64,000 nt of DNA, from the NCBI GenBank assembly GCA_030765645.1, contig JAVCCE010000027.1:1-64000 (forward strand), written 5' to 3'. The position numbers and the translations under genes are program-made. Each line of letters starts with the position of its first letter. Position 1 is the stretch's first letter. The DNA comes from Candidatus Hinthialibacter antarcticus (GTDB lineage: Bacteria; Hinthialibacterota; Hinthialibacteria; Hinthialibacterales; Hinthialibacteraceae). Below, one piece after another: positions 1-64,000 of the stretch. Under the pieces are notes generated by a model. The model was given only the letters and a program-made list of their open reading frames with translations. It did not search any database and was not told the DNA's origin.

Positions 1-128
1 ACAGGCGCTCCCAGAGTTGCACCCATGCCTGATTTGGTTTGTCAATTTTTGATGCGCCGGGATACGTTTTCGTAATCAAAATCATGACCATCCATCAATG
101 CAAGTACTCACTTACCGGATGAACCTTA
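1..128 (+). repeat. Dispersed nested-hairpin repeat, copy 1 (right part, cut by window edge)
   Basis: These bases match 57051-57179 almost base for base, with only a few substitutions and one small indel. The first 30 bases are the right arm of the hairpin seen whole at 3510-3591. The remaining roughly 98 bases are the right flank seen at 57080-57179. The left arm lies outside the window. The copy ends at the stop codon of the minus-strand gene that follows, so it forms that gene's 3' flank. Confidence 0.85.
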
Positions 129-3100
129 ATTCTGGTTCACGCCGAGTAGGGTTTTAACTTTGGCTTGCAAATGGACGACGCGGTTGGTTTCGGGGTCGCG
201 CCCGGCAAGCACCAAGTGTCCGTTAGAGACGTGCGATTCAAACACGCGGGCGGATGCGGGCATGTCGAATTCTTTGGTGAAGCGCCCCAAAAATTCGCCC
301 TCATCGCCGCGCCCAAATACATGAAACCACAGGTGCGGACGCTGGCTGTCGAATTCAACCATGAAGCATTTTTTCGCATCGCCAAACAAGAACACCTCGC
401 CGCCCTGGTACGCGGTTTTGGCGGCGGGTTTCCAATCGAGGCGTCCGCGTGTGCGGTTCTCGCCGGTGTAGAGCCACAAGTGTTCGCGATCTTGTTTGGG
501 TGATCCCGCAAAAAACATGGATGCGCCCGACGACACGCAGACCGAGTCAGCCGCGTCGAATTTATTGGGCGTTTCTTGCACCCAGCCGCCCACGCCCGCA
601 GCGTCGGCCATCGCGGAATAGACCGCAGGTTCGCCGTTCATATCGCCTTGCAGCCACAGGCGGCTTTTATGGAACCAAGCCCGCTGTACGTCTTGTAACC
701 CTTTGGGCGGTGCGAAAGCGAGCGGCTTGGCGTTGATCTGGCGCAGAGGCATGACCCGCCCCTGCAAATGGCCGCTTGCGTTTTTTCCCAAAAAGAAGAG
801 CGCGTTGTCGCTCACCGACAAATGCGCATTCAGCCATTCTCCGGCGAAGCGCCCGACGTGTTTGAGCGGGGCCGATTGCGCGGTGTTTGACTGTTCGGGT
901 TCTTTCCAAACATCGCCGCTGCTCATCACGGCGTAGCGCGTGCCATTTTTTATCGCAACGGCTTGCACATCGGGCACGAAGTGGGTCACTTGTTCCCAGG
1001 CGCCTTGGCGGGCGTGAGTTTCATCAATGAGCTTTTGAGGAACGATACGCGGGGCCTGCTGGGCTTGGAGCTCTTCCATCTCGCGTTTGCGGTTGCGTTG
1101 ATTGCGAACTCGATAGGCCAACCACGCCGTTAACGCCGCAACCAATAGCATCCACATCCAGCCCGTTCCATTATTCGTATCAGGATTTCCGGTGCGCGGC
1201 TTCATGTTTGCAAACGCAGGCGCAGTGGCGTATTCGATTTCGTCGGTCGCTCGCGCAGTGCGCCCGTTGGTTGACGAACTTGAACTGCGGCCCGAACCGC
1301 CGCCTCCGCCGCCGAATCCCGGTCGGACCGAGCCGAAGCGTTTTGAGAGCGCGTCGTCTTGCTGCCTATCGCCCAAGGGAGAGCCTGCGTCGGCCTCTCT
1401 CTCTTCGTCGCTTCCGTTGGCGTCGCCTATTTCTTTGGGAGGCTCGTCGCCGGTGTTTTCTGTGGGCAATCCGCCGTCTGGCGCGGTGGATTCATCGCCG
1501 CCTCCTCGCGCATCATCCAACTTGGGCGCTTGTTCTTTTTGTGCAGGCGCCATTGATGACCCTAGCAAACTGCTGAGAGGAATCGAGCCGGGGTTCGCGA
1601 AAGGAACCATTGTGGGGGGCGGCGGCGCGGACGCCGGATCGGGTTCGTCTTCTTCTTCGGCGGGCGTATTTTCGCCCTCATCCTCTGGTGCGTCGCCTGC
1701 GTTTGCGGGAGACGCATTTTGTCCAGACGGCGATTGATCTTCCGCGCCGTTTGCGTTAGCGCCGTCGCCGCTGTCTTCTTGTTGCCGCCCTTGGTCCGCG
1801 TTGGAATTCCCGTTGCCCGCCGCCGCCCCGGAGCCGGAACCCGCACCACCGCCCGGTGATTTCATTGATTGGTTATTACCGCCGCCGCCGTTATTGGATT
1901 GTTGTTCGTCCGGCGCCGCAGCGTTGTCACTTTCGGGTTTTTCTTCTTTGTTTTCTTGATTGTCATTTTCTTCGTTATCTTCAGGACGCTGAGAGTTTTC
2001 GTCTTGCTTGTTGTTTTTCTCTTTTTCTGAACCAGGTTGAGCGTTCTTCACAGAAGTATCGCTCGTGTTCGCTGGATTCGTATTGGAATTTTCGTTGGGC
2101 GTTTGTTGTTGGGCTGTTTGTGAACCCTTTTGGGGAGACGGCGTTTTGTTTTGTGATGTCGGTTTCTGATCGCTGTTTGATTTTGGCGCTGCATTGGGCG
2201 TCTTCGATTTTGCTGGCGGGGACGACTTGCCCGGCTTCGACGAGGATGCGCCGCCGCTTGATGATGAACTGCTCGACTGGCTTGCCGCGCTGTCGCTATT
2301 CGCGCTGGCGTTTGCACCCAGGTCCGTTCCACTCATGTCATCTATATCAGACGACGAATCAACATTAAGCCCGCCACCCGAACCGCTGACGCCGCCCGGG
2401 GCATTGTCGTATTTGTTCTTGTCGGCGCCGTTTTCGTCTTCTCCATTGCTATAGGCGACTTCAATCGGAGGGAATTGATCGCGGGATACGAGCGAGCCGT
2501 CGCTGCGGGTCAGTCGATATTGAAGAAAGCGTCCGCGTTTGTTCAACTGGGTTGCGTCGGATTGCACGGGTTGGCTCCAGGCGCTATACGGTTCGCCCGC
2601 CGCCGGGCTGGTGCGGTATTGCATCTGGACGCTGCTTTGTTTGGGGTTCCAGGTCAGCGACAACATGCGTCCGCTGTCGCCCAGATCAAACTCGCCCATC
2701 ACCGCTTTTTCTTTCGGGCTTGAAGCAAGCGCGGGGTCATGTTGTTGCCATGAAAGCCCCATGCCGCCGCCGCTGAACGCGCCTTGCCAGATTGCGGGGG
2801 CGTTGTCGTCGTTGCGGCCAACGATCATCAATTCATCTTGCCCATTGATGGAGAGCGTTTCGACTGCCTGAATCGGGGCTTCACCCATGTCGAGCCACTG
2901 CGGCGCGGGGCTGTTTGCGTCTGAGGATACCACTCGCCAGCCGCCCTTTGTTTGGATGGCGGCGACAACGCGGTTGTGCGCGAAAATGGGTTGGGTGTGT
3001 TGTTCGGCTTGAGGCGCGGCGCCCCATTCTTGCGGAGCAGTGTTTGGCGAACTCAGGTCGGTTCGGAGGATTTTTGCGCCCGGGGAACCTGGATCGTCAA

Positions 3101-3260
3101 CGGCAAATTGCCAGAAGGGAGCATTTCGCGTCTGGGAACCGCCGTTCCAGGCGCGATTGAAGTCTGGCGCTTCGCGATGGGCGGCGCGCAGAATTTCTCC
3201 ATTCGCGCCCAATGGCGATAACATCAGCAACAAAAGAAACATCCATCGTAACAGGTTCAT
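126..3260 (-). CDS. Large exported membrane protein with two beta-rich domains and a low-complexity linker; function unknown
   Basis: A 1044-residue protein of no family I recognise. It starts with a cleavable-looking signal peptide (about 19 residues, ending LGANG). Residues to about 280 are rich in beta strands and W/G motifs, suggesting a propeller-like sensor domain. Residues about 287-687 are a very low-complexity stretch of Ser, Gly, Asn, Pro, Gln and acidic residues. A single membrane segment at about 697-716 (WMWMLLVAALTAWLAYRV) is followed by a basic stop-transfer stretch. A second beta-rich domain of about 300 residues ends the protein. If the signal peptide and the membrane segment are both real, the last domain is cytoplasmic and the first extracytoplasmic, an envelope-spanning arrangement. 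It stands alone, divergent from the cyclophilin gene. The long plus-strand frames across it are shadows of the low-complexity region. Confidence 0.8.
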   Translation of the reverse strand: MNLLRWMFLLLLMLSPLGANGEILRAAHREAPDFNRAWNGGSQTRNAPFWQFAVDDPGSPGAKILRTDLSSPNTAPQEWGAAPQAEQHTQPIFAHNRVVAAIQTKGGWRVVSSDANSPAPQWLDMGEAPIQAVETLSINGQDELMIVGRNDDNAPAIWQGAFSGGGMGLSWQQHDPALASSPKEKAVMGEFDLGDSGRMLSLTWNPKQSSVQMQYRTSPAAGEPYSAWSQPVQSDATQLNKRGRFLQYRLTRSDGSLVSRDQFPPIEVAYSNGEDENGADKNKYDNAPGGVSGSGGGLNVDSSSDIDDMSGTDLGANASANSDSAASQSSSSSSSGGASSSKPGKSSPPAKSKTPNAAPKSNSDQKPTSQNKTPSPQKGSQTAQQQTPNENSNTNPANTSDTSVKNAQPGSEKEKNNKQDENSQRPEDNEENDNQENKEEKPESDNAAAPDEQQSNNGGGGNNQSMKSPGGGAGSGSGAAAGNGNSNADQGRQQEDSGDGANANGAEDQSPSGQNASPANAGDAPEDEGENTPAEEEDEPDPASAPPPPTMVPFANPGSIPLSSLLGSSMAPAQKEQAPKLDDARGGGDESTAPDGGLPTENTGDEPPKEIGDANGSDEEREADAGSPLGDRQQDDALSKRFGSVRPGFGGGGGGSGRSSSSSTNGRTARATDEIEYATAPAFANMKPRTGNPDTNNGTGWMWMLLVAALTAWLAYRVRNQRNRKREMEELQAQQAPRIVPQKLIDETHARQGAWEQVTHFVPDVQAVAIKNGTRYAVMSSGDVWKEPEQSNTAQSAPLKHVGRFAGEWLNAHLSVSDNALFFLGKNASGHLQGRVMPLRQINAKPLAFAPPKGLQDVQRAWFHKSRLWLQGDMNGEPAVYSAMADAAGVGGWVQETPNKFDAADSVCVSSGASMFFAGSPKQDREHLWLYTGENRTRGRLDWKPAAKTAYQGGEVFLFGDAKKCFMVEFDSQRPHLWFHVFGRGDEGEFLGRFTKEFDMPASARVFESHVSNGHLVLAGRDPETNRVVHLQAKVKTLLGVNQN

Positions 3261-3459
3261 TCGTCAGAGCGCTCCTGGTTTCAGTGAATGGAGATAGAGC
3301 CAATACCACGCCAGTTTGCCTGATTGGTCGATATTCCTTAATCCACTGTTTTTATTTGGTTTAGGAGGGCGGCGATGCGTGAGGAAAAAGAGTGAATCGA
3401 ATGAAATTCGTCAAATTGGCGGTGAGTTTGATAGTTTCCGTCAATTTGAGAGGACAATA

Positions 3460-3591
3460 CTATTTCTGGTTTCTCCGTAATTTGGATTCATTTTTTATCT
3501 TGATGCATTAGGCATGGGTACAACTCTGCTCGCTTCAGTGCGGGCTTTCAGGCCCTTTTGCACAGGCGCTCCCAGAGTTGCACCCATGCCT
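3460..3591 (+). repeat. Dispersed nested-hairpin repeat, copy 2 (complete hairpin)
   Basis: The outer arms 3510-3528 and 3573-3591 are complementary over 19 bases with one mismatch. Inside are a GTGC/GCAC stem and a GGGC/GCCC stem. The left flank from about 3460 resembles the left flank of the copy at 56935-57179, sharing a CCGTAA block and a following TTGGAT/T-run. The repeat lies in the divergent gap 3261-3712, the only other content of which is the presumed promoters of the two flanking genes; I see no clear -35/-10 pair. Confidence 0.85.
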
Positions 3592-3712
3592 GAAACGAAC
3601 GAATGAATTGAAGGAGAGATAAGAGAATTCACCACAATTGACAGACGGGCGGTTTCCGCCTATGTTTCCTAGTTCCATCGCTAAACTTATATGAAACAAA
3701 GGGGATTGCAGA

Positions 3713-4360
3713 ATGCGACGTATATTATTGGTTCCATTCGCTTTATGTGCTATTGCGCTACTCGCCGCTTCCGTAGAAGCCCAAGATACGAAAGAGAAAA
3801 AAATGGATATCAAACCCGAAGAAGAAATTGCATTGTTGCAGACCAGCGAAGGCGACATGGTTCTGCGATTTTTCCCGGATGTTGCGCCGGGCCATGTGAA
3901 GAATTTTAAAGACCTCGCCCGCAAAAAAGACGACAAGGGCGAACTCTTTTATGACGGAACCAAGTTTCACCGCGTCATCAAAGGTTTCATGATTCAAGGC
4001 GGCGATCCGTTGACCAAAGACGACAGCCAGGCGGCGCGTTGGGGAACCGGCGGCCCGGGCCATTCGGTCAAAGCCGAGTTCAACAAGAAATCGCATAAAA
4101 AAGGTACGCTTTCGATGGCGCGTTCGGCCAGCCCCGATTCAGGTGGAAGCCAGTTCTTCATCTGCCATCAGGCGGCGCCGCATCTCGACGGTCAATACAC
4201 CGTGTTCGGCGAGTTGGTTGAAGGGTTGGACGTACTCGACAAGATTGCTGAAACCAAAGTCGGCGGCCCGCAACGCAGCACGCCAGTCGAGCCGATTGTG
4301 GTCAAGCACGTCAAAATCATGACGTGGGAAAAATACGAAGCCAGTAAAAAGGCTGAATAA
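3713..4360 (+). CDS. Periplasmic cyclophilin-type peptidyl-prolyl cis-trans isomerase
   Basis: A 215-residue cyclophilin. It catalyses cis-trans isomerisation of prolyl bonds in proteins folding outside the cytoplasm. A signal peptide of about 23 residues ends at VEAQ. The family signature is present: FHRVIKGFMIQGGDP in the first half, then GSQFFICHQAAPHLDGQYTV and FGELVEGLDVLDKI. The length fits a single-domain bacterial PpiA-like enzyme plus export signal. It is a single gene, followed by a gap of about 90 bases and then the SRP RNA. No intrinsic terminator is visible between them. The fold assignment is secure; the client proteins are unknown. Confidence 0.95.
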   Translation: MRRILLVPFALCAIALLAASVEAQDTKEKKMDIKPEEEIALLQTSEGDMVLRFFPDVAPGHVKNFKDLARKKDDKGELFYDGTKFHRVIKGFMIQGGDPLTKDDSQAARWGTGGPGHSVKAEFNKKSHKKGTLSMARSASPDSGGSQFFICHQAAPHLDGQYTVFGELVEGLDVLDKIAETKVGGPQRSTPVEPIVVKHVKIMTWEKYEASKKAE

Positions 4361-4448
4361 TCAAAATCGGGGCGCTGTCGCTGTCTCCGGTTTCTTGAAA
4401 AGACTGTAAACTATGCAGCTTGCGGCTTTACCGCCGTAAGCGCGGCGT

Positions 4449-4562
4449 AAGGCGCGTCGAAGGTCGATTTTCTGCAATGTCGGTTCGTGAATCAGGTCAG
4501 ATCCGAAAGGAAGCAGCCTTCAACGATTCCCGGCATGTGTATGATGCGGCTGGAGCGCCTTG
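4449..4562 (+). ncRNA. ffs: Signal recognition particle RNA (4.5S, small bacterial type)
   Basis: The domain IV core of SRP RNA is present at about 4492-4518: a GGTCAG half followed by ATCCGAAAGGAAGCAGCC, i.e. the Ffh-binding symmetric loop plus the GGAA tetraloop and its closing strand. Flanking bases pair as expected: TTCGTGAA (4483-4490) with TTCAACGA (4519-4526), and AAGGCGC (4449-4455) with GCGCCTT (4555-4561) closing the rod. About 114 nt is the usual length of the small form. Position just upstream of dnaX-ybaB-recR is a widely conserved gene order. The outer ends are approximate and may extend a few bases further. The RNA overlaps the 5' part of the long open frame leading into dnaX, so that frame cannot all be coding. 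Confidence 0.93.
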
Positions 4563-4609
4563 CGCTGTTGCTTAACCATCGGGTAATTCCACTTTCAGGG
4601 CGATGTATT

Positions 4610-6448
4610 ATGTCGACGCGATCCACACGCTTTATTGTTTCCGCGCTCAAACATCGTCCTCAAACCTTCGGCGAAGTTCTTGCCCAAGACCACGTCATCC
4701 GAACCCTACAACATAGCCTCGAACGCGAACGCATCGCCAACGCCTATATTTTTTCGGGATCGCGCGGCACGGGAAAAACCACCAGTGCGCGTATTTTCGC
4801 CAAGGCGCTGAATTGCGAAAACCGCCAAAACGCCGAGCCGTGTAACGAGTGCAATTCATGCAAGGCGGTGATGCGCGGCGTCCATCCCGACGTGATCGAA
4901 ATCGACGCGGCCTCGAATACCAGTGTGGATAACATTCGCGACCTGCGCGAGGACGCGCGTTTTTCGCCGTCGCAAAGCCCGTACAAGATATATATCATCG
5001 ACGAAAGCCACATGCTCAGCAAAAGCGCGAACAATGCGTTTTTGAAGACGCTCGAAGAACCGCCCGCGCATTGCAAGTTTATTTTCGCGACAACTGAACT
5101 TCATAAGATTCCGAATACGATTCTTTCGCGTTGCCAGCGCTTCCAGTTTCGGCGCATCCCGGTGGCGGTGATTGTTGAACACCTCAAGTCGATCTTGAAA
5201 AACCAGGACGAAGTCGAGATGCCGGGCGAGGAAGAACTCAACCGGGTGTTGTTTCATATCTCACGTCGCGCTGAAGGGGTTTTGCGCGACGCGCTGGTGT
5301 TGCTCGATCAGGCGCTGGCGTTTTGTTCGGGCGGGCTGAACGCCGCCGAGACCGAAGAGATTCTCGGCGTGATCGAGTTCGACCGCATCGATGCGTTTGT
5401 TCGTGCTTTGTTTAACAATCAAGCGGCGGAGGCGTTCGCGCTGATCGACCAGATCGCCGACATGGGCAAAGATATTCGCCTGTTTTTGTCGGAGAGCCTC
5501 AAGCATCTGCGCAACCTCGCGGTGTGCAAACTCTCTGGCGCCGACGCCGACTTGCTTGACCTGCCGATTGAGTTCATCAAGCAACTGGAAGAAACCGCAG
5601 GCAATACCAGCCTGGAACAAATTTTATACATTACCGACATGCTGTGGGACGCCGAACGCCGCATGGCGTTTTCGTCTGATGCGCGACTCATCATGGAGAT
5701 GTACGCGCTCAAAGCGTCGAAGGTCAGCCAGGCGGTGAAGATCGACGACCTGCTCAGCAAGATTGGCAACGCGCCCGTCGCGCTGCCGCAGAGTATTGCG
5801 CCCAACCCCGGCGCGGACGCTTTGATCACCGCACCCGTAAAACCTGCGGCTCCTGCTCCAGAGCCGAAAGTACAAACACCACCAGCGCAAGCCGCGTCTG
5901 ACGACGATGTCCCACCGCCGATTGGCGAAGCGCCGCCCATTGTGAATGAGCCTGCGCCGACGCCAGAGCCTACGCCGGAGCCGGTCCCGCAGGCGGCGCC
6001 TGCTGTGGAACCAAAACGCGCCGAGCCGACCGCTGATTTGTTGCGCTCGACCTGGGACCAGTTTCTGCATGAAGTTGAAGAAGAAAACCCGTTTCTCGCA
6101 GGCAGTTTGAACGACAGCGTCCCCATTGAAATCACCGGACAAAACTTGCGGGTTGCGTTGCCGGCTGAGAATGCGTACCACTTAAAATTGCTCAACCAAC
6201 CGCGCAACGGCAAGGCGATTACCCAGTTTTTACAGAAATCATTCGGTAAGCCGCTCAAGGTCATTTATGAAGTACGGCAGGACATGCCCGCGACCGAAGC
6301 CAGCAGCGACGAGGCTGAGCCGGAGCCTGCCGAACCCGCCATGACGCGCGGCGAATTGTTGGAGAAGGTTCAACAAGACCCGGTGATGAGTAAACTTATA
6401 GAAGAACTGCCGGGACGCATCACCGACATCAAACCCGAAAAAGCCTAA
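4610..6448 (+). CDS. dnaX: DNA polymerase III subunits gamma/tau
   Basis: The clamp-loader ATPase of the replisome, 612 residues from this start. It has a Walker A loop GSRGTGKTT (about residue 50), a four-cysteine zinc module (C-x8-C-x2-C-x2-C, about residues 70-84), a DESHML Walker B and the sensor motif LSRCQRFQF. After about residue 370 follows a Pro/Ala/Glu-rich linker and a C-terminal domain, as expected for tau. The frame is open from 4487, but that part is the SRP RNA, so I place the start at ATG 4610, where MSTRSTRFIVSALKHRPQTF begins like known DnaX proteins. No slippery heptamer was looked for exhaustively, so a separate gamma product is not claimed. Confidence 0.96.
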   Translation: MSTRSTRFIVSALKHRPQTFGEVLAQDHVIRTLQHSLERERIANAYIFSGSRGTGKTTSARIFAKALNCENRQNAEPCNECNSCKAVMRGVHPDVIEIDAASNTSVDNIRDLREDARFSPSQSPYKIYIIDESHMLSKSANNAFLKTLEEPPAHCKFIFATTELHKIPNTILSRCQRFQFRRIPVAVIVEHLKSILKNQDEVEMPGEEELNRVLFHISRRAEGVLRDALVLLDQALAFCSGGLNAAETEEILGVIEFDRIDAFVRALFNNQAAEAFALIDQIADMGKDIRLFLSESLKHLRNLAVCKLSGADADLLDLPIEFIKQLEETAGNTSLEQILYITDMLWDAERRMAFSSDARLIMEMYALKASKVSQAVKIDDLLSKIGNAPVALPQSIAPNPGADALITAPVKPAAPAPEPKVQTPPAQAASDDDVPPPIGEAPPIVNEPAPTPEPTPEPVPQAAPAVEPKRAEPTADLLRSTWDQFLHEVEEENPFLAGSLNDSVPIEITGQNLRVALPAENAYHLKLLNQPRNGKAITQFLQKSFGKPLKVIYEVRQDMPATEASSDEAEPEPAEPAMTRGELLEKVQQDPVMSKLIEELPGRITDIKPEKA

Positions 6449-6470
6449 GCCCGGCCCCACAGGAGCAGAT

Positions 6471-6794
6471 ATGAAAGGTCTCGGAAATATTGGCAACCTG
6501 TTTGCCCAAGCGAAACAAATGCAGCAAAAAATGGCTGACATTCAAGCCGAACTCGAGCGCGAGTCGGTCACTGGCTCCGCTGGCGGCGGGATGGTGCAAG
6601 TCACCATGAACGGCAAGCAGAAAATTACCGCGATTAAAATTGAGCCCGACATCGTCGATCCAAGCGACTTAAGTATGTTAGAAGATTTGATTGTGGTCGC
6701 CGTCAACGAAGCCCAAGACCGCGTACAAGAAGTCGTCAAAGAACGCATGACCTCGCTGACCGGGGGCATCGACATTCCAGGAATCACGTCATGA
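6471..6794 (+). CDS. ybaB: YbaB/EbfC family nucleoid-associated protein
   Basis: A 107-residue protein of the YbaB/EbfC family, small dimeric DNA-binding proteins that usually sit between dnaX and recR. The sequence has the typical N-terminal helix with FAQAKQMQQKMADIQ, then the beta core VTGSAGGGMVQVTMNGKQ, then DLIVVAVNEAQDRVQE. A GGAG ribosome-binding site precedes the ATG. It begins 22 bases after dnaX and its stop overlaps the recR start by four bases (ATGA), so the three genes are co-transcribed and probably translationally coupled. Confidence 0.95.
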   Translation: MKGLGNIGNLFAQAKQMQQKMADIQAELERESVTGSAGGGMVQVTMNGKQKITAIKIEPDIVDPSDLSMLEDLIVVAVNEAQDRVQEVVKERMTSLTGGIDIPGITS

Positions 6795-7408
6795 ACGACG
6801 CGCCAGGCCCGCTCTCATCGGCGCCGATCATTGAAACGGCGGTGAGGCAGTTGTCGAAACTGCCCGGCATTGGCCCGCGCATGGCGCAACGCTTGGTGTT
6901 GGCGCTGCTCAAACGCCCCAGGCAGGAAGTCGAAGACTTGGCGCATGCGCTGTCGCAACTGGTCAACAACGTATTCGCGTGCAGCGTGTGCGGACACTTC
7001 GACCAGACCGACCCCTGCCGCATCTGCAGCGACGAGCGCCGCGAAAAAAGCGTGATCTGCGTCATCGAACAACAACAAGACCTCATCGCCGTCGAACGCA
7101 CCGGCAAATTCCGGGGGCAGTATCACATCCTCGGCGGCGTACTCTCGCCGATTGACGGCGTCGGGCCGGAAGAGATCGGCATTCCCAAATTCATTAAGCG
7201 CCTGCATGAGCCGATTGAAGAAATCATTCTCGCGACTAACCCCACCATCGAAGGCGACGCCACCGCGCATTACATTCAAGACATTGTCAAACCGCTGGGA
7301 ATCAAAGTGACCCGCCTCGCCCGCGGGCTGCCATCCGGCAGCGACATCGAATACGCCGACGAAACCACCCTCACCCTCGCGCTCTCATCACGTTTTGAGA
7401 TGAAGTAG
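6791..7408 (+). CDS. recR: Recombination mediator RecR
   Basis: A 205-residue RecR, which works with RecO and RecF to load RecA on gapped DNA. Features in order are a helix-hairpin-helix (LSKLPGIGPRMAQRLV), a four-cysteine zinc finger (CSVCGHFDQTDPCRIC) and a Toprim domain (ICVIEQQQDLIAVERTGKF through GVGPEEIGI). It ends with the ARGLPSGSDIEYADE motif conserved in the family. The length is normal. It is the last gene of the ffs-dnaX-ybaB-recR block; 293 bases of non-coding sequence follow. Confidence 0.97.
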   Translation: MNDAPGPLSSAPIIETAVRQLSKLPGIGPRMAQRLVLALLKRPRQEVEDLAHALSQLVNNVFACSVCGHFDQTDPCRICSDERREKSVICVIEQQQDLIAVERTGKFRGQYHILGGVLSPIDGVGPEEIGIPKFIKRLHEPIEEIILATNPTIEGDATAHYIQDIVKPLGIKVTRLARGLPSGSDIEYADETTLTLALSSRFEMK

Positions 7409-7701
7409 GGCGCGGCCTTCGTGTTGTCTAGAGGGTAATAATTATGCGCAACCTACACCCTCGCCCCCGCTGGGAGAAGGAAATACGGTTTCACACAAAT
7501 AAAAGAAATGCGATAAAGCGTTAATGTTGGAGCGCCGTTGTCCACAACGGCATTCAATGCGAGCGTGGACGCTCGCGCTCCAAGATTGCTTCGCGGCGCT
7601 GCCAGAACTGTCCTCCCCTACGAGCGTATTGATCTTCTTGCCATTTTCATTTCAAATACATCTATAATTTTTTTGATAAATCAAAACGTAGAGGAATCCC
7701 T
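7409..7701. other. Intergenic gap with a degenerate repeat and a three-hairpin palindrome
   Basis: No gene is visible. Around 7446-7480 lies a degraded copy of the CCCTC...GGGAGAAGG hairpin that is perfect at 54446-54466. At 7527-7583 is a separate palindromic unit listed on its own. The last 60 bases are AT-rich and probably carry the sulfatase promoter. Confidence 0.6.
7527..7583. repeat. Palindromic unit with two internal hairpins
   Basis: The ends TTGGAGCGC and GCGCTCCAA are perfect inverted repeats. Between them sit two further hairpins, CGTTGT/ACAACG and GAGCGT/ACGCTC. The cloverleaf-like layout is typical of REP/MITE-like intergenic units. Only one copy was found in this window. Confidence 0.75.
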
Positions 7702-9036
7702 ATGCCGTTGAATCGTCGAACCTTTTGTTTAAGCAGCCTCGCCGCGCTGGCGGGTGCGCCGTTGGCAGGCGCGAGCGGCGCCAATCGGCCCAACATCATC
7801 CTGATGATGTCTGACGACCAGGGCTGGGGCGACGCGGGCTTTCGCGGACATCCACACCTCAAGACGCCAGCGTTAGATGACATGGCCCGGCGCGGAGTGA
7901 CCTTCAATCGGTTTTACTCGGCCTCGCCGGTGTGCTCGCCCACGCGCGCCAGTTGCTTGACCGGGCGCCACCCACATCGAATCGGCGTTTTCGGCGCCAA
8001 CTCCGGCGACGCGAAGGCGCCATCAAAATTTCCATTACGCAAGCAAGAATTGACGCTGGCGGAGGCGCTAAAACAATACGGGTATGCCACCGGACACTTT
8101 GGCAAATGGCACTTGGGCAACGTAAAAGGAGACAACGCCAATACGCCCGCTCAACATGGGTTTGATGAGTGGTTTTCGACGGTGCGAAAAGTCTCGACGC
8201 TTGATCCTGAAGATTACGTTCACAACGGCGAACCAGTGGCGCCGCTTAAAGGCGACGACTCGATGCACATCATGAACCGGGCGCTGCCGTTTATCGAGAA
8301 TGCGGTCAGCAATGATACGCCGTTCTTCACGGTGATCTGGTTCCATACGCCTCACGTCCCTTTCATTGCCGATGAAGAACACAAAGCGATGTATGAATAT
8401 CACAGCGAATCTCAGCAGAATTTTTGGGGCGCGCTGACCGCGATGGATGAACAAATAGGCCGCTTGCGGCGTGAGTTAGAGCGCCTGGGCGCGGTAGATG
8501 ACACCATGCTGTGGTTTTGCAGCGACAATGGCGCCCGCGACAGCGGGCCTGGGTTCCCAGGGACAAACCTGCCCTATCGCAACGGGAAAGCAACGCTCTA
8601 TGAGGGCGGCGTCAGAGTGATAAGCCTGCTGGAATGGTCGCGTATGTTTCGTGAACCCAAACAGGTAGATATGGCGTGCAGCACGTCTGATTATCTGCCA
8701 ACGATTTTTGATTACTTAAATATCCAGCCCGACCGCCAAGTCGAGCCGATAGACGGCCTCAGCATGAGGGCGGCGTTAGATCAGGGCATGACGATGCGGC
8801 CCAAGCCGATTGGGTTTCAATATCAAAAACGCGCCGCTTGGATCGATGGGCGATATAAGTTAATCGCGCAGATCGAAGGCGATCCGCAATATGAGTTATA
8901 CGATCTTGAGAGCGATCCCAGCGAGGAGAAGAACCTTGCTGCTGAAAATCCATCCCGCGTTCAACGGTTGGCTCATCAACTGAAACTGTGGATGGAGTCA
9001 TGCCGCCGCAGTGATTTGGGCGCTGATTATTTGTGA
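7702..9036 (+). CDS. Exported sulfatase (arylsulfatase family S1)
   Basis: A 444-residue formylglycine-dependent sulfatase. It hydrolyses sulfate esters, most likely on polysaccharides or sulfated sugars, outside the cytoplasm. The start carries a Tat-like signal (NRRTFCLSS plus hydrophobic stretch). Metal ligands appear in NIILMMSDDQGWGD; Cys78 in CSPTR is the residue converted to formylglycine; GHFGKWHLG and FCSDNGARDSG are further active-site motifs. The C-terminal ELYDLESDPSEEKNLA is the usual family ending. It is monocistronic, one of three Tat-type sulfatases in the window, the three not clustered together. The substrate cannot be read from the sequence. Confidence 0.93.
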   Translation: MPLNRRTFCLSSLAALAGAPLAGASGANRPNIILMMSDDQGWGDAGFRGHPHLKTPALDDMARRGVTFNRFYSASPVCSPTRASCLTGRHPHRIGVFGANSGDAKAPSKFPLRKQELTLAEALKQYGYATGHFGKWHLGNVKGDNANTPAQHGFDEWFSTVRKVSTLDPEDYVHNGEPVAPLKGDDSMHIMNRALPFIENAVSNDTPFFTVIWFHTPHVPFIADEEHKAMYEYHSESQQNFWGALTAMDEQIGRLRRELERLGAVDDTMLWFCSDNGARDSGPGFPGTNLPYRNGKATLYEGGVRVISLLEWSRMFREPKQVDMACSTSDYLPTIFDYLNIQPDRQVEPIDGLSMRAALDQGMTMRPKPIGFQYQKRAAWIDGRYKLIAQIEGDPQYELYDLESDPSEEKNLAAENPSRVQRLAHQLKLWMESCRRSDLGADYL

Positions 9037-9072
9037 ACTGCGAAAGGCATGGGTAGGACAAGGGTAAAAACC

Positions 9073-9126
9073 ATTATCCCCCCTGGCGCCTGCGGCGCCT
9101 TCCCCCCTTAAAAAAGGGGGGCTTTT
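9073..9126 (+). repeat. C-rich/G-rich palindromic repeat (family 2), possible terminator
   Basis: A CCCCCC...GGGGGG stem (9102-9107 with 9116-9121) followed by CTTTT, preceded by a GGCGCC-containing hairpin and an ATTATCCCCCC end. The same build recurs at 13808-13864, 36281-36324, 42936-42985 and 57195-57242. Lying 37 bases after the sulfatase stop, it could also end that transcript. Confidence 0.7.
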
Positions 9127-9134
9127 CTAATGTG

Positions 9135-9172
9135 CCATTGCGAGCGCAGCAAAGCAATCTCACGCAATGTCA
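9135..9172. repeat. GTCATTGCGAG-type interspersed repeat
   Basis: The sequence CCATTGCGAGCGCAGCAAAG and the following CAATCTCACGCAATG is a common type of bacterial interspersed repeat. Related, degraded versions occur near 33250-33322 and 54480-54521. Confidence 0.55.
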
Positions 9173-9195
9173 CGAATAGTATTTTGAGTTGGCTT

Positions 9196-9693
9196 TCAGT
9201 CGAGGCGGACGATTTTGTGAACGAGGGTTTCGCCGAGTTCGAGAACGCCGTAGGTGGCGCTGCCGTCGGCGTTGCAGGTGGCGCTGCCGGGGTTAAAGAC
9301 GAATTTATCGTCGATGGTATCGCTGAATGGAGCGTGGGAGTGGCCGAACAAGACGATATCCACATCGTCAAACGCTTTGGCGACCCGCTTTTCGAGATTT
9401 TTTTTCGGCCCCCAGCCATGAATGATGCCGATGGTGCGACCATTGACCTCAAGTTTTTTCTTTTCAGGAACCAGCGAGCGCACTTCTTCGGTATCCAGAT
9501 TTCCATAGACGGCGATTAACGGGGCGATTTTTTGGAATTCTTTATAGGCGTCTAAATCATTAAAATCGCCCAGGTGGACGATGACGTCTACGGTTTCCAG
9601 CGCGCTTAATAGTTGCAGCGGCAGCGGGCCCTCTTCGGGCAGGTGGGTGTCGGCGACAACGCCGATTACAGTTGTCTCTTTTGCGTCAGTCAT
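9196..9693 (-). CDS. YfcE/MJ0936-type metallophosphoesterase
   Basis: A 165-residue calcineurin-like phosphoesterase of the small YfcE/MJ0936 group, which hydrolyses phosphodiesters with two divalent metals. All metal motifs are present: VVADTHLP, HLGDFND, VYGNLD, IIHGWG and GHSHAP, ending with FNPGSAT. The length is typical of the single-domain family. It is transcribed away from the dockerin/TIG gene, and the two are separated by a promoter-containing gap. The physiological substrate is not predictable. Confidence 0.93.
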   Translation of the reverse strand: MTDAKETTVIGVVADTHLPEEGPLPLQLLSALETVDVIVHLGDFNDLDAYKEFQKIAPLIAVYGNLDTEEVRSLVPEKKKLEVNGRTIGIIHGWGPKKNLEKRVAKAFDDVDIVLFGHSHAPFSDTIDDKFVFNPGSATCNADGSATYGVLELGETLVHKIVRLD

Positions 9694-9777
9694 AAGATAT
9701 TCCGTTCAAGAGGGCATTGTACTCTTGGCGCCGGGGGGAGAAAGGGGGGCGATTCGTTGCCGAAGTCGCTCGAATAC

Positions 9778-9806
9778 ATGACAAATCCTTTAACATTTGC
9801 TATAGT
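9778..9806 (+). promoter_or_regulatory. Sigma-70-type promoter of the dockerin/TIG gene
   Basis: A -35 box ATGACA (9778-9783) and a -10 box TATAGT (9801-9806) are separated by exactly 17 bases. Each matches consensus at five of six positions. Transcription would start near 9813. Confidence 0.7.
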
Positions 9807-9812
9807 GCACAG

Positions 9813-9928
9813 TATTGTTGGGAATACTAACGGTTGATAAACCAGCCATTACGGTACATGTAACATACGTCCTTGATATCACCGGAGATGGAACCCCCGT
9901 CTCCCGTTGCCTAGGGAGCAAAAAGCCG
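9813..9928 (+). promoter_or_regulatory. Long folded 5' leader of the dockerin/TIG gene
   Basis: About 115 nt lie between the predicted start site and ATG 9929. Several short hairpins are visible: AGTATT/AATACT, GGTT/AACC, GGAGA/TCTCC and CCC/GGG, the last ending beside the ribosome-binding site GGGAGC. No match to a riboswitch class I know was seen. It could be a structured regulatory leader, or coincidence of short stems. Confidence 0.35.
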
Positions 9929-12340
9929 ATGAAGTATTGTACTACTTGGAGGTCCTTCGTTTGGGCGGTTTTGATTGTGTTCGCCGCCTTGCCTGTCTTC
10001 GCCCAAGGCTCATCCAACCCAATCGACAAAGTCGATTTGTTTCAATTGGCGGATGAATGGCAAACCACCACTGCTCCATTCGCGACCGACTTCAACACCG
10101 ACGGCGTCGTGAACCAGGAAGACCTTTTGTTTCTGATTCACAACTTCGGCGGAGAAATCGTCGGCCCGACTGATCCCGTCTCGACGCCGACGCCTGAGTT
10201 GCCGACTCCAACCCCTGAACTCCCGAGTCCAACGCCGGAGCCGACCTTCACGCCGCTGCCGACGATTACGCCGATTCCAACGCCTTTACCCTGTAATTTA
10301 GAAGAATTCACCCAAAATTTTGATGAAATCGCCGCCATCGACGAAGGCATGTTGATTACATACGACGAAACGGTCGATCAAACCACCCGCGATATTCTGG
10401 TGAGCGAAGGCCGCCTGCCAGACGGAAAACAACTGGCTCCCTGGTTTATCTTTGATGAGGCGGTTGACAACGCCGCTGACGGCGTCGCCAATAGCGCCCC
10501 CAAGAGCGCAGGGTTTAATTCTGAAGTTTTCTTTGGATTATCCTACTTTGACAACCAAGTTTCGGTTCTTGAAATCAACCAAGTGTTCAATACTGACTGC
10601 GCTTCAGCGCCGCGCATCGAATTTGATATCGCTTTTGATCTGGAACCGCTTTCGAATCCCGCTGTCATTCGTGATTACCTAGTGATCGAAGCCTATACTT
10701 CGGCTGACGACGCCTGGGCGCCGATTGATATCAACGGCGACAACCAAGTGATTACTGACTTGGGCGTCGTTGGAACCGGGCCGCTCAGCCAAGGCTCGTT
10801 CGACGGTATTTTTGATACGCAGCTCGATTTAGATAATTTTGAATTTCAACTTGAAAAGGGCCACTTTGTTACCGTGACCGGCGTATTGCCGAAAGACCAA
10901 ATCGTACGTATCGCGTTCCGCTTTGAGAGCGACAATAGCGGGTCTGACGGCTTGGGCGCGTTTATTGATAACATTCGCGTCTATGACGCGGTCGCAGGAG
11001 GCGACCCGGTCATTACCGCCGTGGTTCCACGAGATGGCGACGCGTTGTATGCCGACACCCAAAACCGCGTCACCATTCAAGGCGACAACCTGTCTCCGCT
11101 GACTGAGGTGATTTTCAACGCGCCCGGCGGCGCCCAGAACCTAGTCGGCGCCGTTTCAGGCAATGACGTCACGGTGACGCTGCCCGCGCTGAGCAACCCC
11201 GTTGACGCTGCGTCGGCCTCGTTGCAAGTCATTCGTAGCGACGGCGGTCAGTCGAATATATTTGATATTTCCATCGCGGCGGCGCCGAAGCCGGTCATCG
11301 CTGCGGTTGAGCCTCCGGTGTTCCCGCTGGCTGGAGTAGACACTTTCTTGACCATCACGGGCGACTTCTTCCGCCCCGCGTTTGACGGCGCCCCTCAAAC
11401 CAACGCAACCGTGGTCATCGCGCGGCAGGGAACCCGCGAGTTAACCATGAGCGACGCGTTCGACTATGACGTGCGTACGCGAACCCGAATCGAAGTGGAT
11501 GCGTTCCGTTTGCAGAACTTCGACCCGGGCAACGTAGAAATTTCTGTCTTGAACCAACTGTCAGGTCTCGAGAGCGATCCCGTCACCATTTCGCTTTCAA
11601 GCACAATTGATGTGATCGAATTCGTCGTCGAAGTCGGCGGTTTGGGCGGGCATAGTTATGAGCCGTCCATTGAGACCTACCTGCTTCAACGCGACCAGGT
11701 CTTCACCCTGATTTGGACCGGCGAAGGGTTTGATTCTGACACCTTCAACGTCGCCATTAACGGAGCGACCCTGATCGCTAACGCGTCCGCTCCGGTGAAT
11801 ATTCCCGGCGCCAGCGTTGACGTCGCGATTGGACAATTTAACACCACGCTTTCGATCTCGCCGCTGTTGATCGAAAACACGGGTACGCTCACGGCTGAAA
11901 TTTGGAACACGGGCGGAGCGAAACAAGCCTTCACCTTTGATTTGAACGACCCGCAGCCGCCGGTGTTGTTCCCTGATCTTGATGGAGATGATTGGAACGA
12001 CCAGGTCTTGTCGGCGACGGCGACGCACGAAGTACGAATCGTTGGCGACAACTTCCGTGGCTTGGGCATTCAAACCATTACGTCCGAATCACCCACACGG
12101 TTCTTCCTGATCCCAGTGGGTACGGCGGAAGAAATCGCGTTGCCGATGATTACAGAACTCTTTGACATCAACATTTCACCGCTGTTTGGAACCGGCGAGT
12201 CTGACGAAATGGTGCAGATTATTCCAGCCAACACGGTGATCCCTTCAACGACTCAAGCGTATCAGTTGAAGGCGCTGAATCCCGATTCGGGCCTGAGCGT
12301 AACCAGCACGGCTGACCAAGTCATCCAATTTACGCCGTAA
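9929..12340 (+). CDS. Secreted protein with N-terminal dockerin-like module, PT-rich linker and TIG/IPT domains
   Basis: Start ATG 9929 is chosen because it follows GGGAGC and opens a clear signal peptide (MKYCTTWRSFVWAVLIVFAALPVFAQ); the frame upstream is leader RNA. The mature protein begins with a dockerin-like calcium-binding pair (KVDLFQLADEW, then DFNTDGVVNQEDLLFLIHNF), then a linker of repeated PTPELP units (about residues 85-125). A large beta-sandwich region follows with at least two TIG/IPT-like immunoglobulin folds (ITAVVPRDGDALYADTQNRV; IAAVEPPVFPLAGVDTFLTI). The total is 803 residues. The role is probably adhesion or carbohydrate binding at the surface; no catalytic domain is recognisable. 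A strong terminator follows. Confidence 0.85.
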   Translation: MKYCTTWRSFVWAVLIVFAALPVFAQGSSNPIDKVDLFQLADEWQTTTAPFATDFNTDGVVNQEDLLFLIHNFGGEIVGPTDPVSTPTPELPTPTPELPSPTPEPTFTPLPTITPIPTPLPCNLEEFTQNFDEIAAIDEGMLITYDETVDQTTRDILVSEGRLPDGKQLAPWFIFDEAVDNAADGVANSAPKSAGFNSEVFFGLSYFDNQVSVLEINQVFNTDCASAPRIEFDIAFDLEPLSNPAVIRDYLVIEAYTSADDAWAPIDINGDNQVITDLGVVGTGPLSQGSFDGIFDTQLDLDNFEFQLEKGHFVTVTGVLPKDQIVRIAFRFESDNSGSDGLGAFIDNIRVYDAVAGGDPVITAVVPRDGDALYADTQNRVTIQGDNLSPLTEVIFNAPGGAQNLVGAVSGNDVTVTLPALSNPVDAASASLQVIRSDGGQSNIFDISIAAAPKPVIAAVEPPVFPLAGVDTFLTITGDFFRPAFDGAPQTNATVVIARQGTRELTMSDAFDYDVRTRTRIEVDAFRLQNFDPGNVEISVLNQLSGLESDPVTISLSSTIDVIEFVVEVGGLGGHSYEPSIETYLLQRDQVFTLIWTGEGFDSDTFNVAINGATLIANASAPVNIPGASVDVAIGQFNTTLSISPLLIENTGTLTAEIWNTGGAKQAFTFDLNDPQPPVLFPDLDGDDWNDQVLSATATHEVRIVGDNFRGLGIQTITSESPTRFFLIPVGTAEEIALPMITELFDINISPLFGTGESDEMVQIIPANTVIPSTTQAYQLKALNPDSGLSVTSTADQVIQFTP

Positions 12341-12363
12341 CTCAGATTGAATTGACGCTTATC

Positions 12364-12399
12364 AAGCCCCGCAGCCGACCGTTGCGGGGCTTTTGTTTT
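12364..12399 (+). terminator. Intrinsic terminator
   Basis: A ten-base perfect stem AAGCCCCGCA/TGCGGGGCTT (12364-12373 with 12383-12392) runs into TTTTGTTTT. It lies 23 bases after the dockerin/TIG stop codon. Confidence 0.93.
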
Positions 12400-12462
12400 G
12401 CTGCGCGCCGCCGATAATCTGCTATAATAGACGGTGTAACTTTGAAATGGGCTGCGAGACCA

Positions 12463-13716
12463 ATGGACGGCATTCGAAAACTTCTTCTCCTTTTTCTTCT
12501 GGTTGCGTTTGGGTTGCCGACGCAGGCGTTTTCGCCAGACACGTGGATCAAAGGCCTGTTGGGCGGCGACCGGCTCGAACCCAAGTACAACGACATCGAG
12601 TTTTGGGATTTTGACGATGAGCGTATGCGCGGCATCCGCGCGTTTTTCTATACGCTGCCTCAAGAGCGAGAAAACCGCCTGATCGACCAGCGGCTTCACA
12701 CCTTTATGACTCAATACCTGTCGTCGTTGTGCAGCGATGTGATTACGCTGGAGTCGTTCGACGACGTGAATGACCGTAAACAAACCAAACGCAAAGACGT
12801 CGAACTCGCCGTGGTCGATCTGATCAATCAATGGAAATTACAAAATAAAATTCAGCCGGACGCATTTTTTGACGCGCTGCTAAAAAGAGGCGTCGCGCTT
12901 GATGTGGATACCATCATTTTTTTAGAACGAACCGCCTATGAACAAACCTGGCGAAAAGATAAAAAAATGCTGCTGATCGGATTTGATTTGGTTGCGTTTG
13001 ATATGGACCTCGGCCAGCCGATTTATTCCAACCGCTTTTATTCGGAACTGCCTTGGTTCGGCGATAAGTCGTCGTACGTCAAAGCCGAACAAAAGGCGCT
13101 GCTGGATGCGGCGGATGCTTTGGGCAAAGCGTTTCAAGAAATCGCGGCGGGCATCAATTTATTGCACGCGAAAGAAGTTTCGGAAGCTGAAGCGCAACAA
13201 CGCGCCATGATGCGCGAGGAAAAAGAACAAGAGATCGAAGAATTTCGTCTGATGAAAAATCTGGTCGAGCAATCGCTGGGCGTGGTTGAAACCCGTCAGG
13301 AACCCGCAGGGCGCATCTACGAACTGGTCACCAATTTGAACGAGATTCGGCCGCTGATGGTATCGCGGGCGCTGCCGACCGACCAGGCGCAGGCGCGCCG
13401 CCAGTATGCGTTTGCGCTGCAAGAAGGCTTGCAAGCCATCGCCGCGTGGGACGCCGCCAAAAAAGCGCCGCTGATGGTCAACCCCGCCACGCCCGCCGCC
13501 GCGTCGAACGTGCAATCCAGCAGCGGATTTTTCCCGCTGGGCGGATTAGAAGCCGTCGATTGGCAATCCACAACGCTAGACGGCGGACAACAAACGCCCG
13601 CCAAGCGCGAGTTGCTTTCGCCCTACCCAATCGGCAATCCGTTTGACCGCAAGTGGCTGATCCCCGCCCGCAGCAACGAAGCGGGGTCGATTGGCGACGC
13701 AACATCGGCTAATTGA
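12463..13716 (+). CDS. Exported protein of unknown function, possibly CsgG/LpoB-like
   Basis: A 417-residue protein. MDGIRKL at 12463 is the preferred start because it opens a good signal peptide ending LPTQAF; an upstream in-frame ATG at 12442 is possible. The first half alternates helices and strands (AVVDLINQW, DTIIFLERTAYE, LLIGFDLVAFDMD), resembling the CsgG/LpoB-type fold of envelope proteins that probe multi-subunit assemblies. The second half has a charged helix (EAEAQQRAMMREEKEQEIEE), likely coiled coil. No catalytic motif was found. It has its own position between a terminator and a repeat. The fold suggestion is weak; the export signal is clear. Confidence 0.75.
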   Translation: MDGIRKLLLLFLLVAFGLPTQAFSPDTWIKGLLGGDRLEPKYNDIEFWDFDDERMRGIRAFFYTLPQERENRLIDQRLHTFMTQYLSSLCSDVITLESFDDVNDRKQTKRKDVELAVVDLINQWKLQNKIQPDAFFDALLKRGVALDVDTIIFLERTAYEQTWRKDKKMLLIGFDLVAFDMDLGQPIYSNRFYSELPWFGDKSSYVKAEQKALLDAADALGKAFQEIAAGINLLHAKEVSEAEAQQRAMMREEKEQEIEEFRLMKNLVEQSLGVVETRQEPAGRIYELVTNLNEIRPLMVSRALPTDQAQARRQYAFALQEGLQAIAAWDAAKKAPLMVNPATPAAASNVQSSSGFFPLGGLEAVDWQSTTLDGGQQTPAKRELLSPYPIGNPFDRKWLIPARSNEAGSIGDATSAN

Positions 13717-13807
13717 ATTACACTTCGTTTGAGTCAATGTAAAGTCATACTATGTAATTAGAAATACCACAAAATTTCTCATTTTGCTGCCTTCGAGTTT
13801 TTAACGC

Positions 13808-13864
13808 TTGATCCCCCCTAGCCCCCCTTAATAAGGAGGTGGCGCTGAAAGCGCCGGGGGGATA
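13808..13864. repeat. C-rich/G-rich palindromic repeat (family 2)
   Basis: The ends TTGATCCCCCC and GGGGGGATAAT are inverted repeats around two inner hairpins, CCCCCCTTA/TAAGGAGG and GGCGCT/AGCGCC. This is one of five copies in the window with the same build and different decay. The rest of the gap 13717-13959 shows no gene. Confidence 0.8.
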
Positions 13865-13959
13865 ATAGAAATAAAGTGAACAAGCAGTCAAAGTAGGGTG
13901 GGTTCTTAACCCACCATTTTTCTTGGGAGTGGAGTTTACGGTAGAAGAAGTTTAAGTGC

Positions 13960-15888
13960 ATGAAAATGAATAGCGAGACCAAAGACTTTTTTTCTATACA
14001 CCGAATTTTTCCATTGGCGATTGCGCCGTTGGTTTTATACGCCTGTGTGATTCGCGGCGAGTTTGTCTATGACGACGTGGCGATTACCGTCGTCGAAAAT
14101 CCCGCGCTGACCGGCGAGGCCTCGATGTGGGAGGTCTTATCGTGGGACCGCCCGCTGCGCGAATTTACCTACATGCTCGATCACGCCTTGTGGGGCTATA
14201 ACCCCATCGGTTACCACCTGCAAAACATCGCCTGGCACACCGCCAATGTGTTGATGGCGTATTTTTTATTTGGGATGCTGGGCGTTTCAACATCGACGGC
14301 GTTTTGGGCGGCGCTGATTTTTTGCGTGCACCCGATCAACGTTGAAGCGACCGCGTGGATCTCCGGCCGCAAGGAACAACTGTGCCTGTTTTTTGAATTG
14401 GTTTCGTGCGCGTGCTTCGTTGCTGCGCTGCAAGACCGCCAGCGGATTCACCGCCTCGCATACGCCGCGTCGATCATTGCGTTGTTGTTGGCGTTGCTGT
14501 CAAAACAAGTCGCCGCCGCCGCGCCCCTGCTGATGGTGGGCGCGCTGATCGCCTATCGTCGCATCAGTCTGGAAACAATCGCCTGGAAGCGGTTGGCGTT
14601 CGCCGCCGCGCCAATGTTTGTGATTGTGATTGGTTTTGTGATATTCGACTTCGGGTTGTTCTCACGATTGCAACAGGAACTGGTCGTCGGCGCCTATTTT
14701 GACCCCGGTGCGCGTGATGCGTCGTATACGGTTTTGTCAGCGCTGCTTACGCCGCTGGCGACGTTTGGGCGTTCGGCGTGGCTGTGTTTGGTTCCGCTCG
14801 ATCTGACCATCGAACACGCTTTCCCGCCAGTGCAATCGCTGTTCGATACCCGCTGGCTGCTGGGTGGAGCGGTGTTGGCGGCGGCTGTCGCTGGATGCGC
14901 GTTCACCTATAAACGCAGGCCGGAGATTTCGTTCGCGCTGTTTTGGTTTATGGCCGCCTGGGCGCCGGTTTCGGGTGCGTTGCCGATTTCATACTTGATC
15001 GCAGACCGTTATTTATATATTCCCTGTGTTGGGTTTTCATTACTGATCGCGTTTGGTTTGGTTCGGCTGTTGGGAAAATACCAGCGGGGGCCGCTGATTG
15101 GGTTGAGCATGGTGGTTTTATTATTCTCTGCGCAGACCATCAATCGCAGCCTCGATTGGCGCAATGAAATATCGCTTTGGAAGTCCGCCGTTGATTCACG
15201 CCCCCAACATGCGCCTGCCTGGGCGGCGCTGGGGTCGGCCTATCATCGCATCGGGATCGAGGACAAAGCGTTTGAAACCTGGAACCACGCCTTGAGTCTA
15301 GACGCCAACCAGCCGCAGGTATGGCTCAACATGGGGCGCGCCGAAAGCCAGCGCGGCGACGCCGACGCGGCGGAACGCAACTACCGAAAGGCCCTCGAAG
15401 CGGCGCCCAATTATGGAACGGCGTATTACAACCTCGCCGCATTAATCGAGAAACGCGGCGATAACAAGCAAGCGCTCGAGTATTTTCGCCTCGCCGCCAA
15501 ATATCTCACCGGAAAACGCAACGCCGAGCGCCGCCAAGGGCTGGCGCACTATAACATCTCACGGTTGCTGTTGCGCCTGGGTGAACCCGACGCCGCATAC
15601 ACTCATTTGGTGCGGGCGGAAGTTTTGGCCCCGCTCTATGCGCCGATCTACAATTTGAAGGGCATGTTGTTTGGCCGCAACCCCGTCGAGGCCCGAAGCG
15701 CCTTCCAGCAGGCGATTGAACTCGACCCGCTCTACGGAGAAGCCTACTACAACCTGGGCGTCCTTGAGTGGAAGCAGGGAAACCAGCATCAAGCACAGGC
15801 CCACTGGAAGCGCGCCGTCAACGCCAACCCCAATTTGCAGCCCGCCATTGATGAAGTGAGACAAGATTCCCCAAAAAATCGGGAATAA
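13960..15888 (+). CDS. TMTC-like polytopic membrane protein with C-terminal TPR repeats
   Basis: 642 residues. Residues about 15-395 form roughly ten membrane segments with the landmarks of the TMTC/DUF1736 group: an early acidic loop (FVYDDVAITVVENP), WHTANVLMAYFLF, and CVHPINVEATAWISGRKE. Residues about 405-630 are tetratricopeptide repeats (AWAALGSAYHRIGIEDKAFE, VWLNMGRAESQRGDADAAER, AYYNLAALIEKRGD, AYYNLGVLEWKQGNQHQAQA). Eukaryotic TMTCs and their bacterial relatives are thought to be GT-C-fold protein O-mannosyltransferases; here a lipid-linked sugar donor and exported protein acceptors would be the expected substrates, which is inference. It immediately precedes the secreted alpha-2-macroglobulin. 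Confidence 0.88.
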   Translation: MKMNSETKDFFSIHRIFPLAIAPLVLYACVIRGEFVYDDVAITVVENPALTGEASMWEVLSWDRPLREFTYMLDHALWGYNPIGYHLQNIAWHTANVLMAYFLFGMLGVSTSTAFWAALIFCVHPINVEATAWISGRKEQLCLFFELVSCACFVAALQDRQRIHRLAYAASIIALLLALLSKQVAAAAPLLMVGALIAYRRISLETIAWKRLAFAAAPMFVIVIGFVIFDFGLFSRLQQELVVGAYFDPGARDASYTVLSALLTPLATFGRSAWLCLVPLDLTIEHAFPPVQSLFDTRWLLGGAVLAAAVAGCAFTYKRRPEISFALFWFMAAWAPVSGALPISYLIADRYLYIPCVGFSLLIAFGLVRLLGKYQRGPLIGLSMVVLLFSAQTINRSLDWRNEISLWKSAVDSRPQHAPAWAALGSAYHRIGIEDKAFETWNHALSLDANQPQVWLNMGRAESQRGDADAAERNYRKALEAAPNYGTAYYNLAALIEKRGDNKQALEYFRLAAKYLTGKRNAERRQGLAHYNISRLLLRLGEPDAAYTHLVRAEVLAPLYAPIYNLKGMLFGRNPVEARSAFQQAIELDPLYGEAYYNLGVLEWKQGNQHQAQAHWKRAVNANPNLQPAIDEVRQDSPKNRE

Positions 15889-15948
15889 TTTTCCCTGGTT
15901 GTGATATATAGATGTAGATGGCCTTGTCTATAGTCGTTGCCAGAATTG

Positions 15949-15988
15949 TGTGCGGATTGAACGCACAGAATTTTGATAAACGCTCTAA
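15949..15988 (+). promoter_or_regulatory. Leader element shared with the efflux MFP gene, copy A
   Basis: A small hairpin TGTGCG/CGCACA (15949-15954 with 15962-15967, seven-base loop) is followed by the segment AATTTTGATAAACGCTCTAA. The 28 bases 15961-15988 match 60348-60375 at 25 positions. The element ends 43 bases before the alpha-2-macroglobulin start. No proper -10 box sits at promoter distance from its TTGATA, so I read it as a leader/operator element rather than a promoter. Confidence 0.55.
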
Positions 15989-16031
15989 TTCAGGGAGACA
16001 ACGGGTTCTCATACCCATTTGGAGAGTGACC

Positions 16032-19000
16032 ATGAACCGCTATTTCGTCGGGATATTCGTCCCATTATTTCTTTTCGTATTCAGCATGATGGCTTCAGCG
16101 CAAGTCATTGCTGAATATCCGATCACTCAGAAGACCGTGCAAAGCGGCGAATTGATTCTCTCGCCAGTCATCGACTTCGGCCTCGCCCCCGGCGGCGCCA
16201 TTCGTACCGTGGCGGGTGACGCGTTCCGTGAAGGCTACCAACTTACGCTAAAACCCGGCGAAGGCCTGCTGATTGTGGCGCGGGACGCGGTCGCGATTCA
16301 AAGCGCTGGCGGACCTGCGGTCTCGGTTGAATATGACGTAGTCAGCGGCGACGCCAATGTTGCAGTGGTCGCGTTTAATTCGGTTGAGGGAATCCCCGAC
16401 GGACAAATCGGCTTGACCCAGCGCATGAGCCACGGCGAAGCCACGCCTGGAACGCCCGAACGCCTAGTGTGCCTGTTCGCGCCGCCGTCAGGTTCGATGC
16501 AGCCCGCCGTCCAAGTTGTCAACCTGACGGACGTGGAGGCGCGGGTGGCGTTGTATTCACTGGCGGTTCGCATCATTGAAGGCATCGAAGAAAAATCGGA
16601 AGTGTTTCAATCGTGGGCGTTCTCCGAATTGGATGAGAACATCCGTCTTAACATAAACAACGATCAGGGCGAGCCGGTTTATGATGCAGAAGGTGACCGC
16701 TGGATGCTTCGGACTGAAGCGAACCAGGCAGCGAACATGGCGGTTCCTGTCGGTTCGATTGAGACTGTTGAAGAGGAAACTCTTTTCTACGCCAAGATTG
16801 ACGCCAACCGCGATCCAGATGCCGACGGGACATTTGCCTCGCTCTTTTATGGTGAAAATTGGGCGTCGGGCGTGTTTATCAAAAACGAGAACCTGAAGAC
16901 GTTCAATGGCGTGACTTATTTTGGAGGCGGTGGAAATTTCTTGCCTCCGGCTGAGTCGCTTGACCTGGTTTTGCAAAACGGCGCAGGCGCCAATGGCGGC
17001 GTAGTCAACGTTGATAACGTCGAGGTGCGTAGGTTGACGATGAACAGCGCTGACTATACGCCGATTGTTTCTGTCGCGGCGCCGAAGACCCTTGCGGCGA
17101 TTTTGGCTGCGCCCAAAGAAATGTTCCGGCTAAACCAAGCGTCATTTTCCATCAACACGCTTGACGCTTCAACGCGCAATGCGGTCAGTGTTCCTTATAA
17201 AGTGATGTTAACCAAAGACGGCGAATCGCTCTTACTGGGATCGGGTGAAACCAGCGCATCAGGATTTGACGCGAAGACGTTTACCGTGCCTGCCTCCGCA
17301 AACGGCGAATGGCAGATTGTAGTCGAAGCCTTCGGGCGCACCCTCGCCCAAGGCCCGGCGCAGATTGAAGACGGCGCCTTGCTCTTGATCGAAACCGATA
17401 AGCCCATCTATCAGCCGGGGCAAAAAATCCAGGGGCGCATTCTTCTTCTCGACAACACCTTGCGCCCGCTGGCTGGCGAGGTCGAACTGAACATCGCCGA
17501 CGCCAAGGGCATCCGCATTTATAAAATGACCGAACAAGCCAGCGACTACGGCGTGGTCCCGTTTGAACTACCGCTAGCGAGCGAAGTCAACATGGGAACC
17601 TGGAAACTCACCGCAGAAAGCGGCGACGCCAAAACCGAACTCGACCTCGAAATTGACCGCTATGTCTTGCCGTCGTTTGAGATTGATGTGCAGGTTGAGA
17701 AAGAGTGGTTTCTGGTTGATGAAGCCATCACCGGAACCATTGAAAGCAACTACTTCTTTGGGCAGCCGGTGAAAGGCGAGGTCAAGATCGAAGCCTATCG
17801 TTACGTTTCGACCTGGGAACAATACGCCGAAGTCTCAGGCCGCCTCGAAGATGGACGCTATGAGTTTGAACTGCCGCCTGTGACCTATGCCGCCGGGACC
17901 GCCAGCGAAGAAGGCGACGCTACTCTGCAACTAAAACTCTCCGTCGTCGACGACGGCGGCAAAGAAGAACTGACCGACAAACTCTTGCGCATCGTTGACG
18001 CAGGCGTCTCGCTCAAACTGGTGAATGACTCGCCCGTCATCAAACCCGGCTTGCAGCAGGATGTGCTCATTCTCTCTCAGACGCCCAACGGCGCGCCGCT
18101 CTCGACGGACGTTTCGATTGACTTGGTATTTGTGGATGAGAACGGATCGACGGTTGGGCAGATTGAAGATCGCGCCGCGACTGACAACGGCTTGCTCACT
18201 TATACATACAGTGTTCCCGCTGACGCGGCGGTGGGTACGTTTTCCGTCAGCGCCAGTTTAGACGGCAAATCGACCAGCGCGTATGAAGTGTTAAACGCGG
18301 CCTACTCGCCCGGCGCTCATTTCATTCACGTTCGTCAGCGCCAGCCGGGCATGTTCACGGTTGGAGACGTTGCGACATTTGACGTGTTCTCGACAAACCC
18401 GGGGACAGTGTTTTATGAAGTTTATTCCAACGGTCGCACCGTATTTTCACAAACCAGCAATGACGGCGTGATCGAGTTTTCTGTCCAACCGCAAATGAGC
18501 GGTAGTGCGCGGCTGATGGTGTATATGATTCAGCCCAACAATGAAATTTCCGCCGACGTGCTGCCGTTTGAAGTCGAAGCCGTCGCGTCGGATTTGTTAC
18601 GAGCGGATTTCAGCGCGGAAGAAGTGCGCCCCGGCGAAGCGGTGACGCTTCAAATCTCCACGCGGCAAAATGCGATGGTGGGCGTATCCATTGTTGATGA
18701 AGCGGTCTATTCGCTGGTCGAAGGCCGCCTGAATTTACAAAACATTTTTGCGCAGTTAGAAGAAATCTTCATGCAACCGCAAGTTGAAGTTCATGACGAT
18801 CAGGGCTTCGGACGTGGCTTTCCACCTCCTGCGTTGAAGGGCGCGCAAGACTTGCTGGCTGATAACAACCTGCAAATTGTTGCGTCAGAAGAATTGACGG
18901 TTCCCCAAGGCCGCACACTCGACCCATGGCTGTTGTTTAACAATGACCTGATTCGCCGAGGCGTTCCCTTCGAGTTTTTCCCGTTCCCCGAAGCGGTTGA

Positions 19001-21131
19001 TGACTTAGCGGGCGGCGGCGCTGAAAAGCAATATCAAGAACCCGACCGCGTTCGTACCTATTTCCCCGAAACCTGGTTGTGGGAACCAGAGTTCCTCACC
19101 AGCGGCGACGGCGGCATGGCGACTCTCGAATTGACCGCGCCCGACAGCATCACCAATTGGAAATTGAAAGCGACCTCCACTTCAGGGAATGGACTCGGTG
19201 TCGCAGAGGCGGAAATTCGCGTCTTCCAGGATTTCTTCGTCGAGCCTGACCTGCCTGTCGCGGTGATTCGCGGCGACCGCTTCCCGATGCGGGTGCGGGT
19301 GTTCAATTATATTGATGTACCGCAGACGGTTTTGATTACGCTGGAGAACGGCGACGAACTGGGGCTTGTCGGCGATGCGACGCGGGAAGTTTTTGTTCCA
19401 GAAAACGGCGTAGTCGGCGTCGAGTTTACGCTCCAACCCGACAAGGTCGGTTTGCTGCCGGTGTCGCTGACTGCGAAGACCGCAGACCGCGCCGACGCGA
19501 TTCGTAAAAACCTGCGGGTCGAACCGGAAGGCATGAAGCGCCAGATTGTACAAAACGGCATCATCAAAGATGCGACCTCAATTGCGTTGTCATTTGTCCC
19601 TGGACCAATCTTTTTAGAACGCGACGACGGTTTGACGCCGATGCCGATTGAGATTGTTGCTGATTCAGAAAAACTGCGCATCGCCGTGACTGGCAGCCTG
19701 CTCGGCCAGTCGCTGTCCGGCCTGGGCGACTTGCTCAACATGCCCTACGGCTGCGGCGAACAGAACATGATCTTTCTCGCGCCCGACGTTGAAGTGTTGC
19801 GCTATCTCGACGCCACCGGACAGTCAAACCCCGAACTGCGCGCGCAAGCGGAGTTCTTTATCACCACTGGCTACCAGCGCCAATTGACTTTTCAGCATTC
19901 CGACGGCTCTTTCTCCGCCTTTGGCGAGAGCGACGAGTCGGGCAGTTTATGGCTGACCGCGTTCGTGCTCTCTACCTTTAGCAACGCCCGCGAGGTCTAC
20001 CCCATCGACGACAATGTGATCGCGCGCGCCGCACAGTGGATCATCGACCATCAGGCCGAAGACGGTTCGTGGGAGCCAGTAGGCCTCGTCATTCACCAGG
20101 AAATGGACGGCGGGCTGGAAGGCAACCTGGGGCTGAGCGCTTATGTTTTAAATGCGCTGCTTGAGTACGGCGGCGCCGATTCGACCGCTGTCGAACAGGG
20201 ACTCGACTTCGTCGCGTCGAATATCAGCCAAGTGAAAAATGCGTACATCATGTCGCTGATCGCTTATTCGCTTTCACAAGCCGGGCACGCCGCCGCTGAT
20301 AGCGCTCTCGACCAATTGCTCTCGATGGCGAAGTCTGACAAAGACGGCCTCTATTGGGAGCCGCATTCGATCGAAGCCACTGGTTACGCGATCATGGCGT
20401 TGTTACAGCAGCAGCGCCCCGAGTCGCAGGCCGCGCTGGAATGGCTCTCAGCGCAGCGCAATAACCTCGGCGGTTACGGCGGTACGCAAGACACCGTGGT
20501 CGCGTTTAAGGCGCTCACCTCCGCCGCGATTCAACAAAGCCGCAATCTGGATACTGAAATTGATGTGATTGTGGAAGGCGACGTTGCGCATACATTCACA
20601 GTGAATGAAAACAATTTCGACATTATGCAGTTTGTTGATATCGCTCCAACGCAGGTGGTTACGTTGGAGCAGCGCGGCGAAGGTTCGGTGTTGTACCAGG
20701 GCGCGTATTCGTACAACGTACCTGGTTCCGAAACGCTAATGGATGCGCCGCCGATTACTCTCAGCGTGAATTACAACGCCGAACACATCGAAGTCGATGA
20801 CGTGGTAGATGTCTTCGTTTCTGTCATGTACGCTGGCGGCGAAGAAGCGGGCATGTCGATTGTGGACGTCTCCGTCCCGACCGGGTTCGGCGTGGTGGGC
20901 GAAAGCATTGAGAAATTACGCGCGATGGAAAACATCAAGCGCGTTGAAGTCGCGGGCCGCAAGGTGATTGTCTATCTCGACAATCTGGCGTCCGGCGAGC
21001 CGTTTGATTTTAGCTTCCAGGTGTTGGCGAAGTTCCCGGTGAAGGCCGATCAGGGCGTTAGCCAGGCGTATTTATATTACGACCGCGACGTGATCGCCGA
21101 GTCGCAAGGCCGCGAGTTGGTGATTGAATAG
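16032..21131 (+). CDS. Alpha-2-macroglobulin with intact thioester motif
   Basis: A 1699-residue secreted protease-trapping protein. ATG 16032 follows GGAGAG and opens a signal peptide (FVGIFVPLFLFVFSMMASAQ); the upstream open frame is leader. The order is an N-terminal beta region (to about 450), macroglobulin domains (TDKPIYQPGQKIQGRILLLD at about 460), the bait/MG region, the A2M family block (FPETWLWEPEFLTSGDGGMA, then DSITNWKLKA) and the thioester PYGCGEQNM with Cys about 1241. An alpha/alpha thioester domain follows, then a C-terminal receptor-binding-like domain. No lipobox cysteine is present and no pbpC neighbour, unlike the E. coli yfhM type. Probable job: defence against proteases of competitors or host. 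An intrinsic terminator follows. Confidence 0.95.
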   Translation: MNRYFVGIFVPLFLFVFSMMASAQVIAEYPITQKTVQSGELILSPVIDFGLAPGGAIRTVAGDAFREGYQLTLKPGEGLLIVARDAVAIQSAGGPAVSVEYDVVSGDANVAVVAFNSVEGIPDGQIGLTQRMSHGEATPGTPERLVCLFAPPSGSMQPAVQVVNLTDVEARVALYSLAVRIIEGIEEKSEVFQSWAFSELDENIRLNINNDQGEPVYDAEGDRWMLRTEANQAANMAVPVGSIETVEEETLFYAKIDANRDPDADGTFASLFYGENWASGVFIKNENLKTFNGVTYFGGGGNFLPPAESLDLVLQNGAGANGGVVNVDNVEVRRLTMNSADYTPIVSVAAPKTLAAILAAPKEMFRLNQASFSINTLDASTRNAVSVPYKVMLTKDGESLLLGSGETSASGFDAKTFTVPASANGEWQIVVEAFGRTLAQGPAQIEDGALLLIETDKPIYQPGQKIQGRILLLDNTLRPLAGEVELNIADAKGIRIYKMTEQASDYGVVPFELPLASEVNMGTWKLTAESGDAKTELDLEIDRYVLPSFEIDVQVEKEWFLVDEAITGTIESNYFFGQPVKGEVKIEAYRYVSTWEQYAEVSGRLEDGRYEFELPPVTYAAGTASEEGDATLQLKLSVVDDGGKEELTDKLLRIVDAGVSLKLVNDSPVIKPGLQQDVLILSQTPNGAPLSTDVSIDLVFVDENGSTVGQIEDRAATDNGLLTYTYSVPADAAVGTFSVSASLDGKSTSAYEVLNAAYSPGAHFIHVRQRQPGMFTVGDVATFDVFSTNPGTVFYEVYSNGRTVFSQTSNDGVIEFSVQPQMSGSARLMVYMIQPNNEISADVLPFEVEAVASDLLRADFSAEEVRPGEAVTLQISTRQNAMVGVSIVDEAVYSLVEGRLNLQNIFAQLEEIFMQPQVEVHDDQGFGRGFPPPALKGAQDLLADNNLQIVASEELTVPQGRTLDPWLLFNNDLIRRGVPFEFFPFPEAVDDLAGGGAEKQYQEPDRVRTYFPETWLWEPEFLTSGDGGMATLELTAPDSITNWKLKATSTSGNGLGVAEAEIRVFQDFFVEPDLPVAVIRGDRFPMRVRVFNYIDVPQTVLITLENGDELGLVGDATREVFVPENGVVGVEFTLQPDKVGLLPVSLTAKTADRADAIRKNLRVEPEGMKRQIVQNGIIKDATSIALSFVPGPIFLERDDGLTPMPIEIVADSEKLRIAVTGSLLGQSLSGLGDLLNMPYGCGEQNMIFLAPDVEVLRYLDATGQSNPELRAQAEFFITTGYQRQLTFQHSDGSFSAFGESDESGSLWLTAFVLSTFSNAREVYPIDDNVIARAAQWIIDHQAEDGSWEPVGLVIHQEMDGGLEGNLGLSAYVLNALLEYGGADSTAVEQGLDFVASNISQVKNAYIMSLIAYSLSQAGHAAADSALDQLLSMAKSDKDGLYWEPHSIEATGYAIMALLQQQRPESQAALEWLSAQRNNLGGYGGTQDTVVAFKALTSAAIQQSRNLDTEIDVIVEGDVAHTFTVNENNFDIMQFVDIAPTQVVTLEQRGEGSVLYQGAYSYNVPGSETLMDAPPITLSVNYNAEHIEVDDVVDVFVSVMYAGGEEAGMSIVDVSVPTGFGVVGESIEKLRAMENIKRVEVAGRKVIVYLDNLASGEPFDFSFQVLAKFPVKADQGVSQAYLYYDRDVIAESQGRELVIE

Positions 21132-21154
21132 AGCAACCGTATTGTCGGTTCCCG

Positions 21155-21199
21155 AAGGCCAGGCTCTCCCACTACCGGGCGCCTGGCCTTTTTCTTTTT
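21155..21199 (+). terminator. Intrinsic terminator of the alpha-2-macroglobulin gene
   Basis: The perfect stem AAGGCCAGGC/GCCTGGCCTT (21155-21164 with 21181-21190) runs into TTTCTTTTT. Confidence 0.93.
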
Positions 21200-21205
21200 G
21201 AGGAC

Positions 21206-21236
21206 AAACAAAAAGGGGCGCAATTGAATGCGCCCC
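21206..21236 (-). terminator. Intrinsic terminator of floA (minus strand)
   Basis: On the minus strand the stem GGGGCGCA/TGCGCCCC (21236-21229 with 21222-21215) is followed by TTTTTGTTTG. It faces the terminator of the convergent gene, only six bases away. Confidence 0.88.
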
Positions 21237-21301
21237 CCTGTTTCGTGTTCATGTTATTTGTTTATCCATCATTCAATCGCTGAACGAAGAAATAGGATTT
21301 T

Positions 21302-22303
21302 TTATTCTGAAGTCGACGGTTTTCCTGTGTCAGAGATGGATTCGCGCATTTGCGTATCCGCCATGACGTTTTTGATGTTGTAATAATCCATCACGCCCAA
21401 GTTGCCGCTGCGGAACGCTTCGGCAATCGCCAGCGGAACTTGCGCTTCGGCTTCGACCACGCGGGCGCGCATCTCTTCGACGCGGGCGCGCATCTCTTGT
21501 TCTTGCGCCAACGCCATCGCTTTGCGTTCTTCGGCCTTGGCCTGGGCGATCTGCTTATCGGCGTTGGCTTGGTCGATCTGCAATTTCGCGCCAATGTTTT
21601 CGCCTACGTCGATGTCGGCGATATCAATGGAGAGAATCTCAAACCCGGTGCCTGAATCCAGCCCCTTGTCGAGAATGCTCTTGGAGATCATGTCGGGGTT
21701 TTCAAGAACTTGCTTGTGTGACGTTGACGAACCGATGGTGGTGACGATGCCTTCGCCGACGCGCGCGACGATGGTTTCTTCGGTGGCGCCTCCAACCAGG
21801 CGGTCGAGGTTGGCTTTCACGGTGACCCGCGCCTTGGCCAGCAACTGGATGCCGTCCATCGCGACCGCCGCCACTTTGTCATAGCCTGCTTTTGGGTCTG
21901 GCGCGTCAATCACTTTCGGACGCACCGACATCTGAACGGCTTCAAATACATCGCGGCCCGCCAGGTCGATTGCGGCGGCGCGTTCAAATGTGAGAGGGAT
22001 GTTCGCTTTGTCAGCCGAAATCAACGCTTGCACCACGCGATAGACGTTTCCGCCGGCGAGATAGTGGGCCTCGAGTTGGTTGGTGTTTAACACCAAGCCC
22101 GCTTTGGTCGCGTTAATCAACGGGTTTACGATATTGCTGGGTGGAACGCGACGTAAGCGCATCCCGACAAGCGTCAGCAATGATACGTGAACCCCTGAGG
22201 TCAGGGCCGCAACCCACAACCGGATCGGGATGAAGTATAAAAATAGCGCGAGGAATACAAATACGAGTCCAAGAGACATAACAGAAAATAACGCTGGGTC
22301 CAT
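21302..22303 (-). CDS. floA: Flotillin-like protein FloA
   Basis: A 333-residue SPFH protein of the FloA (formerly UPF0365/YqfA) family, scaffolds of functional membrane microdomains. An N-terminal hydrophobic hairpin ([19 protein letters not shown], then [17 protein letters not shown]) anchors it. Family landmarks are [43 protein letters not shown] and the SPFH core. A long Ala/Glu/Gln coiled coil follows ([20 protein letters not shown]). No NfeD gene is adjacent. The length and both ends match the family, so the start is secure. Its terminator faces that of the alpha-2-macroglobulin gene. Confidence 0.96.
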
Positions 22304-22527
22304 TGTGATTCTCCTTCAGAGTGTAAAACGGGCAGAATATCAATCGTTGCTCTATTGTAAGCAAAATTTCACTTAATAGCAATTCAACGCGTCCGGTTTT
22401 ATACTATCCACCGAACGGCCCATCAGCGGCGCCGCTCTATTTCAACTATGATTCCATATAAAATGTACTGCGCTTTTCTTTCACTACGAAGAATATGGTG
22501 GGTATATTTCATTCGGAGGAGAAAACA

Positions 22528-23106
22528 ATGAGTTTACGAGAGTTTCGTACGGCCGAGTTTCCGGTCCATGATATTTTTATTAACCGCAACTCGCCGCGCG
22601 CCATGTCGGGCGAAGCCATTTCTGACAACGAATTGATGTCATTGTTTGAAGCGGCGCGTTGGGCGTCTTCCTGCTATAACGAACAACCTTGGCGTTTTGT
22701 CTACGCCATGCGCGGCAGCCAGCCGTTTCAGCGTTTTATGAATTGTCTGGTCGAGTTTAATCAAACCTGGTGCAACAACGCCGCTGCGCTCATCGTGCTT
22801 GTTTCACAGGATACCTTTGCATTGAACAACAACCCAAACGACTGGCATTCATTTGATTCAGGCTCCGCCTGGCAGAGTTTGGCGTTGCAAGGTTCTGTGA
22901 ATGGGCTGGTGGTTCACGGTATGGCCGGGTTCGATAAAGAAAAAGCCGCCGCTGCGGTCAACCTGCCGGGCGGGCATTCGGTGGAAATCATGATCGCTGT
23001 TGGAAAACCCGGGCCGATTGACGTTTTGCCGCAGGACATGCAAAAGGGCGAAACGCCGTCGCAACGTAAGCCGATGAAAGAAATTGCTCTTGAAGGCAGT
23101 TTTTAG
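22528..23106 (+). CDS. Nitroreductase-family flavoprotein
   Basis: 192 residues from ATG 22528, which follows a strong GGAGGA; an in-frame ATG at 22495 lacks one. It is an FMN-dependent oxidoreductase of the nitroreductase superfamily. It has an N-terminal NRNSPRAM for the FMN phosphate, LFEAARWASSCYNEQPWRFV with the typical S-x-N-x-Q-P-W motif, and a C-terminal glycine-rich GKPG. The physiological electron acceptor is not predictable; quinones, nitroaromatics or a dehalogenation-type reaction are all possible within this superfamily. Single gene. Confidence 0.92.
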   Translation: MSLREFRTAEFPVHDIFINRNSPRAMSGEAISDNELMSLFEAARWASSCYNEQPWRFVYAMRGSQPFQRFMNCLVEFNQTWCNNAAALIVLVSQDTFALNNNPNDWHSFDSGSAWQSLALQGSVNGLVVHGMAGFDKEKAAAAVNLPGGHSVEIMIAVGKPGPIDVLPQDMQKGETPSQRKPMKEIALEGSF

Positions 23107-23195
23107 TTCGGGCCGACAACATTTGGTTTCGGCTACCCAAGCCCCCGTTATAATACAATTCTGATCTTACTTTGAATTGTTGGGAGAAGATTACA

Positions 23196-24596
23196 ATGGT
23201 TTCTTCACGACGCAGCTTCATCAAATCATTCACTATTGGAGCCGCAATCACCACTACTTCAAAAACCACAAAAGCGGCAACGGGGCTGCCAAGCCAAGCG
23301 AAAGCGCCCAACATACTTCTCCTGTTTCCCGACCAGCATCGTTTTGACTGGCTCGGTTCTTCAACGCATCTTCCGGTACGAACGCCCAACATCGACCGGT
23401 TGGCGGCGAACGGCGTTCAATTCAAAAACGCAATCTGCCCGTCTCCACTTTGTGCGCCTTCTCGCGCCTGTCTTGCTTCGGGAAACGAATATGATCGCTG
23501 CCGCGTTCCCAATAACGGCGCGAACTACCCGCTGGACCAACCGACCTTCTATCACGCGCTTCACGAAGCGGGGTATCACGTATTGGGCTGCGGTAAACTT
23601 GACCTTCACAAAGCAAGCCAAACTTGGGGACTTGATGGACGAACAAACCTCCACGATTGGGGATTTGACGACGGTATCGACAATGCAGGCAAATGGGACG
23701 CGATCAATTCAGGCCGCGAGGTTCCGAAAGACCCCTACATGGCCTTTCTGCACGACCACGGATTGGCGCAGACTCATGTCGATGATTTTATGAAACGCCG
23801 AAAAGAAGGCAAAAATGCGACTTTCGCAACTCCATTGCCTGAACCGGCCTATTGCGATAACTGGATCGGACAAAACGGCTTGTTTCTCTTGCGCCGCGCT
23901 CCTCAAAATCAACCCTGGTTTCTGCAAGTCAATTTTACCGGGCCGCATGATCCGGTCGATATCACTCATTCGATGTCGAGACTATATGAGGGCGTCGAGT
24001 TCCCTCAACCCAATCAGAATACGCAATTGGAGCCGGAGAAGCACGTCGAAATTCGCAGGAACTATTCAGCCATGGTTGAGAACATTGACCGTTGGGTGGG
24101 CGTGTATCTCAATGAACTAGAGAGACGCGGCGAATTAGACAATACGCTGGTTGTGTTCAGCAGCGACCACGGCGAGATGTTGGGCGACCATAACCTCTGG
24201 GCGAAAACGCATCCCTATCAGCCCTCTGTCGGCGTACCGCTTGTCATCAGCGGCCCGGGCGTGGTCGACTCGAAGCCAAATATAAAACCCGTAACGACTC
24301 TCGATTTGGCGGCGACTTTTTTAGAATGCGCGGGGGCAAAAATTCCGGCTCGCATCGACAGCCAGTCGCTATGGCCGATCTTGAATGGAAAAACAGACAA
24401 GACGCGCGACTTTGTTTTGTCTGGCCTTGGCCCTTGGCGAATGGTTGATGATGGGCGCTTTAAACTGGTGGTCAATTATGGCAAGCAACAGCAAACCCTG
24501 TTGTTTGATCGAACAAGCGATCCACTCGAAAACAATAATCTCGCAAAGTCTGGACCTGCTGAAGTCAAACGCTTGAAAAAACTCTTGCCTATGTGA
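23196..24596 (+). CDS. Tat-exported sulfatase (second of three)
   Basis: 466 residues from ATG 23196, chosen because a near-perfect Tat motif SRRSFIK starts at residue 4 and a GGGAG site lies upstream. Sulfatase features are NILLLFPDQHRFDW (metal ligands), CAPSR with Cys about 86 as formylglycine precursor, VLGCGKLDLHKAS, FTGPHDPVD, and VFSSDHGEMLGDH with the second metal site. The C-terminal ending LLFDRTSDPLENNNL is typical. The SDHGEMLGDH form groups it with choline-sulfatase/iduronate-sulfatase-like enzymes rather than with the two other sulfatases here (SDNG form), so the substrate probably differs. Confidence 0.92.
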   Translation: MVSSRRSFIKSFTIGAAITTTSKTTKAATGLPSQAKAPNILLLFPDQHRFDWLGSSTHLPVRTPNIDRLAANGVQFKNAICPSPLCAPSRACLASGNEYDRCRVPNNGANYPLDQPTFYHALHEAGYHVLGCGKLDLHKASQTWGLDGRTNLHDWGFDDGIDNAGKWDAINSGREVPKDPYMAFLHDHGLAQTHVDDFMKRRKEGKNATFATPLPEPAYCDNWIGQNGLFLLRRAPQNQPWFLQVNFTGPHDPVDITHSMSRLYEGVEFPQPNQNTQLEPEKHVEIRRNYSAMVENIDRWVGVYLNELERRGELDNTLVVFSSDHGEMLGDHNLWAKTHPYQPSVGVPLVISGPGVVDSKPNIKPVTTLDLAATFLECAGAKIPARIDSQSLWPILNGKTDKTRDFVLSGLGPWRMVDDGRFKLVVNYGKQQQTLLFDRTSDPLENNNLAKSGPAEVKRLKKLLPM

Positions 24597-24624
24597 AAAA
24601 GCGACCTCTTCGATACAAACAAAC

Positions 24625-24707
24625 AAGGCGCGGGTGCGTCTCTGTGAGCGCCTGTGCAAGGAGGCGTTAAGCCCGCACCGAAGCGAAGAGAGACGCGCCC
24701 GCGCCTT
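24625..24707 (-). repeat. Dispersed nested-hairpin repeat, copy 3 (complete, different arms)
   Basis: The arms 24625-24643 and 24689-24707 pair over 19 bases with one G-U. Read on the minus strand, the inner part has the same length as copy 2 and shares TTCGCTTC, GTGCGGGCTT and TTGCACAGGCGCTC. The arm sequence (AAGGCGCGGG, GCGTCTCT) differs from copy 2 (AGGCATGGGT, CAACTCTG) yet stays complementary. The copy lies between two convergent gene ends. Confidence 0.85.
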
Positions 24708-24727
24708 AGATGAAATTATGTGATTTG

Positions 24728-26101
24728 TTAACTGCGCGGTTTCGACATCTCTTCAATTTGATCGGCGACGGCGGCCTTCAACTGGTCGGCGCTGACGCGG
24801 GTCTGCTCCATGGTGTCGCGGTTGCGAATGGTGACCGCGTTATCATCGAGCGAATCGAAGTCAATCGTGACGCACAGCGGCGTACCAATTTCGTCCTGGC
24901 GGCGGTAGCGCTTGCCGATGTTGCCCGCTTCGTCATATTGGACTTTATACAATCCGCGCAGGTCTTTTTCGATCTTGCGCGCCATTTCAATCTGCGGGTC
25001 TTTCTTAAATAATGGGAACACCGCCACCGTCACGGGCGCAACCTTGGGCGAGAAACGCATGACGTTGCGTTCTTCCATTTCGCCCTTGTCGTTAGGCGCT
25101 TTGTCGATGTCGTAGGCGTCCGACAAAATCACCAGAAACGTGCGGTCAACGCCCGCCGACGACTCGATGACGTAGGGCACATACTTTTCGTTGGTGCGGT
25201 CGTCGCGGTATGACAGGTCTTTCTTTGAAAATTCCATGTGGCGGTTGAGGTCATAATTGGTGCGGTTGGCGATGCCCTCTAACTCTTGCCAACCCATCGG
25301 GAATTTATATTCCACATCGTAACAGTCGTCAGCATAATGGGCGAGTTCGTCTTTGTCGTGTTGACGCATACGTAGGTTTTCTTCCCGCACGCCAATAGAG
25401 ACATACCACTTTTTGCGTTCTTCGAGCCAATACTCAAACCACTTTTTTGCTTCGTCTGGATGCGAGAAAAATTCGAGTTCCATCTGCTCAAATTCGCGCT
25501 GACGGAAAATAAACGACTTGGTGGTAATCTCATTCCGAAACGATTTTCCGGTTTGCGCGATGCCAAAGGGGACGCGCTGGCGGGTGGTCGTGACCACATT
25601 TTTAAAATTGGGAAAAATGGTCTGGCAGGTTTCAGGGCGAAGATAAGTGATGTTCGCCGAATCTTCGACTGGGCCCCAATGTAGTTTAAACATCAAGTTG
25701 AAGTCTTTGGGTTCAGTCAGCTGGCCGCCGCACTCATGCGGGGTTTTGCTGGGCTTTTGCGGGCATTGCTCTTCGCCGATCTTGTCAGCGCGAAATCGGT
25801 GGCCGCAGGTGTTGCAAATAATCAGCGGGTCGTGGAATCCTTCGACGTGACCGGAGGCTTCCCACACGCGCGGGTGGGTAGTGACGGCGCCGTCCATGCC
25901 GACTACGTTTTCGCGATCAGTGACCACCGATTTCCACCACGATTGCTTGATCGAGTTTTTGAGTTCAACGCCCAGCGGGCCGTAATCCCACGAGGCGGCG
26001 AATCCGCCGTAGATTTCACTCGAGGGGAACACAAACCCCCGTCGTTTGCATAACGAGACGATTTCACTAAGCGAGGGTTGCGGGGAAGCGGAGGCGGTCA
26101 T
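24728..26101 (-). CDS. glyQS: Glycyl-tRNA synthetase (dimeric, single-chain type)
   Basis: 457 residues, the alpha-2 class II glycyl-tRNA synthetase that charges tRNA-Gly in the cytoplasm. Class II motifs include GFVFPSSEIYGGFAASWDYGP near the N-terminus, RPETCQTIFPNFKNV, VPFGIAQTGKSFRNEI and REFEQMELEFF. The motif 3 region is SAGVDRTFLVILSDAYD. The anticodon-binding domain is C-terminal (RYRRQDEIGTPLCVTIDFDS). An insertion holds a CNTCGH...CPQK...HEC cysteine cluster, likely zinc. Length is normal. It is convergent with the second sulfatase across a palindromic repeat. Confidence 0.97.
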   Translation of the reverse strand: MTASASPQPSLSEIVSLCKRRGFVFPSSEIYGGFAASWDYGPLGVELKNSIKQSWWKSVVTDRENVVGMDGAVTTHPRVWEASGHVEGFHDPLIICNTCGHRFRADKIGEEQCPQKPSKTPHECGGQLTEPKDFNLMFKLHWGPVEDSANITYLRPETCQTIFPNFKNVVTTTRQRVPFGIAQTGKSFRNEITTKSFIFRQREFEQMELEFFSHPDEAKKWFEYWLEERKKWYVSIGVREENLRMRQHDKDELAHYADDCYDVEYKFPMGWQELEGIANRTNYDLNRHMEFSKKDLSYRDDRTNEKYVPYVIESSAGVDRTFLVILSDAYDIDKAPNDKGEMEERNVMRFSPKVAPVTVAVFPLFKKDPQIEMARKIEKDLRGLYKVQYDEAGNIGKRYRRQDEIGTPLCVTIDFDSLDDNAVTIRNRDTMEQTRVSADQLKAAVADQIEEMSKPRS

Positions 26102-26243
26102 GTCGGGTTTTCCTTCTGGCTGAATTATTTCTTCAAAAAGTTGAATTTACGCCGATAATGAAGCAGAGAACGTCCGTCCATTGACCGGAAAACAATAGTC
26201 TATCGCTGCGGCGAAGACTCGAAAAGAGGGAGGCGGAAAACCT

Positions 26244-26567
26244 GTGAGTTTACGTGACGAATTGGTTGAGTTGTTTGGCGACGAGGCGGTGCGCATGGCG
26301 GAGATTCAAGAAATTCTGGCGCAGCGCTATATTCAAAAGAACCCCATCGAAGTGCGCCAGGCGATCCAGAAATTTGAAAAATTAAAAAACCTCGACAAAC
26401 AAAAAGCGTATATAGAAACCTTCAAGCCCGAGATGAGCCGGGCGTTTATCTGTGCGCTCTTGTTAAATTCCGCCTCGAAAGTGGTTGCCGACCTTGGCAC
26501 CCGCGCCGTGCTCGACAAGCGCATGAACCGCGCCGTCCTCGGCGGCAAAATCATTCCGAGGCGGTGA
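26244..26567 (+). CDS. Small protein of unknown function whose 3' end is duplicated downstream
   Basis: 107 residues starting at GTG 26244 after GGGAGGCGG. It is mostly helical and charged (EIQEILAQRYIQKNPIEVRQ, KFEKLKNLDKQKAYI), without recognisable domain or export signal. The last 13 codons, NRAVLGGKIIPRR and stop, are repeated at 27359-27401 with two silent and one missense difference (Leu to Pro). That pattern, plus the ribosome-binding site, supports a real gene. The toxin-antitoxin operon lies between the two copies, so the present 3' end may have been supplied or displaced by that insertion. Confidence 0.7.
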   Translation: MSLRDELVELFGDEAVRMAEIQEILAQRYIQKNPIEVRQAIQKFEKLKNLDKQKAYIETFKPEMSRAFICALLLNSASKVVADLGTRAVLDKRMNRAVLGGKIIPRR

Positions 26568-26568
26568 G
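26526..26568 (+). repeat. 43 bp direct repeat flanking a toxin-antitoxin operon, left copy
   Basis: 40 of 43 bases match 27359-27401; all three differences are transitions. This copy is the 3' coding end of the upstream gene. The antitoxin stop codon begins eight bases further on, and the two copies lie 833 bases apart start to start. Confidence 0.9.
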
Positions 26569-26575
26569 AATGAGA

Positions 26576-26899
26576 TTACGCAATCGTTTCTAAGCCTTTA
26601 TCTTTTACGAGCTGAAGTAGTTTAAGTGACGGGCCGGTTGGGTGTTTGTCGCCGCGCTCCCATTTACTGACTAGCCCGGTCGTGACATTGAGATGTAGCG
26701 CAAATACTGCTTGGCTGACACGTTCGCGCAATCGGATTTCACGAATTTCATCAGGCGAAAGCGGCGCAACCGAGGTCAAACACATCGCATCAAATTCTCT
26801 CAGCGTTTTCTTATCCATCACGCCCGACTGGCTTAGGTCAGACGCGGTTTCATGAATTGCACCAAGAATTTTGCTTTTATATTTTTTTGCGGGACTCAT
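26576..26899 (-). CDS. HigA-like antitoxin with HTH domain
   Basis: 107 residues. The C-terminal half is an XRE/HigA helix-turn-helix (LSPDEIREIRLRERVSQAVFALHLNVTTGLVSKWERGDKHPTGPSL). The N-terminal half would bind the toxin. The ATG overlaps the toxin stop by four bases, and toxin-first order is that of higBA-type modules. It is expected to neutralise the toxin and repress its own promoter. The palindrome at 27301-27311 is a candidate operator. The gene reads into the left direct repeat only eight bases from its stop. DNA here is visibly AT-richer than the flanking housekeeping genes. Confidence 0.88.
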   Translation of the reverse strand: MSPAKKYKSKILGAIHETASDLSQSGVMDKKTLREFDAMCLTSVAPLSPDEIREIRLRERVSQAVFALHLNVTTGLVSKWERGDKHPTGPSLKLLQLVKDKGLETIA

Positions 26900-27264
26900 T
26901 TTTTCACCTCAATTAGCGCTCCATGGTCTACTGCCAATTTCAATTGATCATCATCATAATTCAACATTTCTTTCGCTAACGCTTTAAACGCTTTCAGTTC
27001 AATTGGGCTGATGTTGTCTAGTTCATTTTTGGCAAAGCCGTATACATAAAACGCTTTATCTTCGAATCGAAGCAAGACTATAGCCCGGTATCCTCCTGAT
27101 TTTCCTTGGCCCGATCGTGATAGTCGTTGCTTAATAACTCCACCACCCAAATCAGCATCAACTTGGCCTTTTTCAATTTTTTCTATTGCAGCAGCAAGTT
27201 GCGAATCTAAAATTCGTTCTTTCTTTACAAAGCGGCTGAATACTTTGGTTTTAAATATTCTCAC
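26896..27264 (-). CDS. RelE/HigB-like toxin
   Basis: 122 residues of the RelE/ParE superfamily, HigB-like branch, usually ribosome-dependent mRNA endonucleases. Motifs are MRIFKTKVFSRFVKKERI at the N-terminus and LGGGVIKQRLSRSGQGKSGGYRAIVLLRFEDKAFYVYGFAKNE in the core, with the basic residues and the YGFAK strand typical of the group. It is the promoter-proximal gene of a two-gene operon with the HTH antitoxin downstream. The pair lies precisely between two 43 bp direct repeats. Activity is inferred from family only. Confidence 0.88.
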   Translation of the reverse strand: MRIFKTKVFSRFVKKERILDSQLAAAIEKIEKGQVDADLGGGVIKQRLSRSGQGKSGGYRAIVLLRFEDKAFYVYGFAKNELDNISPIELKAFKALAKEMLNYDDDQLKLAVDHGALIEVKK

Positions 27265-27300
27265 TGTTGACGCCTTTTCAAGTTGTACATATATTCTATG

Positions 27301-27311
27301 TCACTGAGTGA
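27301..27311. promoter_or_regulatory. Candidate operator of the HigBA-like operon
   Basis: The perfect odd palindrome TCACTGAGTGA lies 37 bases upstream of the toxin start. On the minus strand it falls between a weak -35 (TTGTAT) and a -10-like TATATG spaced 17 bases apart. This is where an autoregulating antitoxin would bind. Confidence 0.45.
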
Positions 27312-27358
27312 TACAAAGCAAGTAATATTGGTTTGACTCAATTGCGGTCCGCAGATAA

Positions 27359-27401
27359 AACCGCGCCGTTCCCGGCGGCAAGATCATTCCGAGGCGGTGA
27401 G
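27359..27401 (+). repeat. 43 bp direct repeat flanking a toxin-antitoxin operon, right copy
   Basis: A second copy of the 3' end of the gene at 26244-26567, still open and still ending in its stop codon, but detached from any gene. Outside the core, similarity continues weakly on both sides (TAATGGATTA after it; CGCAGATAAAA before it). The rest of 27265-27501 carries the toxin promoter region and the upstream region of the next gene. Confidence 0.88.
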
Positions 27402-27501
27402 GTAATGGATTAACAATTTAGTCCATTCGTTTATTCTCATTGCGCCCTGCTTTTGTATTTGTCATAATGTAGATGATCTATAATTTTTTGCAGCGGGAGA
27501 A

Positions 27502-28824
27502 ATGATGAAATTCCAACCTTTCTACAAACTTTTTATCGTAATCACTTTTTCAGTCATCTTTTTATATCCCATACAAGCCAAGCCGCGCGTCATCGTTACA
27601 ACTGACGGCGAAATTGACGACCGCTGTTCGATGGTGCGGTTTCTTCTTTACGCAAACGAATTCGATGTAGAAGGATTAATTCTATCCAGCTCGAAATATC
27701 ACTGGGTAGGTAATACGTGGGCCGGCGAAGAGTGGATTGATCATCAATATGATTTATACAAAGAAGTGTATCCGAACCTGCTGTTGCATGATCCTGAGTT
27801 TCCGTCTCCGCTTGATTTGCGAGAAAAAACCTTTGTCGGAAACATAGACGCCGAAGGCGAGATGGAGAAAGTCACTCGCGGTTCTCAACATATCGTTGAC
27901 GTGTTGCTCGGTGACAAGAAAGGCCGGGTTGATCTTCAAGCCTGGGGCGGCACGAATACCATCGCCCGCGCTTTGAAGACCATTCAAGAGAAGCATCCAG
28001 ACCAAATGGAGCGCGTCTCTCAAAAAGCGACCCTCTATCTCATTCTAGACCAAGACAAAACCTACAGAGAGTATATTCAACCCAACTGGCCCAAGTTGCA
28101 GACTATTATCAGCAAGCAGTTTGGCGTCATCGCCTATCGTTGGGAACAGTCGATGCCTAAGCAGTTTCATCCGTATTTTGACGCTGAATGGATGAGAGAA
28201 AATATTCTTGAAGGCCACGGCCCTTTGTGTGCGAGTTATGAAGCGCGAAAAGACGGCGCGTTTCGTTCAGAGGGCGATTCGCCTGCGTATTTACATCAAA
28301 TCCCAACAGGATTAGTGGGCAGCCATGAACCCTATTACGGCGGCTGGGGCGGACGCTTTCAGTTAGAAAAAGGCTCAGAAAATACTTGGGTGGACGCCAA
28401 AGACGACAATGACCGCATCAAACCACTGTGGCGATGGGCGGAAGATTTTCAAAACGACTTCGCCGCCCGCGCTGACTGGTGCGTCAAACCGTTTGGTGAA
28501 GCGAACCACGCCCCGCATCACGAGCATAAGTCGCTTGTTACGCATGGAACCATAAGCCCGGGAGAAACAAAAACGCTGAAAGCGTTTGAAGTTCAAGACC
28601 CAGACGGGGACGAACTCTCATATCACTGGTGGATTTATGACGGCCCCAGCGGCGACATAGAAGGAATCAAGATCAAAGACGCTGATACGAAAAAGGCCAC
28701 GTTCATTTTTCCTGACAAATTACAAGAAGGTAAAACCGAATACCATATTATGTTAACAGTCAGAGACGATGGCGACCCAAGCCTCGCGACCTATCAGCGC
28801 TTTGTTCTCAAAAAATTGGAATAG
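27502..28824 (+). CDS. Exported DUF1593 protein (nucleoside-hydrolase-like domain plus Ig-like C-terminus)
   Basis: 440 residues with a signal peptide (FYKLFIVITFSVIFLYPIQA). The N-terminal domain is of the DUF1593 family, which has a nucleoside-hydrolase-like fold: VIVTTDGEIDDRCSMVRFLLYA carries the aspartate cluster used for calcium binding by nucleoside hydrolases, and VDLQAWGGTNTIARALKTI follows. The C-terminal about 90 residues (GETKTLKAFEVQDPDGDELS, EYHIMLTVRDDGDPSLATYQ) form an Ig/PKD-like domain that is the usual partner. These proteins are common next to plant-polysaccharide genes, but the substrate is unknown. A GGGAGA site precedes the ATG pair. The last 31 bases overlap the convergent ParE-like toxin gene. 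Confidence 0.9.
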   Translation: MMKFQPFYKLFIVITFSVIFLYPIQAKPRVIVTTDGEIDDRCSMVRFLLYANEFDVEGLILSSSKYHWVGNTWAGEEWIDHQYDLYKEVYPNLLLHDPEFPSPLDLREKTFVGNIDAEGEMEKVTRGSQHIVDVLLGDKKGRVDLQAWGGTNTIARALKTIQEKHPDQMERVSQKATLYLILDQDKTYREYIQPNWPKLQTIISKQFGVIAYRWEQSMPKQFHPYFDAEWMRENILEGHGPLCASYEARKDGAFRSEGDSPAYLHQIPTGLVGSHEPYYGGWGGRFQLEKGSENTWVDAKDDNDRIKPLWRWAEDFQNDFAARADWCVKPFGEANHAPHHEHKSLVTHGTISPGETKTLKAFEVQDPDGDELSYHWWIYDGPSGDIEGIKIKDADTKKATFIFPDKLQEGKTEYHIMLTVRDDGDPSLATYQRFVLKKLE

Positions 28825-29144
28825 AAAGAGTCTCGATCTGGCTCGATTTGTTCTTGAGCGCAATGACGCACATGAAGGATATGCACATTCATGTGTTGAA
28901 TGGTAAATAAAATTCGGTAGACGCCCCGCTTTTTTCCATACATCAACTGACGTATTTCTTTTTGGAATGCGCCATTTTCTGGCGCCAATGAACAACGCTC
29001 AGGAAACCCTTCTAATGATTTGGCTGCTTTTACGAGAGAGTGGAGCCATTGCTCAGCGCGGGTTCGTGATTCTTTGGCAATCCAAAGAAATGCGCGTTCC
29101 AGATCGTCTTCCGCAGGCGGCTCAATGATGACGGTGTATTTCAT
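28794..29144 (-). CDS. ParE/RelE-family toxin
   Basis: 116 residues. The N-terminus MKYTVIIEPPAEDDLERAFLWIAKES, then RAEQWLHSLVKAAKSLEGFP, then RQLMYGKKRGVYRILFTI and VHILHVRHCAQE are the successive elements of the ParE/RelE fold. ParE-type members poison gyrase, RelE-type members cut mRNA; the sequence alone does not settle which. The start overlaps the antitoxin stop by one base (TAATG). Its 3' end overlaps the DUF1593 coding end by 31 bases in convergent orientation. Confidence 0.9.
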   Translation of the reverse strand: MKYTVIIEPPAEDDLERAFLWIAKESRTRAEQWLHSLVKAAKSLEGFPERCSLAPENGAFQKEIRQLMYGKKRGVYRILFTIQHMNVHILHVRHCAQEQIEPDRDSFYSNFLRTKR

Positions 29145-29434
29145 TATTCGGTTGGGATATCAAACTTACTCGCAAGCCGTTGTAATACTTCATCCGCAGG
29201 GCGGCCTTTGCCTTGCTTCATAGATTTCAGTCCGCGCTCTATGCCTTCAATGGCTTCTAGGCGGTCTAACAGGTTGAGTATTTTTTGATAGGATGCCGCA
29301 TCTTGAACGACAACTTCAGCCTTGCCGTTAACGGTCAATACTTGGGGCAGTCCGGTTTGCTTGATGTGTTCTAACACCGATTTGGTGTTGCGCTGAAACT
29401 CTGAAAGAGAGCATATATTGTCTAAGTTTAACAT
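29144..29434 (-). CDS. Phd/YefM-family antitoxin
   Basis: 96 residues beginning with the Phd/YefM DNA-binding domain: CSLSEFQRNTKSVLEHIKQTGLPQVLTVNGKAEVVVQDAASYQKIL. The C-terminal tail is helical and charged, as expected for the toxin-wrapping part. Antitoxin-first order with the ParE-like toxin fits this class. An almost perfect inverted repeat lies ten bases upstream of the start and probably serves autoregulation. Confidence 0.93.
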   Translation of the reverse strand: MLNLDNICSLSEFQRNTKSVLEHIKQTGLPQVLTVNGKAEVVVQDAASYQKILNLLDRLEAIEGIERGLKSMKQGKGRPADEVLQRLASKFDIPTE

Positions 29435-29443
29435 ACGATATCA

Positions 29444-29470
29444 CCATGTAATTAGATGTTAATTGCATGG
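29444..29470. promoter_or_regulatory. Inverted repeat operator upstream of the Phd/YefM antitoxin
   Basis: The arms CCATGTAATT (29444-29453) and AATTGCATGG (29461-29470) are complementary at nine of ten positions around a seven-base spacer. The position, ten bases before the antitoxin start codon, fits an autoregulatory site. Confidence 0.6.
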
Positions 29471-29572
29471 TACTTGGGTATGAGATTCGAAACAAGTTTC
29501 TTTTAGTAAAAGTCTTTGCCGCCGTTTGATCAAAACTCACTGTCGCTTGACCCGGTCGTCACGATCCATCAT

Positions 29573-29588
29573 GATATATGCATATATC
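29573..29588. promoter_or_regulatory. Perfect 16 bp palindrome, candidate operator of the ArsR-methyltransferase gene
   Basis: GATATATGCATATATC is identical to its reverse complement. It ends 19 bases before ATG 29608. ArsR-family repressors bind short AT-rich inverted repeats in their own promoters, so autoregulation is the simplest reading. It also supports the downstream start, because an in-frame ATG at 29578 would lie inside the palindrome. Confidence 0.6.
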
Positions 29589-29607
29589 CGAATGGACGCA
29601 TGAATGT

Positions 29608-30576
29608 ATGACGACCCACGCTGATCCCGTGAAAATCTGTAAGGCGCTCTCTGATGAGACGCGTCTGCGCCTGTTGTGGCTGCTCGATCAACATGAGCTG
29701 TCCGTCAATGATATGGTGGATATTCTCGCTTCGACTCAGTCGCGGGTGTCGCGCCATTTGAACGTGCTGAAAGAATCAGGCTTTCTCGAACTGCGCCGCG
29801 AAGGCACTTGGTCGTATTACCGTAAAGCCGAAAACGGCGCCATGCCCGCAGAGGCCCATCAAGCCTGGGATATGATTCGCGCTTGGGCCAATGAAAACGC
29901 TACCGCTGCGGACGACCATAAAAAACTGCATGATGTTTTAGAACGCAAACGCAAACAAAGCCGTCGCTTTTTCGGTCAACACGCCGACGAGTGGGACGAT
30001 ATCCGCGCCCGCATCTGCGGCGACCTGGTCACGCTGCAATCGTTGGAGTCGCTGGTCCCGCCGCAGTTGGTGGTTGCCGACATTGGTTGCGGGACAGGGC
30101 ATATTCTGCTGACGCTGGCGCGAGTGGTGCACAAAGTGATCGGCGTTGATAATTCAAAAAAGATGCTGGCGCTCGCTGAAAAGAACGCTAAACGCGCCAA
30201 GTACAAAAACGTCGAACTGCGTTTTGGCGATATGGAAAACCTGCCGTTCAAAGATAACGAAGTCGACGCGGTGTTCGCGGGGTTGGTGTTACATCACGCG
30301 CCCGATCCGTCGCTGGCGATTTCAGAAATGGCGCGAATCGTGAAACCGGGCGGCGCGGTCACCATTATCGACTTGCAGCGGCACTCCGAAGAATGGCTGC
30401 GCGACGAACTCGCGCATAGTTGGTTGGGGTTTGAGGAAAAAGACATGGCCCGGTGGTTTGAACGGGCGGGGTTATCAGGCGCGCGTTGGATCGAAGGTCT
30501 CTCGGCGCCAATCGTCGCAGAAAAAAATTCACAGCAAGACCGATTAAAAAGTTTTGTGTTTTACGGCAGAAAGTAG
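29608..30576 (+). CDS. ArsR-family repressor fused to a SAM-dependent methyltransferase
   Basis: 322 residues from ATG 29608 (an ATG at 29578 would add ten). The N-terminal winged helix is ArsR-type: ICKALSDETRLRLLWLLDQHELSVNDMVDILASTQSRVSRHLNVLKESGFLELRREG. After a linker, a class I methyltransferase follows with VADIGCGTGHILLTLA (SAM loop), VIGVDNSKKMLALAEKNA, FGDMENLPFKDNEVDAVFAG and MARIVKPGGAVTIIDL. No metal-binding cysteine pair is evident in the HTH. Such fusions are known in bacteria and are often linked to methionine/SAM metabolism; here no such gene is adjacent. Either the enzyme domain senses SAM/SAH to control DNA binding, or it modifies an unknown small molecule. Confidence 0.9.
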   Translation: MTTHADPVKICKALSDETRLRLLWLLDQHELSVNDMVDILASTQSRVSRHLNVLKESGFLELRREGTWSYYRKAENGAMPAEAHQAWDMIRAWANENATAADDHKKLHDVLERKRKQSRRFFGQHADEWDDIRARICGDLVTLQSLESLVPPQLVVADIGCGTGHILLTLARVVHKVIGVDNSKKMLALAEKNAKRAKYKNVELRFGDMENLPFKDNEVDAVFAGLVLHHAPDPSLAISEMARIVKPGGAVTIIDLQRHSEEWLRDELAHSWLGFEEKDMARWFERAGLSGARWIEGLSAPIVAEKNSQQDRLKSFVFYGRK

Positions 30577-30580
30577 CGGA

Positions 30581-31381
30581 TTATTTCGCTGAACCGTTAC
30601 GATTTTTCAGTTTATCTTCGATGTCGTTCAAGCGCCGCACAAACTCGCTCAATCCGTCCACATATCCACGGAAGGTCGTGTACTGATCGTTGGTCATGGC
30701 GGGTGCGCCCACCATCACCGCCCCGTTGGCGATGTCTTTGCTCACGCCGGAGCCGTCTTTGATTTCGGCGCCGTCGCCGATTTGAATATGGCCGACCATG
30801 CCGACGCTTTGGCCGATGTTAACTTTTGCGCCGATTTTGCAACTGCCGCAGATGCCGGCGCCGTCGCCGATGGTTGTTTTTTCGCCGATGGCGACATTGT
30901 GGCCTACTTGCACCAGTGCGCCGATTTCTGCGCCATTTTCAACCACGGTGCTACCCAGGGTAGCGCGGTCAATGGTCGAGTTGGGGCCGATGTGTACGTT
31001 GTCTTTCACGACAACAGACCCCACTTGAGGCACTTTATAATTCACGCCGTCTTCTTGTTTGGCGTAACCAAAGCCGTCGCTGCCAATCACAACGCCGGAT
31101 TCAATCACAACACGGTTTCCGATTTGCGTTTTTTCGCGCAGGGTGACGAAGGGATGCAAAATTGATTCATCGCCGACGATGCAGTCTTCGCCGATGTAAG
31201 CGCTGACTTGAATCACGGCGCCGCGACCAATGCGCACGTTTTTTTCGATAACGACATTGGCGTGAATGACAACGCCTTCCGCCAGTTGAACGCTTGGATC
31301 AATTACTGCAGTTGGATGAATCTGGCAGTAGTCGTCAGAATTTGCGGAAGTGATCTCCGAGATAGCCGTCATTGATTTCAT
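30581..31381 (-). CDS. lpxD: LpxD-like UDP-3-O-acylglucosamine N-acyltransferase lacking the N-terminal domain
   Basis: 266 residues, almost all left-handed beta-helix hexapeptides from residue 20 (IHPTAVIDPSVQLAEGVVIH). LpxD hallmarks are VVIGSDGFGYAKQ, VPQVGSVVVKDNVHIGPNSTIDRATLGST and VQVGHNVAIGE, the last carrying the catalytic histidine. Known LpxD proteins are about 340 residues, with an N-terminal uridine-binding domain of about 100 residues; that domain is missing. The frame upstream of this ATG hits TGA within 14 codons, so the absence is not a wrong start. It may still N-acylate the lipid A precursor, or act on another UDP-amino sugar. It is convergent with the preceding gene, with four bases between the stops. 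Confidence 0.85.
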   Translation of the reverse strand: MKSMTAISEITSANSDDYCQIHPTAVIDPSVQLAEGVVIHANVVIEKNVRIGRGAVIQVSAYIGEDCIVGDESILHPFVTLREKTQIGNRVVIESGVVIGSDGFGYAKQEDGVNYKVPQVGSVVVKDNVHIGPNSTIDRATLGSTVVENGAEIGALVQVGHNVAIGEKTTIGDGAGICGSCKIGAKVNIGQSVGMVGHIQIGDGAEIKDGSGVSKDIANGAVMVGAPAMTNDQYTTFRGYVDGLSEFVRRLNDIEDKLKNRNGSAK

Positions 31382-31811
31382 CTGATACCTTCCCCCTGCT
31401 GTTGCGCCTGCCAGAGGTCAAATACGCCTGGTTTTACGTTTTGCACCCGTTCTCTAAGCAATGCGCACATAGTAATAACAACCTACCAATGAAACAGATT
31501 CTTCCCTTACAGCCAGAGTTCCCAAAATATATTAGGTTTATACCCAATTAGTCCATCTAAAATCACATATAAATTACACTAACCGTATTTTTCATTATAG
31601 GCAAACAGTCAAGCGTCTGCAATAAACTTTATTCGGAAATTTCAAAATATGAACCGCTCTCATCGTCAGGCCATGATATGACGCTTAATTATAACACATT
31701 TTCTGAAGAATCAAAACTACTTAAACGCAGTGTTAATAACTGGTTATAAGTAATTTGGCTCCGTGCTGGCGCTTCGGCGTCATCCACGCCGCGACGGGCT
31801 GCCGCCATCCC
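31382..31811. other. AT-rich intergenic region
   Basis: 430 bases without a convincing gene. Most is markedly AT-rich with many short A/T runs (31480-31740), unlike its neighbours. It must contain the minus-strand promoter of lpxD. No repeat copy, RNA gene or clear terminator was recognised. Confidence 0.5.
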
Positions 31812-32261
31812 TTACCGGTTTTCAATTGACCAAACATCGTCAAAAGCGTCGACGGGCGCCCGAATTTCATCCGGCTCATTTACGTTATATGGCTCGGTCG
31901 GCATGTTCAGTAAGTAGGTTTCCGCCGAGAGCGACATCTGACCATGCCACACCATCGGGGGGATAGTCAAGAGCGCATCCAGCCCGTCGGTTCCCAGGGC
32001 AACGGTTTGGTATTGCCCTTTGGTGGGGCTGCCGTCGCGGTCGTCATACAACGCGACTTTTGACGTGCCGGAGACGACGTAAAAATGGTCGGTTTGTTTT
32101 TGATGTTTATGCCAGGCTTTGATGCAGCCGCTGCGCAAAAATGAGATGTACGCCTGGCCGAAGCCTTGGTAATGTTCGTCGTCGTTGCGCAACACTTCGA
32201 CCAGGAACCCCCGGTCGTCAGCATGACGATTGAGCCGAATCAATTTGACGCCGTCGATCAT
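31812..32261 (-). CDS. Cupin protein of the dTDP-sugar epimerase (RmlC-like) type
   Basis: 149 residues with the RmlC-type cupin core: HADDRGFLVEVLR, AYISFLRSGCIKAWHKHQKQTDHFYVVSGTSKVALYDDR and IPPMVWHGQMSLS. The histidines in AWHKH and the WHG motif fit the family, but the protein is shorter than the usual RmlC of about 180 residues. It is divergent from the RmlD-like gene, with 88 bases between the starts, so both probably serve one sugar-nucleotide pathway. It could be a 3,5-epimerase, a 3-epimerase or a related sugar isomerase. Confidence 0.8.
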   Translation of the reverse strand: MIDGVKLIRLNRHADDRGFLVEVLRNDDEHYQGFGQAYISFLRSGCIKAWHKHQKQTDHFYVVSGTSKVALYDDRDGSPTKGQYQTVALGTDGLDALLTIPPMVWHGQMSLSAETYLLNMPTEPYNVNEPDEIRAPVDAFDDVWSIENR

Positions 32262-32349
32262 TCAATCAGACCTCATGTTTTAGAGTGATTTGGGTTATCG
32301 TACATCGGGCTTCATCATCCACAAAGAGACTCTTGGGAGGTTTAGGCGA

Positions 32350-33219
32350 ATGCATGTGATGATCGTGGGCGCGCGCGGCCAGTTGGGGCGCGACCTCGCC
32401 GCCGCATTTTCCGATTGTCAGGTGACTCTGTATGATTCGGAAGATATGGATATCGCCGATGAAGCCAAGGTGCAGCAGCAGGTTTCGTTCATCGGTCCTG
32501 ACCTGATTATCAATAGCGCCGCCTTCACTCGCGTCGATGATTGCGAGCGCGAACATCAACGCGCCTTTCAAATCAACGCGCTGGGGCCGCTTCACCTCGC
32601 CTTGGCCTGCAAGCGCTGGAACGTCCCGCTGGTCCACATCAGCACTAACTACGTCTTCGATGGCGAAAAAGGCGCGCCCTATCACGAAAACGACGTCACC
32701 CGCCCCATCAATGCCTATGGCGTCACCAAGCGCGCTGGCGAAGAATATATCCAATATACCTGGGCCAATAGCGCCATTGTGCGCGTGTCAGGATTGTTTG
32801 GATTGTCGCCCAGTCGCATGAAAGGCACCAATTTCGTCGAAGCCATGCTGAGGCTCGGCAAAAAAGGGGCGCCGTTGCGCATCGTCAGCGATGAATACGT
32901 CTCGCCGACCTTCACCCAAGACGCCGCCGCGCAGGTCCGCCGCCTGGTCGACCGCGAAGACCGGGGCGTGTTCCATTTGTCGAACCAGGGGCAGTGTTCG
33001 TGGTTAGAATTCGCCCAGGAAATTTTTCGCGGCGCGGGCTTGTCCGTCAATGTGGAGCCAGTCACCGCCGAGCAATACGGCGCCCCTGCGAAGCGTCCCC
33101 GCAATTCAAGTTTAGACAACCAAAGATTCAAAACGCTTGGCTACCCCGACATGCGTTGTTGGAAGGAAGCCTTGAGCGACTATCTCGCCCAGCGCGAAAC
33201 GCAGGCGACGGTGAAGTAA
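32350..33219 (+). CDS. rfbD: dTDP-4-dehydrorhamnose reductase-like protein
   Basis: 289 residues from ATG 32350, chosen because it follows GGGAGG and opens directly into the NAD(P)-binding motif MIVGARGQLGRDLAAAF. RmlD landmarks are DLIINSAAFTRVDDCEREHQ, PLVHISTNYVFDGEKGAPYH and NAYGVTKRAGEEY (catalytic Tyr and Lys), then VRVSGLFG. The last step of dTDP-L-rhamnose synthesis is the default function. RmlA and RmlB are not nearby, and the neighbour is only RmlC-like, so a related dTDP-sugar is possible. The open frame upstream of 32350 overlaps the divergent promoter and is not counted. Confidence 0.88.
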   Translation: MHVMIVGARGQLGRDLAAAFSDCQVTLYDSEDMDIADEAKVQQQVSFIGPDLIINSAAFTRVDDCEREHQRAFQINALGPLHLALACKRWNVPLVHISTNYVFDGEKGAPYHENDVTRPINAYGVTKRAGEEYIQYTWANSAIVRVSGLFGLSPSRMKGTNFVEAMLRLGKKGAPLRIVSDEYVSPTFTQDAAAQVRRLVDREDRGVFHLSNQGQCSWLEFAQEIFRGAGLSVNVEPVTAEQYGAPAKRPRNSSLDNQRFKTLGYPDMRCWKEALSDYLAQRETQATVK

Positions 33220-33363
33220 AACTTGGCCCGCTTCGGCTTGAAATTTTAAATAGAAGCAATCTCGTTTTTTAGCGCAAAAATGCAAGATCGCCGCGTCGGC
33301 CTTCAGCCTCCTCGCGATGACACGTATGTTTATGAGATACGTTCTATTAAAAGCGAATTTATC

Positions 33364-34110
33364 ATGCCTCTTGCAACCGCCCATGCATTATTTCAAACGC
33401 TGATTGACTTAATTTACCCGCCTGTTTGCGCGGGATGCGGCGGCGAGGTCGCGGGAACCGGCCCGCCCGTCTGCGAAGCGTGTTTGCTCTCGGCGCCGCG
33501 TATTGAGAAACCGTTGTGCCAAACCTGCGGCGCTCCGGGAGAAAACCCACACGCAAAACACTGCCCCGAATGCCCTGAAAAAGCCCACTACCACCGCGCC
33601 CGCGCTGTGCTCGATTATCAAGATAAAACCGTGAAAAAACTGATTCAGGGTCTCAAATTTCACTACCAAACGGGTTTAGCGGTTCCGCTTGGGGATTTAA
33701 TGCTGGAGGGATTCAACCAGTATTTCAAAGATGAACAATATGACGCCATCGTTCCGGTGCCGCTGCATCGAAAGCGAAAGCGCCAGCGTGAATTCAACCA
33801 GGCGACCTTGCTCGCACAAGCGATTCAGCGCGAGCATAATCTGCCCATGATCGAGAACGCTGTGATGAGAATTCGACACACGAAACCGCAAACTTCAATG
33901 ACGCCATTGAAACGAAAAACCAATGTGCTTGGCGCGTTTGCGGTGAAAGACGCAAGCGTAATCCAGGGCGCTCAACTGTTGCTGGTCGATGACATTTATA
34001 CGACGGGAAGCACCACCAATGAAATTGCGCGGGTGTTGATTGAAGCCGGGGCCAAACACGTCGATGTGCTGACTCTCTCGCGTTCACTGATGAACCTGTA
34101 TCGTAAGTGA
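33364..34110 (+). CDS. ComF-family phosphoribosyltransferase-like protein
   Basis: 248 residues from ATG 33364; the open frame upstream contains a degraded interspersed repeat and is unlikely to be coding. The N-terminal zinc ribbons (CAGCGG, CEAC, CQTCGA, CPECPEK) are followed by a PRT domain with YDAIVPVPLHRKRKRQREFNQA and the PRPP-binding loop LLLVDDIYTTGSTTNE. ComF proteins support DNA uptake during transformation or related DNA metabolism; the exact reaction is unknown. It is convergent with the WD40 gene, with six bases between the stops. Confidence 0.93.
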   Translation: MPLATAHALFQTLIDLIYPPVCAGCGGEVAGTGPPVCEACLLSAPRIEKPLCQTCGAPGENPHAKHCPECPEKAHYHRARAVLDYQDKTVKKLIQGLKFHYQTGLAVPLGDLMLEGFNQYFKDEQYDAIVPVPLHRKRKRQREFNQATLLAQAIQREHNLPMIENAVMRIRHTKPQTSMTPLKRKTNVLGAFAVKDASVIQGAQLLLVDDIYTTGSTTNEIARVLIEAGAKHVDVLTLSRSLMNLYRK

Positions 34111-34116
34111 GAGTGA

Positions 34117-36192
34117 CTACGGCGCGGCGTCGCCCCAGACGCGCATGAATAACAGCAGGTCGAGCGAATCGACGAAGTCGTCTTGGTCGAGGTCGTGCTT
34201 CTCTTCAAAGCGGCGCCATCCGGTTGCGAACTCAAACAAGTCGCTCGCGCCAATTCGTCCGTCGTTGTTGAAATCGGCTTGCGAGCGCAGTTGCGAAAGC
34301 GGGTCGGGCGTCGGAGTCGGGACGTATGGTTCGACCAAGTCTGAGATGTCCCAAACGCGCGCGGCGCCGTCTACGCTGCCAGTCAGAACGCGTGTCCCGT
34401 CCGGCGAGTAGTCTACCGATTGCACCCAATGACCGTGACCAGCGAAGGTCCGCATGGCTTCGCCGGATTGCGCGTCCCACAAAATGGCGGTCTTATCTTC
34501 CGACGCGGTCAAAACGGTTTTGCCGTCAGGGCCAAAACGGGCGGCGTCTACTTTGCTTTGGTGTCCGTTCAGGGTCAGCGTTTCGGTTCCGCTCGCCGCG
34601 TCCCAAATCTTGGCGGTCTTGTCCCAGCTGGTGGTGAGAATACGTTGCCCGTCGGGCGAGTAGGCCGCATCGGTGACGGCAAAGGTATGCCCCAGCAGCG
34701 TACGGATTCGCTGTCCGGTTGCGATGTCCCACAAGCGGGCGCTGTTGTCGAGCGCGCTGGTGACCACTTGGGCGCCGTCCGGGCTGAATTGGATCGAAGT
34801 CAGCCCCAGCGTATGACCGGAAAACGCTCGCACCAACAGGCCGTCGGGCAATAAAAACATACGCCCGAAATTGTCGCCGCTGGCGGTAACCAATAGTTCG
34901 CCGCCGGGTGAAAAACTCACGCCGTTGACCACGCGGTAATGGTCGCTCAAGTCAGCGATTATTTGTTGCGTCGCGAGGTCCCACACAATGGCGTGATTGT
35001 CTTTGGAACCCGTGACGACGTGTTGCCCGTTGCGGTCGAGTTCCATTGAGATGATCTCGTCTGTATGCCCGCGTAGGATGCCCACCACCACGCCGCGTTC
35101 GATATCCCAGATGTGAACATCGCCGTCGAGTTTGCCGAGCAGCGCTTGGGTCCCGTCGTGGGAAAACCGGGCGACGTTTACCCCGCCGAATCCGCCGTTT
35201 TGGGTGACGAAGTAAAGTTTCTGAGGCGGGCCTCCGTTCGCGTTCCAACGGATGGCGACTCCGGCGTCGCCGCCAGTAATGACTTGGGTTCCGTTGTTAT
35301 AAAACACGGCGGTTTGCACGGTGTTGGCGTGTCCGGCGAATGTTTTGAGCAGCGATCCGTCGGCGACGTTCCATCGTTTGGTGAAGCCGTCTTCGCTGGC
35401 GGTCAACACTTCGGCGCTATTGGGCGAGAACGCGACGGAGGTAATGTCGGCGCTGTGGGCTTCGATGGTGCGTTCGAGCGTGGGGCCGTTGAGGTTCCAG
35501 ATTAACAGGTTGGACTCGCTAACGGTTGCCGCCCGGCTGCCGTCGGGTGAGAAGGCGACGGCAAATACATACCAGGTGTGCGCATCGAGCGTGTGTAAAA
35601 GTCTGCCGTTATCGACATCCCATATTCGGGCGGTTTTGTCCCAGCCGCCAGTGATGATTTGTTCGCCGTCGGGTGAAAACGCGATGGCGTCAATGCGTCC
35701 AATCTCTTCACCGCTGAGAAGAAACGCCTGTTGTGGATTTCCGTTGCGGGCGTTCCATAAAAAGGTGGAGCCATTTTCGCCGCCAGTGGCGACGAAGCGC
35801 CCGTCGGGCGAGAACGCAGCGGCGGAGACCTCACCTACGTGGCCTTCGAGCGTCTCTAATAACTCGCCAGTGTTGGCGTCCCAAATTCGGGCGAGGGCGT
35901 CGTTTCCACCTGTCAGAACGCGGCTGCCGTCGGGCGAGATGGCGATGCTATTCACTTCGCCAAGGTGGGCGATGAGGTCGTGTTCGATCTCTCCGGTTTG
36001 CGTGTTCCACACAAACGCGCCGAATGCGCGGTTGGCGGTCGCCATACGCGAGCCGTCGTCAGAAACCGCAATGCCCATAAACGGCGCCGAGCCGAGCAGA
36101 ATTTCACCAGACGGCCCGTGAAAGGTCCGCGCATCAGCGCTGGCGAAAATCCCCAATAAACAAACAGACAAGCAAATCCGCTTCAGCATCAA
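34117..36192 (-). CDS. Secreted WD40 beta-propeller protein with C-terminal dockerin-like module
   Basis: 691 residues. The signal peptide is ICLSVCLLGIFASADA. Residues about 40-625 contain about fourteen WD40 units (repeated GH-x-x-x-V-x-x-x-x-F-S-P-D-G and I-W-D), enough for two seven-bladed propellers. The last 60 residues hold two calcium-loop repeats of dockerin type, DFNNDGRIGASDLFEFATGW and DLDQDDFVDSLDLLLFMRVW, after a short PTPTPDP linker. No cohesin gene is visible. An extracytoplasmic scaffold or binding role is likely; catalysis is not suggested. Confidence 0.93.
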   Translation of the reverse strand: MMLKRICLSVCLLGIFASADARTFHGPSGEILLGSAPFMGIAVSDDGSRMATANRAFGAFVWNTQTGEIEHDLIAHLGEVNSIAISPDGSRVLTGGNDALARIWDANTGELLETLEGHVGEVSAAAFSPDGRFVATGGENGSTFLWNARNGNPQQAFLLSGEEIGRIDAIAFSPDGEQIITGGWDKTARIWDVDNGRLLHTLDAHTWYVFAVAFSPDGSRAATVSESNLLIWNLNGPTLERTIEAHSADITSVAFSPNSAEVLTASEDGFTKRWNVADGSLLKTFAGHANTVQTAVFYNNGTQVITGGDAGVAIRWNANGGPPQKLYFVTQNGGFGGVNVARFSHDGTQALLGKLDGDVHIWDIERGVVVGILRGHTDEIISMELDRNGQHVVTGSKDNHAIVWDLATQQIIADLSDHYRVVNGVSFSPGGELLVTASGDNFGRMFLLPDGLLVRAFSGHTLGLTSIQFSPDGAQVVTSALDNSARLWDIATGQRIRTLLGHTFAVTDAAYSPDGQRILTTSWDKTAKIWDAASGTETLTLNGHQSKVDAARFGPDGKTVLTASEDKTAILWDAQSGEAMRTFAGHGHWVQSVDYSPDGTRVLTGSVDGAARVWDISDLVEPYVPTPTPDPLSQLRSQADFNNDGRIGASDLFEFATGWRRFEEKHDLDQDDFVDSLDLLLFMRVWGDAAP

Positions 36193-36239
36193 AGTTCACC
36201 AAAATCACAAGAAGTCAATCAACGTCCGACAGCGTGTTA

Positions 36240-36272
36240 TTGCACAGGCGCTCACAGAAAGGCGCCCATGCC
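36240..36272 (+). repeat. Dispersed nested-hairpin repeat, right half only
   Basis: TTGCACAGGCGCTCACAG and the following GCGCCCATGCC match the right part of the complete copies. The left arm and core start are missing. A family 2 palindrome begins nine bases later. The gap 36193-36336 also contains the WD40 gene's promoter region. Confidence 0.7.
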
Positions 36273-36280
36273 GTTGGATG

Positions 36281-36324
36281 AATCCCCCTAGCCTCTCTTA
36301 ATTCGCCACGGCCAGGGGGGGATC
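36281..36324. repeat. C-rich/G-rich palindromic repeat (family 2), degraded
   Basis: AATCCCCCTAG at the left and GGGGGGGATC at the right are inverted. The inner CTCTCTTAATTCGC recurs near 57283. Confidence 0.65.
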
Positions 36325-36336
36325 AACAAAGCAACT

Positions 36337-37350
36337 TTACAATGAAACAATTTTGTTTTTGTGATGAGATTCATACGCGCCCAGCGCAACCCGCACTGCG
36401 GCGGCGCCAGCGTGTACGTCGCAGTCTGGCTGTACGCCTTTACGAACGCATTGCAAAAAATATTTCATCTGCGCAGGCCAACCGCCGTCGAGCGCATTTT
36501 TAACTAGCATCGCGCGTTTCTCTTTGCGGTTGCCCGCCGGGTCAACGGAACCGACGATGCGCACGGTGGTATTCTTGTTGTAGTCGACCTCAATCGCCGC
36601 TTCGCTGCCCATGATCTCGATCCCGGCGAAGCCCTGCTTGCTGGTCCAACCCGCTTCGGCGTATCCCAAGGCGCCGCTCTGGAATTGGAACTGCATGATG
36701 ACGTTGTCTTCCATCGGGATTTTATGTTGAAGGGTCGCCGTGATGGCGCTGACTTTGGCGATGGGGCCGTAAAGCCATTGCGCCAGATCAATGGCGTGGA
36801 TTCCCATATCAAACAACGCGCCGCCGACCGCTTGGGCGGGGTTGAAAAACGATTTCGACATCATCCAGTCTTTGGGGCCTTCATGCGCGAACCGCACCCG
36901 AATCATGTACGGCTTGCCGATCTTGCCCGCTTCGATTTGCTGCTTGGCTTTTTGGGTTCCCTTATAGAAGCGGTTTGAAAACGCGGTCATAAACAAGACG
37001 TCCGCCTGTTTGGCGGCGCGTAAAATCTGGTCGATTTCTTTTTTGCTGGTGCATAGCGGCTTCTCGCACAAAACATGCAGGCCTTTTTGTAAGGCCATGA
37101 CGGCGTGTTCGGCGTGGAACGCGTTGGGCGAGGTGATGCTGATGCAATCCGCCGATTCGCGCTTCAGCATGTCATCGACGGAAGCGTAGGCTTTGCCGAT
37201 TTTGAATTTCTCTTGCGCCGACTTGCGGTTTTTGGGGCTGGGGTCGGCGACGGCGACGATTTCGCAGTCTTTGTCTGAATCATATCCCAACAGGTGGCAG
37301 TTATGGGCGATGGCGCCGCAACCGATGACCAATGCGCGAACTTTTTTCAT
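36337..37350 (-). CDS. Gfo/Idh/MocA-family NAD(P)-dependent oxidoreductase
   Basis: 337 residues. Rossmann N-terminus VRALVIGCGAIAHNCHLLGY, then ITSPNAFHAEHAVMALQKGLHVLCEKPLCTSKKEI with the conserved EKP motif. The C-terminal beta-sheet domain holds GGALFDMGIHAIDLAQWLYG, where the histidine acts in the family mechanism. Members oxidise or reduce sugars, inositols and related polyols. The strong EKPL and DMGIH matches fix the family; the substrate is open. No signal peptide is visible, so it is cytoplasmic. Single gene. Confidence 0.94.
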   Translation of the reverse strand: MKKVRALVIGCGAIAHNCHLLGYDSDKDCEIVAVADPSPKNRKSAQEKFKIGKAYASVDDMLKRESADCISITSPNAFHAEHAVMALQKGLHVLCEKPLCTSKKEIDQILRAAKQADVLFMTAFSNRFYKGTQKAKQQIEAGKIGKPYMIRVRFAHEGPKDWMMSKSFFNPAQAVGGALFDMGIHAIDLAQWLYGPIAKVSAITATLQHKIPMEDNVIMQFQFQSGALGYAEAGWTSKQGFAGIEIMGSEAAIEVDYNKNTTVRIVGSVDPAGNRKEKRAMLVKNALDGGWPAQMKYFLQCVRKGVQPDCDVHAGAAAVRVALGAYESHHKNKIVSL

Positions 37351-37562
37351 TTGGTATTCTCCTTAAGCAAATCGGATAGACGATGCGTAAACTGACCGCT
37401 TTTGTCAAGCTGTTTTTTGAAGAAGATGAAACTGCTTTACCCCTCTGTAATTTGAGATGACGCAGTCTTTCATGAGTAGAGAATATCCATTTTAAACATA
37501 TTCCTTAAAAACACGTCAAAACCATTCACGTGAACAGGCTTTTTGACTAAGATTATAGCGCT

Positions 37563-37645
37563 GGCCGGGTGGTGGAATGGTAGACACGAGGGATTTAAAA
37601 TCCCTTGGCGGCAACGTCGTGCGGGTTCAAGTCCCGCCCCGGCTA
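37563..37645 (+). tRNA. tRNA-Leu (anticodon UAA)
   Basis: An 83-base class II tRNA. The acceptor stem GGCCGGG pairs with CCCGGCT (one G-U at the end), and the discriminator is A. The D-arm is TGGTGGAATGGTAGACAC as in known tRNA-Leu. The anticodon stem AGGGA/TCCCT closes the loop TTTAAAA, anticodon TAA. A long variable arm (TTGGCGGCAACGTCGT) and T-arm GCGGG-TTCAAGT-CCCGC follow. CCA is not encoded. It lies 39 bases before the third sulfatase. Confidence 0.97.
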
Positions 37646-37684
37646 CAGCAGCCTCTCTAACGCCGGAAAGGACGCGCCGATCTC

Positions 37685-39055
37685 ATGTCTAGCATCGACC
37701 GCCGGACGTTTCTTCAATCCGCCGCGCTGTCGGCGCCGCTGCTTTCCCGCTTGTCTCACGCTCAAGAAGACGACGCTCCGCGCAAAGCCAACATCGTGCT
37801 CATCATGGCCGACGACCTGGGCTATGGCGACCTTGGTTGTTATGGCTGCGATGACATTCAGACTCCTAATATTGACCGCATCGCTGCGCAAGGCGTCCGC
37901 CTGACCGATTATTACGCCTCGGCGCCGGTGTGTACGCCGACGCGATGCGCACTGATGACGGGGCGCTACCAGGCGCGTTGCCCTAACTTGGAATGGGCGC
38001 TGTACACGGGCGTCAACACTGTTGGCCTGGCGCCGACCGAAACCACCATCGCAACCATGCTCAATAAAGCAGGCTTCGCGACCGGGATGTTCGGTAAATG
38101 GCACTTGGGCGAGCGCGAAGAATGGCGCCCCAACCAGCACGGCTTCGACGAGTTTTTCGGGCATCTGGGCGGCAACCTCGATTATTTTGAACACCGCATC
38201 GCAAACGGCGCCCCCGATCTCTACGAAAACAATGAACCCGTCCAGCGCGACGGGTATATCACCGATCTCATTACCGAACGCGCGGTCGATTTTTTAGAAC
38301 GCAAAAGGGAAGCGCCGTTTTTCGCCTACGTCGCCTACAACGCGCCCCATTGGCCCATGCAGGGGCCGGACGACCAAGATAAGAAAGTCGTGCAAGGGAA
38401 AAACTGGGTCGAGAAAGACCGCGCGACTTACATCCGTATGGTTGAGCAAATCGACGCAGGCGTGGGTAAGATTCTCGACCAGCTCAAAGCAAGCGGGCTG
38501 GAACAAAACACGCTGGTGGTGTTTTGCAGCGACAATGGCGGCGACCGCTCTTCGCGCAATACGCCGTTGCGCGGGCAAAAAGGCCACCTGTGGGAAGGCG
38601 GCGTCCGGGTGCCGTGCGTGATGCGTTGGCCGGGGGTGTTGCCTGCGGGCGGGACCAATTCGCAAGCATCCATCACCATGGACCTCTCGGCGACGCTGCT
38701 CTCCGCCGCGATGGTGAGGCCCACCCGTAAACTCGACGGCATGGACCTGTTGTCCTACCTGACGGGATACCGTAATCCAGTTGAACAAACCCTGGTGTGG
38801 CGTAATACATTTCGCAACCAGCGCGCCGTACGTTGGGGCAAATGGAAATGGCTCGAAATTGACGGCAAGGAAATGTTATTCGACTTAAAAAAAGACATCG
38901 GCGAAAGCGAAGACATCTTGCAGCGCTTTCCCGACATCGCCCATTGGCTGCGTGAAATCTTTGGTCAGTGGGAACGCGCCATGCCTTACAAACAAACCCT
39001 CTTCGGCAACGACCTCCACAACATCACCTCGCCTGACCAAGGCGCGACGTTGTAG
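37685..39055 (+). CDS. Tat-exported sulfatase (third of three)
   Basis: 456 residues with a Tat motif (DRRTFLQ) and a GGAAAGGA site upstream. Sulfatase motifs are [24 protein letters not shown] with Cys about 83 (formylglycine), [27 protein letters not shown] and [11 protein letters not shown]. The last resembles arylsulfatase A/N-acetylgalactosamine-6-sulfatase types. Against the first sulfatase (7702-9036), motif spellings are close but the overall sequence is clearly different. It follows tRNA-Leu directly but is unlikely to share function with it. Confidence 0.94.
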
Positions 39056-39061
39056 CCTAAC

Positions 39062-39114
39062 AGGCTTGGGTGCATCTCTGCTTAATAGACCAGGGGGAGG
39101 GCGAACCTCCTGGT
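39062..39114 (+). other. Degenerate repeat arm followed by a hairpin
   Basis: AGGCTTGGGTGCATCTCTGC resembles the left arm of the nested-hairpin repeat but no right arm follows. A separate stem ACCAGG/CCTGGT with an inner AGG/CCT (39089-39114) lies just after; it has no T-run, so I do not call it a terminator. Confidence 0.4.
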
Positions 39115-39190
39115 GAGCCGCTTGGACTAATTGATAAATAATCCCACATCTGTTCTATCAATCAAAAAATCACGATAGTGTGTTCTCACC

Positions 39191-39850
39191 ATGAAACCCG
39201 ACTTGCTCAGAATCTATAAAACCTTGCGGGCGCATTTTGGTCATCGCGACTGGTGGCCGGGCGACGGGCCGTTAGAGATCGCCGTCGGCGCCATTCTCAC
39301 CCAAAACACCAATTGGAAAAACGTCGAAAAAGCCATCGCGAATTTGAAGCAAGCCAAGGCGCTGTCGTATCGCGTATTGCGCGACATCGAAACCGAAGCG
39401 CTGGCGCAACTCATCCGCCCGTCGGGGTATTTCAACCAGAAAGCAAAAAAACTCAAAGCGTTGATTGATTTCATCGAACGAAATTACAACGGCAGCCTCA
39501 AACGATTGTTCGCGCAAGAGACCCAAGCGCTGCGCGAAGGTTTGCTCAGCGTGAAAGGCATCGGCCCGGAAACGGCGGATTCCATATTGCTCTACGCGGG
39601 CGGGCATGTTTCGTTTGTGATCGACTTGTATACCTACCGCGTCCTCACCCGTCATGGCTGGATCAGCGAAGACGCGACTTACAGCGATATGAAAGAACTA
39701 TTTGAAGGCGGGCTGCCGCGCGAGATGGATTTATACAATGACTATCACGCTCAACTGGTGGCGGTCGGAAACAACTTTTGCCGCAAGACGCCCAAATGCG
39801 AGGGATGCCCGCTGGAAGCGCTTTTGCCAAACGGTAAACGTATGGCTTAA
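39191..39850 (+). CDS. HhH-GPD DNA glycosylase related to endonuclease III, without catalytic lysine
   Basis: 219 residues of the endonuclease III superfamily. WWPGDGPLEIAVGAILTQNTNWKNVEKAIANL and the hairpin VKGIGPETADSILLYAGGHVSFVID are diagnostic. In bifunctional Nth the hairpin reads GVGRKTAN with a catalytic lysine. Here that position is Glu (GPETAD), so a monofunctional glycosylase like the MagIII 3-methyladenine type is more likely; the catalytic Asp in VIDLYTYRV remains. The C-terminal cluster has only three cysteines (C-x5-C-x2-C), so a normal 4Fe-4S site looks incomplete. Its stop overlaps the convergent neighbour by four bases. Confidence 0.88.
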   Translation: MKPDLLRIYKTLRAHFGHRDWWPGDGPLEIAVGAILTQNTNWKNVEKAIANLKQAKALSYRVLRDIETEALAQLIRPSGYFNQKAKKLKALIDFIERNYNGSLKRLFAQETQALREGLLSVKGIGPETADSILLYAGGHVSFVIDLYTYRVLTRHGWISEDATYSDMKELFEGGLPREMDLYNDYHAQLVAVGNNFCRKTPKCEGCPLEALLPNGKRMA

Positions 39851-41037
39851 GCGTCGATCATCACCAGAGTGCCTCGCGAGGGGCCGCGCTGCACCACAAA
39901 GCCAAAGCGCACCGTCTCGTCTTCGGGCGCAATCAGTTTATATGACCAGTTAGCGCCAACGCGCTCGCCCAGCATGGTCAACATTTCCACGCCGATAAAC
40001 GCAACGCCAATTTCTTCGGGGAACCCGGCTTCTAACAATTTAACGGAACCGTCGATGCGGTCGCGTTGGTAGATGCTTTCGCCCCGGTATTGGTCGGCGG
40101 ATTGTTCGAGTTTTTGGGCGTCGCGATGAAAGATAATCAGTTTGGTCATGCCTGAACGCACCAACCGTTCGTCGCGTACCACAAATTGAATTTCTTTCGG
40201 GCCGGAAGGGCCAAACGCCCGCTGGGCTTCAACCGGTTGGCCGGCCTCGCGGTTTTCGACGACGGCGATCTGCGGCGCGTACGCGGCCTGGTCGTTCAAC
40301 GGTTGCAAGTATTCGGTGCTGCACCATCCGGCGACGCCGCTTCCGGAGAGGACGCGGCTCCATGCGTCGCGTTCTTCAATGCGGACCACGACGTCATCTT
40401 TGCGAAAGCGGCCTAAGACGCGATAGACATCGCCGGGGGCTTCGCGTACATTCACCAAGTCGCCCGTCACCAGACAAACCTGGCGATTCATTGGCGCAAT
40501 AAAGTTGGGATGGATCCACCCGTCTTCGCCTTCGATGGTTTTGGCGTGCAGCCAACCGTCGACAAATTCAATTGCGAGTAAAATCGAACGTCCCGGCAGC
40601 GATTTGCCAGGGAAACTCAAACTCGGCCCTTCGCGAAATCGCACTCCCGCGCCGCTGACCTGATAGACATCGCCCTTGGGAACCATCACCGGCAACAACG
40701 GCATGGGGCCGGATTCTTGTATGGTTTCAATCGGGGGCGTGATTGGATTTTCGCTCATGCCTGGTTGGGTCGCATTGACCACGCTTGTGGCGTAAGTTGG
40801 TATCGGCGCGATATATTCCGCGCTGCCGCCGCGAATGATCTCGATGACATCGCTGCGCCGGATTTTGACTTGAATCGCCAACTCGCCGGGAACTTCAACG
40901 ACATAGTCTTCCGTCGTTTCGCCGACGATCGTCCCGATGACCTGGTCTCCGTTTCGCAACAGCAAAGTATCCGCCGCCGCAGCCAGAGCAAACGTAAGCG
41001 TTATCAGGCAACACAGTCCAACACGAACAGAAAACAT
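39847..41037 (-). CDS. Exported protein with two SH3-like domains
   Basis: 396 residues. Start ATG 41037 is preferred (AAGGATT upstream, then a clear signal peptide MFSVRVGLCCLITLTFALAAAA) over an in-frame ATG at 41067. A small N-terminal beta domain (DTLLLRNGDQVIGTIVGETTE) comes first. Two bacterial SH3 domains follow: GDVYQVSGAGVRFREGPSLS to EDGWIHPNFIAPM, and CLVTGDLVNVREAPGDVYRV to GVAGWCSTEYLQPL. The C-terminal 150 residues are unassigned. SH3b pairs usually bind peptidoglycan or peptides in the envelope; no hydrolase domain is present. Confidence 0.85.
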   Translation of the reverse strand: MFSVRVGLCCLITLTFALAAAADTLLLRNGDQVIGTIVGETTEDYVVEVPGELAIQVKIRRSDVIEIIRGGSAEYIAPIPTYATSVVNATQPGMSENPITPPIETIQESGPMPLLPVMVPKGDVYQVSGAGVRFREGPSLSFPGKSLPGRSILLAIEFVDGWLHAKTIEGEDGWIHPNFIAPMNRQVCLVTGDLVNVREAPGDVYRVLGRFRKDDVVVRIEERDAWSRVLSGSGVAGWCSTEYLQPLNDQAAYAPQIAVVENREAGQPVEAQRAFGPSGPKEIQFVVRDERLVRSGMTKLIIFHRDAQKLEQSADQYRGESIYQRDRIDGSVKLLEAGFPEEIGVAFIGVEMLTMLGERVGANWSYKLIAPEDETVRFGFVVQRGPSRGTLVMIDA

Positions 41038-41206
41038 AGTCAGAATCCTTTTGGGATTTGTTATCATTGAGGCGACTCCGCCGTAAATATCGTTATTGCC
41101 GCAACGACTGCACGGCGTCTCTATTCACTTTAACGATGGTATCATATAAACGCAACGATAATGAATAGCAGAATCGGTTAGCCCGCAAAAAAAGGACGGA
41201 CCACAG

Positions 41207-42901
41207 ATGGCCTTGCGAACTTGTTGCTGTTGCTTCATATCGTTCTTGTTCAGCGCGGGCGTTTTTGCCGACGATGGCCCCGTCTCTCCGGCTGTTTTTG
41301 TGAATCAATCAGCGTATGTGGCCGGGCATTCAAAAATCGGCCTGGTTTCTTCTAGCATTGCCTTGCCGTTTACGGTTTGGAACCTGCAAACCGAATCGCC
41401 CGTGTTGCGAAGCCAATTGATCTTGCGTGAGCCGAATCACGCCGCATCGGGCGTTCATGTCTGGCAGGCGGACTTCAGTATCGTGAATGCGACCGGCGTT
41501 TATGCGATTGACGTTCCCGGCTTGGGGCGGTCTCATCCCTTCTCGATTAGCGCATCGCCGCCAAAGGCATTGGCGCAACGCGCTCTAAACGCATTCTATT
41601 TTTTACGCGAGGGCGCCGGGTTCCCGAAACCTATCGCGGGTGACTGGGCGCGCAAGGCGCAACCAAGCCCTGCGGCGCTGGTGTATCCCCCGACGGCGGA
41701 GCCTAAATCGTTTTCATTGGGCGGCGGCTGGCATGACGGCAGCGACGCCGGGCGGTACGTCCCAAGCGGCGTATATGCGGCGGGTGTATTGATGACGCTG
41801 CACGAGTGGCTGCCCCAAGTGTTTGAAGACGGGTCGTTGTCGGTTCCCGAGGCGCATAACGGCGTGCCGGATATTTTGGACGAAGTGCGCTGGGAAGTGG
41901 AATGGCTATTTTCGATGCAAACCTCAACGGGTTCGGTTTATCACAAGGCGACCGCCCTCGCGCCCGACCAACCCGAAAAAGCGCCGCTCTATTTGTTTGC
42001 GCCGTCGACCGCCGCCTCTGCGGGCGCGTGTGCGGTGTGGGCGAAGGCGTCGCGGTTGTATTCGCCCTATGATGCGACCTTTTCCGCGCAGTGTTTGAAC
42101 GCAGCGGTGCGCACCTGGCAGTGGCTGGAACTCACCCCGAACGATGGGGGGTTCAGCAATCCAACTGACGTGAAAACCAAGGCGTATGCAGACGCTGACG
42201 ACAGCGATGAACGCTTGTGGGCGGCGGTGGAACTGAGGCGCGCGTTGAATGACGAGCGGCTGGACGCCGTGATTGCAGCGATGGTCGAAAAGCGCGTCCC
42301 GTTGTTGTATGCGTCGGGCTACTGGGGGGACGTGACGCCCTTGGCGGCTGCGGCGATTGTCAGCGCAACCGAAATTGAAACGTTTGAAAAACTCAGTGAC
42401 GAGGTGCGCAGCGATTTGCGTTCTCTGGCGGATAGTCTGGCCGAAAAAACCGGAGAGGACGCGTTTTTATTGACGCTGGATGCCGATGGATTTACCTGGG
42501 GATCAAACGGCGCCGTATTGCGCAACGCGATGATCTTACTGCTCGCGCAGTTGGTGGAGCCGGAGCCGCGCTACGGTCACGCGGCGCTCGAACAAATGAA
42601 TTATCTCTTGGGGCGCAACCCCGTGGGGATGAGTTACGTCACCGGGTTTGGCGAGGCCTCGCCTCAGTCGCCTTATCAGTGGCAGCGCTATGCGGGGGGC
42701 GGCAAGACGCCTATCCCGGGATTGATCGTCGCGGGGCCGAACCAGTCATTGAATGACGGCGTTCTCAAGACGAATTTCAGTGCGTCGTCTCCCCCGGCGA
42801 CGGCGTACAAAGACGACTCCGCCAGTTTTTCTTCGAACGAATTCACCATTGACTGGAACGCCGCCCTGGTGTTTGTCGCCACGGTATTGAGCGAGCGCTA
42901 G
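41207..42901 (+). CDS. Glycoside hydrolase family 9 (endoglucanase type) with N-terminal Ig-like domain
   Basis: 564 residues. The signal peptide ends VFA. An N-terminal CelD_N-type immunoglobulin domain (VFVNQSAYVAGHSKIGLVSS to GLGRSHPFSI) is followed by the GH9 alpha/alpha barrel. Key motifs: FYFLREGAGFP, GGWHDGSDAGRYVPSG with the catalytic-base aspartates, VPDILDEVRWEVEWLFSMQ, NYLLGRNPVGMSYVTGFG and NEFTIDWNAALVF with the acid glutamate. The enzyme should cut beta-1,4-glucans or mixed-linkage glucans outside the cell. There is no carbohydrate-binding module or dockerin on this one. It precedes the microcompartment operon by about 430 bases but is not obviously co-transcribed with it. Confidence 0.94.
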   Translation: MALRTCCCCFISFLFSAGVFADDGPVSPAVFVNQSAYVAGHSKIGLVSSSIALPFTVWNLQTESPVLRSQLILREPNHAASGVHVWQADFSIVNATGVYAIDVPGLGRSHPFSISASPPKALAQRALNAFYFLREGAGFPKPIAGDWARKAQPSPAALVYPPTAEPKSFSLGGGWHDGSDAGRYVPSGVYAAGVLMTLHEWLPQVFEDGSLSVPEAHNGVPDILDEVRWEVEWLFSMQTSTGSVYHKATALAPDQPEKAPLYLFAPSTAASAGACAVWAKASRLYSPYDATFSAQCLNAAVRTWQWLELTPNDGGFSNPTDVKTKAYADADDSDERLWAAVELRRALNDERLDAVIAAMVEKRVPLLYASGYWGDVTPLAAAAIVSATEIETFEKLSDEVRSDLRSLADSLAEKTGEDAFLLTLDADGFTWGSNGAVLRNAMILLLAQLVEPEPRYGHAALEQMNYLLGRNPVGMSYVTGFGEASPQSPYQWQRYAGGGKTPIPGLIVAGPNQSLNDGVLKTNFSASSPPATAYKDDSASFSSNEFTIDWNAALVFVATVLSER

Positions 42902-42935
42902 CGGATTTTTTTACGCATGTTCTGAATTTCCTCTT

Positions 42936-42985
42936 CTGGCGCTTGCTGCGCCGTCCCCCCCCTTATTAAGGGAGGCTAGGGAGGA
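42936..42985. repeat. C-rich/G-rich palindromic repeat (family 2)
   Basis: GGCGCTTGCTGCGCC (inner hairpin) is followed by CCCCCCCCTTATTAAGGGAGG and an outer TAGGGAGGAT. It belongs to the same family as 13808-13864 and 57195-57242, here in the order GGCGC hairpin first. Confidence 0.75.
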
Positions 42986-43331
42986 TTTGCTATTTTCATC
43001 CTCGCGCCCTCCCACAGCCCGCTCGATTCTGTTTTGTTCAATTGCATCAAGGCGCTGCTGGTTGCCGTTGGTATTGTAGGCCAGTGCGAATTCGACTTCA
43101 TCATCAACCCAATTCACTTGATGCGTCGTCGCCTTATTTCAAAACACGTCATTTTTATCCGTGCTATTTGATCGGTTTTGGGGCGATTTCTCTTTGTTAA
43201 TTCAACGTTTATGGGCTGGTCTTGCGCTTGACGGGGCATAGGGAATTCGGTAGCCTTGAGGTTCCAATATTGATTGGGAAATTCAGAAAAACCATCCGAA
43301 TTCATTTCGGATTCTCAGGGAGGACGTACCC
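42986..43331 (+). promoter_or_regulatory. Leader/promoter region of the BMC operon with two tandem hairpins
   Basis: 346 bases without a convincing gene. Close to the shell gene are two small perfect hairpins: CCAAT/ATTGG (43264-43277) and ATCCGAA/TTCGGAT (43294-43300 with 43306-43312). The second ends six bases before the ribosome-binding site GGGAGGA (43318-43324). They may affect translation or transcript stability of the shell gene, or be the site of a regulator. No confident -35/-10 pair was found. Confidence 0.4.
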
Positions 43332-43610
43332 GTGGAAGGTAAAGCCTTAGGATTAGTCGAAACCCGCGGTCTGGTCGGCGCCATTGAAGCCGCCGACGCC
43401 ATGGTCAAAGCCGCCAGCGTTACATTGGTTGGCAAAGAAAAAATCGGCGGCGGTTTTGTGACCGTCATGGTGCGCGGCGATGTCGGCGCGGTCAAAGCAG
43501 CCACCGACGCAGGCGCAGCAGCGGCCCGCAAAGTGGGCGAAGTGGTTTCCGTACATGTGATTCCACGTCCGCACAGCGACCTCGAAGCCATTCTGCCGAC
43601 CAAACCGTAA
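43332..43610 (+). CDS. Bacterial microcompartment hexameric shell protein (BMC-H)
   Basis: 92 residues, one Pfam BMC domain: [85 protein letters not shown]. It is close to PduA/EutM/CcmK-type tiles whose hexamers form shell facets; the central pore loop reads KIGGG. It starts at GTG 43332 after a strong GGGAGGA. An intrinsic terminator stands 59 bases after its stop and before the enzyme genes, which would yield more shell than enzyme transcript. It is the only shell gene in the window. Confidence 0.97.
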
Positions 43611-43668
43611 CCCGGTCGGACGACGCGCCTGGGTCGTCTCCAAACAATTGCGATTGTTAAGGCAACGT

Positions 43669-43702
43669 CCAAGCGCGGCTACATTGCCGCGCTTGGTTTT
43701 TT
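43669..43702 (+). terminator. Intrinsic terminator between the shell gene and pduL
   Basis: The perfect 11-base stem CCAAGCGCGGC/GCCGCGCTTGG (43669-43679 with 43686-43696), six-base loop, runs into TTTTTT. Because the enzyme genes follow on the same strand, it probably acts as a partial, stoichiometry-setting terminator. Alternatively the enzymes have their own promoter within 43703-43757. Confidence 0.93.
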
Positions 43703-43757
43703 GTCTGGTTCGTGATGTTTTCTTTTGCGAGCGCCTAGCGCGGAGGGAGAGCGCCGT

Positions 43758-44432
43758 ATGAGCTTACCGCCAAATTCCGACGCCTTGGTCGAACAAGTGG
43801 TGCGCCGCGTGGTTGCGCGTTTGCAGGGTGCAAGTGCGCCCGTTGCGCCGCAGCAACGCATGACGGTTCCATGCAACATCTCCGTACGCCATATCCATCT
43901 CTCACGCGAGTCGATGGATGTTCTCTATGGGCGCGGTGCTGAACTGGAACCGATGCGACCCTTATACCAGACCGGCGAGTTTGCCTCCAAGCAAACTCTG
44001 ACGTTGGTGGGGCCGCGGATGCGCTGCCTCGGCGAAGTGCGCATTCTGGGGCCGCTGCGCAAATACACCCAAGTTGAGGTCTCGCGCACCGACGCCATCT
44101 ATCTGGGCATCGACCCGCCTGTGAACCGCTCCGGCGATCATAACGGCAGCGTGGGGTTGATCCTGGTCGGCCCGGCAGGGGTGTTGCACCTCGAAAAAGG
44201 CGTGATCCAGGCCAATCGCCACATTCATCTGTCGGTCGAATCGGCGGCGAAGTGGGGCATCGCAGACAACCAGAGCGTGAAGGTCCGCGTGGAAGCCAAC
44301 GGTAAGAAGACCGTGCTGGAAGAATGCCAGGCGCGGGTCTCTAAACTCTTTAAAGACGAAATGCACCTCGACACCGACGACGGCAACGCCTGCGGGCTGC
44401 GCGGCGGCGAGAAAGTCGAGATTCTGCTGTGA
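43758..44432 (+). CDS. pduL: Phosphate acyltransferase PduL, microcompartment-targeted
   Basis: 224 residues from ATG 43758 (GGAGGGAGAG upstream); a TTG further upstream is in frame but lacks support. PduL converts acyl-CoA and phosphate to acyl phosphate and CoA, recycling CoA inside microcompartments. Two copies of the PduL barrel each contribute zinc-binding histidines: ISVRHIHLSRESMDVLYG and QANRHIHLSVESAAKWGI. LYQTGEFASKQTLTLVGPRM is also diagnostic. The first 25 residues form an amphipathic helix (SDALVEQVVRRVVARL) followed by an Ala/Pro linker, i.e. an encapsulation peptide, pointing to the lumen. It starts the enzyme half of the operon. Confidence 0.96.
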   Translation: MSLPPNSDALVEQVVRRVVARLQGASAPVAPQQRMTVPCNISVRHIHLSRESMDVLYGRGAELEPMRPLYQTGEFASKQTLTLVGPRMRCLGEVRILGPLRKYTQVEVSRTDAIYLGIDPPVNRSGDHNGSVGLILVGPAGVLHLEKGVIQANRHIHLSVESAAKWGIADNQSVKVRVEANGKKTVLEECQARVSKLFKDEMHLDTDDGNACGLRGGEKVEILL

Positions 44433-44459
44433 TATTCGCAGCGAAATGAATAGCCTTTT

Positions 44460-45335
44460 ATGAACAACTCCGACTTGGAACGCATCATCATTGACGAAGT
44501 AATGAAAGCGTTGTCTGAGCAGCGCGGCGACGAGACCCTGTTGCCCGCGCCGCAAAGCGAAACGCTGGACGCCGACGCCTGCAAAAGCCCGGCGTGTTCG
44601 TGCGAAGCGGAGCCGCAGGAAGAATGCGCGTGTCCGCCCAAAGGCGACGGCCCGGCGGTGTTGGTTATTTTCACCGGAGCGCGAGAACCCTGGCAGCCCA
44701 ACGTCGATGCGTTTCAACAATGGATTGGCGAAGGCGTCCAGATTGACGCCGTGTTTTCACCCGACGCTGTCGGCGCGTTTTCTATCGATGAGCTGAACGC
44801 CCTGGGCATTCGCTTGATCGATCGCGTTGACGAAATTCAAGCCATGCGGCAAGACATGGGGCGCTATGCGGCGGTATACATGCCGTCGGTGTGCCGTAAC
44901 CACGCCGCCAAACTGGCGCTGGCCATTACCGATGACGCCGCGCTGAAAATCACCATTGCCGCGTTGGCGCACAAGGTTCCGGTGATTGCATCCAGCGAAG
45001 GCCTCGATAAAGACGCCTGCATCATTTTCGGCAACAACGTGCCGGGCGTGCAGGACGTTCTCGACAAATACCGTATGCAGTTGGGAACCATGGGCGTGAA
45101 GTTATTGCCCACATGCGACGCGGTAGACAAGGTACTTTGTACCGCGTGTAATAAAGCCGATAACGAAAGTTCTGAACTCATTACTTGTGTGGTGACTGAA
45201 GAAGACGCCGCCAAATTGAACGGCCCCGTGGTCAAAGCGGCGCGCGGCGGGCTGATTACCCCGCTGGCGATGGAATCGCTGACCCGGCGGGGCATCGAAG
45301 TCGTCATTGTGCCGCCGCAGCAAGCCGCGCATTGA
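44460..45335 (+). CDS. Microcompartment-associated flavoprotein-like protein with cysteine-rich linker
   Basis: 291 residues. Residues 1-20 (SDLERIIIDEVMKALSEQ) look like an encapsulation peptide. Residues 41-58 are a linker with five cysteines (C41, C46, C48, C56, C58). From about 64 a Rossmann-like domain follows: AVLVIFTGAREPW, then VYMPSVCRNHAAKLALAITDDAALKITIAALAHKVPVIAS. The latter resembles the conserved substrate/FMN loop of the flavoprotein family (PF02441: P-x-x-x-N-x-x-A-K-x-x-x-G-I-x-D). A CTAC motif lies near residue 223. It sits 27 bases after pduL and 39 before the aldehyde dehydrogenase. A lumenal redox role is inferred; the reaction is unknown. Confidence 0.75.
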   Translation: MNNSDLERIIIDEVMKALSEQRGDETLLPAPQSETLDADACKSPACSCEAEPQEECACPPKGDGPAVLVIFTGAREPWQPNVDAFQQWIGEGVQIDAVFSPDAVGAFSIDELNALGIRLIDRVDEIQAMRQDMGRYAAVYMPSVCRNHAAKLALAITDDAALKITIAALAHKVPVIASSEGLDKDACIIFGNNVPGVQDVLDKYRMQLGTMGVKLLPTCDAVDKVLCTACNKADNESSELITCVVTEEDAAKLNGPVVKAARGGLITPLAMESLTRRGIEVVIVPPQQAAH

Positions 45336-45374
45336 CGCAACAAAGAGCGAATTTTTAAGGGAGACTTTTGACCC

Positions 45375-46811
45375 ATGGACGAACAGCGAATCGCCGATAT
45401 TGTTCACCGCGTACTCGGTGAGCTGCAAAACCAGCCTGCGAGCGCGCCAGCGTCGAGCGGCCACACCCCCACCTGCATGGGCGGCGCGGTCAGCGGAGGG
45501 CGCGACGGCGTGTTTGAAAATATCGAAGACGCCATCGCAGCAGCGAAGCGCGCCTTTCAACAATTTCGCGTCGTCCCGCTCAATGAGCGAAAGAAATACA
45601 TCAAACTGATTCGCGAAGTCTCCCATCAACATAACGACGAATGGTCTCGCTTCACCATACAAGACACCAAAATGGGGCGCGTCGATCATAAAATTTTGAA
45701 GAACGGCATGGCGGCGAACTTGACCCCCGGCGTTGAAGACCTCGAAACCCTGGCGGTCACCGGAAGCCGCGGCCTGATGATGGAAGAATACGCGCCCTTC
45801 GGCGTAATCGGCACCATTACGCCGACGACGAACCCGGTCGCGACGGTGATTAACCACTCCATCGCCATGTTGTCTGCGGGCAATACCATCGTCTTTGGTC
45901 CGCACCCCAACGCGGTGGCGTGCACGCTGCAATCCATGCAGGTGATTAACCGCGCATTGACCGATGCAGGCGCACCAGCGAATTTAATGACCTCCGTCGC
46001 GGAGCCGAGTTTGCGCACCGCCAAAACCATTATGACTCACGACGACATCAGCCTGCTTGTCGTGACTGGCGGGCCTGCGGTTGTTCGCGCCGCCATGGAA
46101 AGCCCCAAACGCGCCATCGTCGCCGGGCCGGGCAATCCGCCCGCCGTGGTGGATGAGACCGCTGATATTCAGAACGCAGCAGTGAGCGTGTATGAAGGCT
46201 CCTGCTTCGACAACAACTTACCGTGCATTACAGAGAAATCGTGCTTCGTGGTTTCGTCGGTCTTTGACGAATTTATCAGCGCGATTCGTCAGCGCGGCGC
46301 CTACCTGTTAGACCGGGCGCAGACTGAGACGCTGACCCGCGCCTTGATTACGCCTGACAATCACGTCAACAAAGATTACATCGGCAAAGACGCCGCCGTG
46401 GTTGCGCAACAAGCGCTGGGGCTGAGCGTCCCCGCGAACTGCGAACTGCTCATCGCCGAAGTTGACCGCAACCACCCATATATTGTGCATGAAATGATGA
46501 TCCCGGTGTTGGGCATGGTCCGGGTCAACTCGTATGAAGAAGCCATTCAAGCGGCGTTTGAAGCCGAGCACGGCTTTGGTCACACCGCCATTATTCACAG
46601 CCGACGCATTGACCGCATCACCGAGTTCGCCCGATTGATGAACTGCAACTTGTTCGTGGCGAACGCGTCCTGCGGCGCCTGTCTGGGCAACGGCGGCGAA
46701 GGCTATACCGCCTTCACCATTGCGGGCAAATCGGGAGAAGGCCCTTGCACACCGAAGACCTTCAGCCGCAAACGTCGCTTCGCCATCGCTAAAGACATGC
46801 GTTTCGTTTAG
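45375..46811 (+). CDS. CoA-acylating aldehyde dehydrogenase (PduP/EutE type), microcompartment core enzyme
   Basis: 478 residues. The N-terminal helix DEQRIADIVHRVLGELQNQ plus an Ala/Ser/Pro linker is an encapsulation peptide. The enzyme oxidises an aldehyde to acyl-CoA with NAD+ in the lumen, so toxic aldehyde does not escape. Motifs are FGVIGTITPTTNPVATVINH, AIVAGPGNPPAVVDETADIQ and GSCFDNNLPCITEK with the catalytic Cys about 284. The C-terminal GEGPCTPKTFSRKRRFAIAKD is typical of the PduP/EutE group. It follows PduL and the flavoprotein-like gene in the operon. The aldehyde chain length cannot be told, because the lyase or aldolase that would make it is not in the window. Confidence 0.96.
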   Translation: MDEQRIADIVHRVLGELQNQPASAPASSGHTPTCMGGAVSGGRDGVFENIEDAIAAAKRAFQQFRVVPLNERKKYIKLIREVSHQHNDEWSRFTIQDTKMGRVDHKILKNGMAANLTPGVEDLETLAVTGSRGLMMEEYAPFGVIGTITPTTNPVATVINHSIAMLSAGNTIVFGPHPNAVACTLQSMQVINRALTDAGAPANLMTSVAEPSLRTAKTIMTHDDISLLVVTGGPAVVRAAMESPKRAIVAGPGNPPAVVDETADIQNAAVSVYEGSCFDNNLPCITEKSCFVVSSVFDEFISAIRQRGAYLLDRAQTETLTRALITPDNHVNKDYIGKDAAVVAQQALGLSVPANCELLIAEVDRNHPYIVHEMMIPVLGMVRVNSYEEAIQAAFEAEHGFGHTAIIHSRRIDRITEFARLMNCNLFVANASCGACLGNGGEGYTAFTIAGKSGEGPCTPKTFSRKRRFAIAKDMRFV

Positions 46812-46816
46812 TCGCG

Positions 46817-47107
46817 ATGTCTTTGCAATCAGCGCATCAGTTTGATCCACATTCAAATGCTGCGTTCGATGAAATTCAAACCTTATTGCCAAACCACGCC
46901 GTCGCGGTCTCACAAGAACCCGGCGGCGTTCGTGTATCCATTTCAAGTGGAAAATTATTTTCTGATTCTGACCTGGGGCGTTTGCTGTTAATCAATGCCA
47001 AGTATCGCGACAATGATCTCATACTGCGCGTCAGCGTCCCGCCAAGCCTCTTTCAACAACTTCAATCTCTCGGCATCGAGCGCATCGTATGGGTGGATGA
47101 GGCGTGA
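46817..47107 (+). CDS. Small unknown protein at the end of the BMC operon
   Basis: 96 residues beginning five bases after the aldehyde dehydrogenase stop, so very likely co-transcribed. The predicted pattern is helix, then strands (HAVAVSQEPGGVRVSIS, NDLILRVSVPPSLFQQLQSL, ERIVWVDEA). No membrane segment, cysteine or known motif was seen, and it is not a BMC, EutN or EutQ domain as far as I can judge. A repeat copy starts 26 bases after the stop. It may be an accessory or regulatory factor of the microcompartment, or a spurious-looking but real small gene. Confidence 0.6.
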   Translation: MSLQSAHQFDPHSNAAFDEIQTLLPNHAVAVSQEPGGVRVSISSGKLFSDSDLGRLLLINAKYRDNDLILRVSVPPSLFQQLQSLGIERIVWVDEA

Positions 47108-47133
47108 GGGTTGCGTAAGGCAGCGAGAGTAAA

Positions 47134-47210
47134 GCGTAAATGCGTCTCTCTTCGTTTCGGTGTAGGCTTTCAGTCCCTTTTTGTACAGGCGCTCACAGAG
47201 ACGCCCACGC
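47134..47210 (+). repeat. Dispersed nested-hairpin repeat, copy with shorter arms
   Basis: The arms GCGTCTCT/AGAGACGC (47142-47149 with 47197-47204) extend by GCGT/ACGC after an internal loop. The core TTCGTTTCGGTGTAGGCTTTC and TTGTACAGGCGCTCACAG aligns to the other copies. Where others have GTGC/GCAC this copy has GTGT/GTAC, which still pairs through two G-U pairs. It lies between convergent gene ends, closing the BMC operon. The rest of 47108-47314 shows no gene. Confidence 0.82.
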
Positions 47211-47314
47211 GTTTTCTGCATTACCTGCGATCCGCCGGAGGACAATCTCTTTTCAGTATTTTCTGGATTATTTCGTTGCGCTCGCGATGATACTTGACGG
47301 CGGTTGTACTTCGC

Positions 47315-48295
47315 CTACCCGAATTGTTGATAGACGCGGTCGCGCAGCCAGTCTTCCTGGTCGAAGAGTTGGGTTTGCAGGCCGGCAATCGACTCGAAGC
47401 CTTTGGCGTCCAGGCTGCGCAGCCATCGGCTGAGCGCATATTCACGCAGCGCCGCCGCGCCTTCCCAAAAACTGATGTCTTCGAGCGTCGCGCCAAGTTC
47501 CTGCACATAGCGGGCGAGGAAATAATTGGCGAGAGTACGGTCATTGATGCGTTGCAGCGAAAGCGAGGTGTAGGCGGCGTCCCAACGCGGGTCGCCGAAA
47601 GCGGCGTATTCCCAATTGGTAACGCAACGCACCTGGCCGCGGTTAATCAGCAGGCAGTCTAAATCCAGACGCCCATGCAGCATGACGTAGGTACAGTCGT
47701 TGATGTGAGCCATCTGGCTTCGGCATTCATCAAAACAAGCGTTGAGTTTCTCGTCTTCGAGCGGCTGGATGCGCGGTTGAATTTTATCGAACAGATCGGT
47801 CAGATGCACCGTGGGGATCAACGGATGGGTGGTCGGCGTTTGCAGGTGCATCTGCGCCATCCACACCGCCAAGGTATCGACGACATGCTCTTGCATGTGC
47901 GACAGGCTGTCTTCGCGCTCCCACCAGAAATAACCGTCGCCGGCGTCCATCAAAATAAAGGGGCGCCCAAACGGGCGGCGAGACGGGCTGTAGGTGTATG
48001 GAAACGGCACTGCCAATCCGCTCTGGTAAACATGGCGCATGGCGGAATATTCTTTGGTGATCTTGAGCGGTTCGGTACCTTCCCAGAGAGAAAAAAAGCC
48101 GTATTGCAAGCGCAAGACAATATCGGTTTGCGCGTCGTCTGAGGTCAGGGTGAAGGCGTATTCTAAATGAGGAAAGATGCGGTGAATGCGCGGGGTCAGG
48201 TTTTTGATCTGTAAGGTCGCGTCGGTAAAAACGCCGCGACACACGCCTAACAGCGCGTCTTCCAGCCAGTCATACGATACATGGGTCTGCGTCAT
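47315..48295 (-). CDS. Aminoglycoside-phosphotransferase-fold protein, predicted pseudokinase
   Basis: 326 residues with the APH/choline-kinase layout: an N-lobe with the strand-lysine region (DIVLRLQYGFF), GRPFILMDAGDGYFW as hinge, and a helical C-lobe. The catalytic loop, normally HGDxxxxN, reads HGRLDLDC (about residues 205-212). The metal-binding IDW motif reads TNW in VTNWEYAAFGDPRWDAAY. Thus the catalytic Asp is Arg, the Asn is Cys, and the second Asp is Asn, while the surrounding scaffold is well kept. AGGGA precedes the ATG. It is probably a non-catalytic nucleotide- or ligand-binding protein. The antisense frames here are shadows. Confidence 0.82.
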   Translation of the reverse strand: MTQTHVSYDWLEDALLGVCRGVFTDATLQIKNLTPRIHRIFPHLEYAFTLTSDDAQTDIVLRLQYGFFSLWEGTEPLKITKEYSAMRHVYQSGLAVPFPYTYSPSRRPFGRPFILMDAGDGYFWWEREDSLSHMQEHVVDTLAVWMAQMHLQTPTTHPLIPTVHLTDLFDKIQPRIQPLEDEKLNACFDECRSQMAHINDCTYVMLHGRLDLDCLLINRGQVRCVTNWEYAAFGDPRWDAAYTSLSLQRINDRTLANYFLARYVQELGATLEDISFWEGAAALREYALSRWLRSLDAKGFESIAGLQTQLFDQEDWLRDRVYQQFG

Positions 48296-48391
48296 GCCAT
48301 TCCCTATTGCTGTTTGGTTCCCACGCGCAAAGATGGTCTTTTATATTGTCGGCGCCAAAACGGTAGACTCGAGCCGAATTTTATCACAACT

Positions 48392-48583
48392 TCATTCTTC
48401 GACCAGCCCGCGTCGCCGCGCTTCGATGCTGAGTTGATTGAGGCGAGTCATCATGGTGCGCAACTCGGGGCGGCTGGCGCTGTCTTCGCCGCGCTCAATT
48501 TTCTCTTCTTGCGTATGCAGTGTTTGGCGCAGCGTGGTGATTTCGGCTTGTAATTCTTGATCGCTTAGCGACTGCGCGTTCAT
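48392..48583 (-). CDS. Small coiled-coil protein of unknown function
   Basis: 63 residues from ATG 48583, which has GGGAG eight bases upstream. The sequence is one heptad-rich helix (LSDQELQAEITTLRQTLHTQEEKIERG) followed by a second short helix (RTMMTRLNQLSIEARRRG). No known domain. It is transcribed toward the pseudokinase gene with a gap of 96 bases, so the two may form a transcript. Low complexity leaves some doubt, but the start signals are good. Confidence 0.6.
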   Translation of the reverse strand: MNAQSLSDQELQAEITTLRQTLHTQEEKIERGEDSASRPELRTMMTRLNQLSIEARRRGLVEE

Positions 48584-48705
48584 GCCCAAGACTCCCGTTA
48601 ATGGTATTATGGCGGATTTATATCATTAAAACGAGTATTTTTTTTGCAACAGAACTTGGCCCGATACAATGACGCTAGACGCAACCGCAAAGGATGTAAA
48701 CCAAG

Positions 48706-49767
48706 ATGGGGCTTTTTTGTTCGACGAAATCGTTTTGGCCGCAGGGACGTGAACTCTATGTTGCGCTCGGCCTGGTCGGCGTGATTGCCGCTACATGCTA
48801 TTTTAATATCTGTTTCATGTGCGACAAAGTCGAACAACAAGCCATGGCCGCCGCCTCAAGCCCGCCCGTGTTTGACACCGAAACGGCTTCGATCGACACA
48901 CATCAAATTTTTGCTGGCGGTCCGCCCAAAGACGGCATCCCGGCGCTTACCGATCCCCGTATGCTCCCCGCTGTGAAAGCAAGTTTTATGGAAGCGGAAG
49001 ACCGCGTGGTTGGTGTCGAATTTGACGGCGAAGCGCGGGCCTACCCGCTGAAAATTCTACAGTGGCATGAAATTGTGAACGCTGAAACCGGAGAAACGAG
49101 TTTTGCGGTTGTGTATTGCCCGCTGTGCGATTCGACTACCGTGTTTGACCGCCGCGTGGACGATGAGGTGTTAGAGTTTGGCGTGTCCGGCCTGCTCTAT
49201 CAAAGCAATGTACTGCTATATGACCGCCAGGCCGAGCCGGACGATGAAAGCCTGTGGTCGCAAATGCAAGGCGAGGCCGTCGCGGGCAAGCGCACCGGAC
49301 AGCCGCTGGCGTTGTTGCCGCACCAACTGGTTACGTGGCAAGAATGGACAGACGCGCACCCGGATACGCAGGTGTTATCCAACAAAACCGGACACAAACG
49401 AAACTACCAGGGCAATGTTTACCAGGCCTATTTTGACGGCGATAATTTAATGTTCCCCATCAATCATCACGACAAACGCTTGCCGATCAAACAACCCGTG
49501 CTTGGGCTGTTCAGTAATGGCGAGAGCAAGGCCTATCCATTGGCGATGATGAAAGAAGGCTTTGAGATTAGCGATGAGGTTGGCGGCGAGAAGGTCGCCT
49601 TAAAAAAACTTGGTAATGATCGAGTTTGGGTCGAAGCAGGCCCGGCGGTAGAAGTCGTCCATTCATTCTGGTTTGCATGGAGTACGTTCTATCCCGAAAC
49701 ACAGATCTATGACGGCAGTGCGATTCAAGTGGCTGACGGAAATAGCCAGATGAAAGACGCCCGGTAG
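48706..49767 (+). CDS. DUF3179 protein, membrane-anchored
   Basis: 353 residues. One N-terminal membrane segment (ELYVALGLVGVIAATCYF) is followed by a DUF3179 domain with its hallmark VGVEFDGEARAYPLKILQWHEIVN, VVYCPLCDSTTVFDR, VSGLLYQSNVLLYDR and GDNLMFPINHHDKR. The paired cysteines in CPLC and the conserved histidines suggest metal binding, but no biochemical function is established for the family. AAAGGA precedes the ATG. It is convergent with the epimerase gene with one base between the stops. Confidence 0.93.
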   Translation: MGLFCSTKSFWPQGRELYVALGLVGVIAATCYFNICFMCDKVEQQAMAAASSPPVFDTETASIDTHQIFAGGPPKDGIPALTDPRMLPAVKASFMEAEDRVVGVEFDGEARAYPLKILQWHEIVNAETGETSFAVVYCPLCDSTTVFDRRVDDEVLEFGVSGLLYQSNVLLYDRQAEPDDESLWSQMQGEAVAGKRTGQPLALLPHQLVTWQEWTDAHPDTQVLSNKTGHKRNYQGNVYQAYFDGDNLMFPINHHDKRLPIKQPVLGLFSNGESKAYPLAMMKEGFEISDEVGGEKVALKKLGNDRVWVEAGPAVEVVHSFWFAWSTFYPETQIYDGSAIQVADGNSQMKDAR

Positions 49768-49768
49768 C

Positions 49769-50728
49769 CTAGGCGAATTCTTCGCCCGACAGGACTGCTT
49801 TTTCCCACGCGGCTTGTTGCGCCAATCCCTCATCCAAGCCGGTTTCAGGCTTGTAATCTAAGTGCTTGCGGGCTTGTTTGGTATCCGCCCAGGTATCGCG
49901 CACGTCGCCCAGGTTCTTTTCACGGTATTCGATGTTCGCTTTCACGCCCATCACTTTTTCGAGTTTTTGAATCACGCCCGCCAGCGAGATGCGCGTTCCT
50001 CCGCCCAGGTTAAAAATTTTCCCTTCAACCGGCAATTGCGCGGCGGCAATATTGGCGCTGATGATGTCTTGAACAAACGTGAAATCGCGGGTCTGTTGGC
50101 CGTCGCCCAAAACGATGATGGGGTCGTCGTTCAACATCGCTTTGATGAAAATGTTAAACGCCATATCCGGGCGCTGCCGGGGGCCGTACACCGTGAAATA
50201 GCGCAACGACACCACCGGGATGTTGTAGTTGTCATGGTACAACATGCAGAGATGCTCCGCCGTCAGTTTGGTGGCGCCATAGGGGGAGTAAGGGCGCGGC
50301 ACAGCCGTCTCGCTGGTCGGCAATTGGTCGGTGTTGCCATACACGGACGACGACGACGAATACACCACACGGATGCGCCTCTCGGATTTTTTGATCGATT
50401 CAAGCAGGCATTGAGTGGCGAGGATATTGTTTTTGGTATACACGTCAAATTGCTGGCCCCAACTGCCGCGCACGCCTGGTTGTCCGGCGGTATGGAATAC
50501 GCAGTCGCTCTGCGCCAATAGCGGGAGCAAGTTGGTGCTGAGAATGTCGCCTTCGATAAAGGTGAAGTTAGGATTTTCTCGAATGGCGGAAAGGTTGCGC
50601 TTTTTGCGGGCGGGGCTGTAATAATCGGTAAAACAATCCAGCCCGATGACTTCTTCGCCTTGCTGCAACAACCGTTCGCACAACTGGCTTCCAATAAAAC
50701 CCGCACAACCTGTTACCAAGTAACTCAT
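49769..50728 (-). CDS. NAD-dependent nucleotide-sugar epimerase/dehydratase (extended SDR)
   Basis: 320 residues from ATG 50728; an upstream in-frame ATG at 50788 adds 20 residues that look like leader. Rossmann motif TGCAGFIGSQLCERLLQQGEEVIGLD, FHTAGQPGVRGSWGQQFDVY, VVYSSSSSVYGNTDQLPT and YSPYGATKLTAEHL with the Tyr and Lys of the active site. YFTVYGPRQRPDMAF and GDGQQTRDFTFVQDI complete the family. The GVRGSWG loop is closest to UDP-glucuronate 4-epimerase/UDP-glucose 4-epimerase groups. It is likely to supply a sugar nucleotide for surface polysaccharide together with the divergent glycosyltransferase. Confidence 0.92.
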   Translation of the reverse strand: MSYLVTGCAGFIGSQLCERLLQQGEEVIGLDCFTDYYSPARKKRNLSAIRENPNFTFIEGDILSTNLLPLLAQSDCVFHTAGQPGVRGSWGQQFDVYTKNNILATQCLLESIKKSERRIRVVYSSSSSVYGNTDQLPTSETAVPRPYSPYGATKLTAEHLCMLYHDNYNIPVVSLRYFTVYGPRQRPDMAFNIFIKAMLNDDPIIVLGDGQQTRDFTFVQDIISANIAAAQLPVEGKIFNLGGGTRISLAGVIQKLEKVMGVKANIEYREKNLGDVRDTWADTKQARKHLDYKPETGLDEGLAQQAAWEKAVLSGEEFA

Positions 50729-50891
50729 CGTTTTATAATTCTCGTTCGTAGCGTTAATGTTTTTTTGAGAAAGTAGATGCTTTCTCAACGCTGTACTTTA
50801 CAATCAAGGTTGAAATCAGGAACCCCTTTCGAGGCCATTCCACGGCGCCTATAATGGCGCCGGAGAAACCGACCAGCATGAAAACGAACGC

Positions 50892-52001
50892 ATGAAGATC
50901 GCGATCCTATCGCTTTGGGCGCAAAAACTATTTGACGCAAGCGAAACGGCGCAGTTTGGCGGGGCGGAGCTACAGCTGTATCTGCTCGCCAATTTTCTTA
51001 CCAGTCAGTGCGGCGCCGAGGTGCGGTTTATCACGCGCGGCCAAGGCCCGTTTAAGCGTTTCACCACCGAAAGCGGCGTCGAAGTCTGGAAACTGCCCTA
51101 TCGCAAGACCTCCGCCGCGCGTTCGACGTTGGGCCTGTGGGACATGTACAAAGCGTGTCTCGACATAGATGCAGATGTTTACATTCAGCGCGGCGGCGGC
51201 GTTGAAACCGGCGTGGTCGCGTTCGCCGCTAAACAAAAAGGCCGCGCCTTTGCCTTTATGTGTTCGTCGGTTTGGGACGCCGACCGCGTACACGAACGTG
51301 AACGGGGAAGGCTATACGGCTCGCTCTATATGTTTGGGCTGCGAAACGCCGCGACCGTCATCGCCCAGACGCTTGATCAACAAAACCTGCTCCAGGAAAA
51401 TTATGGCCGCGACAGCCTGGTGTTGCGTTCCGCCCATGTTATCCCCGAGCGTCCGACGACGCCGACGGGCGCGGCCTTGTGGGTGGGCCGCTGCGATGAG
51501 TGCAAGCGACCCGGCCTTTTGCTTGATCTTGCCGAGGCATTGCCCGGTCATTCATTCACGATGGTATGTCCGCTGATTCACCCCAATAGCATTCGTCTGC
51601 AACTCTTTCAAGATATTCAGGAGCGCGCCAGCGCTATTGCCAATGTGACGTTCTATCCAGGCGTGTCGTTTGGCGAGACAGAGCATCTATTTGAACAACA
51701 CCGCATTTCAATCAATACGTCTGATAACGAGGGGTATCCCAATACCTTTGTGCAGTCGTTCAAGTGGGGGCGTCCGGTTGTGTCGCTCAACGTCAATCCA
51801 GACGAACTCCTCACCGAGAAAAGCTTAGGCGGTTGCGCAAACGGCGACCCGGCGCAATTGGTCAAAATCACCAGCGACCTGCTCAACAATGAAGAGGAAT
51901 GGCGCGCGCAAAGCGAAAACGCCCGCCGCTTCGCTGAAGAACAACACGACATCCAGCGCATTGGCCGACGGCTTTATGAGCACATCCAATCTTTTGTATA
52001 G
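50892..52001 (+). CDS. GT4-type glycosyltransferase
   Basis: 369 residues, GT-B fold. The N-terminal MKIAILSLWAQKLFDASETAQFGGAELQLYLLANFL has the acceptor-side glycine loop (FGGAE). The C-terminal half carries WVGRCDECKRPGLLLDLAEAL and the donor motif NTSDNEGYPNTFVQSFKWGRPVVSLN, i.e. the E-x7-E region of GT4. No membrane segments. Together with the divergent epimerase, a role in building a cell-surface glycan is likely; donor and acceptor sugars are unknown. Confidence 0.92.
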   Translation: MKIAILSLWAQKLFDASETAQFGGAELQLYLLANFLTSQCGAEVRFITRGQGPFKRFTTESGVEVWKLPYRKTSAARSTLGLWDMYKACLDIDADVYIQRGGGVETGVVAFAAKQKGRAFAFMCSSVWDADRVHERERGRLYGSLYMFGLRNAATVIAQTLDQQNLLQENYGRDSLVLRSAHVIPERPTTPTGAALWVGRCDECKRPGLLLDLAEALPGHSFTMVCPLIHPNSIRLQLFQDIQERASAIANVTFYPGVSFGETEHLFEQHRISINTSDNEGYPNTFVQSFKWGRPVVSLNVNPDELLTEKSLGGCANGDPAQLVKITSDLLNNEEEWRAQSENARRFAEEQHDIQRIGRRLYEHIQSFV

Positions 52002-52028
52002 CGCGAGTAAAAAGCCAATATCTTATTT

Positions 52029-52146
52029 AAGGTTCATCTGATAATTGAATACCTATCTTGATGAATAGCCATTATTTTGGTTACGAAAATGTATTCCGGT
52101 ATATCAAAAATTGACAAACCAAATCAGGCAGAGTTGTACCCATGCC
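52029..52146 (-). repeat. Dispersed nested-hairpin repeat, deletion derivative
   Basis: Read on the minus strand, the left arm GGCATGGGTACAACTCTGC runs straight into CTGATTTGG and the right flank, so the core and right arm are missing. The flank matches 57080-57179 with many substitutions over about 100 bases. The junction falls at a shared TGC, suggesting deletion between short repeats. The gap 52002-52236 holds no gene otherwise. Confidence 0.75.
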
Positions 52147-52236
52147 GTACGCAGCGAAAGACTAAGTATTTATGAGATGGTTCGAGAAATCTCAACTCAA
52201 ATTCTAAAAAAGCACCCAGTGCGGGGACAAATAAGC

Positions 52237-53454
52237 ATGATAAATCGCTTTTGCATTAATATATTGCCCCTTCTTTTTGCCGCAATGACTTTTTGCCCGG
52301 CGGTGATTGCAAACGAAAACGGCGCCTGGACGCGCCATACCGTCACGAGTGTCTCTCAGGGAGCAGACGGCGTCCGCTTGGTCGACGCCAATCACGACGG
52401 ATTGCTCGATATCGTCACGCCTTGGGAAGAAGGCGGCAAGATCAGCGTTTCGCTCCATCCCGGCGTTGAACATGTCCATCAACCGTGGCGAACCAAGATC
52501 ATCGCCGAGGTACCATCGCCCGAAGACGCCGTCTGGGCCGACCTCGACGGAGACGGGACTTATGAAGTCATCACCTGCGCCGAAGGAAAAGAGCGCTCGG
52601 TGTGGGTGCATTGGAACACCAGCGGCGGACCGCTGGGCGAATGGAAGTCAGAGCCGTTCCCGCAATTGCGCAACACCCAGCAATGGATGTATTGTCTCCC
52701 TGCGCAAGTGGATGGGCTTGACGGCGTTGATTTAGTAGTCGGTTCTAAGGGAAAAGACGGCTCAATCTGTTGGCTTCAGTCGCCCGCTGACCCAACCCGC
52801 CTCGAGGATTGGTCAGTGCATAAATTCTCAGACGCCGGCTGGATTATGTCGCTGATCGGGCAGACTAATCCGCAAGGGATTCTGAGCGATCTGTTCGTCA
52901 CAGACCGGAAAAACGACCTCCGCAGCGCAAAACAGTTTCATTTCTCTGATGATAAAAGCATTCAGGCCAATTTGTTCGGTTCTATAGGTAAAGAGGTTAT
53001 GTTTATGGACCTCGCCGACCTCGATCAAGATGATTCACTTGACGCCGTTGTCGCAACCTATGGCAACGAAATTGATATTCACAGGAAAATCAACAAGCAA
53101 GGCTGGAAATTTGCCGCCGAATCATGGACAATTAAAATGCCGCCCAATACAGGGACAGGCAAGAGCGTCGGCGTGGGCGATATCGACCTCGACGGCGATA
53201 TGGATATCGCCTTTACCTGTGGAAATGCACAAGATAAACGCGGCGTGATGTGGCTGTCGTATCGAGAAAGCCCGAAAGAAACCGAATGGGTTGCGCATGA
53301 CATCGGCGGGCTGGTCGGGACAAAATTCGACCGGCTGGAGATGCTCGATCTCGATCAAGACGGCGATCTTGACCTGTTGACCTGCGAAGAACGAGAAAAT
53401 TTAGGTGTAATCTGGTATGAAAATCCAACGAACTCATATAGGGAGATAAAATGA
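52237..53454 (+). CDS. Secreted VCBS/FG-GAP repeat protein
   Basis: 405 residues. ATG 52237 follows GGGGA and starts a signal peptide (CINILPLLFAAMTFCPAVIA); the open frame before it lies in the repeat region. At least five calcium-loop blades of the FG-GAP/VCBS type are visible: DANHDGLLDIVTP, DLDGDGTYEVITC, DLDQDDSLDAVVATYG, DIDLDGDMDIAFTCG and DLDQDGDLDLLTC. This is a beta-propeller likely to bind carbohydrate or protein outside the cell. The stop overlaps the esterase start by four bases, so the two are translated together and probably act on the same substrate. Confidence 0.92.
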   Translation: MINRFCINILPLLFAAMTFCPAVIANENGAWTRHTVTSVSQGADGVRLVDANHDGLLDIVTPWEEGGKISVSLHPGVEHVHQPWRTKIIAEVPSPEDAVWADLDGDGTYEVITCAEGKERSVWVHWNTSGGPLGEWKSEPFPQLRNTQQWMYCLPAQVDGLDGVDLVVGSKGKDGSICWLQSPADPTRLEDWSVHKFSDAGWIMSLIGQTNPQGILSDLFVTDRKNDLRSAKQFHFSDDKSIQANLFGSIGKEVMFMDLADLDQDDSLDAVVATYGNEIDIHRKINKQGWKFAAESWTIKMPPNTGTGKSVGVGDIDLDGDMDIAFTCGNAQDKRGVMWLSYRESPKETEWVAHDIGGLVGTKFDRLEMLDLDQDGDLDLLTCEERENLGVIWYENPTNSYREIK

Positions 53455-54326
53455 TTATTCGTCAAGTATTTTTGCTTGCGGTTATTTCGCTTAGTTTGAT
53501 GAATTTCGCCTCGGCGCAAGAAACCATTGTCCTTTGGCCAGACGGGGCGCCCGGCGCCATTGGCAGCGAAGACGCTGATATCCCCACCCTGACCGTTCAT
53601 CTGCCTGCGCAAGAGAAGAACACCGGCGCGGCGATTGTCGTCTGCCCCGGCGGCGGATACGGCCACCTGGCGATGGACCACGAGGGCGTACAAATCGCCG
53701 AATGGCTCAACAAAAACGGCATCGCGGCGTTTATTTTAAAATACCGCATCGCCCCGCGCTATAAACATCCGGCGCCGATTTCTGACGCCCAGCGCGCCCT
53801 TCGCATCGTACGCAGCCGCGCGGCGGAGTTCAAAATCAAGACAGACAAGATCGGCATCCTGGGTTTCTCAGCGGGAGGACACTTGGCTTCGACTGCGACC
53901 ACTCACTTTGATTCGGGCAAGGCGGACGCCGACAACGCAATTGAACAAGCTAGCTGCCGCCCTGATTTTTCCGTGTTGGTGTATCCGGTAATTACCATGA
54001 CAGACCCCTATACCCACAAAGGATCGCGTCGAAATTTGCTGGGCGAGAATCCATCGCCGGAGATGATTGAGTTTCTTTCCAATGAAAAGCAGATTACGGC
54101 TGAGACGCCGCCCGTGTTTATCTTTCAAACCAACGATGACACCTCTGTTCCGGCTGAGAACAGCGTCATGTTTTATCTGGGGCTGCGCAAACACAACATC
54201 CCCGCTGAGATGCACATCTATGAACCGGGTCGGCACGGCTTGGGCTTGGCGCAAAGCGAGCCAGCGTTATCAGACTGGCCAGACCGCTGTATCGAGTGGT
54301 TCAAGACGCGCAAAATCATCAAGTAG
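53451..54326 (+). CDS. Exported alpha/beta-hydrolase esterase (acetylxylan-esterase-like)
   Basis: 291 residues with a signal peptide (VFLLAVISLSLMNFASAQ). Catalytic elements: oxyanion GGGYGHLAMDHEG, nucleophile elbow GILGFSAGGHLAS, acid FQTNDDTSVPAEN and histidine GRHGLGLA. The early WPDGAPGAIGSEDADIPTL is typical of the BD-FAE/acetylxylan-esterase-like group that removes acetyl or feruloyl groups from plant polysaccharides. It is coupled to the upstream VCBS-repeat protein by an ATGA overlap, suggesting a secreted pair in polysaccharide breakdown. Confidence 0.92.
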   Translation: MIIRQVFLLAVISLSLMNFASAQETIVLWPDGAPGAIGSEDADIPTLTVHLPAQEKNTGAAIVVCPGGGYGHLAMDHEGVQIAEWLNKNGIAAFILKYRIAPRYKHPAPISDAQRALRIVRSRAAEFKIKTDKIGILGFSAGGHLASTATTHFDSGKADADNAIEQASCRPDFSVLVYPVITMTDPYTHKGSRRNLLGENPSPEMIEFLSNEKQITAETPPVFIFQTNDDTSVPAENSVMFYLGLRKHNIPAEMHIYEPGRHGLGLAQSEPALSDWPDRCIEWFKTRKIIK

Positions 54327-54618
54327 CCGGGGAGTGTCATTCAGTTCTTTCTTCCTTTGGGAGAACCTGCCTGCCGCAGGCAGGGACGGAGGATGAGGGC
54401 TTAAAATTTGCCTTGCGCAAAACGACATAAAAACCCTCACCCCAACCCTCTCCCGGTGGGAGAGGGAGCAGGACGAGAGTGTCATTACGAGGGAGCATCG
54501 CGATCGAAGTAATCTCACGCATCGAAAAGCGAGACCTGCCTACCGCAGGCCGGGGCTCAGCGATAGATACAGTCAAAATAACTGAATGCGGGCGCCTAGT
54601 GGAATTTCAAAATAAAAC
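54327..54618. repeat. Intergenic region made of small palindromic repeats
   Basis: No gene was found in these 292 bases. A perfect 19-base palindrome CCTGCCTGCCGCAGGCAGG (54366-54384) has a degraded copy at 54534-54553. A perfect CCCTCTCCC/GGGAGAGGG hairpin lies at 54446-54466 and a GTCATT...AATCTCACGC interspersed repeat at 54480-54521. The last 20 bases lead into the glycosyltransferase start, with only a weak GGAA as ribosome-binding site. Confidence 0.7.
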
Positions 54619-55380
54619 ATGCAAAAACTGACCGCGCTGATCTTGTCCTATAACGAAGAAGCCAACCTGCCCGACTGCCTGCAAAGCGTCCAATGGGCGG
54701 ACGAAATCTTCGTGGTCGATTCTTTTTCGACCGACCGCTCGGTTGAAATCGCCGAGTCGTTCGGCGCCCGGGTGGCGCAGCACGAATACCTCAACAACGC
54801 CGCCCAAAAAAATTGGGCGATCCCCCAATGTTCTCACGAATGGATCGTCATCGTCGAAGCCGACGAGCGCATGACCCCCGAACTGCGCCAGGAAATCGAA
54901 CAGCTGTTCGAGCAGCCCATGCAGCACGACGCCTACTTTGTCTATCGCCGCAATTTCGTCTTCGGACGCGAAGTGCGCCACGGCGGCTGGGACCGCGACA
55001 AGGCGGCGCGGCTCATTCACCGCCACTGCCGCTACGGCGAGCGCCAACTCGCAGCGGAAGTGGTCCTCGACAAGCCCGCCGGATGGCTGCGCGGGCGCAT
55101 GCCCCATTACCCCTACCGCGAGTTTGACCAGTTATACGCCAAGTTTCAGCGCTATACCTCTTGGGGCGCCATCGAACTCAACAAACAGGGCGTCCGCGCC
55201 AACTGGGTGAAGATTCTGCTGCATCCGCTTTGGGGGTTCTTTAAACAATATGTGCTGCGGCGCGGGTTTCTCGACGGCTACATAGGCTTGATTCTGGCCG
55301 GGCAAACCGCCAGCTACATATTCACTAAGTACGCTAAACTCTGGTACATTCAACAAATTGAAGAAAAAGTTGTAAGATAA
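54619..55380 (+). CDS. GT2-family glycosyltransferase (WaaE/KdtX-like)
   Basis: 253 residues, GT-A fold. [42 protein letters not shown] contains the nucleotide-binding start and [25 protein letters not shown] contains the EADE metal/donor motif. The C-terminal half ([40 protein letters not shown]) has amphipathic/membrane-contacting helices typical of the LPS-core heptose/glucose transferase group. It likely acts on a lipid-linked acceptor at the inner membrane. The next gene starts 34 bases on but is functionally unrelated. Confidence 0.92.
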
Positions 55381-55414
55381 ACCTTCAACCAAATTTCATG
55401 ATTGGCTTTTGAAT

Positions 55415-56425
55415 ATGAATGATGCAACCGAAATCTTACTCGACGTACAAAACCTAAAAACCCAATTCTTCACGGTTGACGGCGTAGGCCGCGCTGTTGA
55501 CGGCGTGTCGTTTCAAGTGAAGCGCGGCGAGACGCTTGGACTCGTGGGCGAATCAGGCTGCGGAAAAAGCATCACCTCGCTGTCAATCCTTCGGCTGGTT
55601 CCAAACCCGCCGGGGCGCATCGTTGACGGTAAGATTCTCTTCAAAGACCAAGACCTGTTGCAATGTTCCGAAAAAGAGATGCGCAAAATTCGCGGCAACC
55701 AGATTTCCATGATTTTCCAGGAACCCATGACCGCGCTCAACCCGGTATTTACCGTTGGCGAGCAGATCGCAGAGGTCTACCGCATCCACCGCCGCATGGG
55801 GCGGCGCGACGCCTTCAACGCCGCCGTTGAAATGATGGAAAAGGTGCGCATCCCCGCAGCGCCGCAACGCGCCAAAGAATACCCCCACCAACTCTCGGGC
55901 GGGATGCGGCAGCGCATCATGATCGCGATGGCGTTGGCCTGCGACCCGGACTTACTCATCGCCGACGAACCCACCACTGCGCTCGACGTGACCGTGCAGG
56001 CGCAGATATTGGCGCTGATGGACGACCTCAAAGAGCGCATGAACGCCTCAATTATTCTCATCACCCACGATTTGGGCGTTATCGCCGAAGTCGCCGACCG
56101 GGTGGCGGTGATGTACGCCGGGCAAATTGTCGAAGAATCGCCTGCGGAGATGATCTTCTCCGACCCGCAACACCCCTACACCCAGGGGCTGCTGCGCTCG
56201 ATTCCATCAATGACCGATGAAACCCAGGCGCGCCTCAATGTCATCAGCGGGACCGTGCCCAGCCCGTTTGCCTACCCGGACCATTGCCGCTTTGAGCCGC
56301 GTTGCGAGAAGCGCTTTGAACCGTGCGGTCAAGAAGTCTGCCCGGAGATCCAAACCGGAAACGGGCGCAGCGTACGCTGTTTTTTGCATGATGAAGAAAA
56401 AAAACGCCTGGTTGGCGCATCATAA
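55415..56425 (+). CDS. OppD/DppD-type ABC transporter ATPase, without permease genes nearby
   Basis: 336 residues from ATG 55415. It has a full ABC nucleotide-binding domain: [20 protein letters not shown] (Walker A), the Q-loop [16 protein letters not shown], signature [19 protein letters not shown], Walker [17 protein letters not shown] and the H-loop ILITHDLGV. The C-terminal oligopeptide/dipeptide extension ([14 protein letters not shown], then [21 protein letters not shown]) has the cysteines that hold an iron-sulfur site in DppD-type proteins. It would power peptide or oligosaccharide uptake. Its permeases, partner ATPase and binding protein are not in the window. Confidence 0.94.
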
Positions 56426-56506
56426 AGAAATCGCTCTGCGGCGGTTGAACCCTGAGCGGGTTCCACTATAATTCTTCTCTGCGTAAATGAACTGGAGAAA
56501 AGAACC

Positions 56507-56704
56507 ATGAAGCAAGATATTCACCCAAAATATTACTTGACCCAAGTGCACTGCGCTTGCGGCAACTCATTTGAAGTCGGCGGCGGCGTGGACGAACTTA
56601 AAGTCGAAATTTGCTCGGCCTGCCATCCGTTTTATACCGGTAAGCAAAAACACGCCACCAAAGGCGGGCGCATTGAGCGCTTTAAGAAGAAATACGGTAT
56701 GTAA
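56507..56704 (+). CDS. rpmE: 50S ribosomal protein L31 (zinc-binding form)
   Basis: 65 residues. [25 protein letters not shown] and [14 protein letters not shown] carry the CxC and CxxC cysteines of the C+ zinc form of L31. The presence of four zinc ligands means this is the zinc-replete paralogue. A GGAG site precedes the ATG, and a strong terminator follows its stop by 30 bases, so it is a single-gene transcript. Confidence 0.98.
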
Positions 56705-56734
56705 TTCGTATTTCGTTTCGTATCGAACATCCCC

Positions 56735-56763
56735 CGGGACGGTCATTTGGCCGTCCCGTTTTT
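56735..56763 (+). terminator. Intrinsic terminator of rpmE
   Basis: The stem CGGGACGG/CCGTCCCG (56735-56742 with 56751-56758), eight-base loop, runs into TTTTT. Confidence 0.95.
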
Positions 56764-56934
56764 CGTTAACAACAAACATTGACCGCTTGTGTTATGTTTG
56801 GCGCCCTGCGGCGAAAACGACCGCACGTAATTCTGGTAACCGCTATAGACCCCAATGTCATTGACTTAAGGGGTGGCGAGCCAAGGCTGAATAAAATGAA
56901 GCCAGCCCTTGAAGTATTATTTGAATGTATCGCT

Positions 56935-57179
56935 TTATTTGGGTTCTTCCGTAAATTGGATACTTTTTTTATAAATTGAATTGAGATTTTGCTGCATGTG
57001 GCATGGGTACACCTCTGCTCGCTTCAGTGCGGGCTTTCAGGCCCTTATGCACAGGCGCTCCCAGAGTTGCACCCATGCCTATATTTGGTTTGTCAATTAT
57101 TGATACGCCGGGATACGTTTTCGTAATCAAAATCATGACCATCCATCAATGCAAGTACTCACTTACCGGATGAACCTTT
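56935..57179 (+). repeat. Dispersed nested-hairpin repeat, longest copy (both flanks)
   Basis: The hairpin 57000-57079 is 80 bases; its arms differ at two positions from perfect complementarity. The left flank 56935-56999 resembles 3460-3509. The right flank 57080-57179 matches window positions 30-128 almost exactly and 52029-52130 in diverged form. The unit therefore appears to be about 245 bp with the hairpin in its middle. It carries no open frame I would trust. Confidence 0.85.
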
Positions 57180-57194
57180 ATTTGTGCTGTTTTG

Positions 57195-57242
57195 AAATCC
57201 CCTCTGGCGCTTTCAACGCCGTCCCCCCCTAAAAAGGGGGGC
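57195..57242. repeat. C-rich/G-rich palindromic repeat (family 2)
   Basis: AATCCCCTCTGGCGC and the inner GGCGC...CGCC hairpin are followed by CCCCCCCTAAAAAGGGGGGC. It sits 16 bases after the end of the nested-hairpin repeat. Between it and 57345 only a degraded repeat tail (CTCTCTTAATTCGCTACGG, also seen at 36293) is visible. Confidence 0.75.
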
Positions 57243-57345
57243 TTAAAGTCTAAAGTCAATGACATTGCTATAGACCCTCTCTTAATTCGCTACGGCGGGA
57301 CGCGGCCTTTGTTCCGCCGCCGCCATTCACATACAATATCGGGTT

Positions 57346-58515
57346 ATGTCTTTTACTCTCTCATTCAACCAAATCGTTTCGGTGTGCACGGCGCGGGGCG
57401 GCGCGTTTGATTTCGCGGCGCAGCTGCTGCGCGATGAACTGCTATTGCGGGCGGATCTCGAAATCAACATTGCCGAATTTGAGGCTGCCAATCGCCGCAG
57501 CCATTTCGATATTCTGCTGTGCGACGCCGAGTCGACGCCGATGGACATCCAAAACCTGCTCGACCCGCCGCCAAAAATTCTACCGTACCCCGATTACGCC
57601 GAACATTATCACGTCAGTTTGCTGACCGAGTATGATGCGCCCACGCTGGTGTTGATGGCGGGCGCGCCGCAGGGGCTGACCTACGCCATTGGCTACCTGT
57701 TGCAACAACTGCGGGTCTATGACGACCGCATCGAAATCCCCGCGTTGAACCACACCCGGCGTCCGTTGAATCCCATGCGGGGGGGGTTGTATAAAGATGC
57801 GGCGCTGCCTGACGGGGCGCTCCAACAGCAGGCGCTTTGGGGAGACAATTGCGTCGGCGCGACCTCATTCACGTCCGCGCAAATAACGGCGGCGGATGCG
57901 CGCAAGATGAAGCGGGCGCTGTGCGGCCCGGCGCAAAGCGCAACAATTGACGGCGCCGACATCGCCTGTTTACAGATCGGGGCGGAGGTCGCGCCGAGCG
58001 TAAAGGCGGCGGTTTCGGTTGCGGAGCAAATAGAAACCTGGCTGGATACATCATCGCTGAACGAATCGCAGTTGGATGAACTCTTGCTGGCGCCGATGGG
58101 CGCGGCGCGGGCGCTGGCGCATAACGCTGAAGACGCGGGCTTTGGCCTCTTGCAGCGTGAGATGCCGCTGACCATGCAAATGATCGGGCTGTGCCGCCTG
58201 GAAGGCTCGCCGCCCAGCGAGTTGGCGCGACGCCGCGCGGAGGCCGCGCCGCTGATCTACGCTGCGTTAGGCGTTTCGACGCGCGAGCCTGAATGGGCGC
58301 GTTTTGTCTGGTCGGCGCTTTCGTGGTCGCCCATCTGCGACCTCGGAGAGATTTTTGAATCGTATGGACGGTGCTATCTTGGCGCAGAGGCCGCCGTCGA
58401 CGCGCGCCAGATTTTAGAACGCACTGAACCCGGCGACGAAACAAAAACGATGCTTGCGCAACTCGAAGCCAAAGTTCCCAAAGCAATGAAGGCGCTCGCC
58501 GCCCATCGGCTATAA
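57346..58515 (+). CDS. GH20/GH67-N-domain-like protein with a non-canonical C-terminal half
   Basis: 389 residues, no signal peptide. Residues about 35-140 follow the accessory domain found before GH20 and GH67 barrels: HFDILLCDAES, YHVSLLTEYDAPTLVLMAGAPQGLTYAIGYLLQQL, then IPALNHTRRPLNPMRGGLY, where P-x-R-G marks the usual entry to the catalytic barrel. After that the expected barrel motifs are not seen; the rest is helical and alanine-rich (ADARKMKRALCG, ELARRRAEAAPLIYAALG). It may be a degenerate or truncated glycosidase relative with a non-catalytic role. It lies 27 bases upstream of nagB, probably in one operon, which points to amino-sugar metabolism. Confidence 0.7.
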   Translation: MSFTLSFNQIVSVCTARGGAFDFAAQLLRDELLLRADLEINIAEFEAANRRSHFDILLCDAESTPMDIQNLLDPPPKILPYPDYAEHYHVSLLTEYDAPTLVLMAGAPQGLTYAIGYLLQQLRVYDDRIEIPALNHTRRPLNPMRGGLYKDAALPDGALQQQALWGDNCVGATSFTSAQITAADARKMKRALCGPAQSATIDGADIACLQIGAEVAPSVKAAVSVAEQIETWLDTSSLNESQLDELLLAPMGAARALAHNAEDAGFGLLQREMPLTMQMIGLCRLEGSPPSELARRRAEAAPLIYAALGVSTREPEWARFVWSALSWSPICDLGEIFESYGRCYLGAEAAVDARQILERTEPGDETKTMLAQLEAKVPKAMKALAAHRL

Positions 58516-58542
58516 CCCAAGCGGCCCAACAAGGGGAAGAAA

Positions 58543-59310
58543 ATGACGAACGCGATCCAACAAAAAAAATACGACCAATGCGATGTTCTTGTTTATGCAA
58601 ACGCTGTCGCGCTTGGCGAAGCGGCCGCCAAATACACCGCGCAGCGCATCCAGTCCACCATCGACGCGCAAGGACAGGCGCGGGTGATTTTTGCGACCGG
58701 CGCCTCGCAGTTTGAATTTTTGCAGGCGCTGGTGAAACACTCCATCGCGTGGGACAAAGTCGACGCCTTTCATTTGGATGAATATCTCGGCATCGCTGAC
58801 GATCACCCCGCCAGTTTTCGCTTATATTTAAAACAGCGGTTGTTTGATCTCGTCAAACCCCGCACCGTTAATCTGCTGAACGGGACGGCGGACGACCCTG
58901 AGGCGGAATGTGCGCGGTATTCCGAATTGTTATTGCAAGACGAAATTGACCTGGCTTGCATCGGTATCGGCGAAAATGGACACATTGCCTTTAATGATCC
59001 GCCGGTTGCCGATTTCCATGACCCGAAAATGGTGAAAGTGGTCGAGTTGGATGAAGCCTGCCGCCGACAACAGCATGGCGAAGGGTGGTTTCCAACGCTT
59101 AATGACGTGCCGACGCATGCGCTGACGCTGACGGTTACTGCGATTTTACGCAGCAAGGCGATCAGTTGCGTCGTGCCCGACGAGCGAAAAGCGCCCGCAG
59201 TCAAAGCCGCGCTAAGCGGCCCGGTTGAGACGGCGTGCCCGGCGTCGATTTTACGCAGCCATGCAAATGTGAATCTATGGCTGGATCAACCCGCATCGTC
59301 GTTGCTATAA
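58543..59310 (+). CDS. nagB: Glucosamine-6-phosphate deaminase (NagB family)
   Basis: 255 residues. It converts glucosamine 6-phosphate to fructose 6-phosphate and ammonia in the cytoplasm. Motifs are IFATGASQFEFLQALVKH (phosphate loop), VDAFHLDEYLGI with the catalytic aspartate, LACIGIGENGHIAFNDPP and the C-terminal ALSGPVETACPASILRSH. AAGGGG precedes the ATG. It follows the GH20-like protein closely. The family also contains 6-phosphogluconolactonases, but FHLDEY and GENGHIAFNDP favour NagB. Confidence 0.94.
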   Translation: MTNAIQQKKYDQCDVLVYANAVALGEAAAKYTAQRIQSTIDAQGQARVIFATGASQFEFLQALVKHSIAWDKVDAFHLDEYLGIADDHPASFRLYLKQRLFDLVKPRTVNLLNGTADDPEAECARYSELLLQDEIDLACIGIGENGHIAFNDPPVADFHDPKMVKVVELDEACRRQQHGEGWFPTLNDVPTHALTLTVTAILRSKAISCVVPDERKAPAVKAALSGPVETACPASILRSHANVNLWLDQPASSLL

Positions 59311-59478
59311 TGGGCAATATATTATAGATAAAGTTGCAAAAATTGTTTTCATTTCTTGAATTATTGAATGCACCCTGCCTGAATGGGATATGCACACCGT
59401 TGTTTGTTGCATATCTGTCTGGAAATTCTGTATCTCTGTCTGGTTCACCATTTACACTAATAGGCAAGGCGGCGGAAT

Positions 59479-60189
59479 ATGAAGCCGGTTTTATTTCTAC
59501 AAAATATTACGCTTGAAGGGCCGGGAACCATTGGCTCTTTTTTCGACGAACGGAACATCTCTTACACGGTCCGCGACTTATACGCAGGCTCACAAGTTCC
59601 AGCCCAGCCGGGCGGTTATTGCGCCGTGATTGTGTTGGGCGGGCCGATGAATGCGGATGATGACGACAAGTATTCGTACTTGACGGACGAAAAGCGTTTC
59701 TTGTGCGCGTGCGTTGATCAAAGCGTCCCTGTTTTGGGCATTTGCTTGGGTGCGCAACTGTTGGCGCGGGCATTAGGCGCGCGAGTGTTTAAGAACAAGA
59801 CCAGCGAAATCGGCTGGATGGATGTGAGGCTGACCGAAGCCGGGCAAGCAAGCCCGTTGATGAAAGGCTTAGGCTCGCCGTTGTCGGTGTTCCAATGGCA
59901 TGGCGATACCTCTGAGGTTCCAGAAGGCGGCCAGCATCTGGCCGAATCCGCCGCGTGTATCAATCAGGCGTTCCGTTTTGGTCCAACCGCATACGGCTTG
60001 CAATTTCACTTGGAAGTCACGTGCAGCGAAGCCGCCAAGTGGGCGGAAGCGTACTTGCCGGATATCAACGCAGCAGACGAGCCTCAGGCACGGCGGTTAA
60101 TCAACCAGCCTCAATATGACAAGGAAAAAGAGGTTGCGCAGAGCGCCGAAGCGCTGTTAAAAAATTTTTACGCGCTGTGTCAACAATAA
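59479..60189 (+). CDS. Class I glutamine amidotransferase (GMP-synthase-like subfamily)
   Basis: 236 residues with the complete triad: nucleophile Cys in VLGICLGAQLLARALG, His and Glu in YGLQFHLEVT. VIVLGGPMNADDDDKYSYL, SEIGWMDVRLTEAG and VFQWHGDTSEVPEGGQHLAES are characteristic of stand-alone GATase domains annotated as GMP-synthase-like. It lacks the ATP-pyrophosphatase partner of real GuaA. The partner or substrate (gamma-glutamyl compound) is unknown. The 168-base gap before it is AT-rich and holds no gene. Confidence 0.92.
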   Translation: MKPVLFLQNITLEGPGTIGSFFDERNISYTVRDLYAGSQVPAQPGGYCAVIVLGGPMNADDDDKYSYLTDEKRFLCACVDQSVPVLGICLGAQLLARALGARVFKNKTSEIGWMDVRLTEAGQASPLMKGLGSPLSVFQWHGDTSEVPEGGQHLAESAACINQAFRFGPTAYGLQFHLEVTCSEAAKWAEAYLPDINAADEPQARRLINQPQYDKEKEVAQSAEALLKNFYALCQQ

Positions 60190-60332
60190 AAAATGTGAAA
60201 AAGTTGAAAATAATTAAAAATAATTCCTCATTTGTTTCGTATGTACTAGAGAATCAATTTATTTGAGGACGGAGTTCTGGGTTCTAATTTTTACAGCCAT
60301 ATGTGAAAAGACGCGGCTGCTGCGGGTGTAAA
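60190..60332. other. AT-rich start of a 309-base non-coding gap
   Basis: No gene is visible between 60190 and 60498. The first 60 bases are very AT-rich, with alternating A and T runs. The shared leader element listed at 60333-60375 follows. A TTGTGC/TATAAA pair near 60391-60417 is a poor promoter candidate because of its 15-base spacing. Confidence 0.4.
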
Positions 60333-60375
60333 GTGGTTGTCAGCCCAACGCACCTAATTTTGACAAACGCTCTAA
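60333..60375 (+). promoter_or_regulatory. Leader element shared with the alpha-2-macroglobulin gene, copy B
   Basis: The hairpin GTGGTTG/CAAC-g-CAC (60333-60339 with 60346-60353, one bulge) is followed by AATTTTGACAAACGCTCTAA. Bases 60348-60375 match 15961-15988 at 25 of 28 positions, while the hairpin sequences differ. It lies 123 bases upstream of the efflux MFP start, which leaves room for a downstream leader. Confidence 0.55.
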
Positions 60376-60498
60376 CAACCTGTTTGGTTTGTGCTTCTTA
60401 TACTTAATGTATAAAACGGCCTGTGGTGGATGTCGTTATACAGAGGCCCTGCGGAACCGGTATTTGAAAACAACTACACAATTTGAACGGATGGAACC

Positions 60499-62010
60499 AT
60501 GAAAACGAGTTTTCGAATCGTCGCACTTTTTTTGGTCGCGGTACTGTTTGCCAGTTGCGGATATTTCGGATTTGGCGGCAAGTCCGGCAGCGCGAAGGGC
60601 GGCGATAAAAAATCCGGCGCCACCGCCGGTAACTGGGAAAAAAAACCGGAAAAGCCCAAATTTAAAATCCCGGTCACGGTTGAAGTGATTGAACGCGACC
60701 GTATGTACGCCTACCTGCAAGCGGTGGGGACGGTGGTTCCAGTGAAAGAACTGGAAGTCAAAAGCGAAATGTCAGGCCGCATCTACTTCACCAAAAAATG
60801 GAAAGAAGGCGACGAAGTCAAAAAAAGCGACGTCATCGCTTCGATTGACGACCGTGGACTTCGGCTGAATATCAACGAAGCCGAGCTCAACCTTGAATTG
60901 GCGAAAAATTCGATCCCATCCGCCCGGGCGGAACTCGATCAAGCCAAAAAAGACGAACAGTTCAACCGCGCCATGTTAGAACGCGGCGCGATTTCAAAAG
61001 CGGAATATGAACAGGCTATCTTGGCCCGAATCCGCCAGGAAAACAGTTATGAGCAAACCGAGAAGAACATTGACGCCCGCCAGATGGCGTTGACCAAACT
61101 AGAGCAGGAACTCGAAAAAGTCGAAATTGCGGTTGTCTTCGACGGCGTGTTGTTGCCGCCGAGCCAAAGCGTTTCCAGCCAACAGAACAATGAAACCGAC
61201 CTGACCCAGATGGAGGGCACCATCATCGGCTCGCAAGCGGTGGTTTGCCGTCTGGCCGATATCGACCAGGTGTATGTTGCCCTCGATATCCCCGCCAAGG
61301 ATTTATTGATGGTACGGGTCGGTCAGGATGTCGAACTCGACGTGTATTCACGCATCGGGCGTCAATACACCGGTACGGTCGCCGATATTTCGACCACGCT
61401 GAATTCTAATACCCGAACTTACACCGTGAACGTGTTGGTCGATAACCCTGAGCATGAAATGCGCCCCGGCATGTTCGCCAAAGCGCGCATCGTCACCGAA
61501 GAGAAAAAAGACGCGCTCAGCATCCCGCGCGAATTGGTGTTGCTGCGCAATAACCGCGGCGTGGTGTTTGTCGCCGTCGAAAAACCGGCGGAAGAGATTG
61601 AAGACGCCACCGGAAGTTTTAAAGGCAAAAACGAAAAAGTAAAACCGGCGGCGCAAGAGAAAAAAGAAAACGGCGCCGGGGCCCAACTCGCGATGGCGGG
61701 CGCTTCTGACGCGGGGTTCAGCGCGGGGGCCGATGTTGAAGACGCGACCGACGACGAATTCGCCGATGAATATGGCGACGAGTTTGACGAAGAAGCCGAA
61801 GAAGAAGAGCCGGAAATCAACTGGATGGTCGAAGAGCGCGAGGTCTCGCTCGGCATCGAAAACCGCGAGCGCGTTGAAGTGGTCAACGGCCTGCGCGAAG
61901 GCGAACACCTCGTGGTGTTGGGGTATGAAACCCTGAGCGACAAAGTCGACGTTAACGTGGTCATTCGCGACATTGATACAGACGCAATTTTCGCAACCAA
62001 GGAAAACTAG
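60499..62010 (+). CDS. Efflux periplasmic adaptor lipoprotein (RND/HlyD-type MFP)
   Basis: 503 residues. A lipoprotein signal peptide ends LFASC, with Cys20 as lipid site. The adaptor core follows the usual order: beta-barrel/lipoyl half (VTVEVIERDRMYAYLQAVGT, VKSEMSGRIYFTKKWKEGDEV), a coiled-coil hairpin about residues 125-210 (LNLELAKNSIPSARAELDQA, MALTKLEQELEKVEI), then barrel and membrane-proximal domains. Within the last domain an insertion of about 85 residues is strongly acidic (DDEFADEYGDEFDEEAEEEE). It bridges an inner-membrane pump and an outer-membrane channel; its operon offers both an ABC and an RND pump as partners. Confidence 0.93.
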   Translation: MKTSFRIVALFLVAVLFASCGYFGFGGKSGSAKGGDKKSGATAGNWEKKPEKPKFKIPVTVEVIERDRMYAYLQAVGTVVPVKELEVKSEMSGRIYFTKKWKEGDEVKKSDVIASIDDRGLRLNINEAELNLELAKNSIPSARAELDQAKKDEQFNRAMLERGAISKAEYEQAILARIRQENSYEQTEKNIDARQMALTKLEQELEKVEIAVVFDGVLLPPSQSVSSQQNNETDLTQMEGTIIGSQAVVCRLADIDQVYVALDIPAKDLLMVRVGQDVELDVYSRIGRQYTGTVADISTTLNSNTRTYTVNVLVDNPEHEMRPGMFAKARIVTEEKKDALSIPRELVLLRNNRGVVFVAVEKPAEEIEDATGSFKGKNEKVKPAAQEKKENGAGAQLAMAGASDAGFSAGADVEDATDDEFADEYGDEFDEEAEEEEPEINWMVEEREVSLGIENRERVEVVNGLREGEHLVVLGYETLSDKVDVNVVIRDIDTDAIFATKEN

Positions 62011-62017
62011 ACGAAAT

Positions 62018-62896
62018 ATGGACCTCGTTTGCGAAGGCTTGCGTAAGACTTATCCCGACGGAAAACAAGCGCTCAAAGGGATCGATCTTCATCTCGATGA
62101 AGGGCTGTTCGGGCTGTTAGGCCCCAACGGCGCGGGCAAGACCACCTTTATGGAGATTTTGACCCTTCTGTTGGAACCGACCGAAGGGCGCTACATCGTT
62201 GACGGTATCGACTCCCGGCGCGACCCAATGAAAGTGCGCGCCAAGTTGGGGTATCTGCCGCAGTTTTTCGGCGTGTTTCCTGAATTAACCGCGAAAGAGT
62301 TTTTAGAATATCTGGGCGCCTTGCGCGGCATGGCCCATCGCGACATCAAACGCGAAGTGGACAGCCTGCTTGCGCTGGTACGCCTGCAGGGCGTTCGCAA
62401 CAAGCGGCTCAAGACCTACTCGGGCGGCATGTTGCGCCGGGTGGGCGTGGCGCAAGCGTTGTTGGGCGACCCCAAGTTGGTCATCGTCGATGAACCGACG
62501 GCGGGGCTTGATCCTGAAGAACGGGTGCACCTGCGCAATTTGTTGTTTGAATTTTGCGAAGGACGCATCGTTATTCTGTCAACGCACATCGTGAAAGACA
62601 TCGAAGAAACCTGCAGCCAGATGGCGCTCTTACAAGACGGGCGCATTCGCTATCAGGGTTCGCCCTCGGCCTTCGTCACTGAAGCCCAGGGCCAGACCTG
62701 GGAATTTATCGGCGATGCAGGCGACATCGAAGCGCTGACTGGCAGGCCCGAACTGGTTTCGATTCGTGAATTAGAACAAGGGCTGTGTTTTCGGGTGGTT
62801 TCACAGGGCGCTCCCCGTGAGAACGCGCGGCTGGCGCCGCCCAATCTCGAAGACGCCTATGTTCGATTTTTAAATTTTGAAACGACGGCGGCCTAA
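62018..62896 (+). CDS. ABC transporter ATP-binding protein (export type)
   Basis: 293 residues starting at ATG 62018, seven bases after the adaptor stop. Motifs: GLLGPNGAGKTTFMEIL (Walker A), LGYLPQFFGVFPELTAKEFL (Q-loop region), YSGGMLRRVGVAQALLG (signature), LVIVDEPTAGLDPEE (Walker B) and ILSTHIVKDIEE (H-loop). The C-terminal 70 residues are the usual extension of DrrA/NatA-like exporters. It pairs with the following permease. Confidence 0.95.
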   Translation: MDLVCEGLRKTYPDGKQALKGIDLHLDEGLFGLLGPNGAGKTTFMEILTLLLEPTEGRYIVDGIDSRRDPMKVRAKLGYLPQFFGVFPELTAKEFLEYLGALRGMAHRDIKREVDSLLALVRLQGVRNKRLKTYSGGMLRRVGVAQALLGDPKLVIVDEPTAGLDPEERVHLRNLLFEFCEGRIVILSTHIVKDIEETCSQMALLQDGRIRYQGSPSAFVTEAQGQTWEFIGDAGDIEALTGRPELVSIRELEQGLCFRVVSQGAPRENARLAPPNLEDAYVRFLNFETTAA

Positions 62897-62932
62897 GTTC
62901 ACCGTCATTCAATCAGCAAGCAAGGAGCCGTT

Positions 62933-63805
62933 GTGTCTTCATCTCATAATGCGCCTACGATCAACTCCGACGCGCCGACTCCATCGGTATGGCAGCGCGT
63001 GATCGCTGCGCCCGGCGCCGTCTGGCGGGGCGTGAAAGCGACGCCCAGCGCAATTGTGTACGGGGCCCGGCTCGCCGTTTGGGGCGCGAAAACCGGCGCA
63101 GTGTTCAGCGTACGCGAAACCATTTATTGGCTGCGCTTGTTTCTGTATACGTCCAAGCGGTATCTGCGGGTTGAAACCTATCTCTCGTTGATCGGCGCCC
63201 TGGTCTTCTTCGGCTACATCATCTCAAATGATATGGCGCGTTCGCAGCTCGACTTGCTCAAGCATACCTATTTGTACTTCACCATCGTGATGGTTTGGCT
63301 GGCGTCTTCGCTATTGCCGCGCGAACGCGAAGAGCGCACGCTCGAAATTTTGTGGAGCCAACCCATGGGCCGCGGGCCGATGGTGACGCTGCAACTCATT
63401 ACCCTGACCATTTGGATTACCGCGTTATGCGCGGGCGTGATCGCCTTCTTCAGCCAGTATTCGTCTTACCAGGAAGGCAAGTGGACGATATTGCTTTGCG
63501 TCTCGTCTACCGCGTTCGCCGTGGGCGCCGTGACGGTATTGATCTCAACGTTTACGCGCCATGTCATCGCGACGGCGTTGGTGGCGCTGCTTGTTTTCGG
63601 CGTCCATTATTATTGGCTGACCGAGTTGGGGCCGCTGTCGTTTTACCCGTTCCCGATTCATCCGCCGGGTTACGTCCCCCCGCGTTGGGGCGCGCCCAAA
63701 GAACCCAGTTTATGGCTCAATCGCACTGTGTTAATCGTCATGGTGGGGTTTGTACTTGACTATCTCTATCGTCGGCTGAAACGCACGGCGGAATGGGTGA
63801 CCTGA
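62933..63805 (+). CDS. ABC-2-type transporter permease
   Basis: 290 residues from GTG 62933, with AAGGAG six bases upstream. After a soluble N-terminal stretch of about 70 residues come six predicted membrane helices (LSLIGALVFFGYIIS, YLYFTIVMVWLASSLL, LITLTIWITALCAGVIAFF, AFAVGAVTVLISTF, VIATALVALLVFGVHYYW, VLIVMVGFVLDYLY). The conserved LPREREERTLEILWSQPMGR loop is typical of ABC-2 permeases, which couple there to the ATPase. It is a half-transporter partner of the preceding ATPase. Confidence 0.9.
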   Translation: MSSSHNAPTINSDAPTPSVWQRVIAAPGAVWRGVKATPSAIVYGARLAVWGAKTGAVFSVRETIYWLRLFLYTSKRYLRVETYLSLIGALVFFGYIISNDMARSQLDLLKHTYLYFTIVMVWLASSLLPREREERTLEILWSQPMGRGPMVTLQLITLTIWITALCAGVIAFFSQYSSYQEGKWTILLCVSSTAFAVGAVTVLISTFTRHVIATALVALLVFGVHYYWLTELGPLSFYPFPIHPPGYVPPRWGAPKEPSLWLNRTVLIVMVGFVLDYLYRRLKRTAEWVT

Positions 63806-63833
63806 CGGCGCCCGCATGAAACGGAACGAAACT

Positions 63834-64000
63834 ATGGATTCAACCTCTTCGAATCAGCCCACTCAAGAAACCGTCGCCTCGGGTCGGCGCGGGATGGGCG
63901 CCGCATCATTTGCGGTCGCGTATCCTGTGACCATCTCGATGTTTTTTATCGGCGTGGTGATGTTGGGTTGGATCTCGCTCAATAAACTGCCGACCAACTT
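63834..64000 (+). CDS. RND efflux permease, N-terminal fragment (cut by window end)
   Basis: The first 55 residues only. A short Ser/Gln-rich head is followed by FAVAYPVTISMFFIGVVMLGWISLNKLP, which matches the first membrane helix of AcrB/MdtB-type RND pumps (PVTTxMxFxxxxxxGxxxLxxLP). An alternative start lies at ATG 63816 in the same frame. It follows the ABC permease by 28 bases, so adaptor, ABC pair and RND pump form one transcript. The remainder is outside the window. Confidence 0.85.
   Translation, partial: MDSTSSNQPTQETVASGRRGMGAASFAVAYPVTISMFFIGVVMLGWISLNKLPTN

Follow-up and report, generated by a model that had tools for sequence, protein, structure and literature searches.

A flavoprotein-fold protein encoded beside PduL in Candidatus Hinthialibacter antarcticus: a possible scaffold of the BMC core related to PduM

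A gene for a 291-aa protein, here called X, lies at 44460..45335 on the forward strand of the window, by which we mean the whole 64,000-nt stretch of the Candidatus Hinthialibacter antarcticus contig JAVCCE010000027.1 that was analysed. It is recognised from its ORF, its relatives and an AF2 model. The reading we prefer, to which we give an even chance, is that X is a core or scaffold protein in the lumen of a BMC, with a flavoprotein fold and kinship to PduM. A wider proposal, put forward tentatively and falling just short of an even chance, is that PduM is a reduced member of a family of flavoprotein-fold scaffolds (X/TIGR02536) found across BMC types, and that the C-terminal element of ~45 residues is a general, mobile interaction module of BMC cores, separate from the encapsulation helix and found also in EutQ, EutT and BMC-linked RpiB and DeoC.

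It is not settled how metabolosome cores are built and joined to their shells, a question of which PduM forms a small and enigmatic part. PduM carries a functional encapsulation peptide (PMC12108088), its loss leaves core and shell partly separated (PMC12108088, PMC9132943), and, according to a 2025 paper, no sequence homologues of it are known beyond Pdu compartments (PMC12108088). If X is a large relative of PduM, a common flavoprotein-fold scaffold with a mobile C-terminal module would be present in the compartments of many phyla. Such a relationship, if true, would make core assembly easier to test and might supply a second targeting tag for engineering, beyond the known encapsulation peptides. 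The connection with PduM, EutQ and EutT is the interesting part of X; the "flavoprotein" kind of BMC protein is itself already known. Within a partial coverage of the literature, we found no publication linking the X, PduM, EutQ and EutT proteins.

Genomic context and relatives of X

X lies in a row of BMC genes, all on the forward strand. Upstream are a BMC-H shell protein (PF00936; 43332..43610; Pfam 1.7e-29), which is 90-97% identical to its counterparts in genomes of the same family and the sister family, and a PduL phosphotransacylase with an encapsulation-type N-terminal helix (PF06130; 43725..44432; Pfam 2.1e-64), whose true start may be the downstream ATG at 43758. Downstream is a CoA-acylating aldehyde dehydrogenase of the PduP/EutE type, also with an encapsulation-type helix (45375..46811; NCBIfam NF011927, 1.5e-174). 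Among the 61 genomes around the window, each of the five further genera in the same family has X (45-68% identity), as do three sister-family genomes (~32% identity). The order BMC-H - PduL - X is kept in all of these close relatives, with the aldehyde dehydrogenase next wherever the contig continues (one close-relative contig stops inside X), so that the proposed association of X with BMC genes holds in every close relative. A further match, in genome G048, was treated as chance; the 19 kb around it contain no BMC gene by tblastn, and it lies in no sensible ORF (L021). Relatives of X were not found on viral contigs.

More distant relatives were identified by sequence in "Candidatus Omnitrophota", in Poribacteria, in a GRM3-like locus of Rhizobium and in the PDU locus of a Bacillota MAG. 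Thus relatives of X occur in PDU, GRM and PVM-like loci, the last exemplified by L146, a row of class II aldolase - BMC-H - BMC-H - PduL - X' - aldehyde dehydrogenase, where X' denotes the relative. In the order to which one distant match belongs, 69 of the 73 genomes have a member of the X family. We take this order to be Poribacteria, because two Poribacteria records share with it the PduL-X' gene order and the linker of PduL. X' follows PduL in those genomes whose surroundings were examined, and PduL is also found upstream in most of the shorter loci. The linker of every PduL of this type that was checked (L040, L041, L045-L073 and L086-L089) contains four cysteines, as CxxCxxxxC followed by another 5-6 residues on, which by its sequence could be a metal or disulfide site; the PduL of the window does not have it.

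Axen et al. 2014 (PMC4207490) had already recorded flavoproteins (PF02441) in BMC loci, and the description of X as new, made in an earlier note on this DNA, is therefore too strong. The BMC-locus flavoproteins of PDU and GRM loci, for example Ilyobacter WP_013388774, and the family TIGR02536 resemble X in having an encapsulation helix, a flavoprotein-like domain and the C-terminal module, and they likewise adjoin PduL. Compared with them, X of the window is more divergent, being unmatched in Pfam and NCBIfam; its linker is long and carries cysteines, and it has a degenerate first loop and PASANT region. Single-sequence searches with X against Pfam, NCBIfam and the PDB gave no match, and profiles were needed. 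TIGR02536 does not match X at the NCBIfam cut-off of 152.6 bits, and relatives of X score 23-51 bits, mainly in the C-terminal part.

Domain organization and fold

In the AF2 model (pLDDT 83.5, from an alignment of 27 relatives), X begins with a helix followed by a disordered linker; an alpha/beta domain comes next, and the short C-terminal end is also alpha/beta. The encapsulation-type helix covers residues 3-24 (44466..44531, forward strand) of a protein that begins MNNSDLERIIIDEVMKALSE in the translation of 44460-45335. It is kept in nearly all homologues and, as the earlier note said, resembles the helices of PduL and the aldehyde dehydrogenase. The linker (residues 25-62; 44532..44645, forward strand) has low pLDDT and contains five cysteines. 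Residues 63-235 (44646..45164, forward strand) form an HFCD/UbiX-like flavoprotein-fold domain without the decarboxylase histidine, as judged from AF2, Foldseek and profiles, and residues 241-285 (45180..45314, forward strand) form the C-terminal module. X thus has each of the features of BMC cargo: an N-terminal helix, a flexible linker and a position in a BMC locus. From these we infer that X probably resides in the lumen of the protein-shelled organelle.

The best Foldseek matches of the X model are UbiX/HFCD flavoproteins (2ejb, 1.5e-7), and TvaF and human PPCDC reach a TMt of 0.72. A model of the PDU-type relative L043 (pLDDT 87.5) has the same fold; CoaBC and UbiX are its best matches by E-value, and DmrB has the highest TMt, 0.79, among the matches listed. 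Profiles of the X family match the solved flavoproteins DpaB (7.4e-6), TvaF (1.5e-5), EpiD (3e-5) and PPCDC (2.4e-4), reaching the entries 3mcu, 6jls and 1g63 at 7e-6 to 3e-5. X is therefore like the HFCD flavoproteins (EpiD, CoaC/PPCDC, UbiX, DpaB and DmrB) in predicted fold, with significant profile similarity across the NT..K..GI.D region; it differs from them in lacking an equivalent of the decarboxylase His67 and in having the extra BMC helix and C-terminal module. The PF02441-type fold that had been guessed from the sequence was thus right, and three distant relatives also pass the Pfam gathering score of 22.7 bits (L043, 31.9; L040, 29.1; L041, 23.5). X itself does not match PF02441 at that score, so that the fold was recovered by structure prediction but not by the Pfam search of X.

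A C-terminal module shared with PduM, EutQ and EutT

A profile was built from about residues 241-286, using relatives of X only, and run on 90 proteins, comprising those of the window and of the eut and pdu operons of E. coli. Other than X itself, it matched PduM (6.1e-8), the N-terminus of EutQ (3.6e-7) and the N-terminus of EutT (1.1e-6); the next protein scored 0.24. The consensus of the module is ITxxDL...IITPLARDxAxxRGI. EutQ and EutT are like X in having this module of ~45 residues, but there it is N-terminal and is attached to a cupin-type acetate kinase or a cobalamin adenosyltransferase, respectively. Structures of EutQ have been solved from residue 102 onwards, and none exists for EutT; the module therefore appears to be structurally unsolved in these proteins.

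In other genomes RpiB carries the module at one end or the other, and DeoC carries it at the N-terminus. Small proteins beside BMC genes have it as their only domain, preceded by an encapsulation-type helix, or have it in tandem. Of the 17 loci with such arrangements among L126-L145, 15 have a BMC-type gene within the few kb that were extracted. The occurrences recorded are those in X (241-285; 45180-45314), L126-L145, L092 and L158.

Relationship to PduM

In the PDU loci of the Bacillota MAG and of Ilyobacter, the relative of X lies between PduL and EutN-PduO, which is the slot that PduM occupies in E. coli. The Ilyobacter relative matches the models of PduM (1.8e-6), TIGR02536 (1.1e-7) and CoaBC (2.3e-8). 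When the X-family profile was compared with four PduM sequences by hhalign, with 200 column shuffles as a control, the two aligned end to end. The C-terminal module scored 44.8, against a shuffle maximum of 18.8, and the N-terminal helix 19.5, against a maximum of 14.8, beating all 200 shuffles. The middle region is collinear but weak, with 2-3 of the 200 shuffles as good, and this weak match falls on the expected strand-helix-helix-strand.

PduM (TIGR04493 / PF15953) therefore resembles X in its encapsulation helix and C-terminal module, and resembles the PDU relatives of X in its gene slot after PduL. It differs in being only 160 aa long, so that it would miss about half of the flavoprotein domain, and the homology of its middle is suggestive only. 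The link to PduM is firm at the two ends, and the middle of PduM could be unrelated to X. At the TIGR04493 cut-off of 50 bits, X of the window is unmatched and its best relative scores 27.9 bits; no PduM (TIGR04493) was detected in the 386 genomes around the window. The X family would span the BMC flavoproteins (PF02441-like), TIGR02536 and, more distantly, PduM.

Scaffold or redox protein

The absence of the catalytic residue, together with two ends common to PduM, suggests a scaffold role in preference to a new iron-sulfur redox enzyme. We infer this role, as we do any bound flavin, as follows. The N-terminal helix would place X among the core enzymes, alongside PduL and the aldehyde dehydrogenase. 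The middle domain has the predicted HFCD fold, typically oligomeric, and lacks the decarboxylase histidine, and the BMC-associated C-terminal module would probably serve interaction. X could then act as a scaffold or adaptor that helps to hold the core enzymes to one another and to the shell, in the manner of PduM, with FMN optional. A targeting or adaptor element would be expected to occur in fusions, which fits the presence of the X-type domain on the N-terminus of DeoC (deoxyribose-phosphate aldolase) in six genomes (L114, L115, L116, L117, L118 and L122), and of the module on RpiB and DeoC.

The main rival, which we consider unlikely but worth weighing, is that X is a flavin redox protein, in which an FMN-bound domain shuttles electrons for NADH or cofactor recycling in the shell and the cysteines are not needed. 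The fold and the closest solved structures are those of FMN proteins, including, for the PDU-type relative, the redox protein DmrB, and BMC loci often encode flavin domains (PMC4207490). Some PDU-type relatives keep an FTGG-like first loop, NTAAK and GIADN, which are typical of FMN-binding members. These likenesses, read from motifs and models, would count against a scaffold role. The NT..K..GI.D motif is kept in part, with its K and D, and going by sequence the domain of X perhaps still binds FMN. On the other hand, the usual motifs are better kept in the PDU-type members than in the window's family, and the first loop and the PASANT-like stretch are degenerate in that family, in the sister family and in the Poribacteria-type members. 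The genes conserved around X include no redox partner. Furthermore, elsewhere in the genome, beside a BMC-T gene, lies a PduS-like gene, whose product would be of a known flavin/Fe-S type of BMC protein and could fill the NADH- or cofactor-recycling type of role.

An HFCD-type small-molecule enzyme, resembling a decarboxylase or prenyltransferase and acting on a pathway intermediate, would agree with the predicted HFCD/UbiX fold but is improbable. The counterpart of EpiD His67 in X is M129, and no aligned member has a histidine in this column, which was identified in the alignment from H in 1g63 and N in 1g5q (the H67N entry). The second catalytic residue of EpiD we take to be Asn117. The PASANT stretch reads PSVCRNHAAK in X and SRTH, DRTL or SYPM in relatives. 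Since the catalytic histidine is absent and PASANT is degenerate, X is unlikely from its sequence to be a decarboxylase, and an HFCD decarboxylase was ruled out as a candidate on the missing histidine.

The linker cysteines

The proposal that the five linker cysteines are a genuine metal or Fe-S site cooperating with the flavin domain is very improbable, since most of them are not conserved. They lie exactly where the earlier note had placed them, at 41, 46, 48, 56 and 58, with CxC pairs at 46/48 and 56/58; the other cysteines of X are at 145, 187, 219, 227, 230 and 243. Five in a linker of 38 residues is compositionally rare (P ~8e-5 at the window cysteine frequency of 1.2%), but of 34 further long ORFs, some of them probably spurious, 3 also contain a 38-aa stretch with at least five. 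C41 and C46 are kept in all six genera of the family to which X belongs, within a motif TLDxxACx[SG]PxC[ST] at residues 35-47 (44562-44600) that stands in otherwise variable linker; one genus has TIDxxAC. On the basis of this pattern, the C41/C46 pair might be a short binding motif, which is speculation. C48, in contrast, is present in 2 of the 6 genera, and C56 and C58 occur only in X of the window among the aligned homologues. The sister family has CACP instead, a linker of this kind is missing from more distant homologues, and the region is predicted to be disordered. The alignment of homologues thus ruled out a conserved five-cysteine metal site. Homologues lacking the cysteines, which the earlier note had named as evidence against its proposal, tell largely against the metal site, while the helix and the fold survive.

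Other BMC genes of the genome

In the window genome, BMC genes are found apart from one another on at least four contigs, with BMC-H on C27 and C12, the PduS-like gene and BMC-T on C45, and three BMC-P on C65. This scattering resembles the "FRAG" types (PMC8217296). As a candidate signature enzyme, the genome encodes a single class II aldolase (L150), which lies away from the BMC genes. The contigs concerned are C12, C27, C45, C65 and C69. Downstream of the aldehyde dehydrogenase, the window also encodes a protein of 96 aa (46817..47107, forward strand), without a family match in Pfam or NCBIfam, and a gene in the equivalent position, with 32% identity, is present in G004 only.
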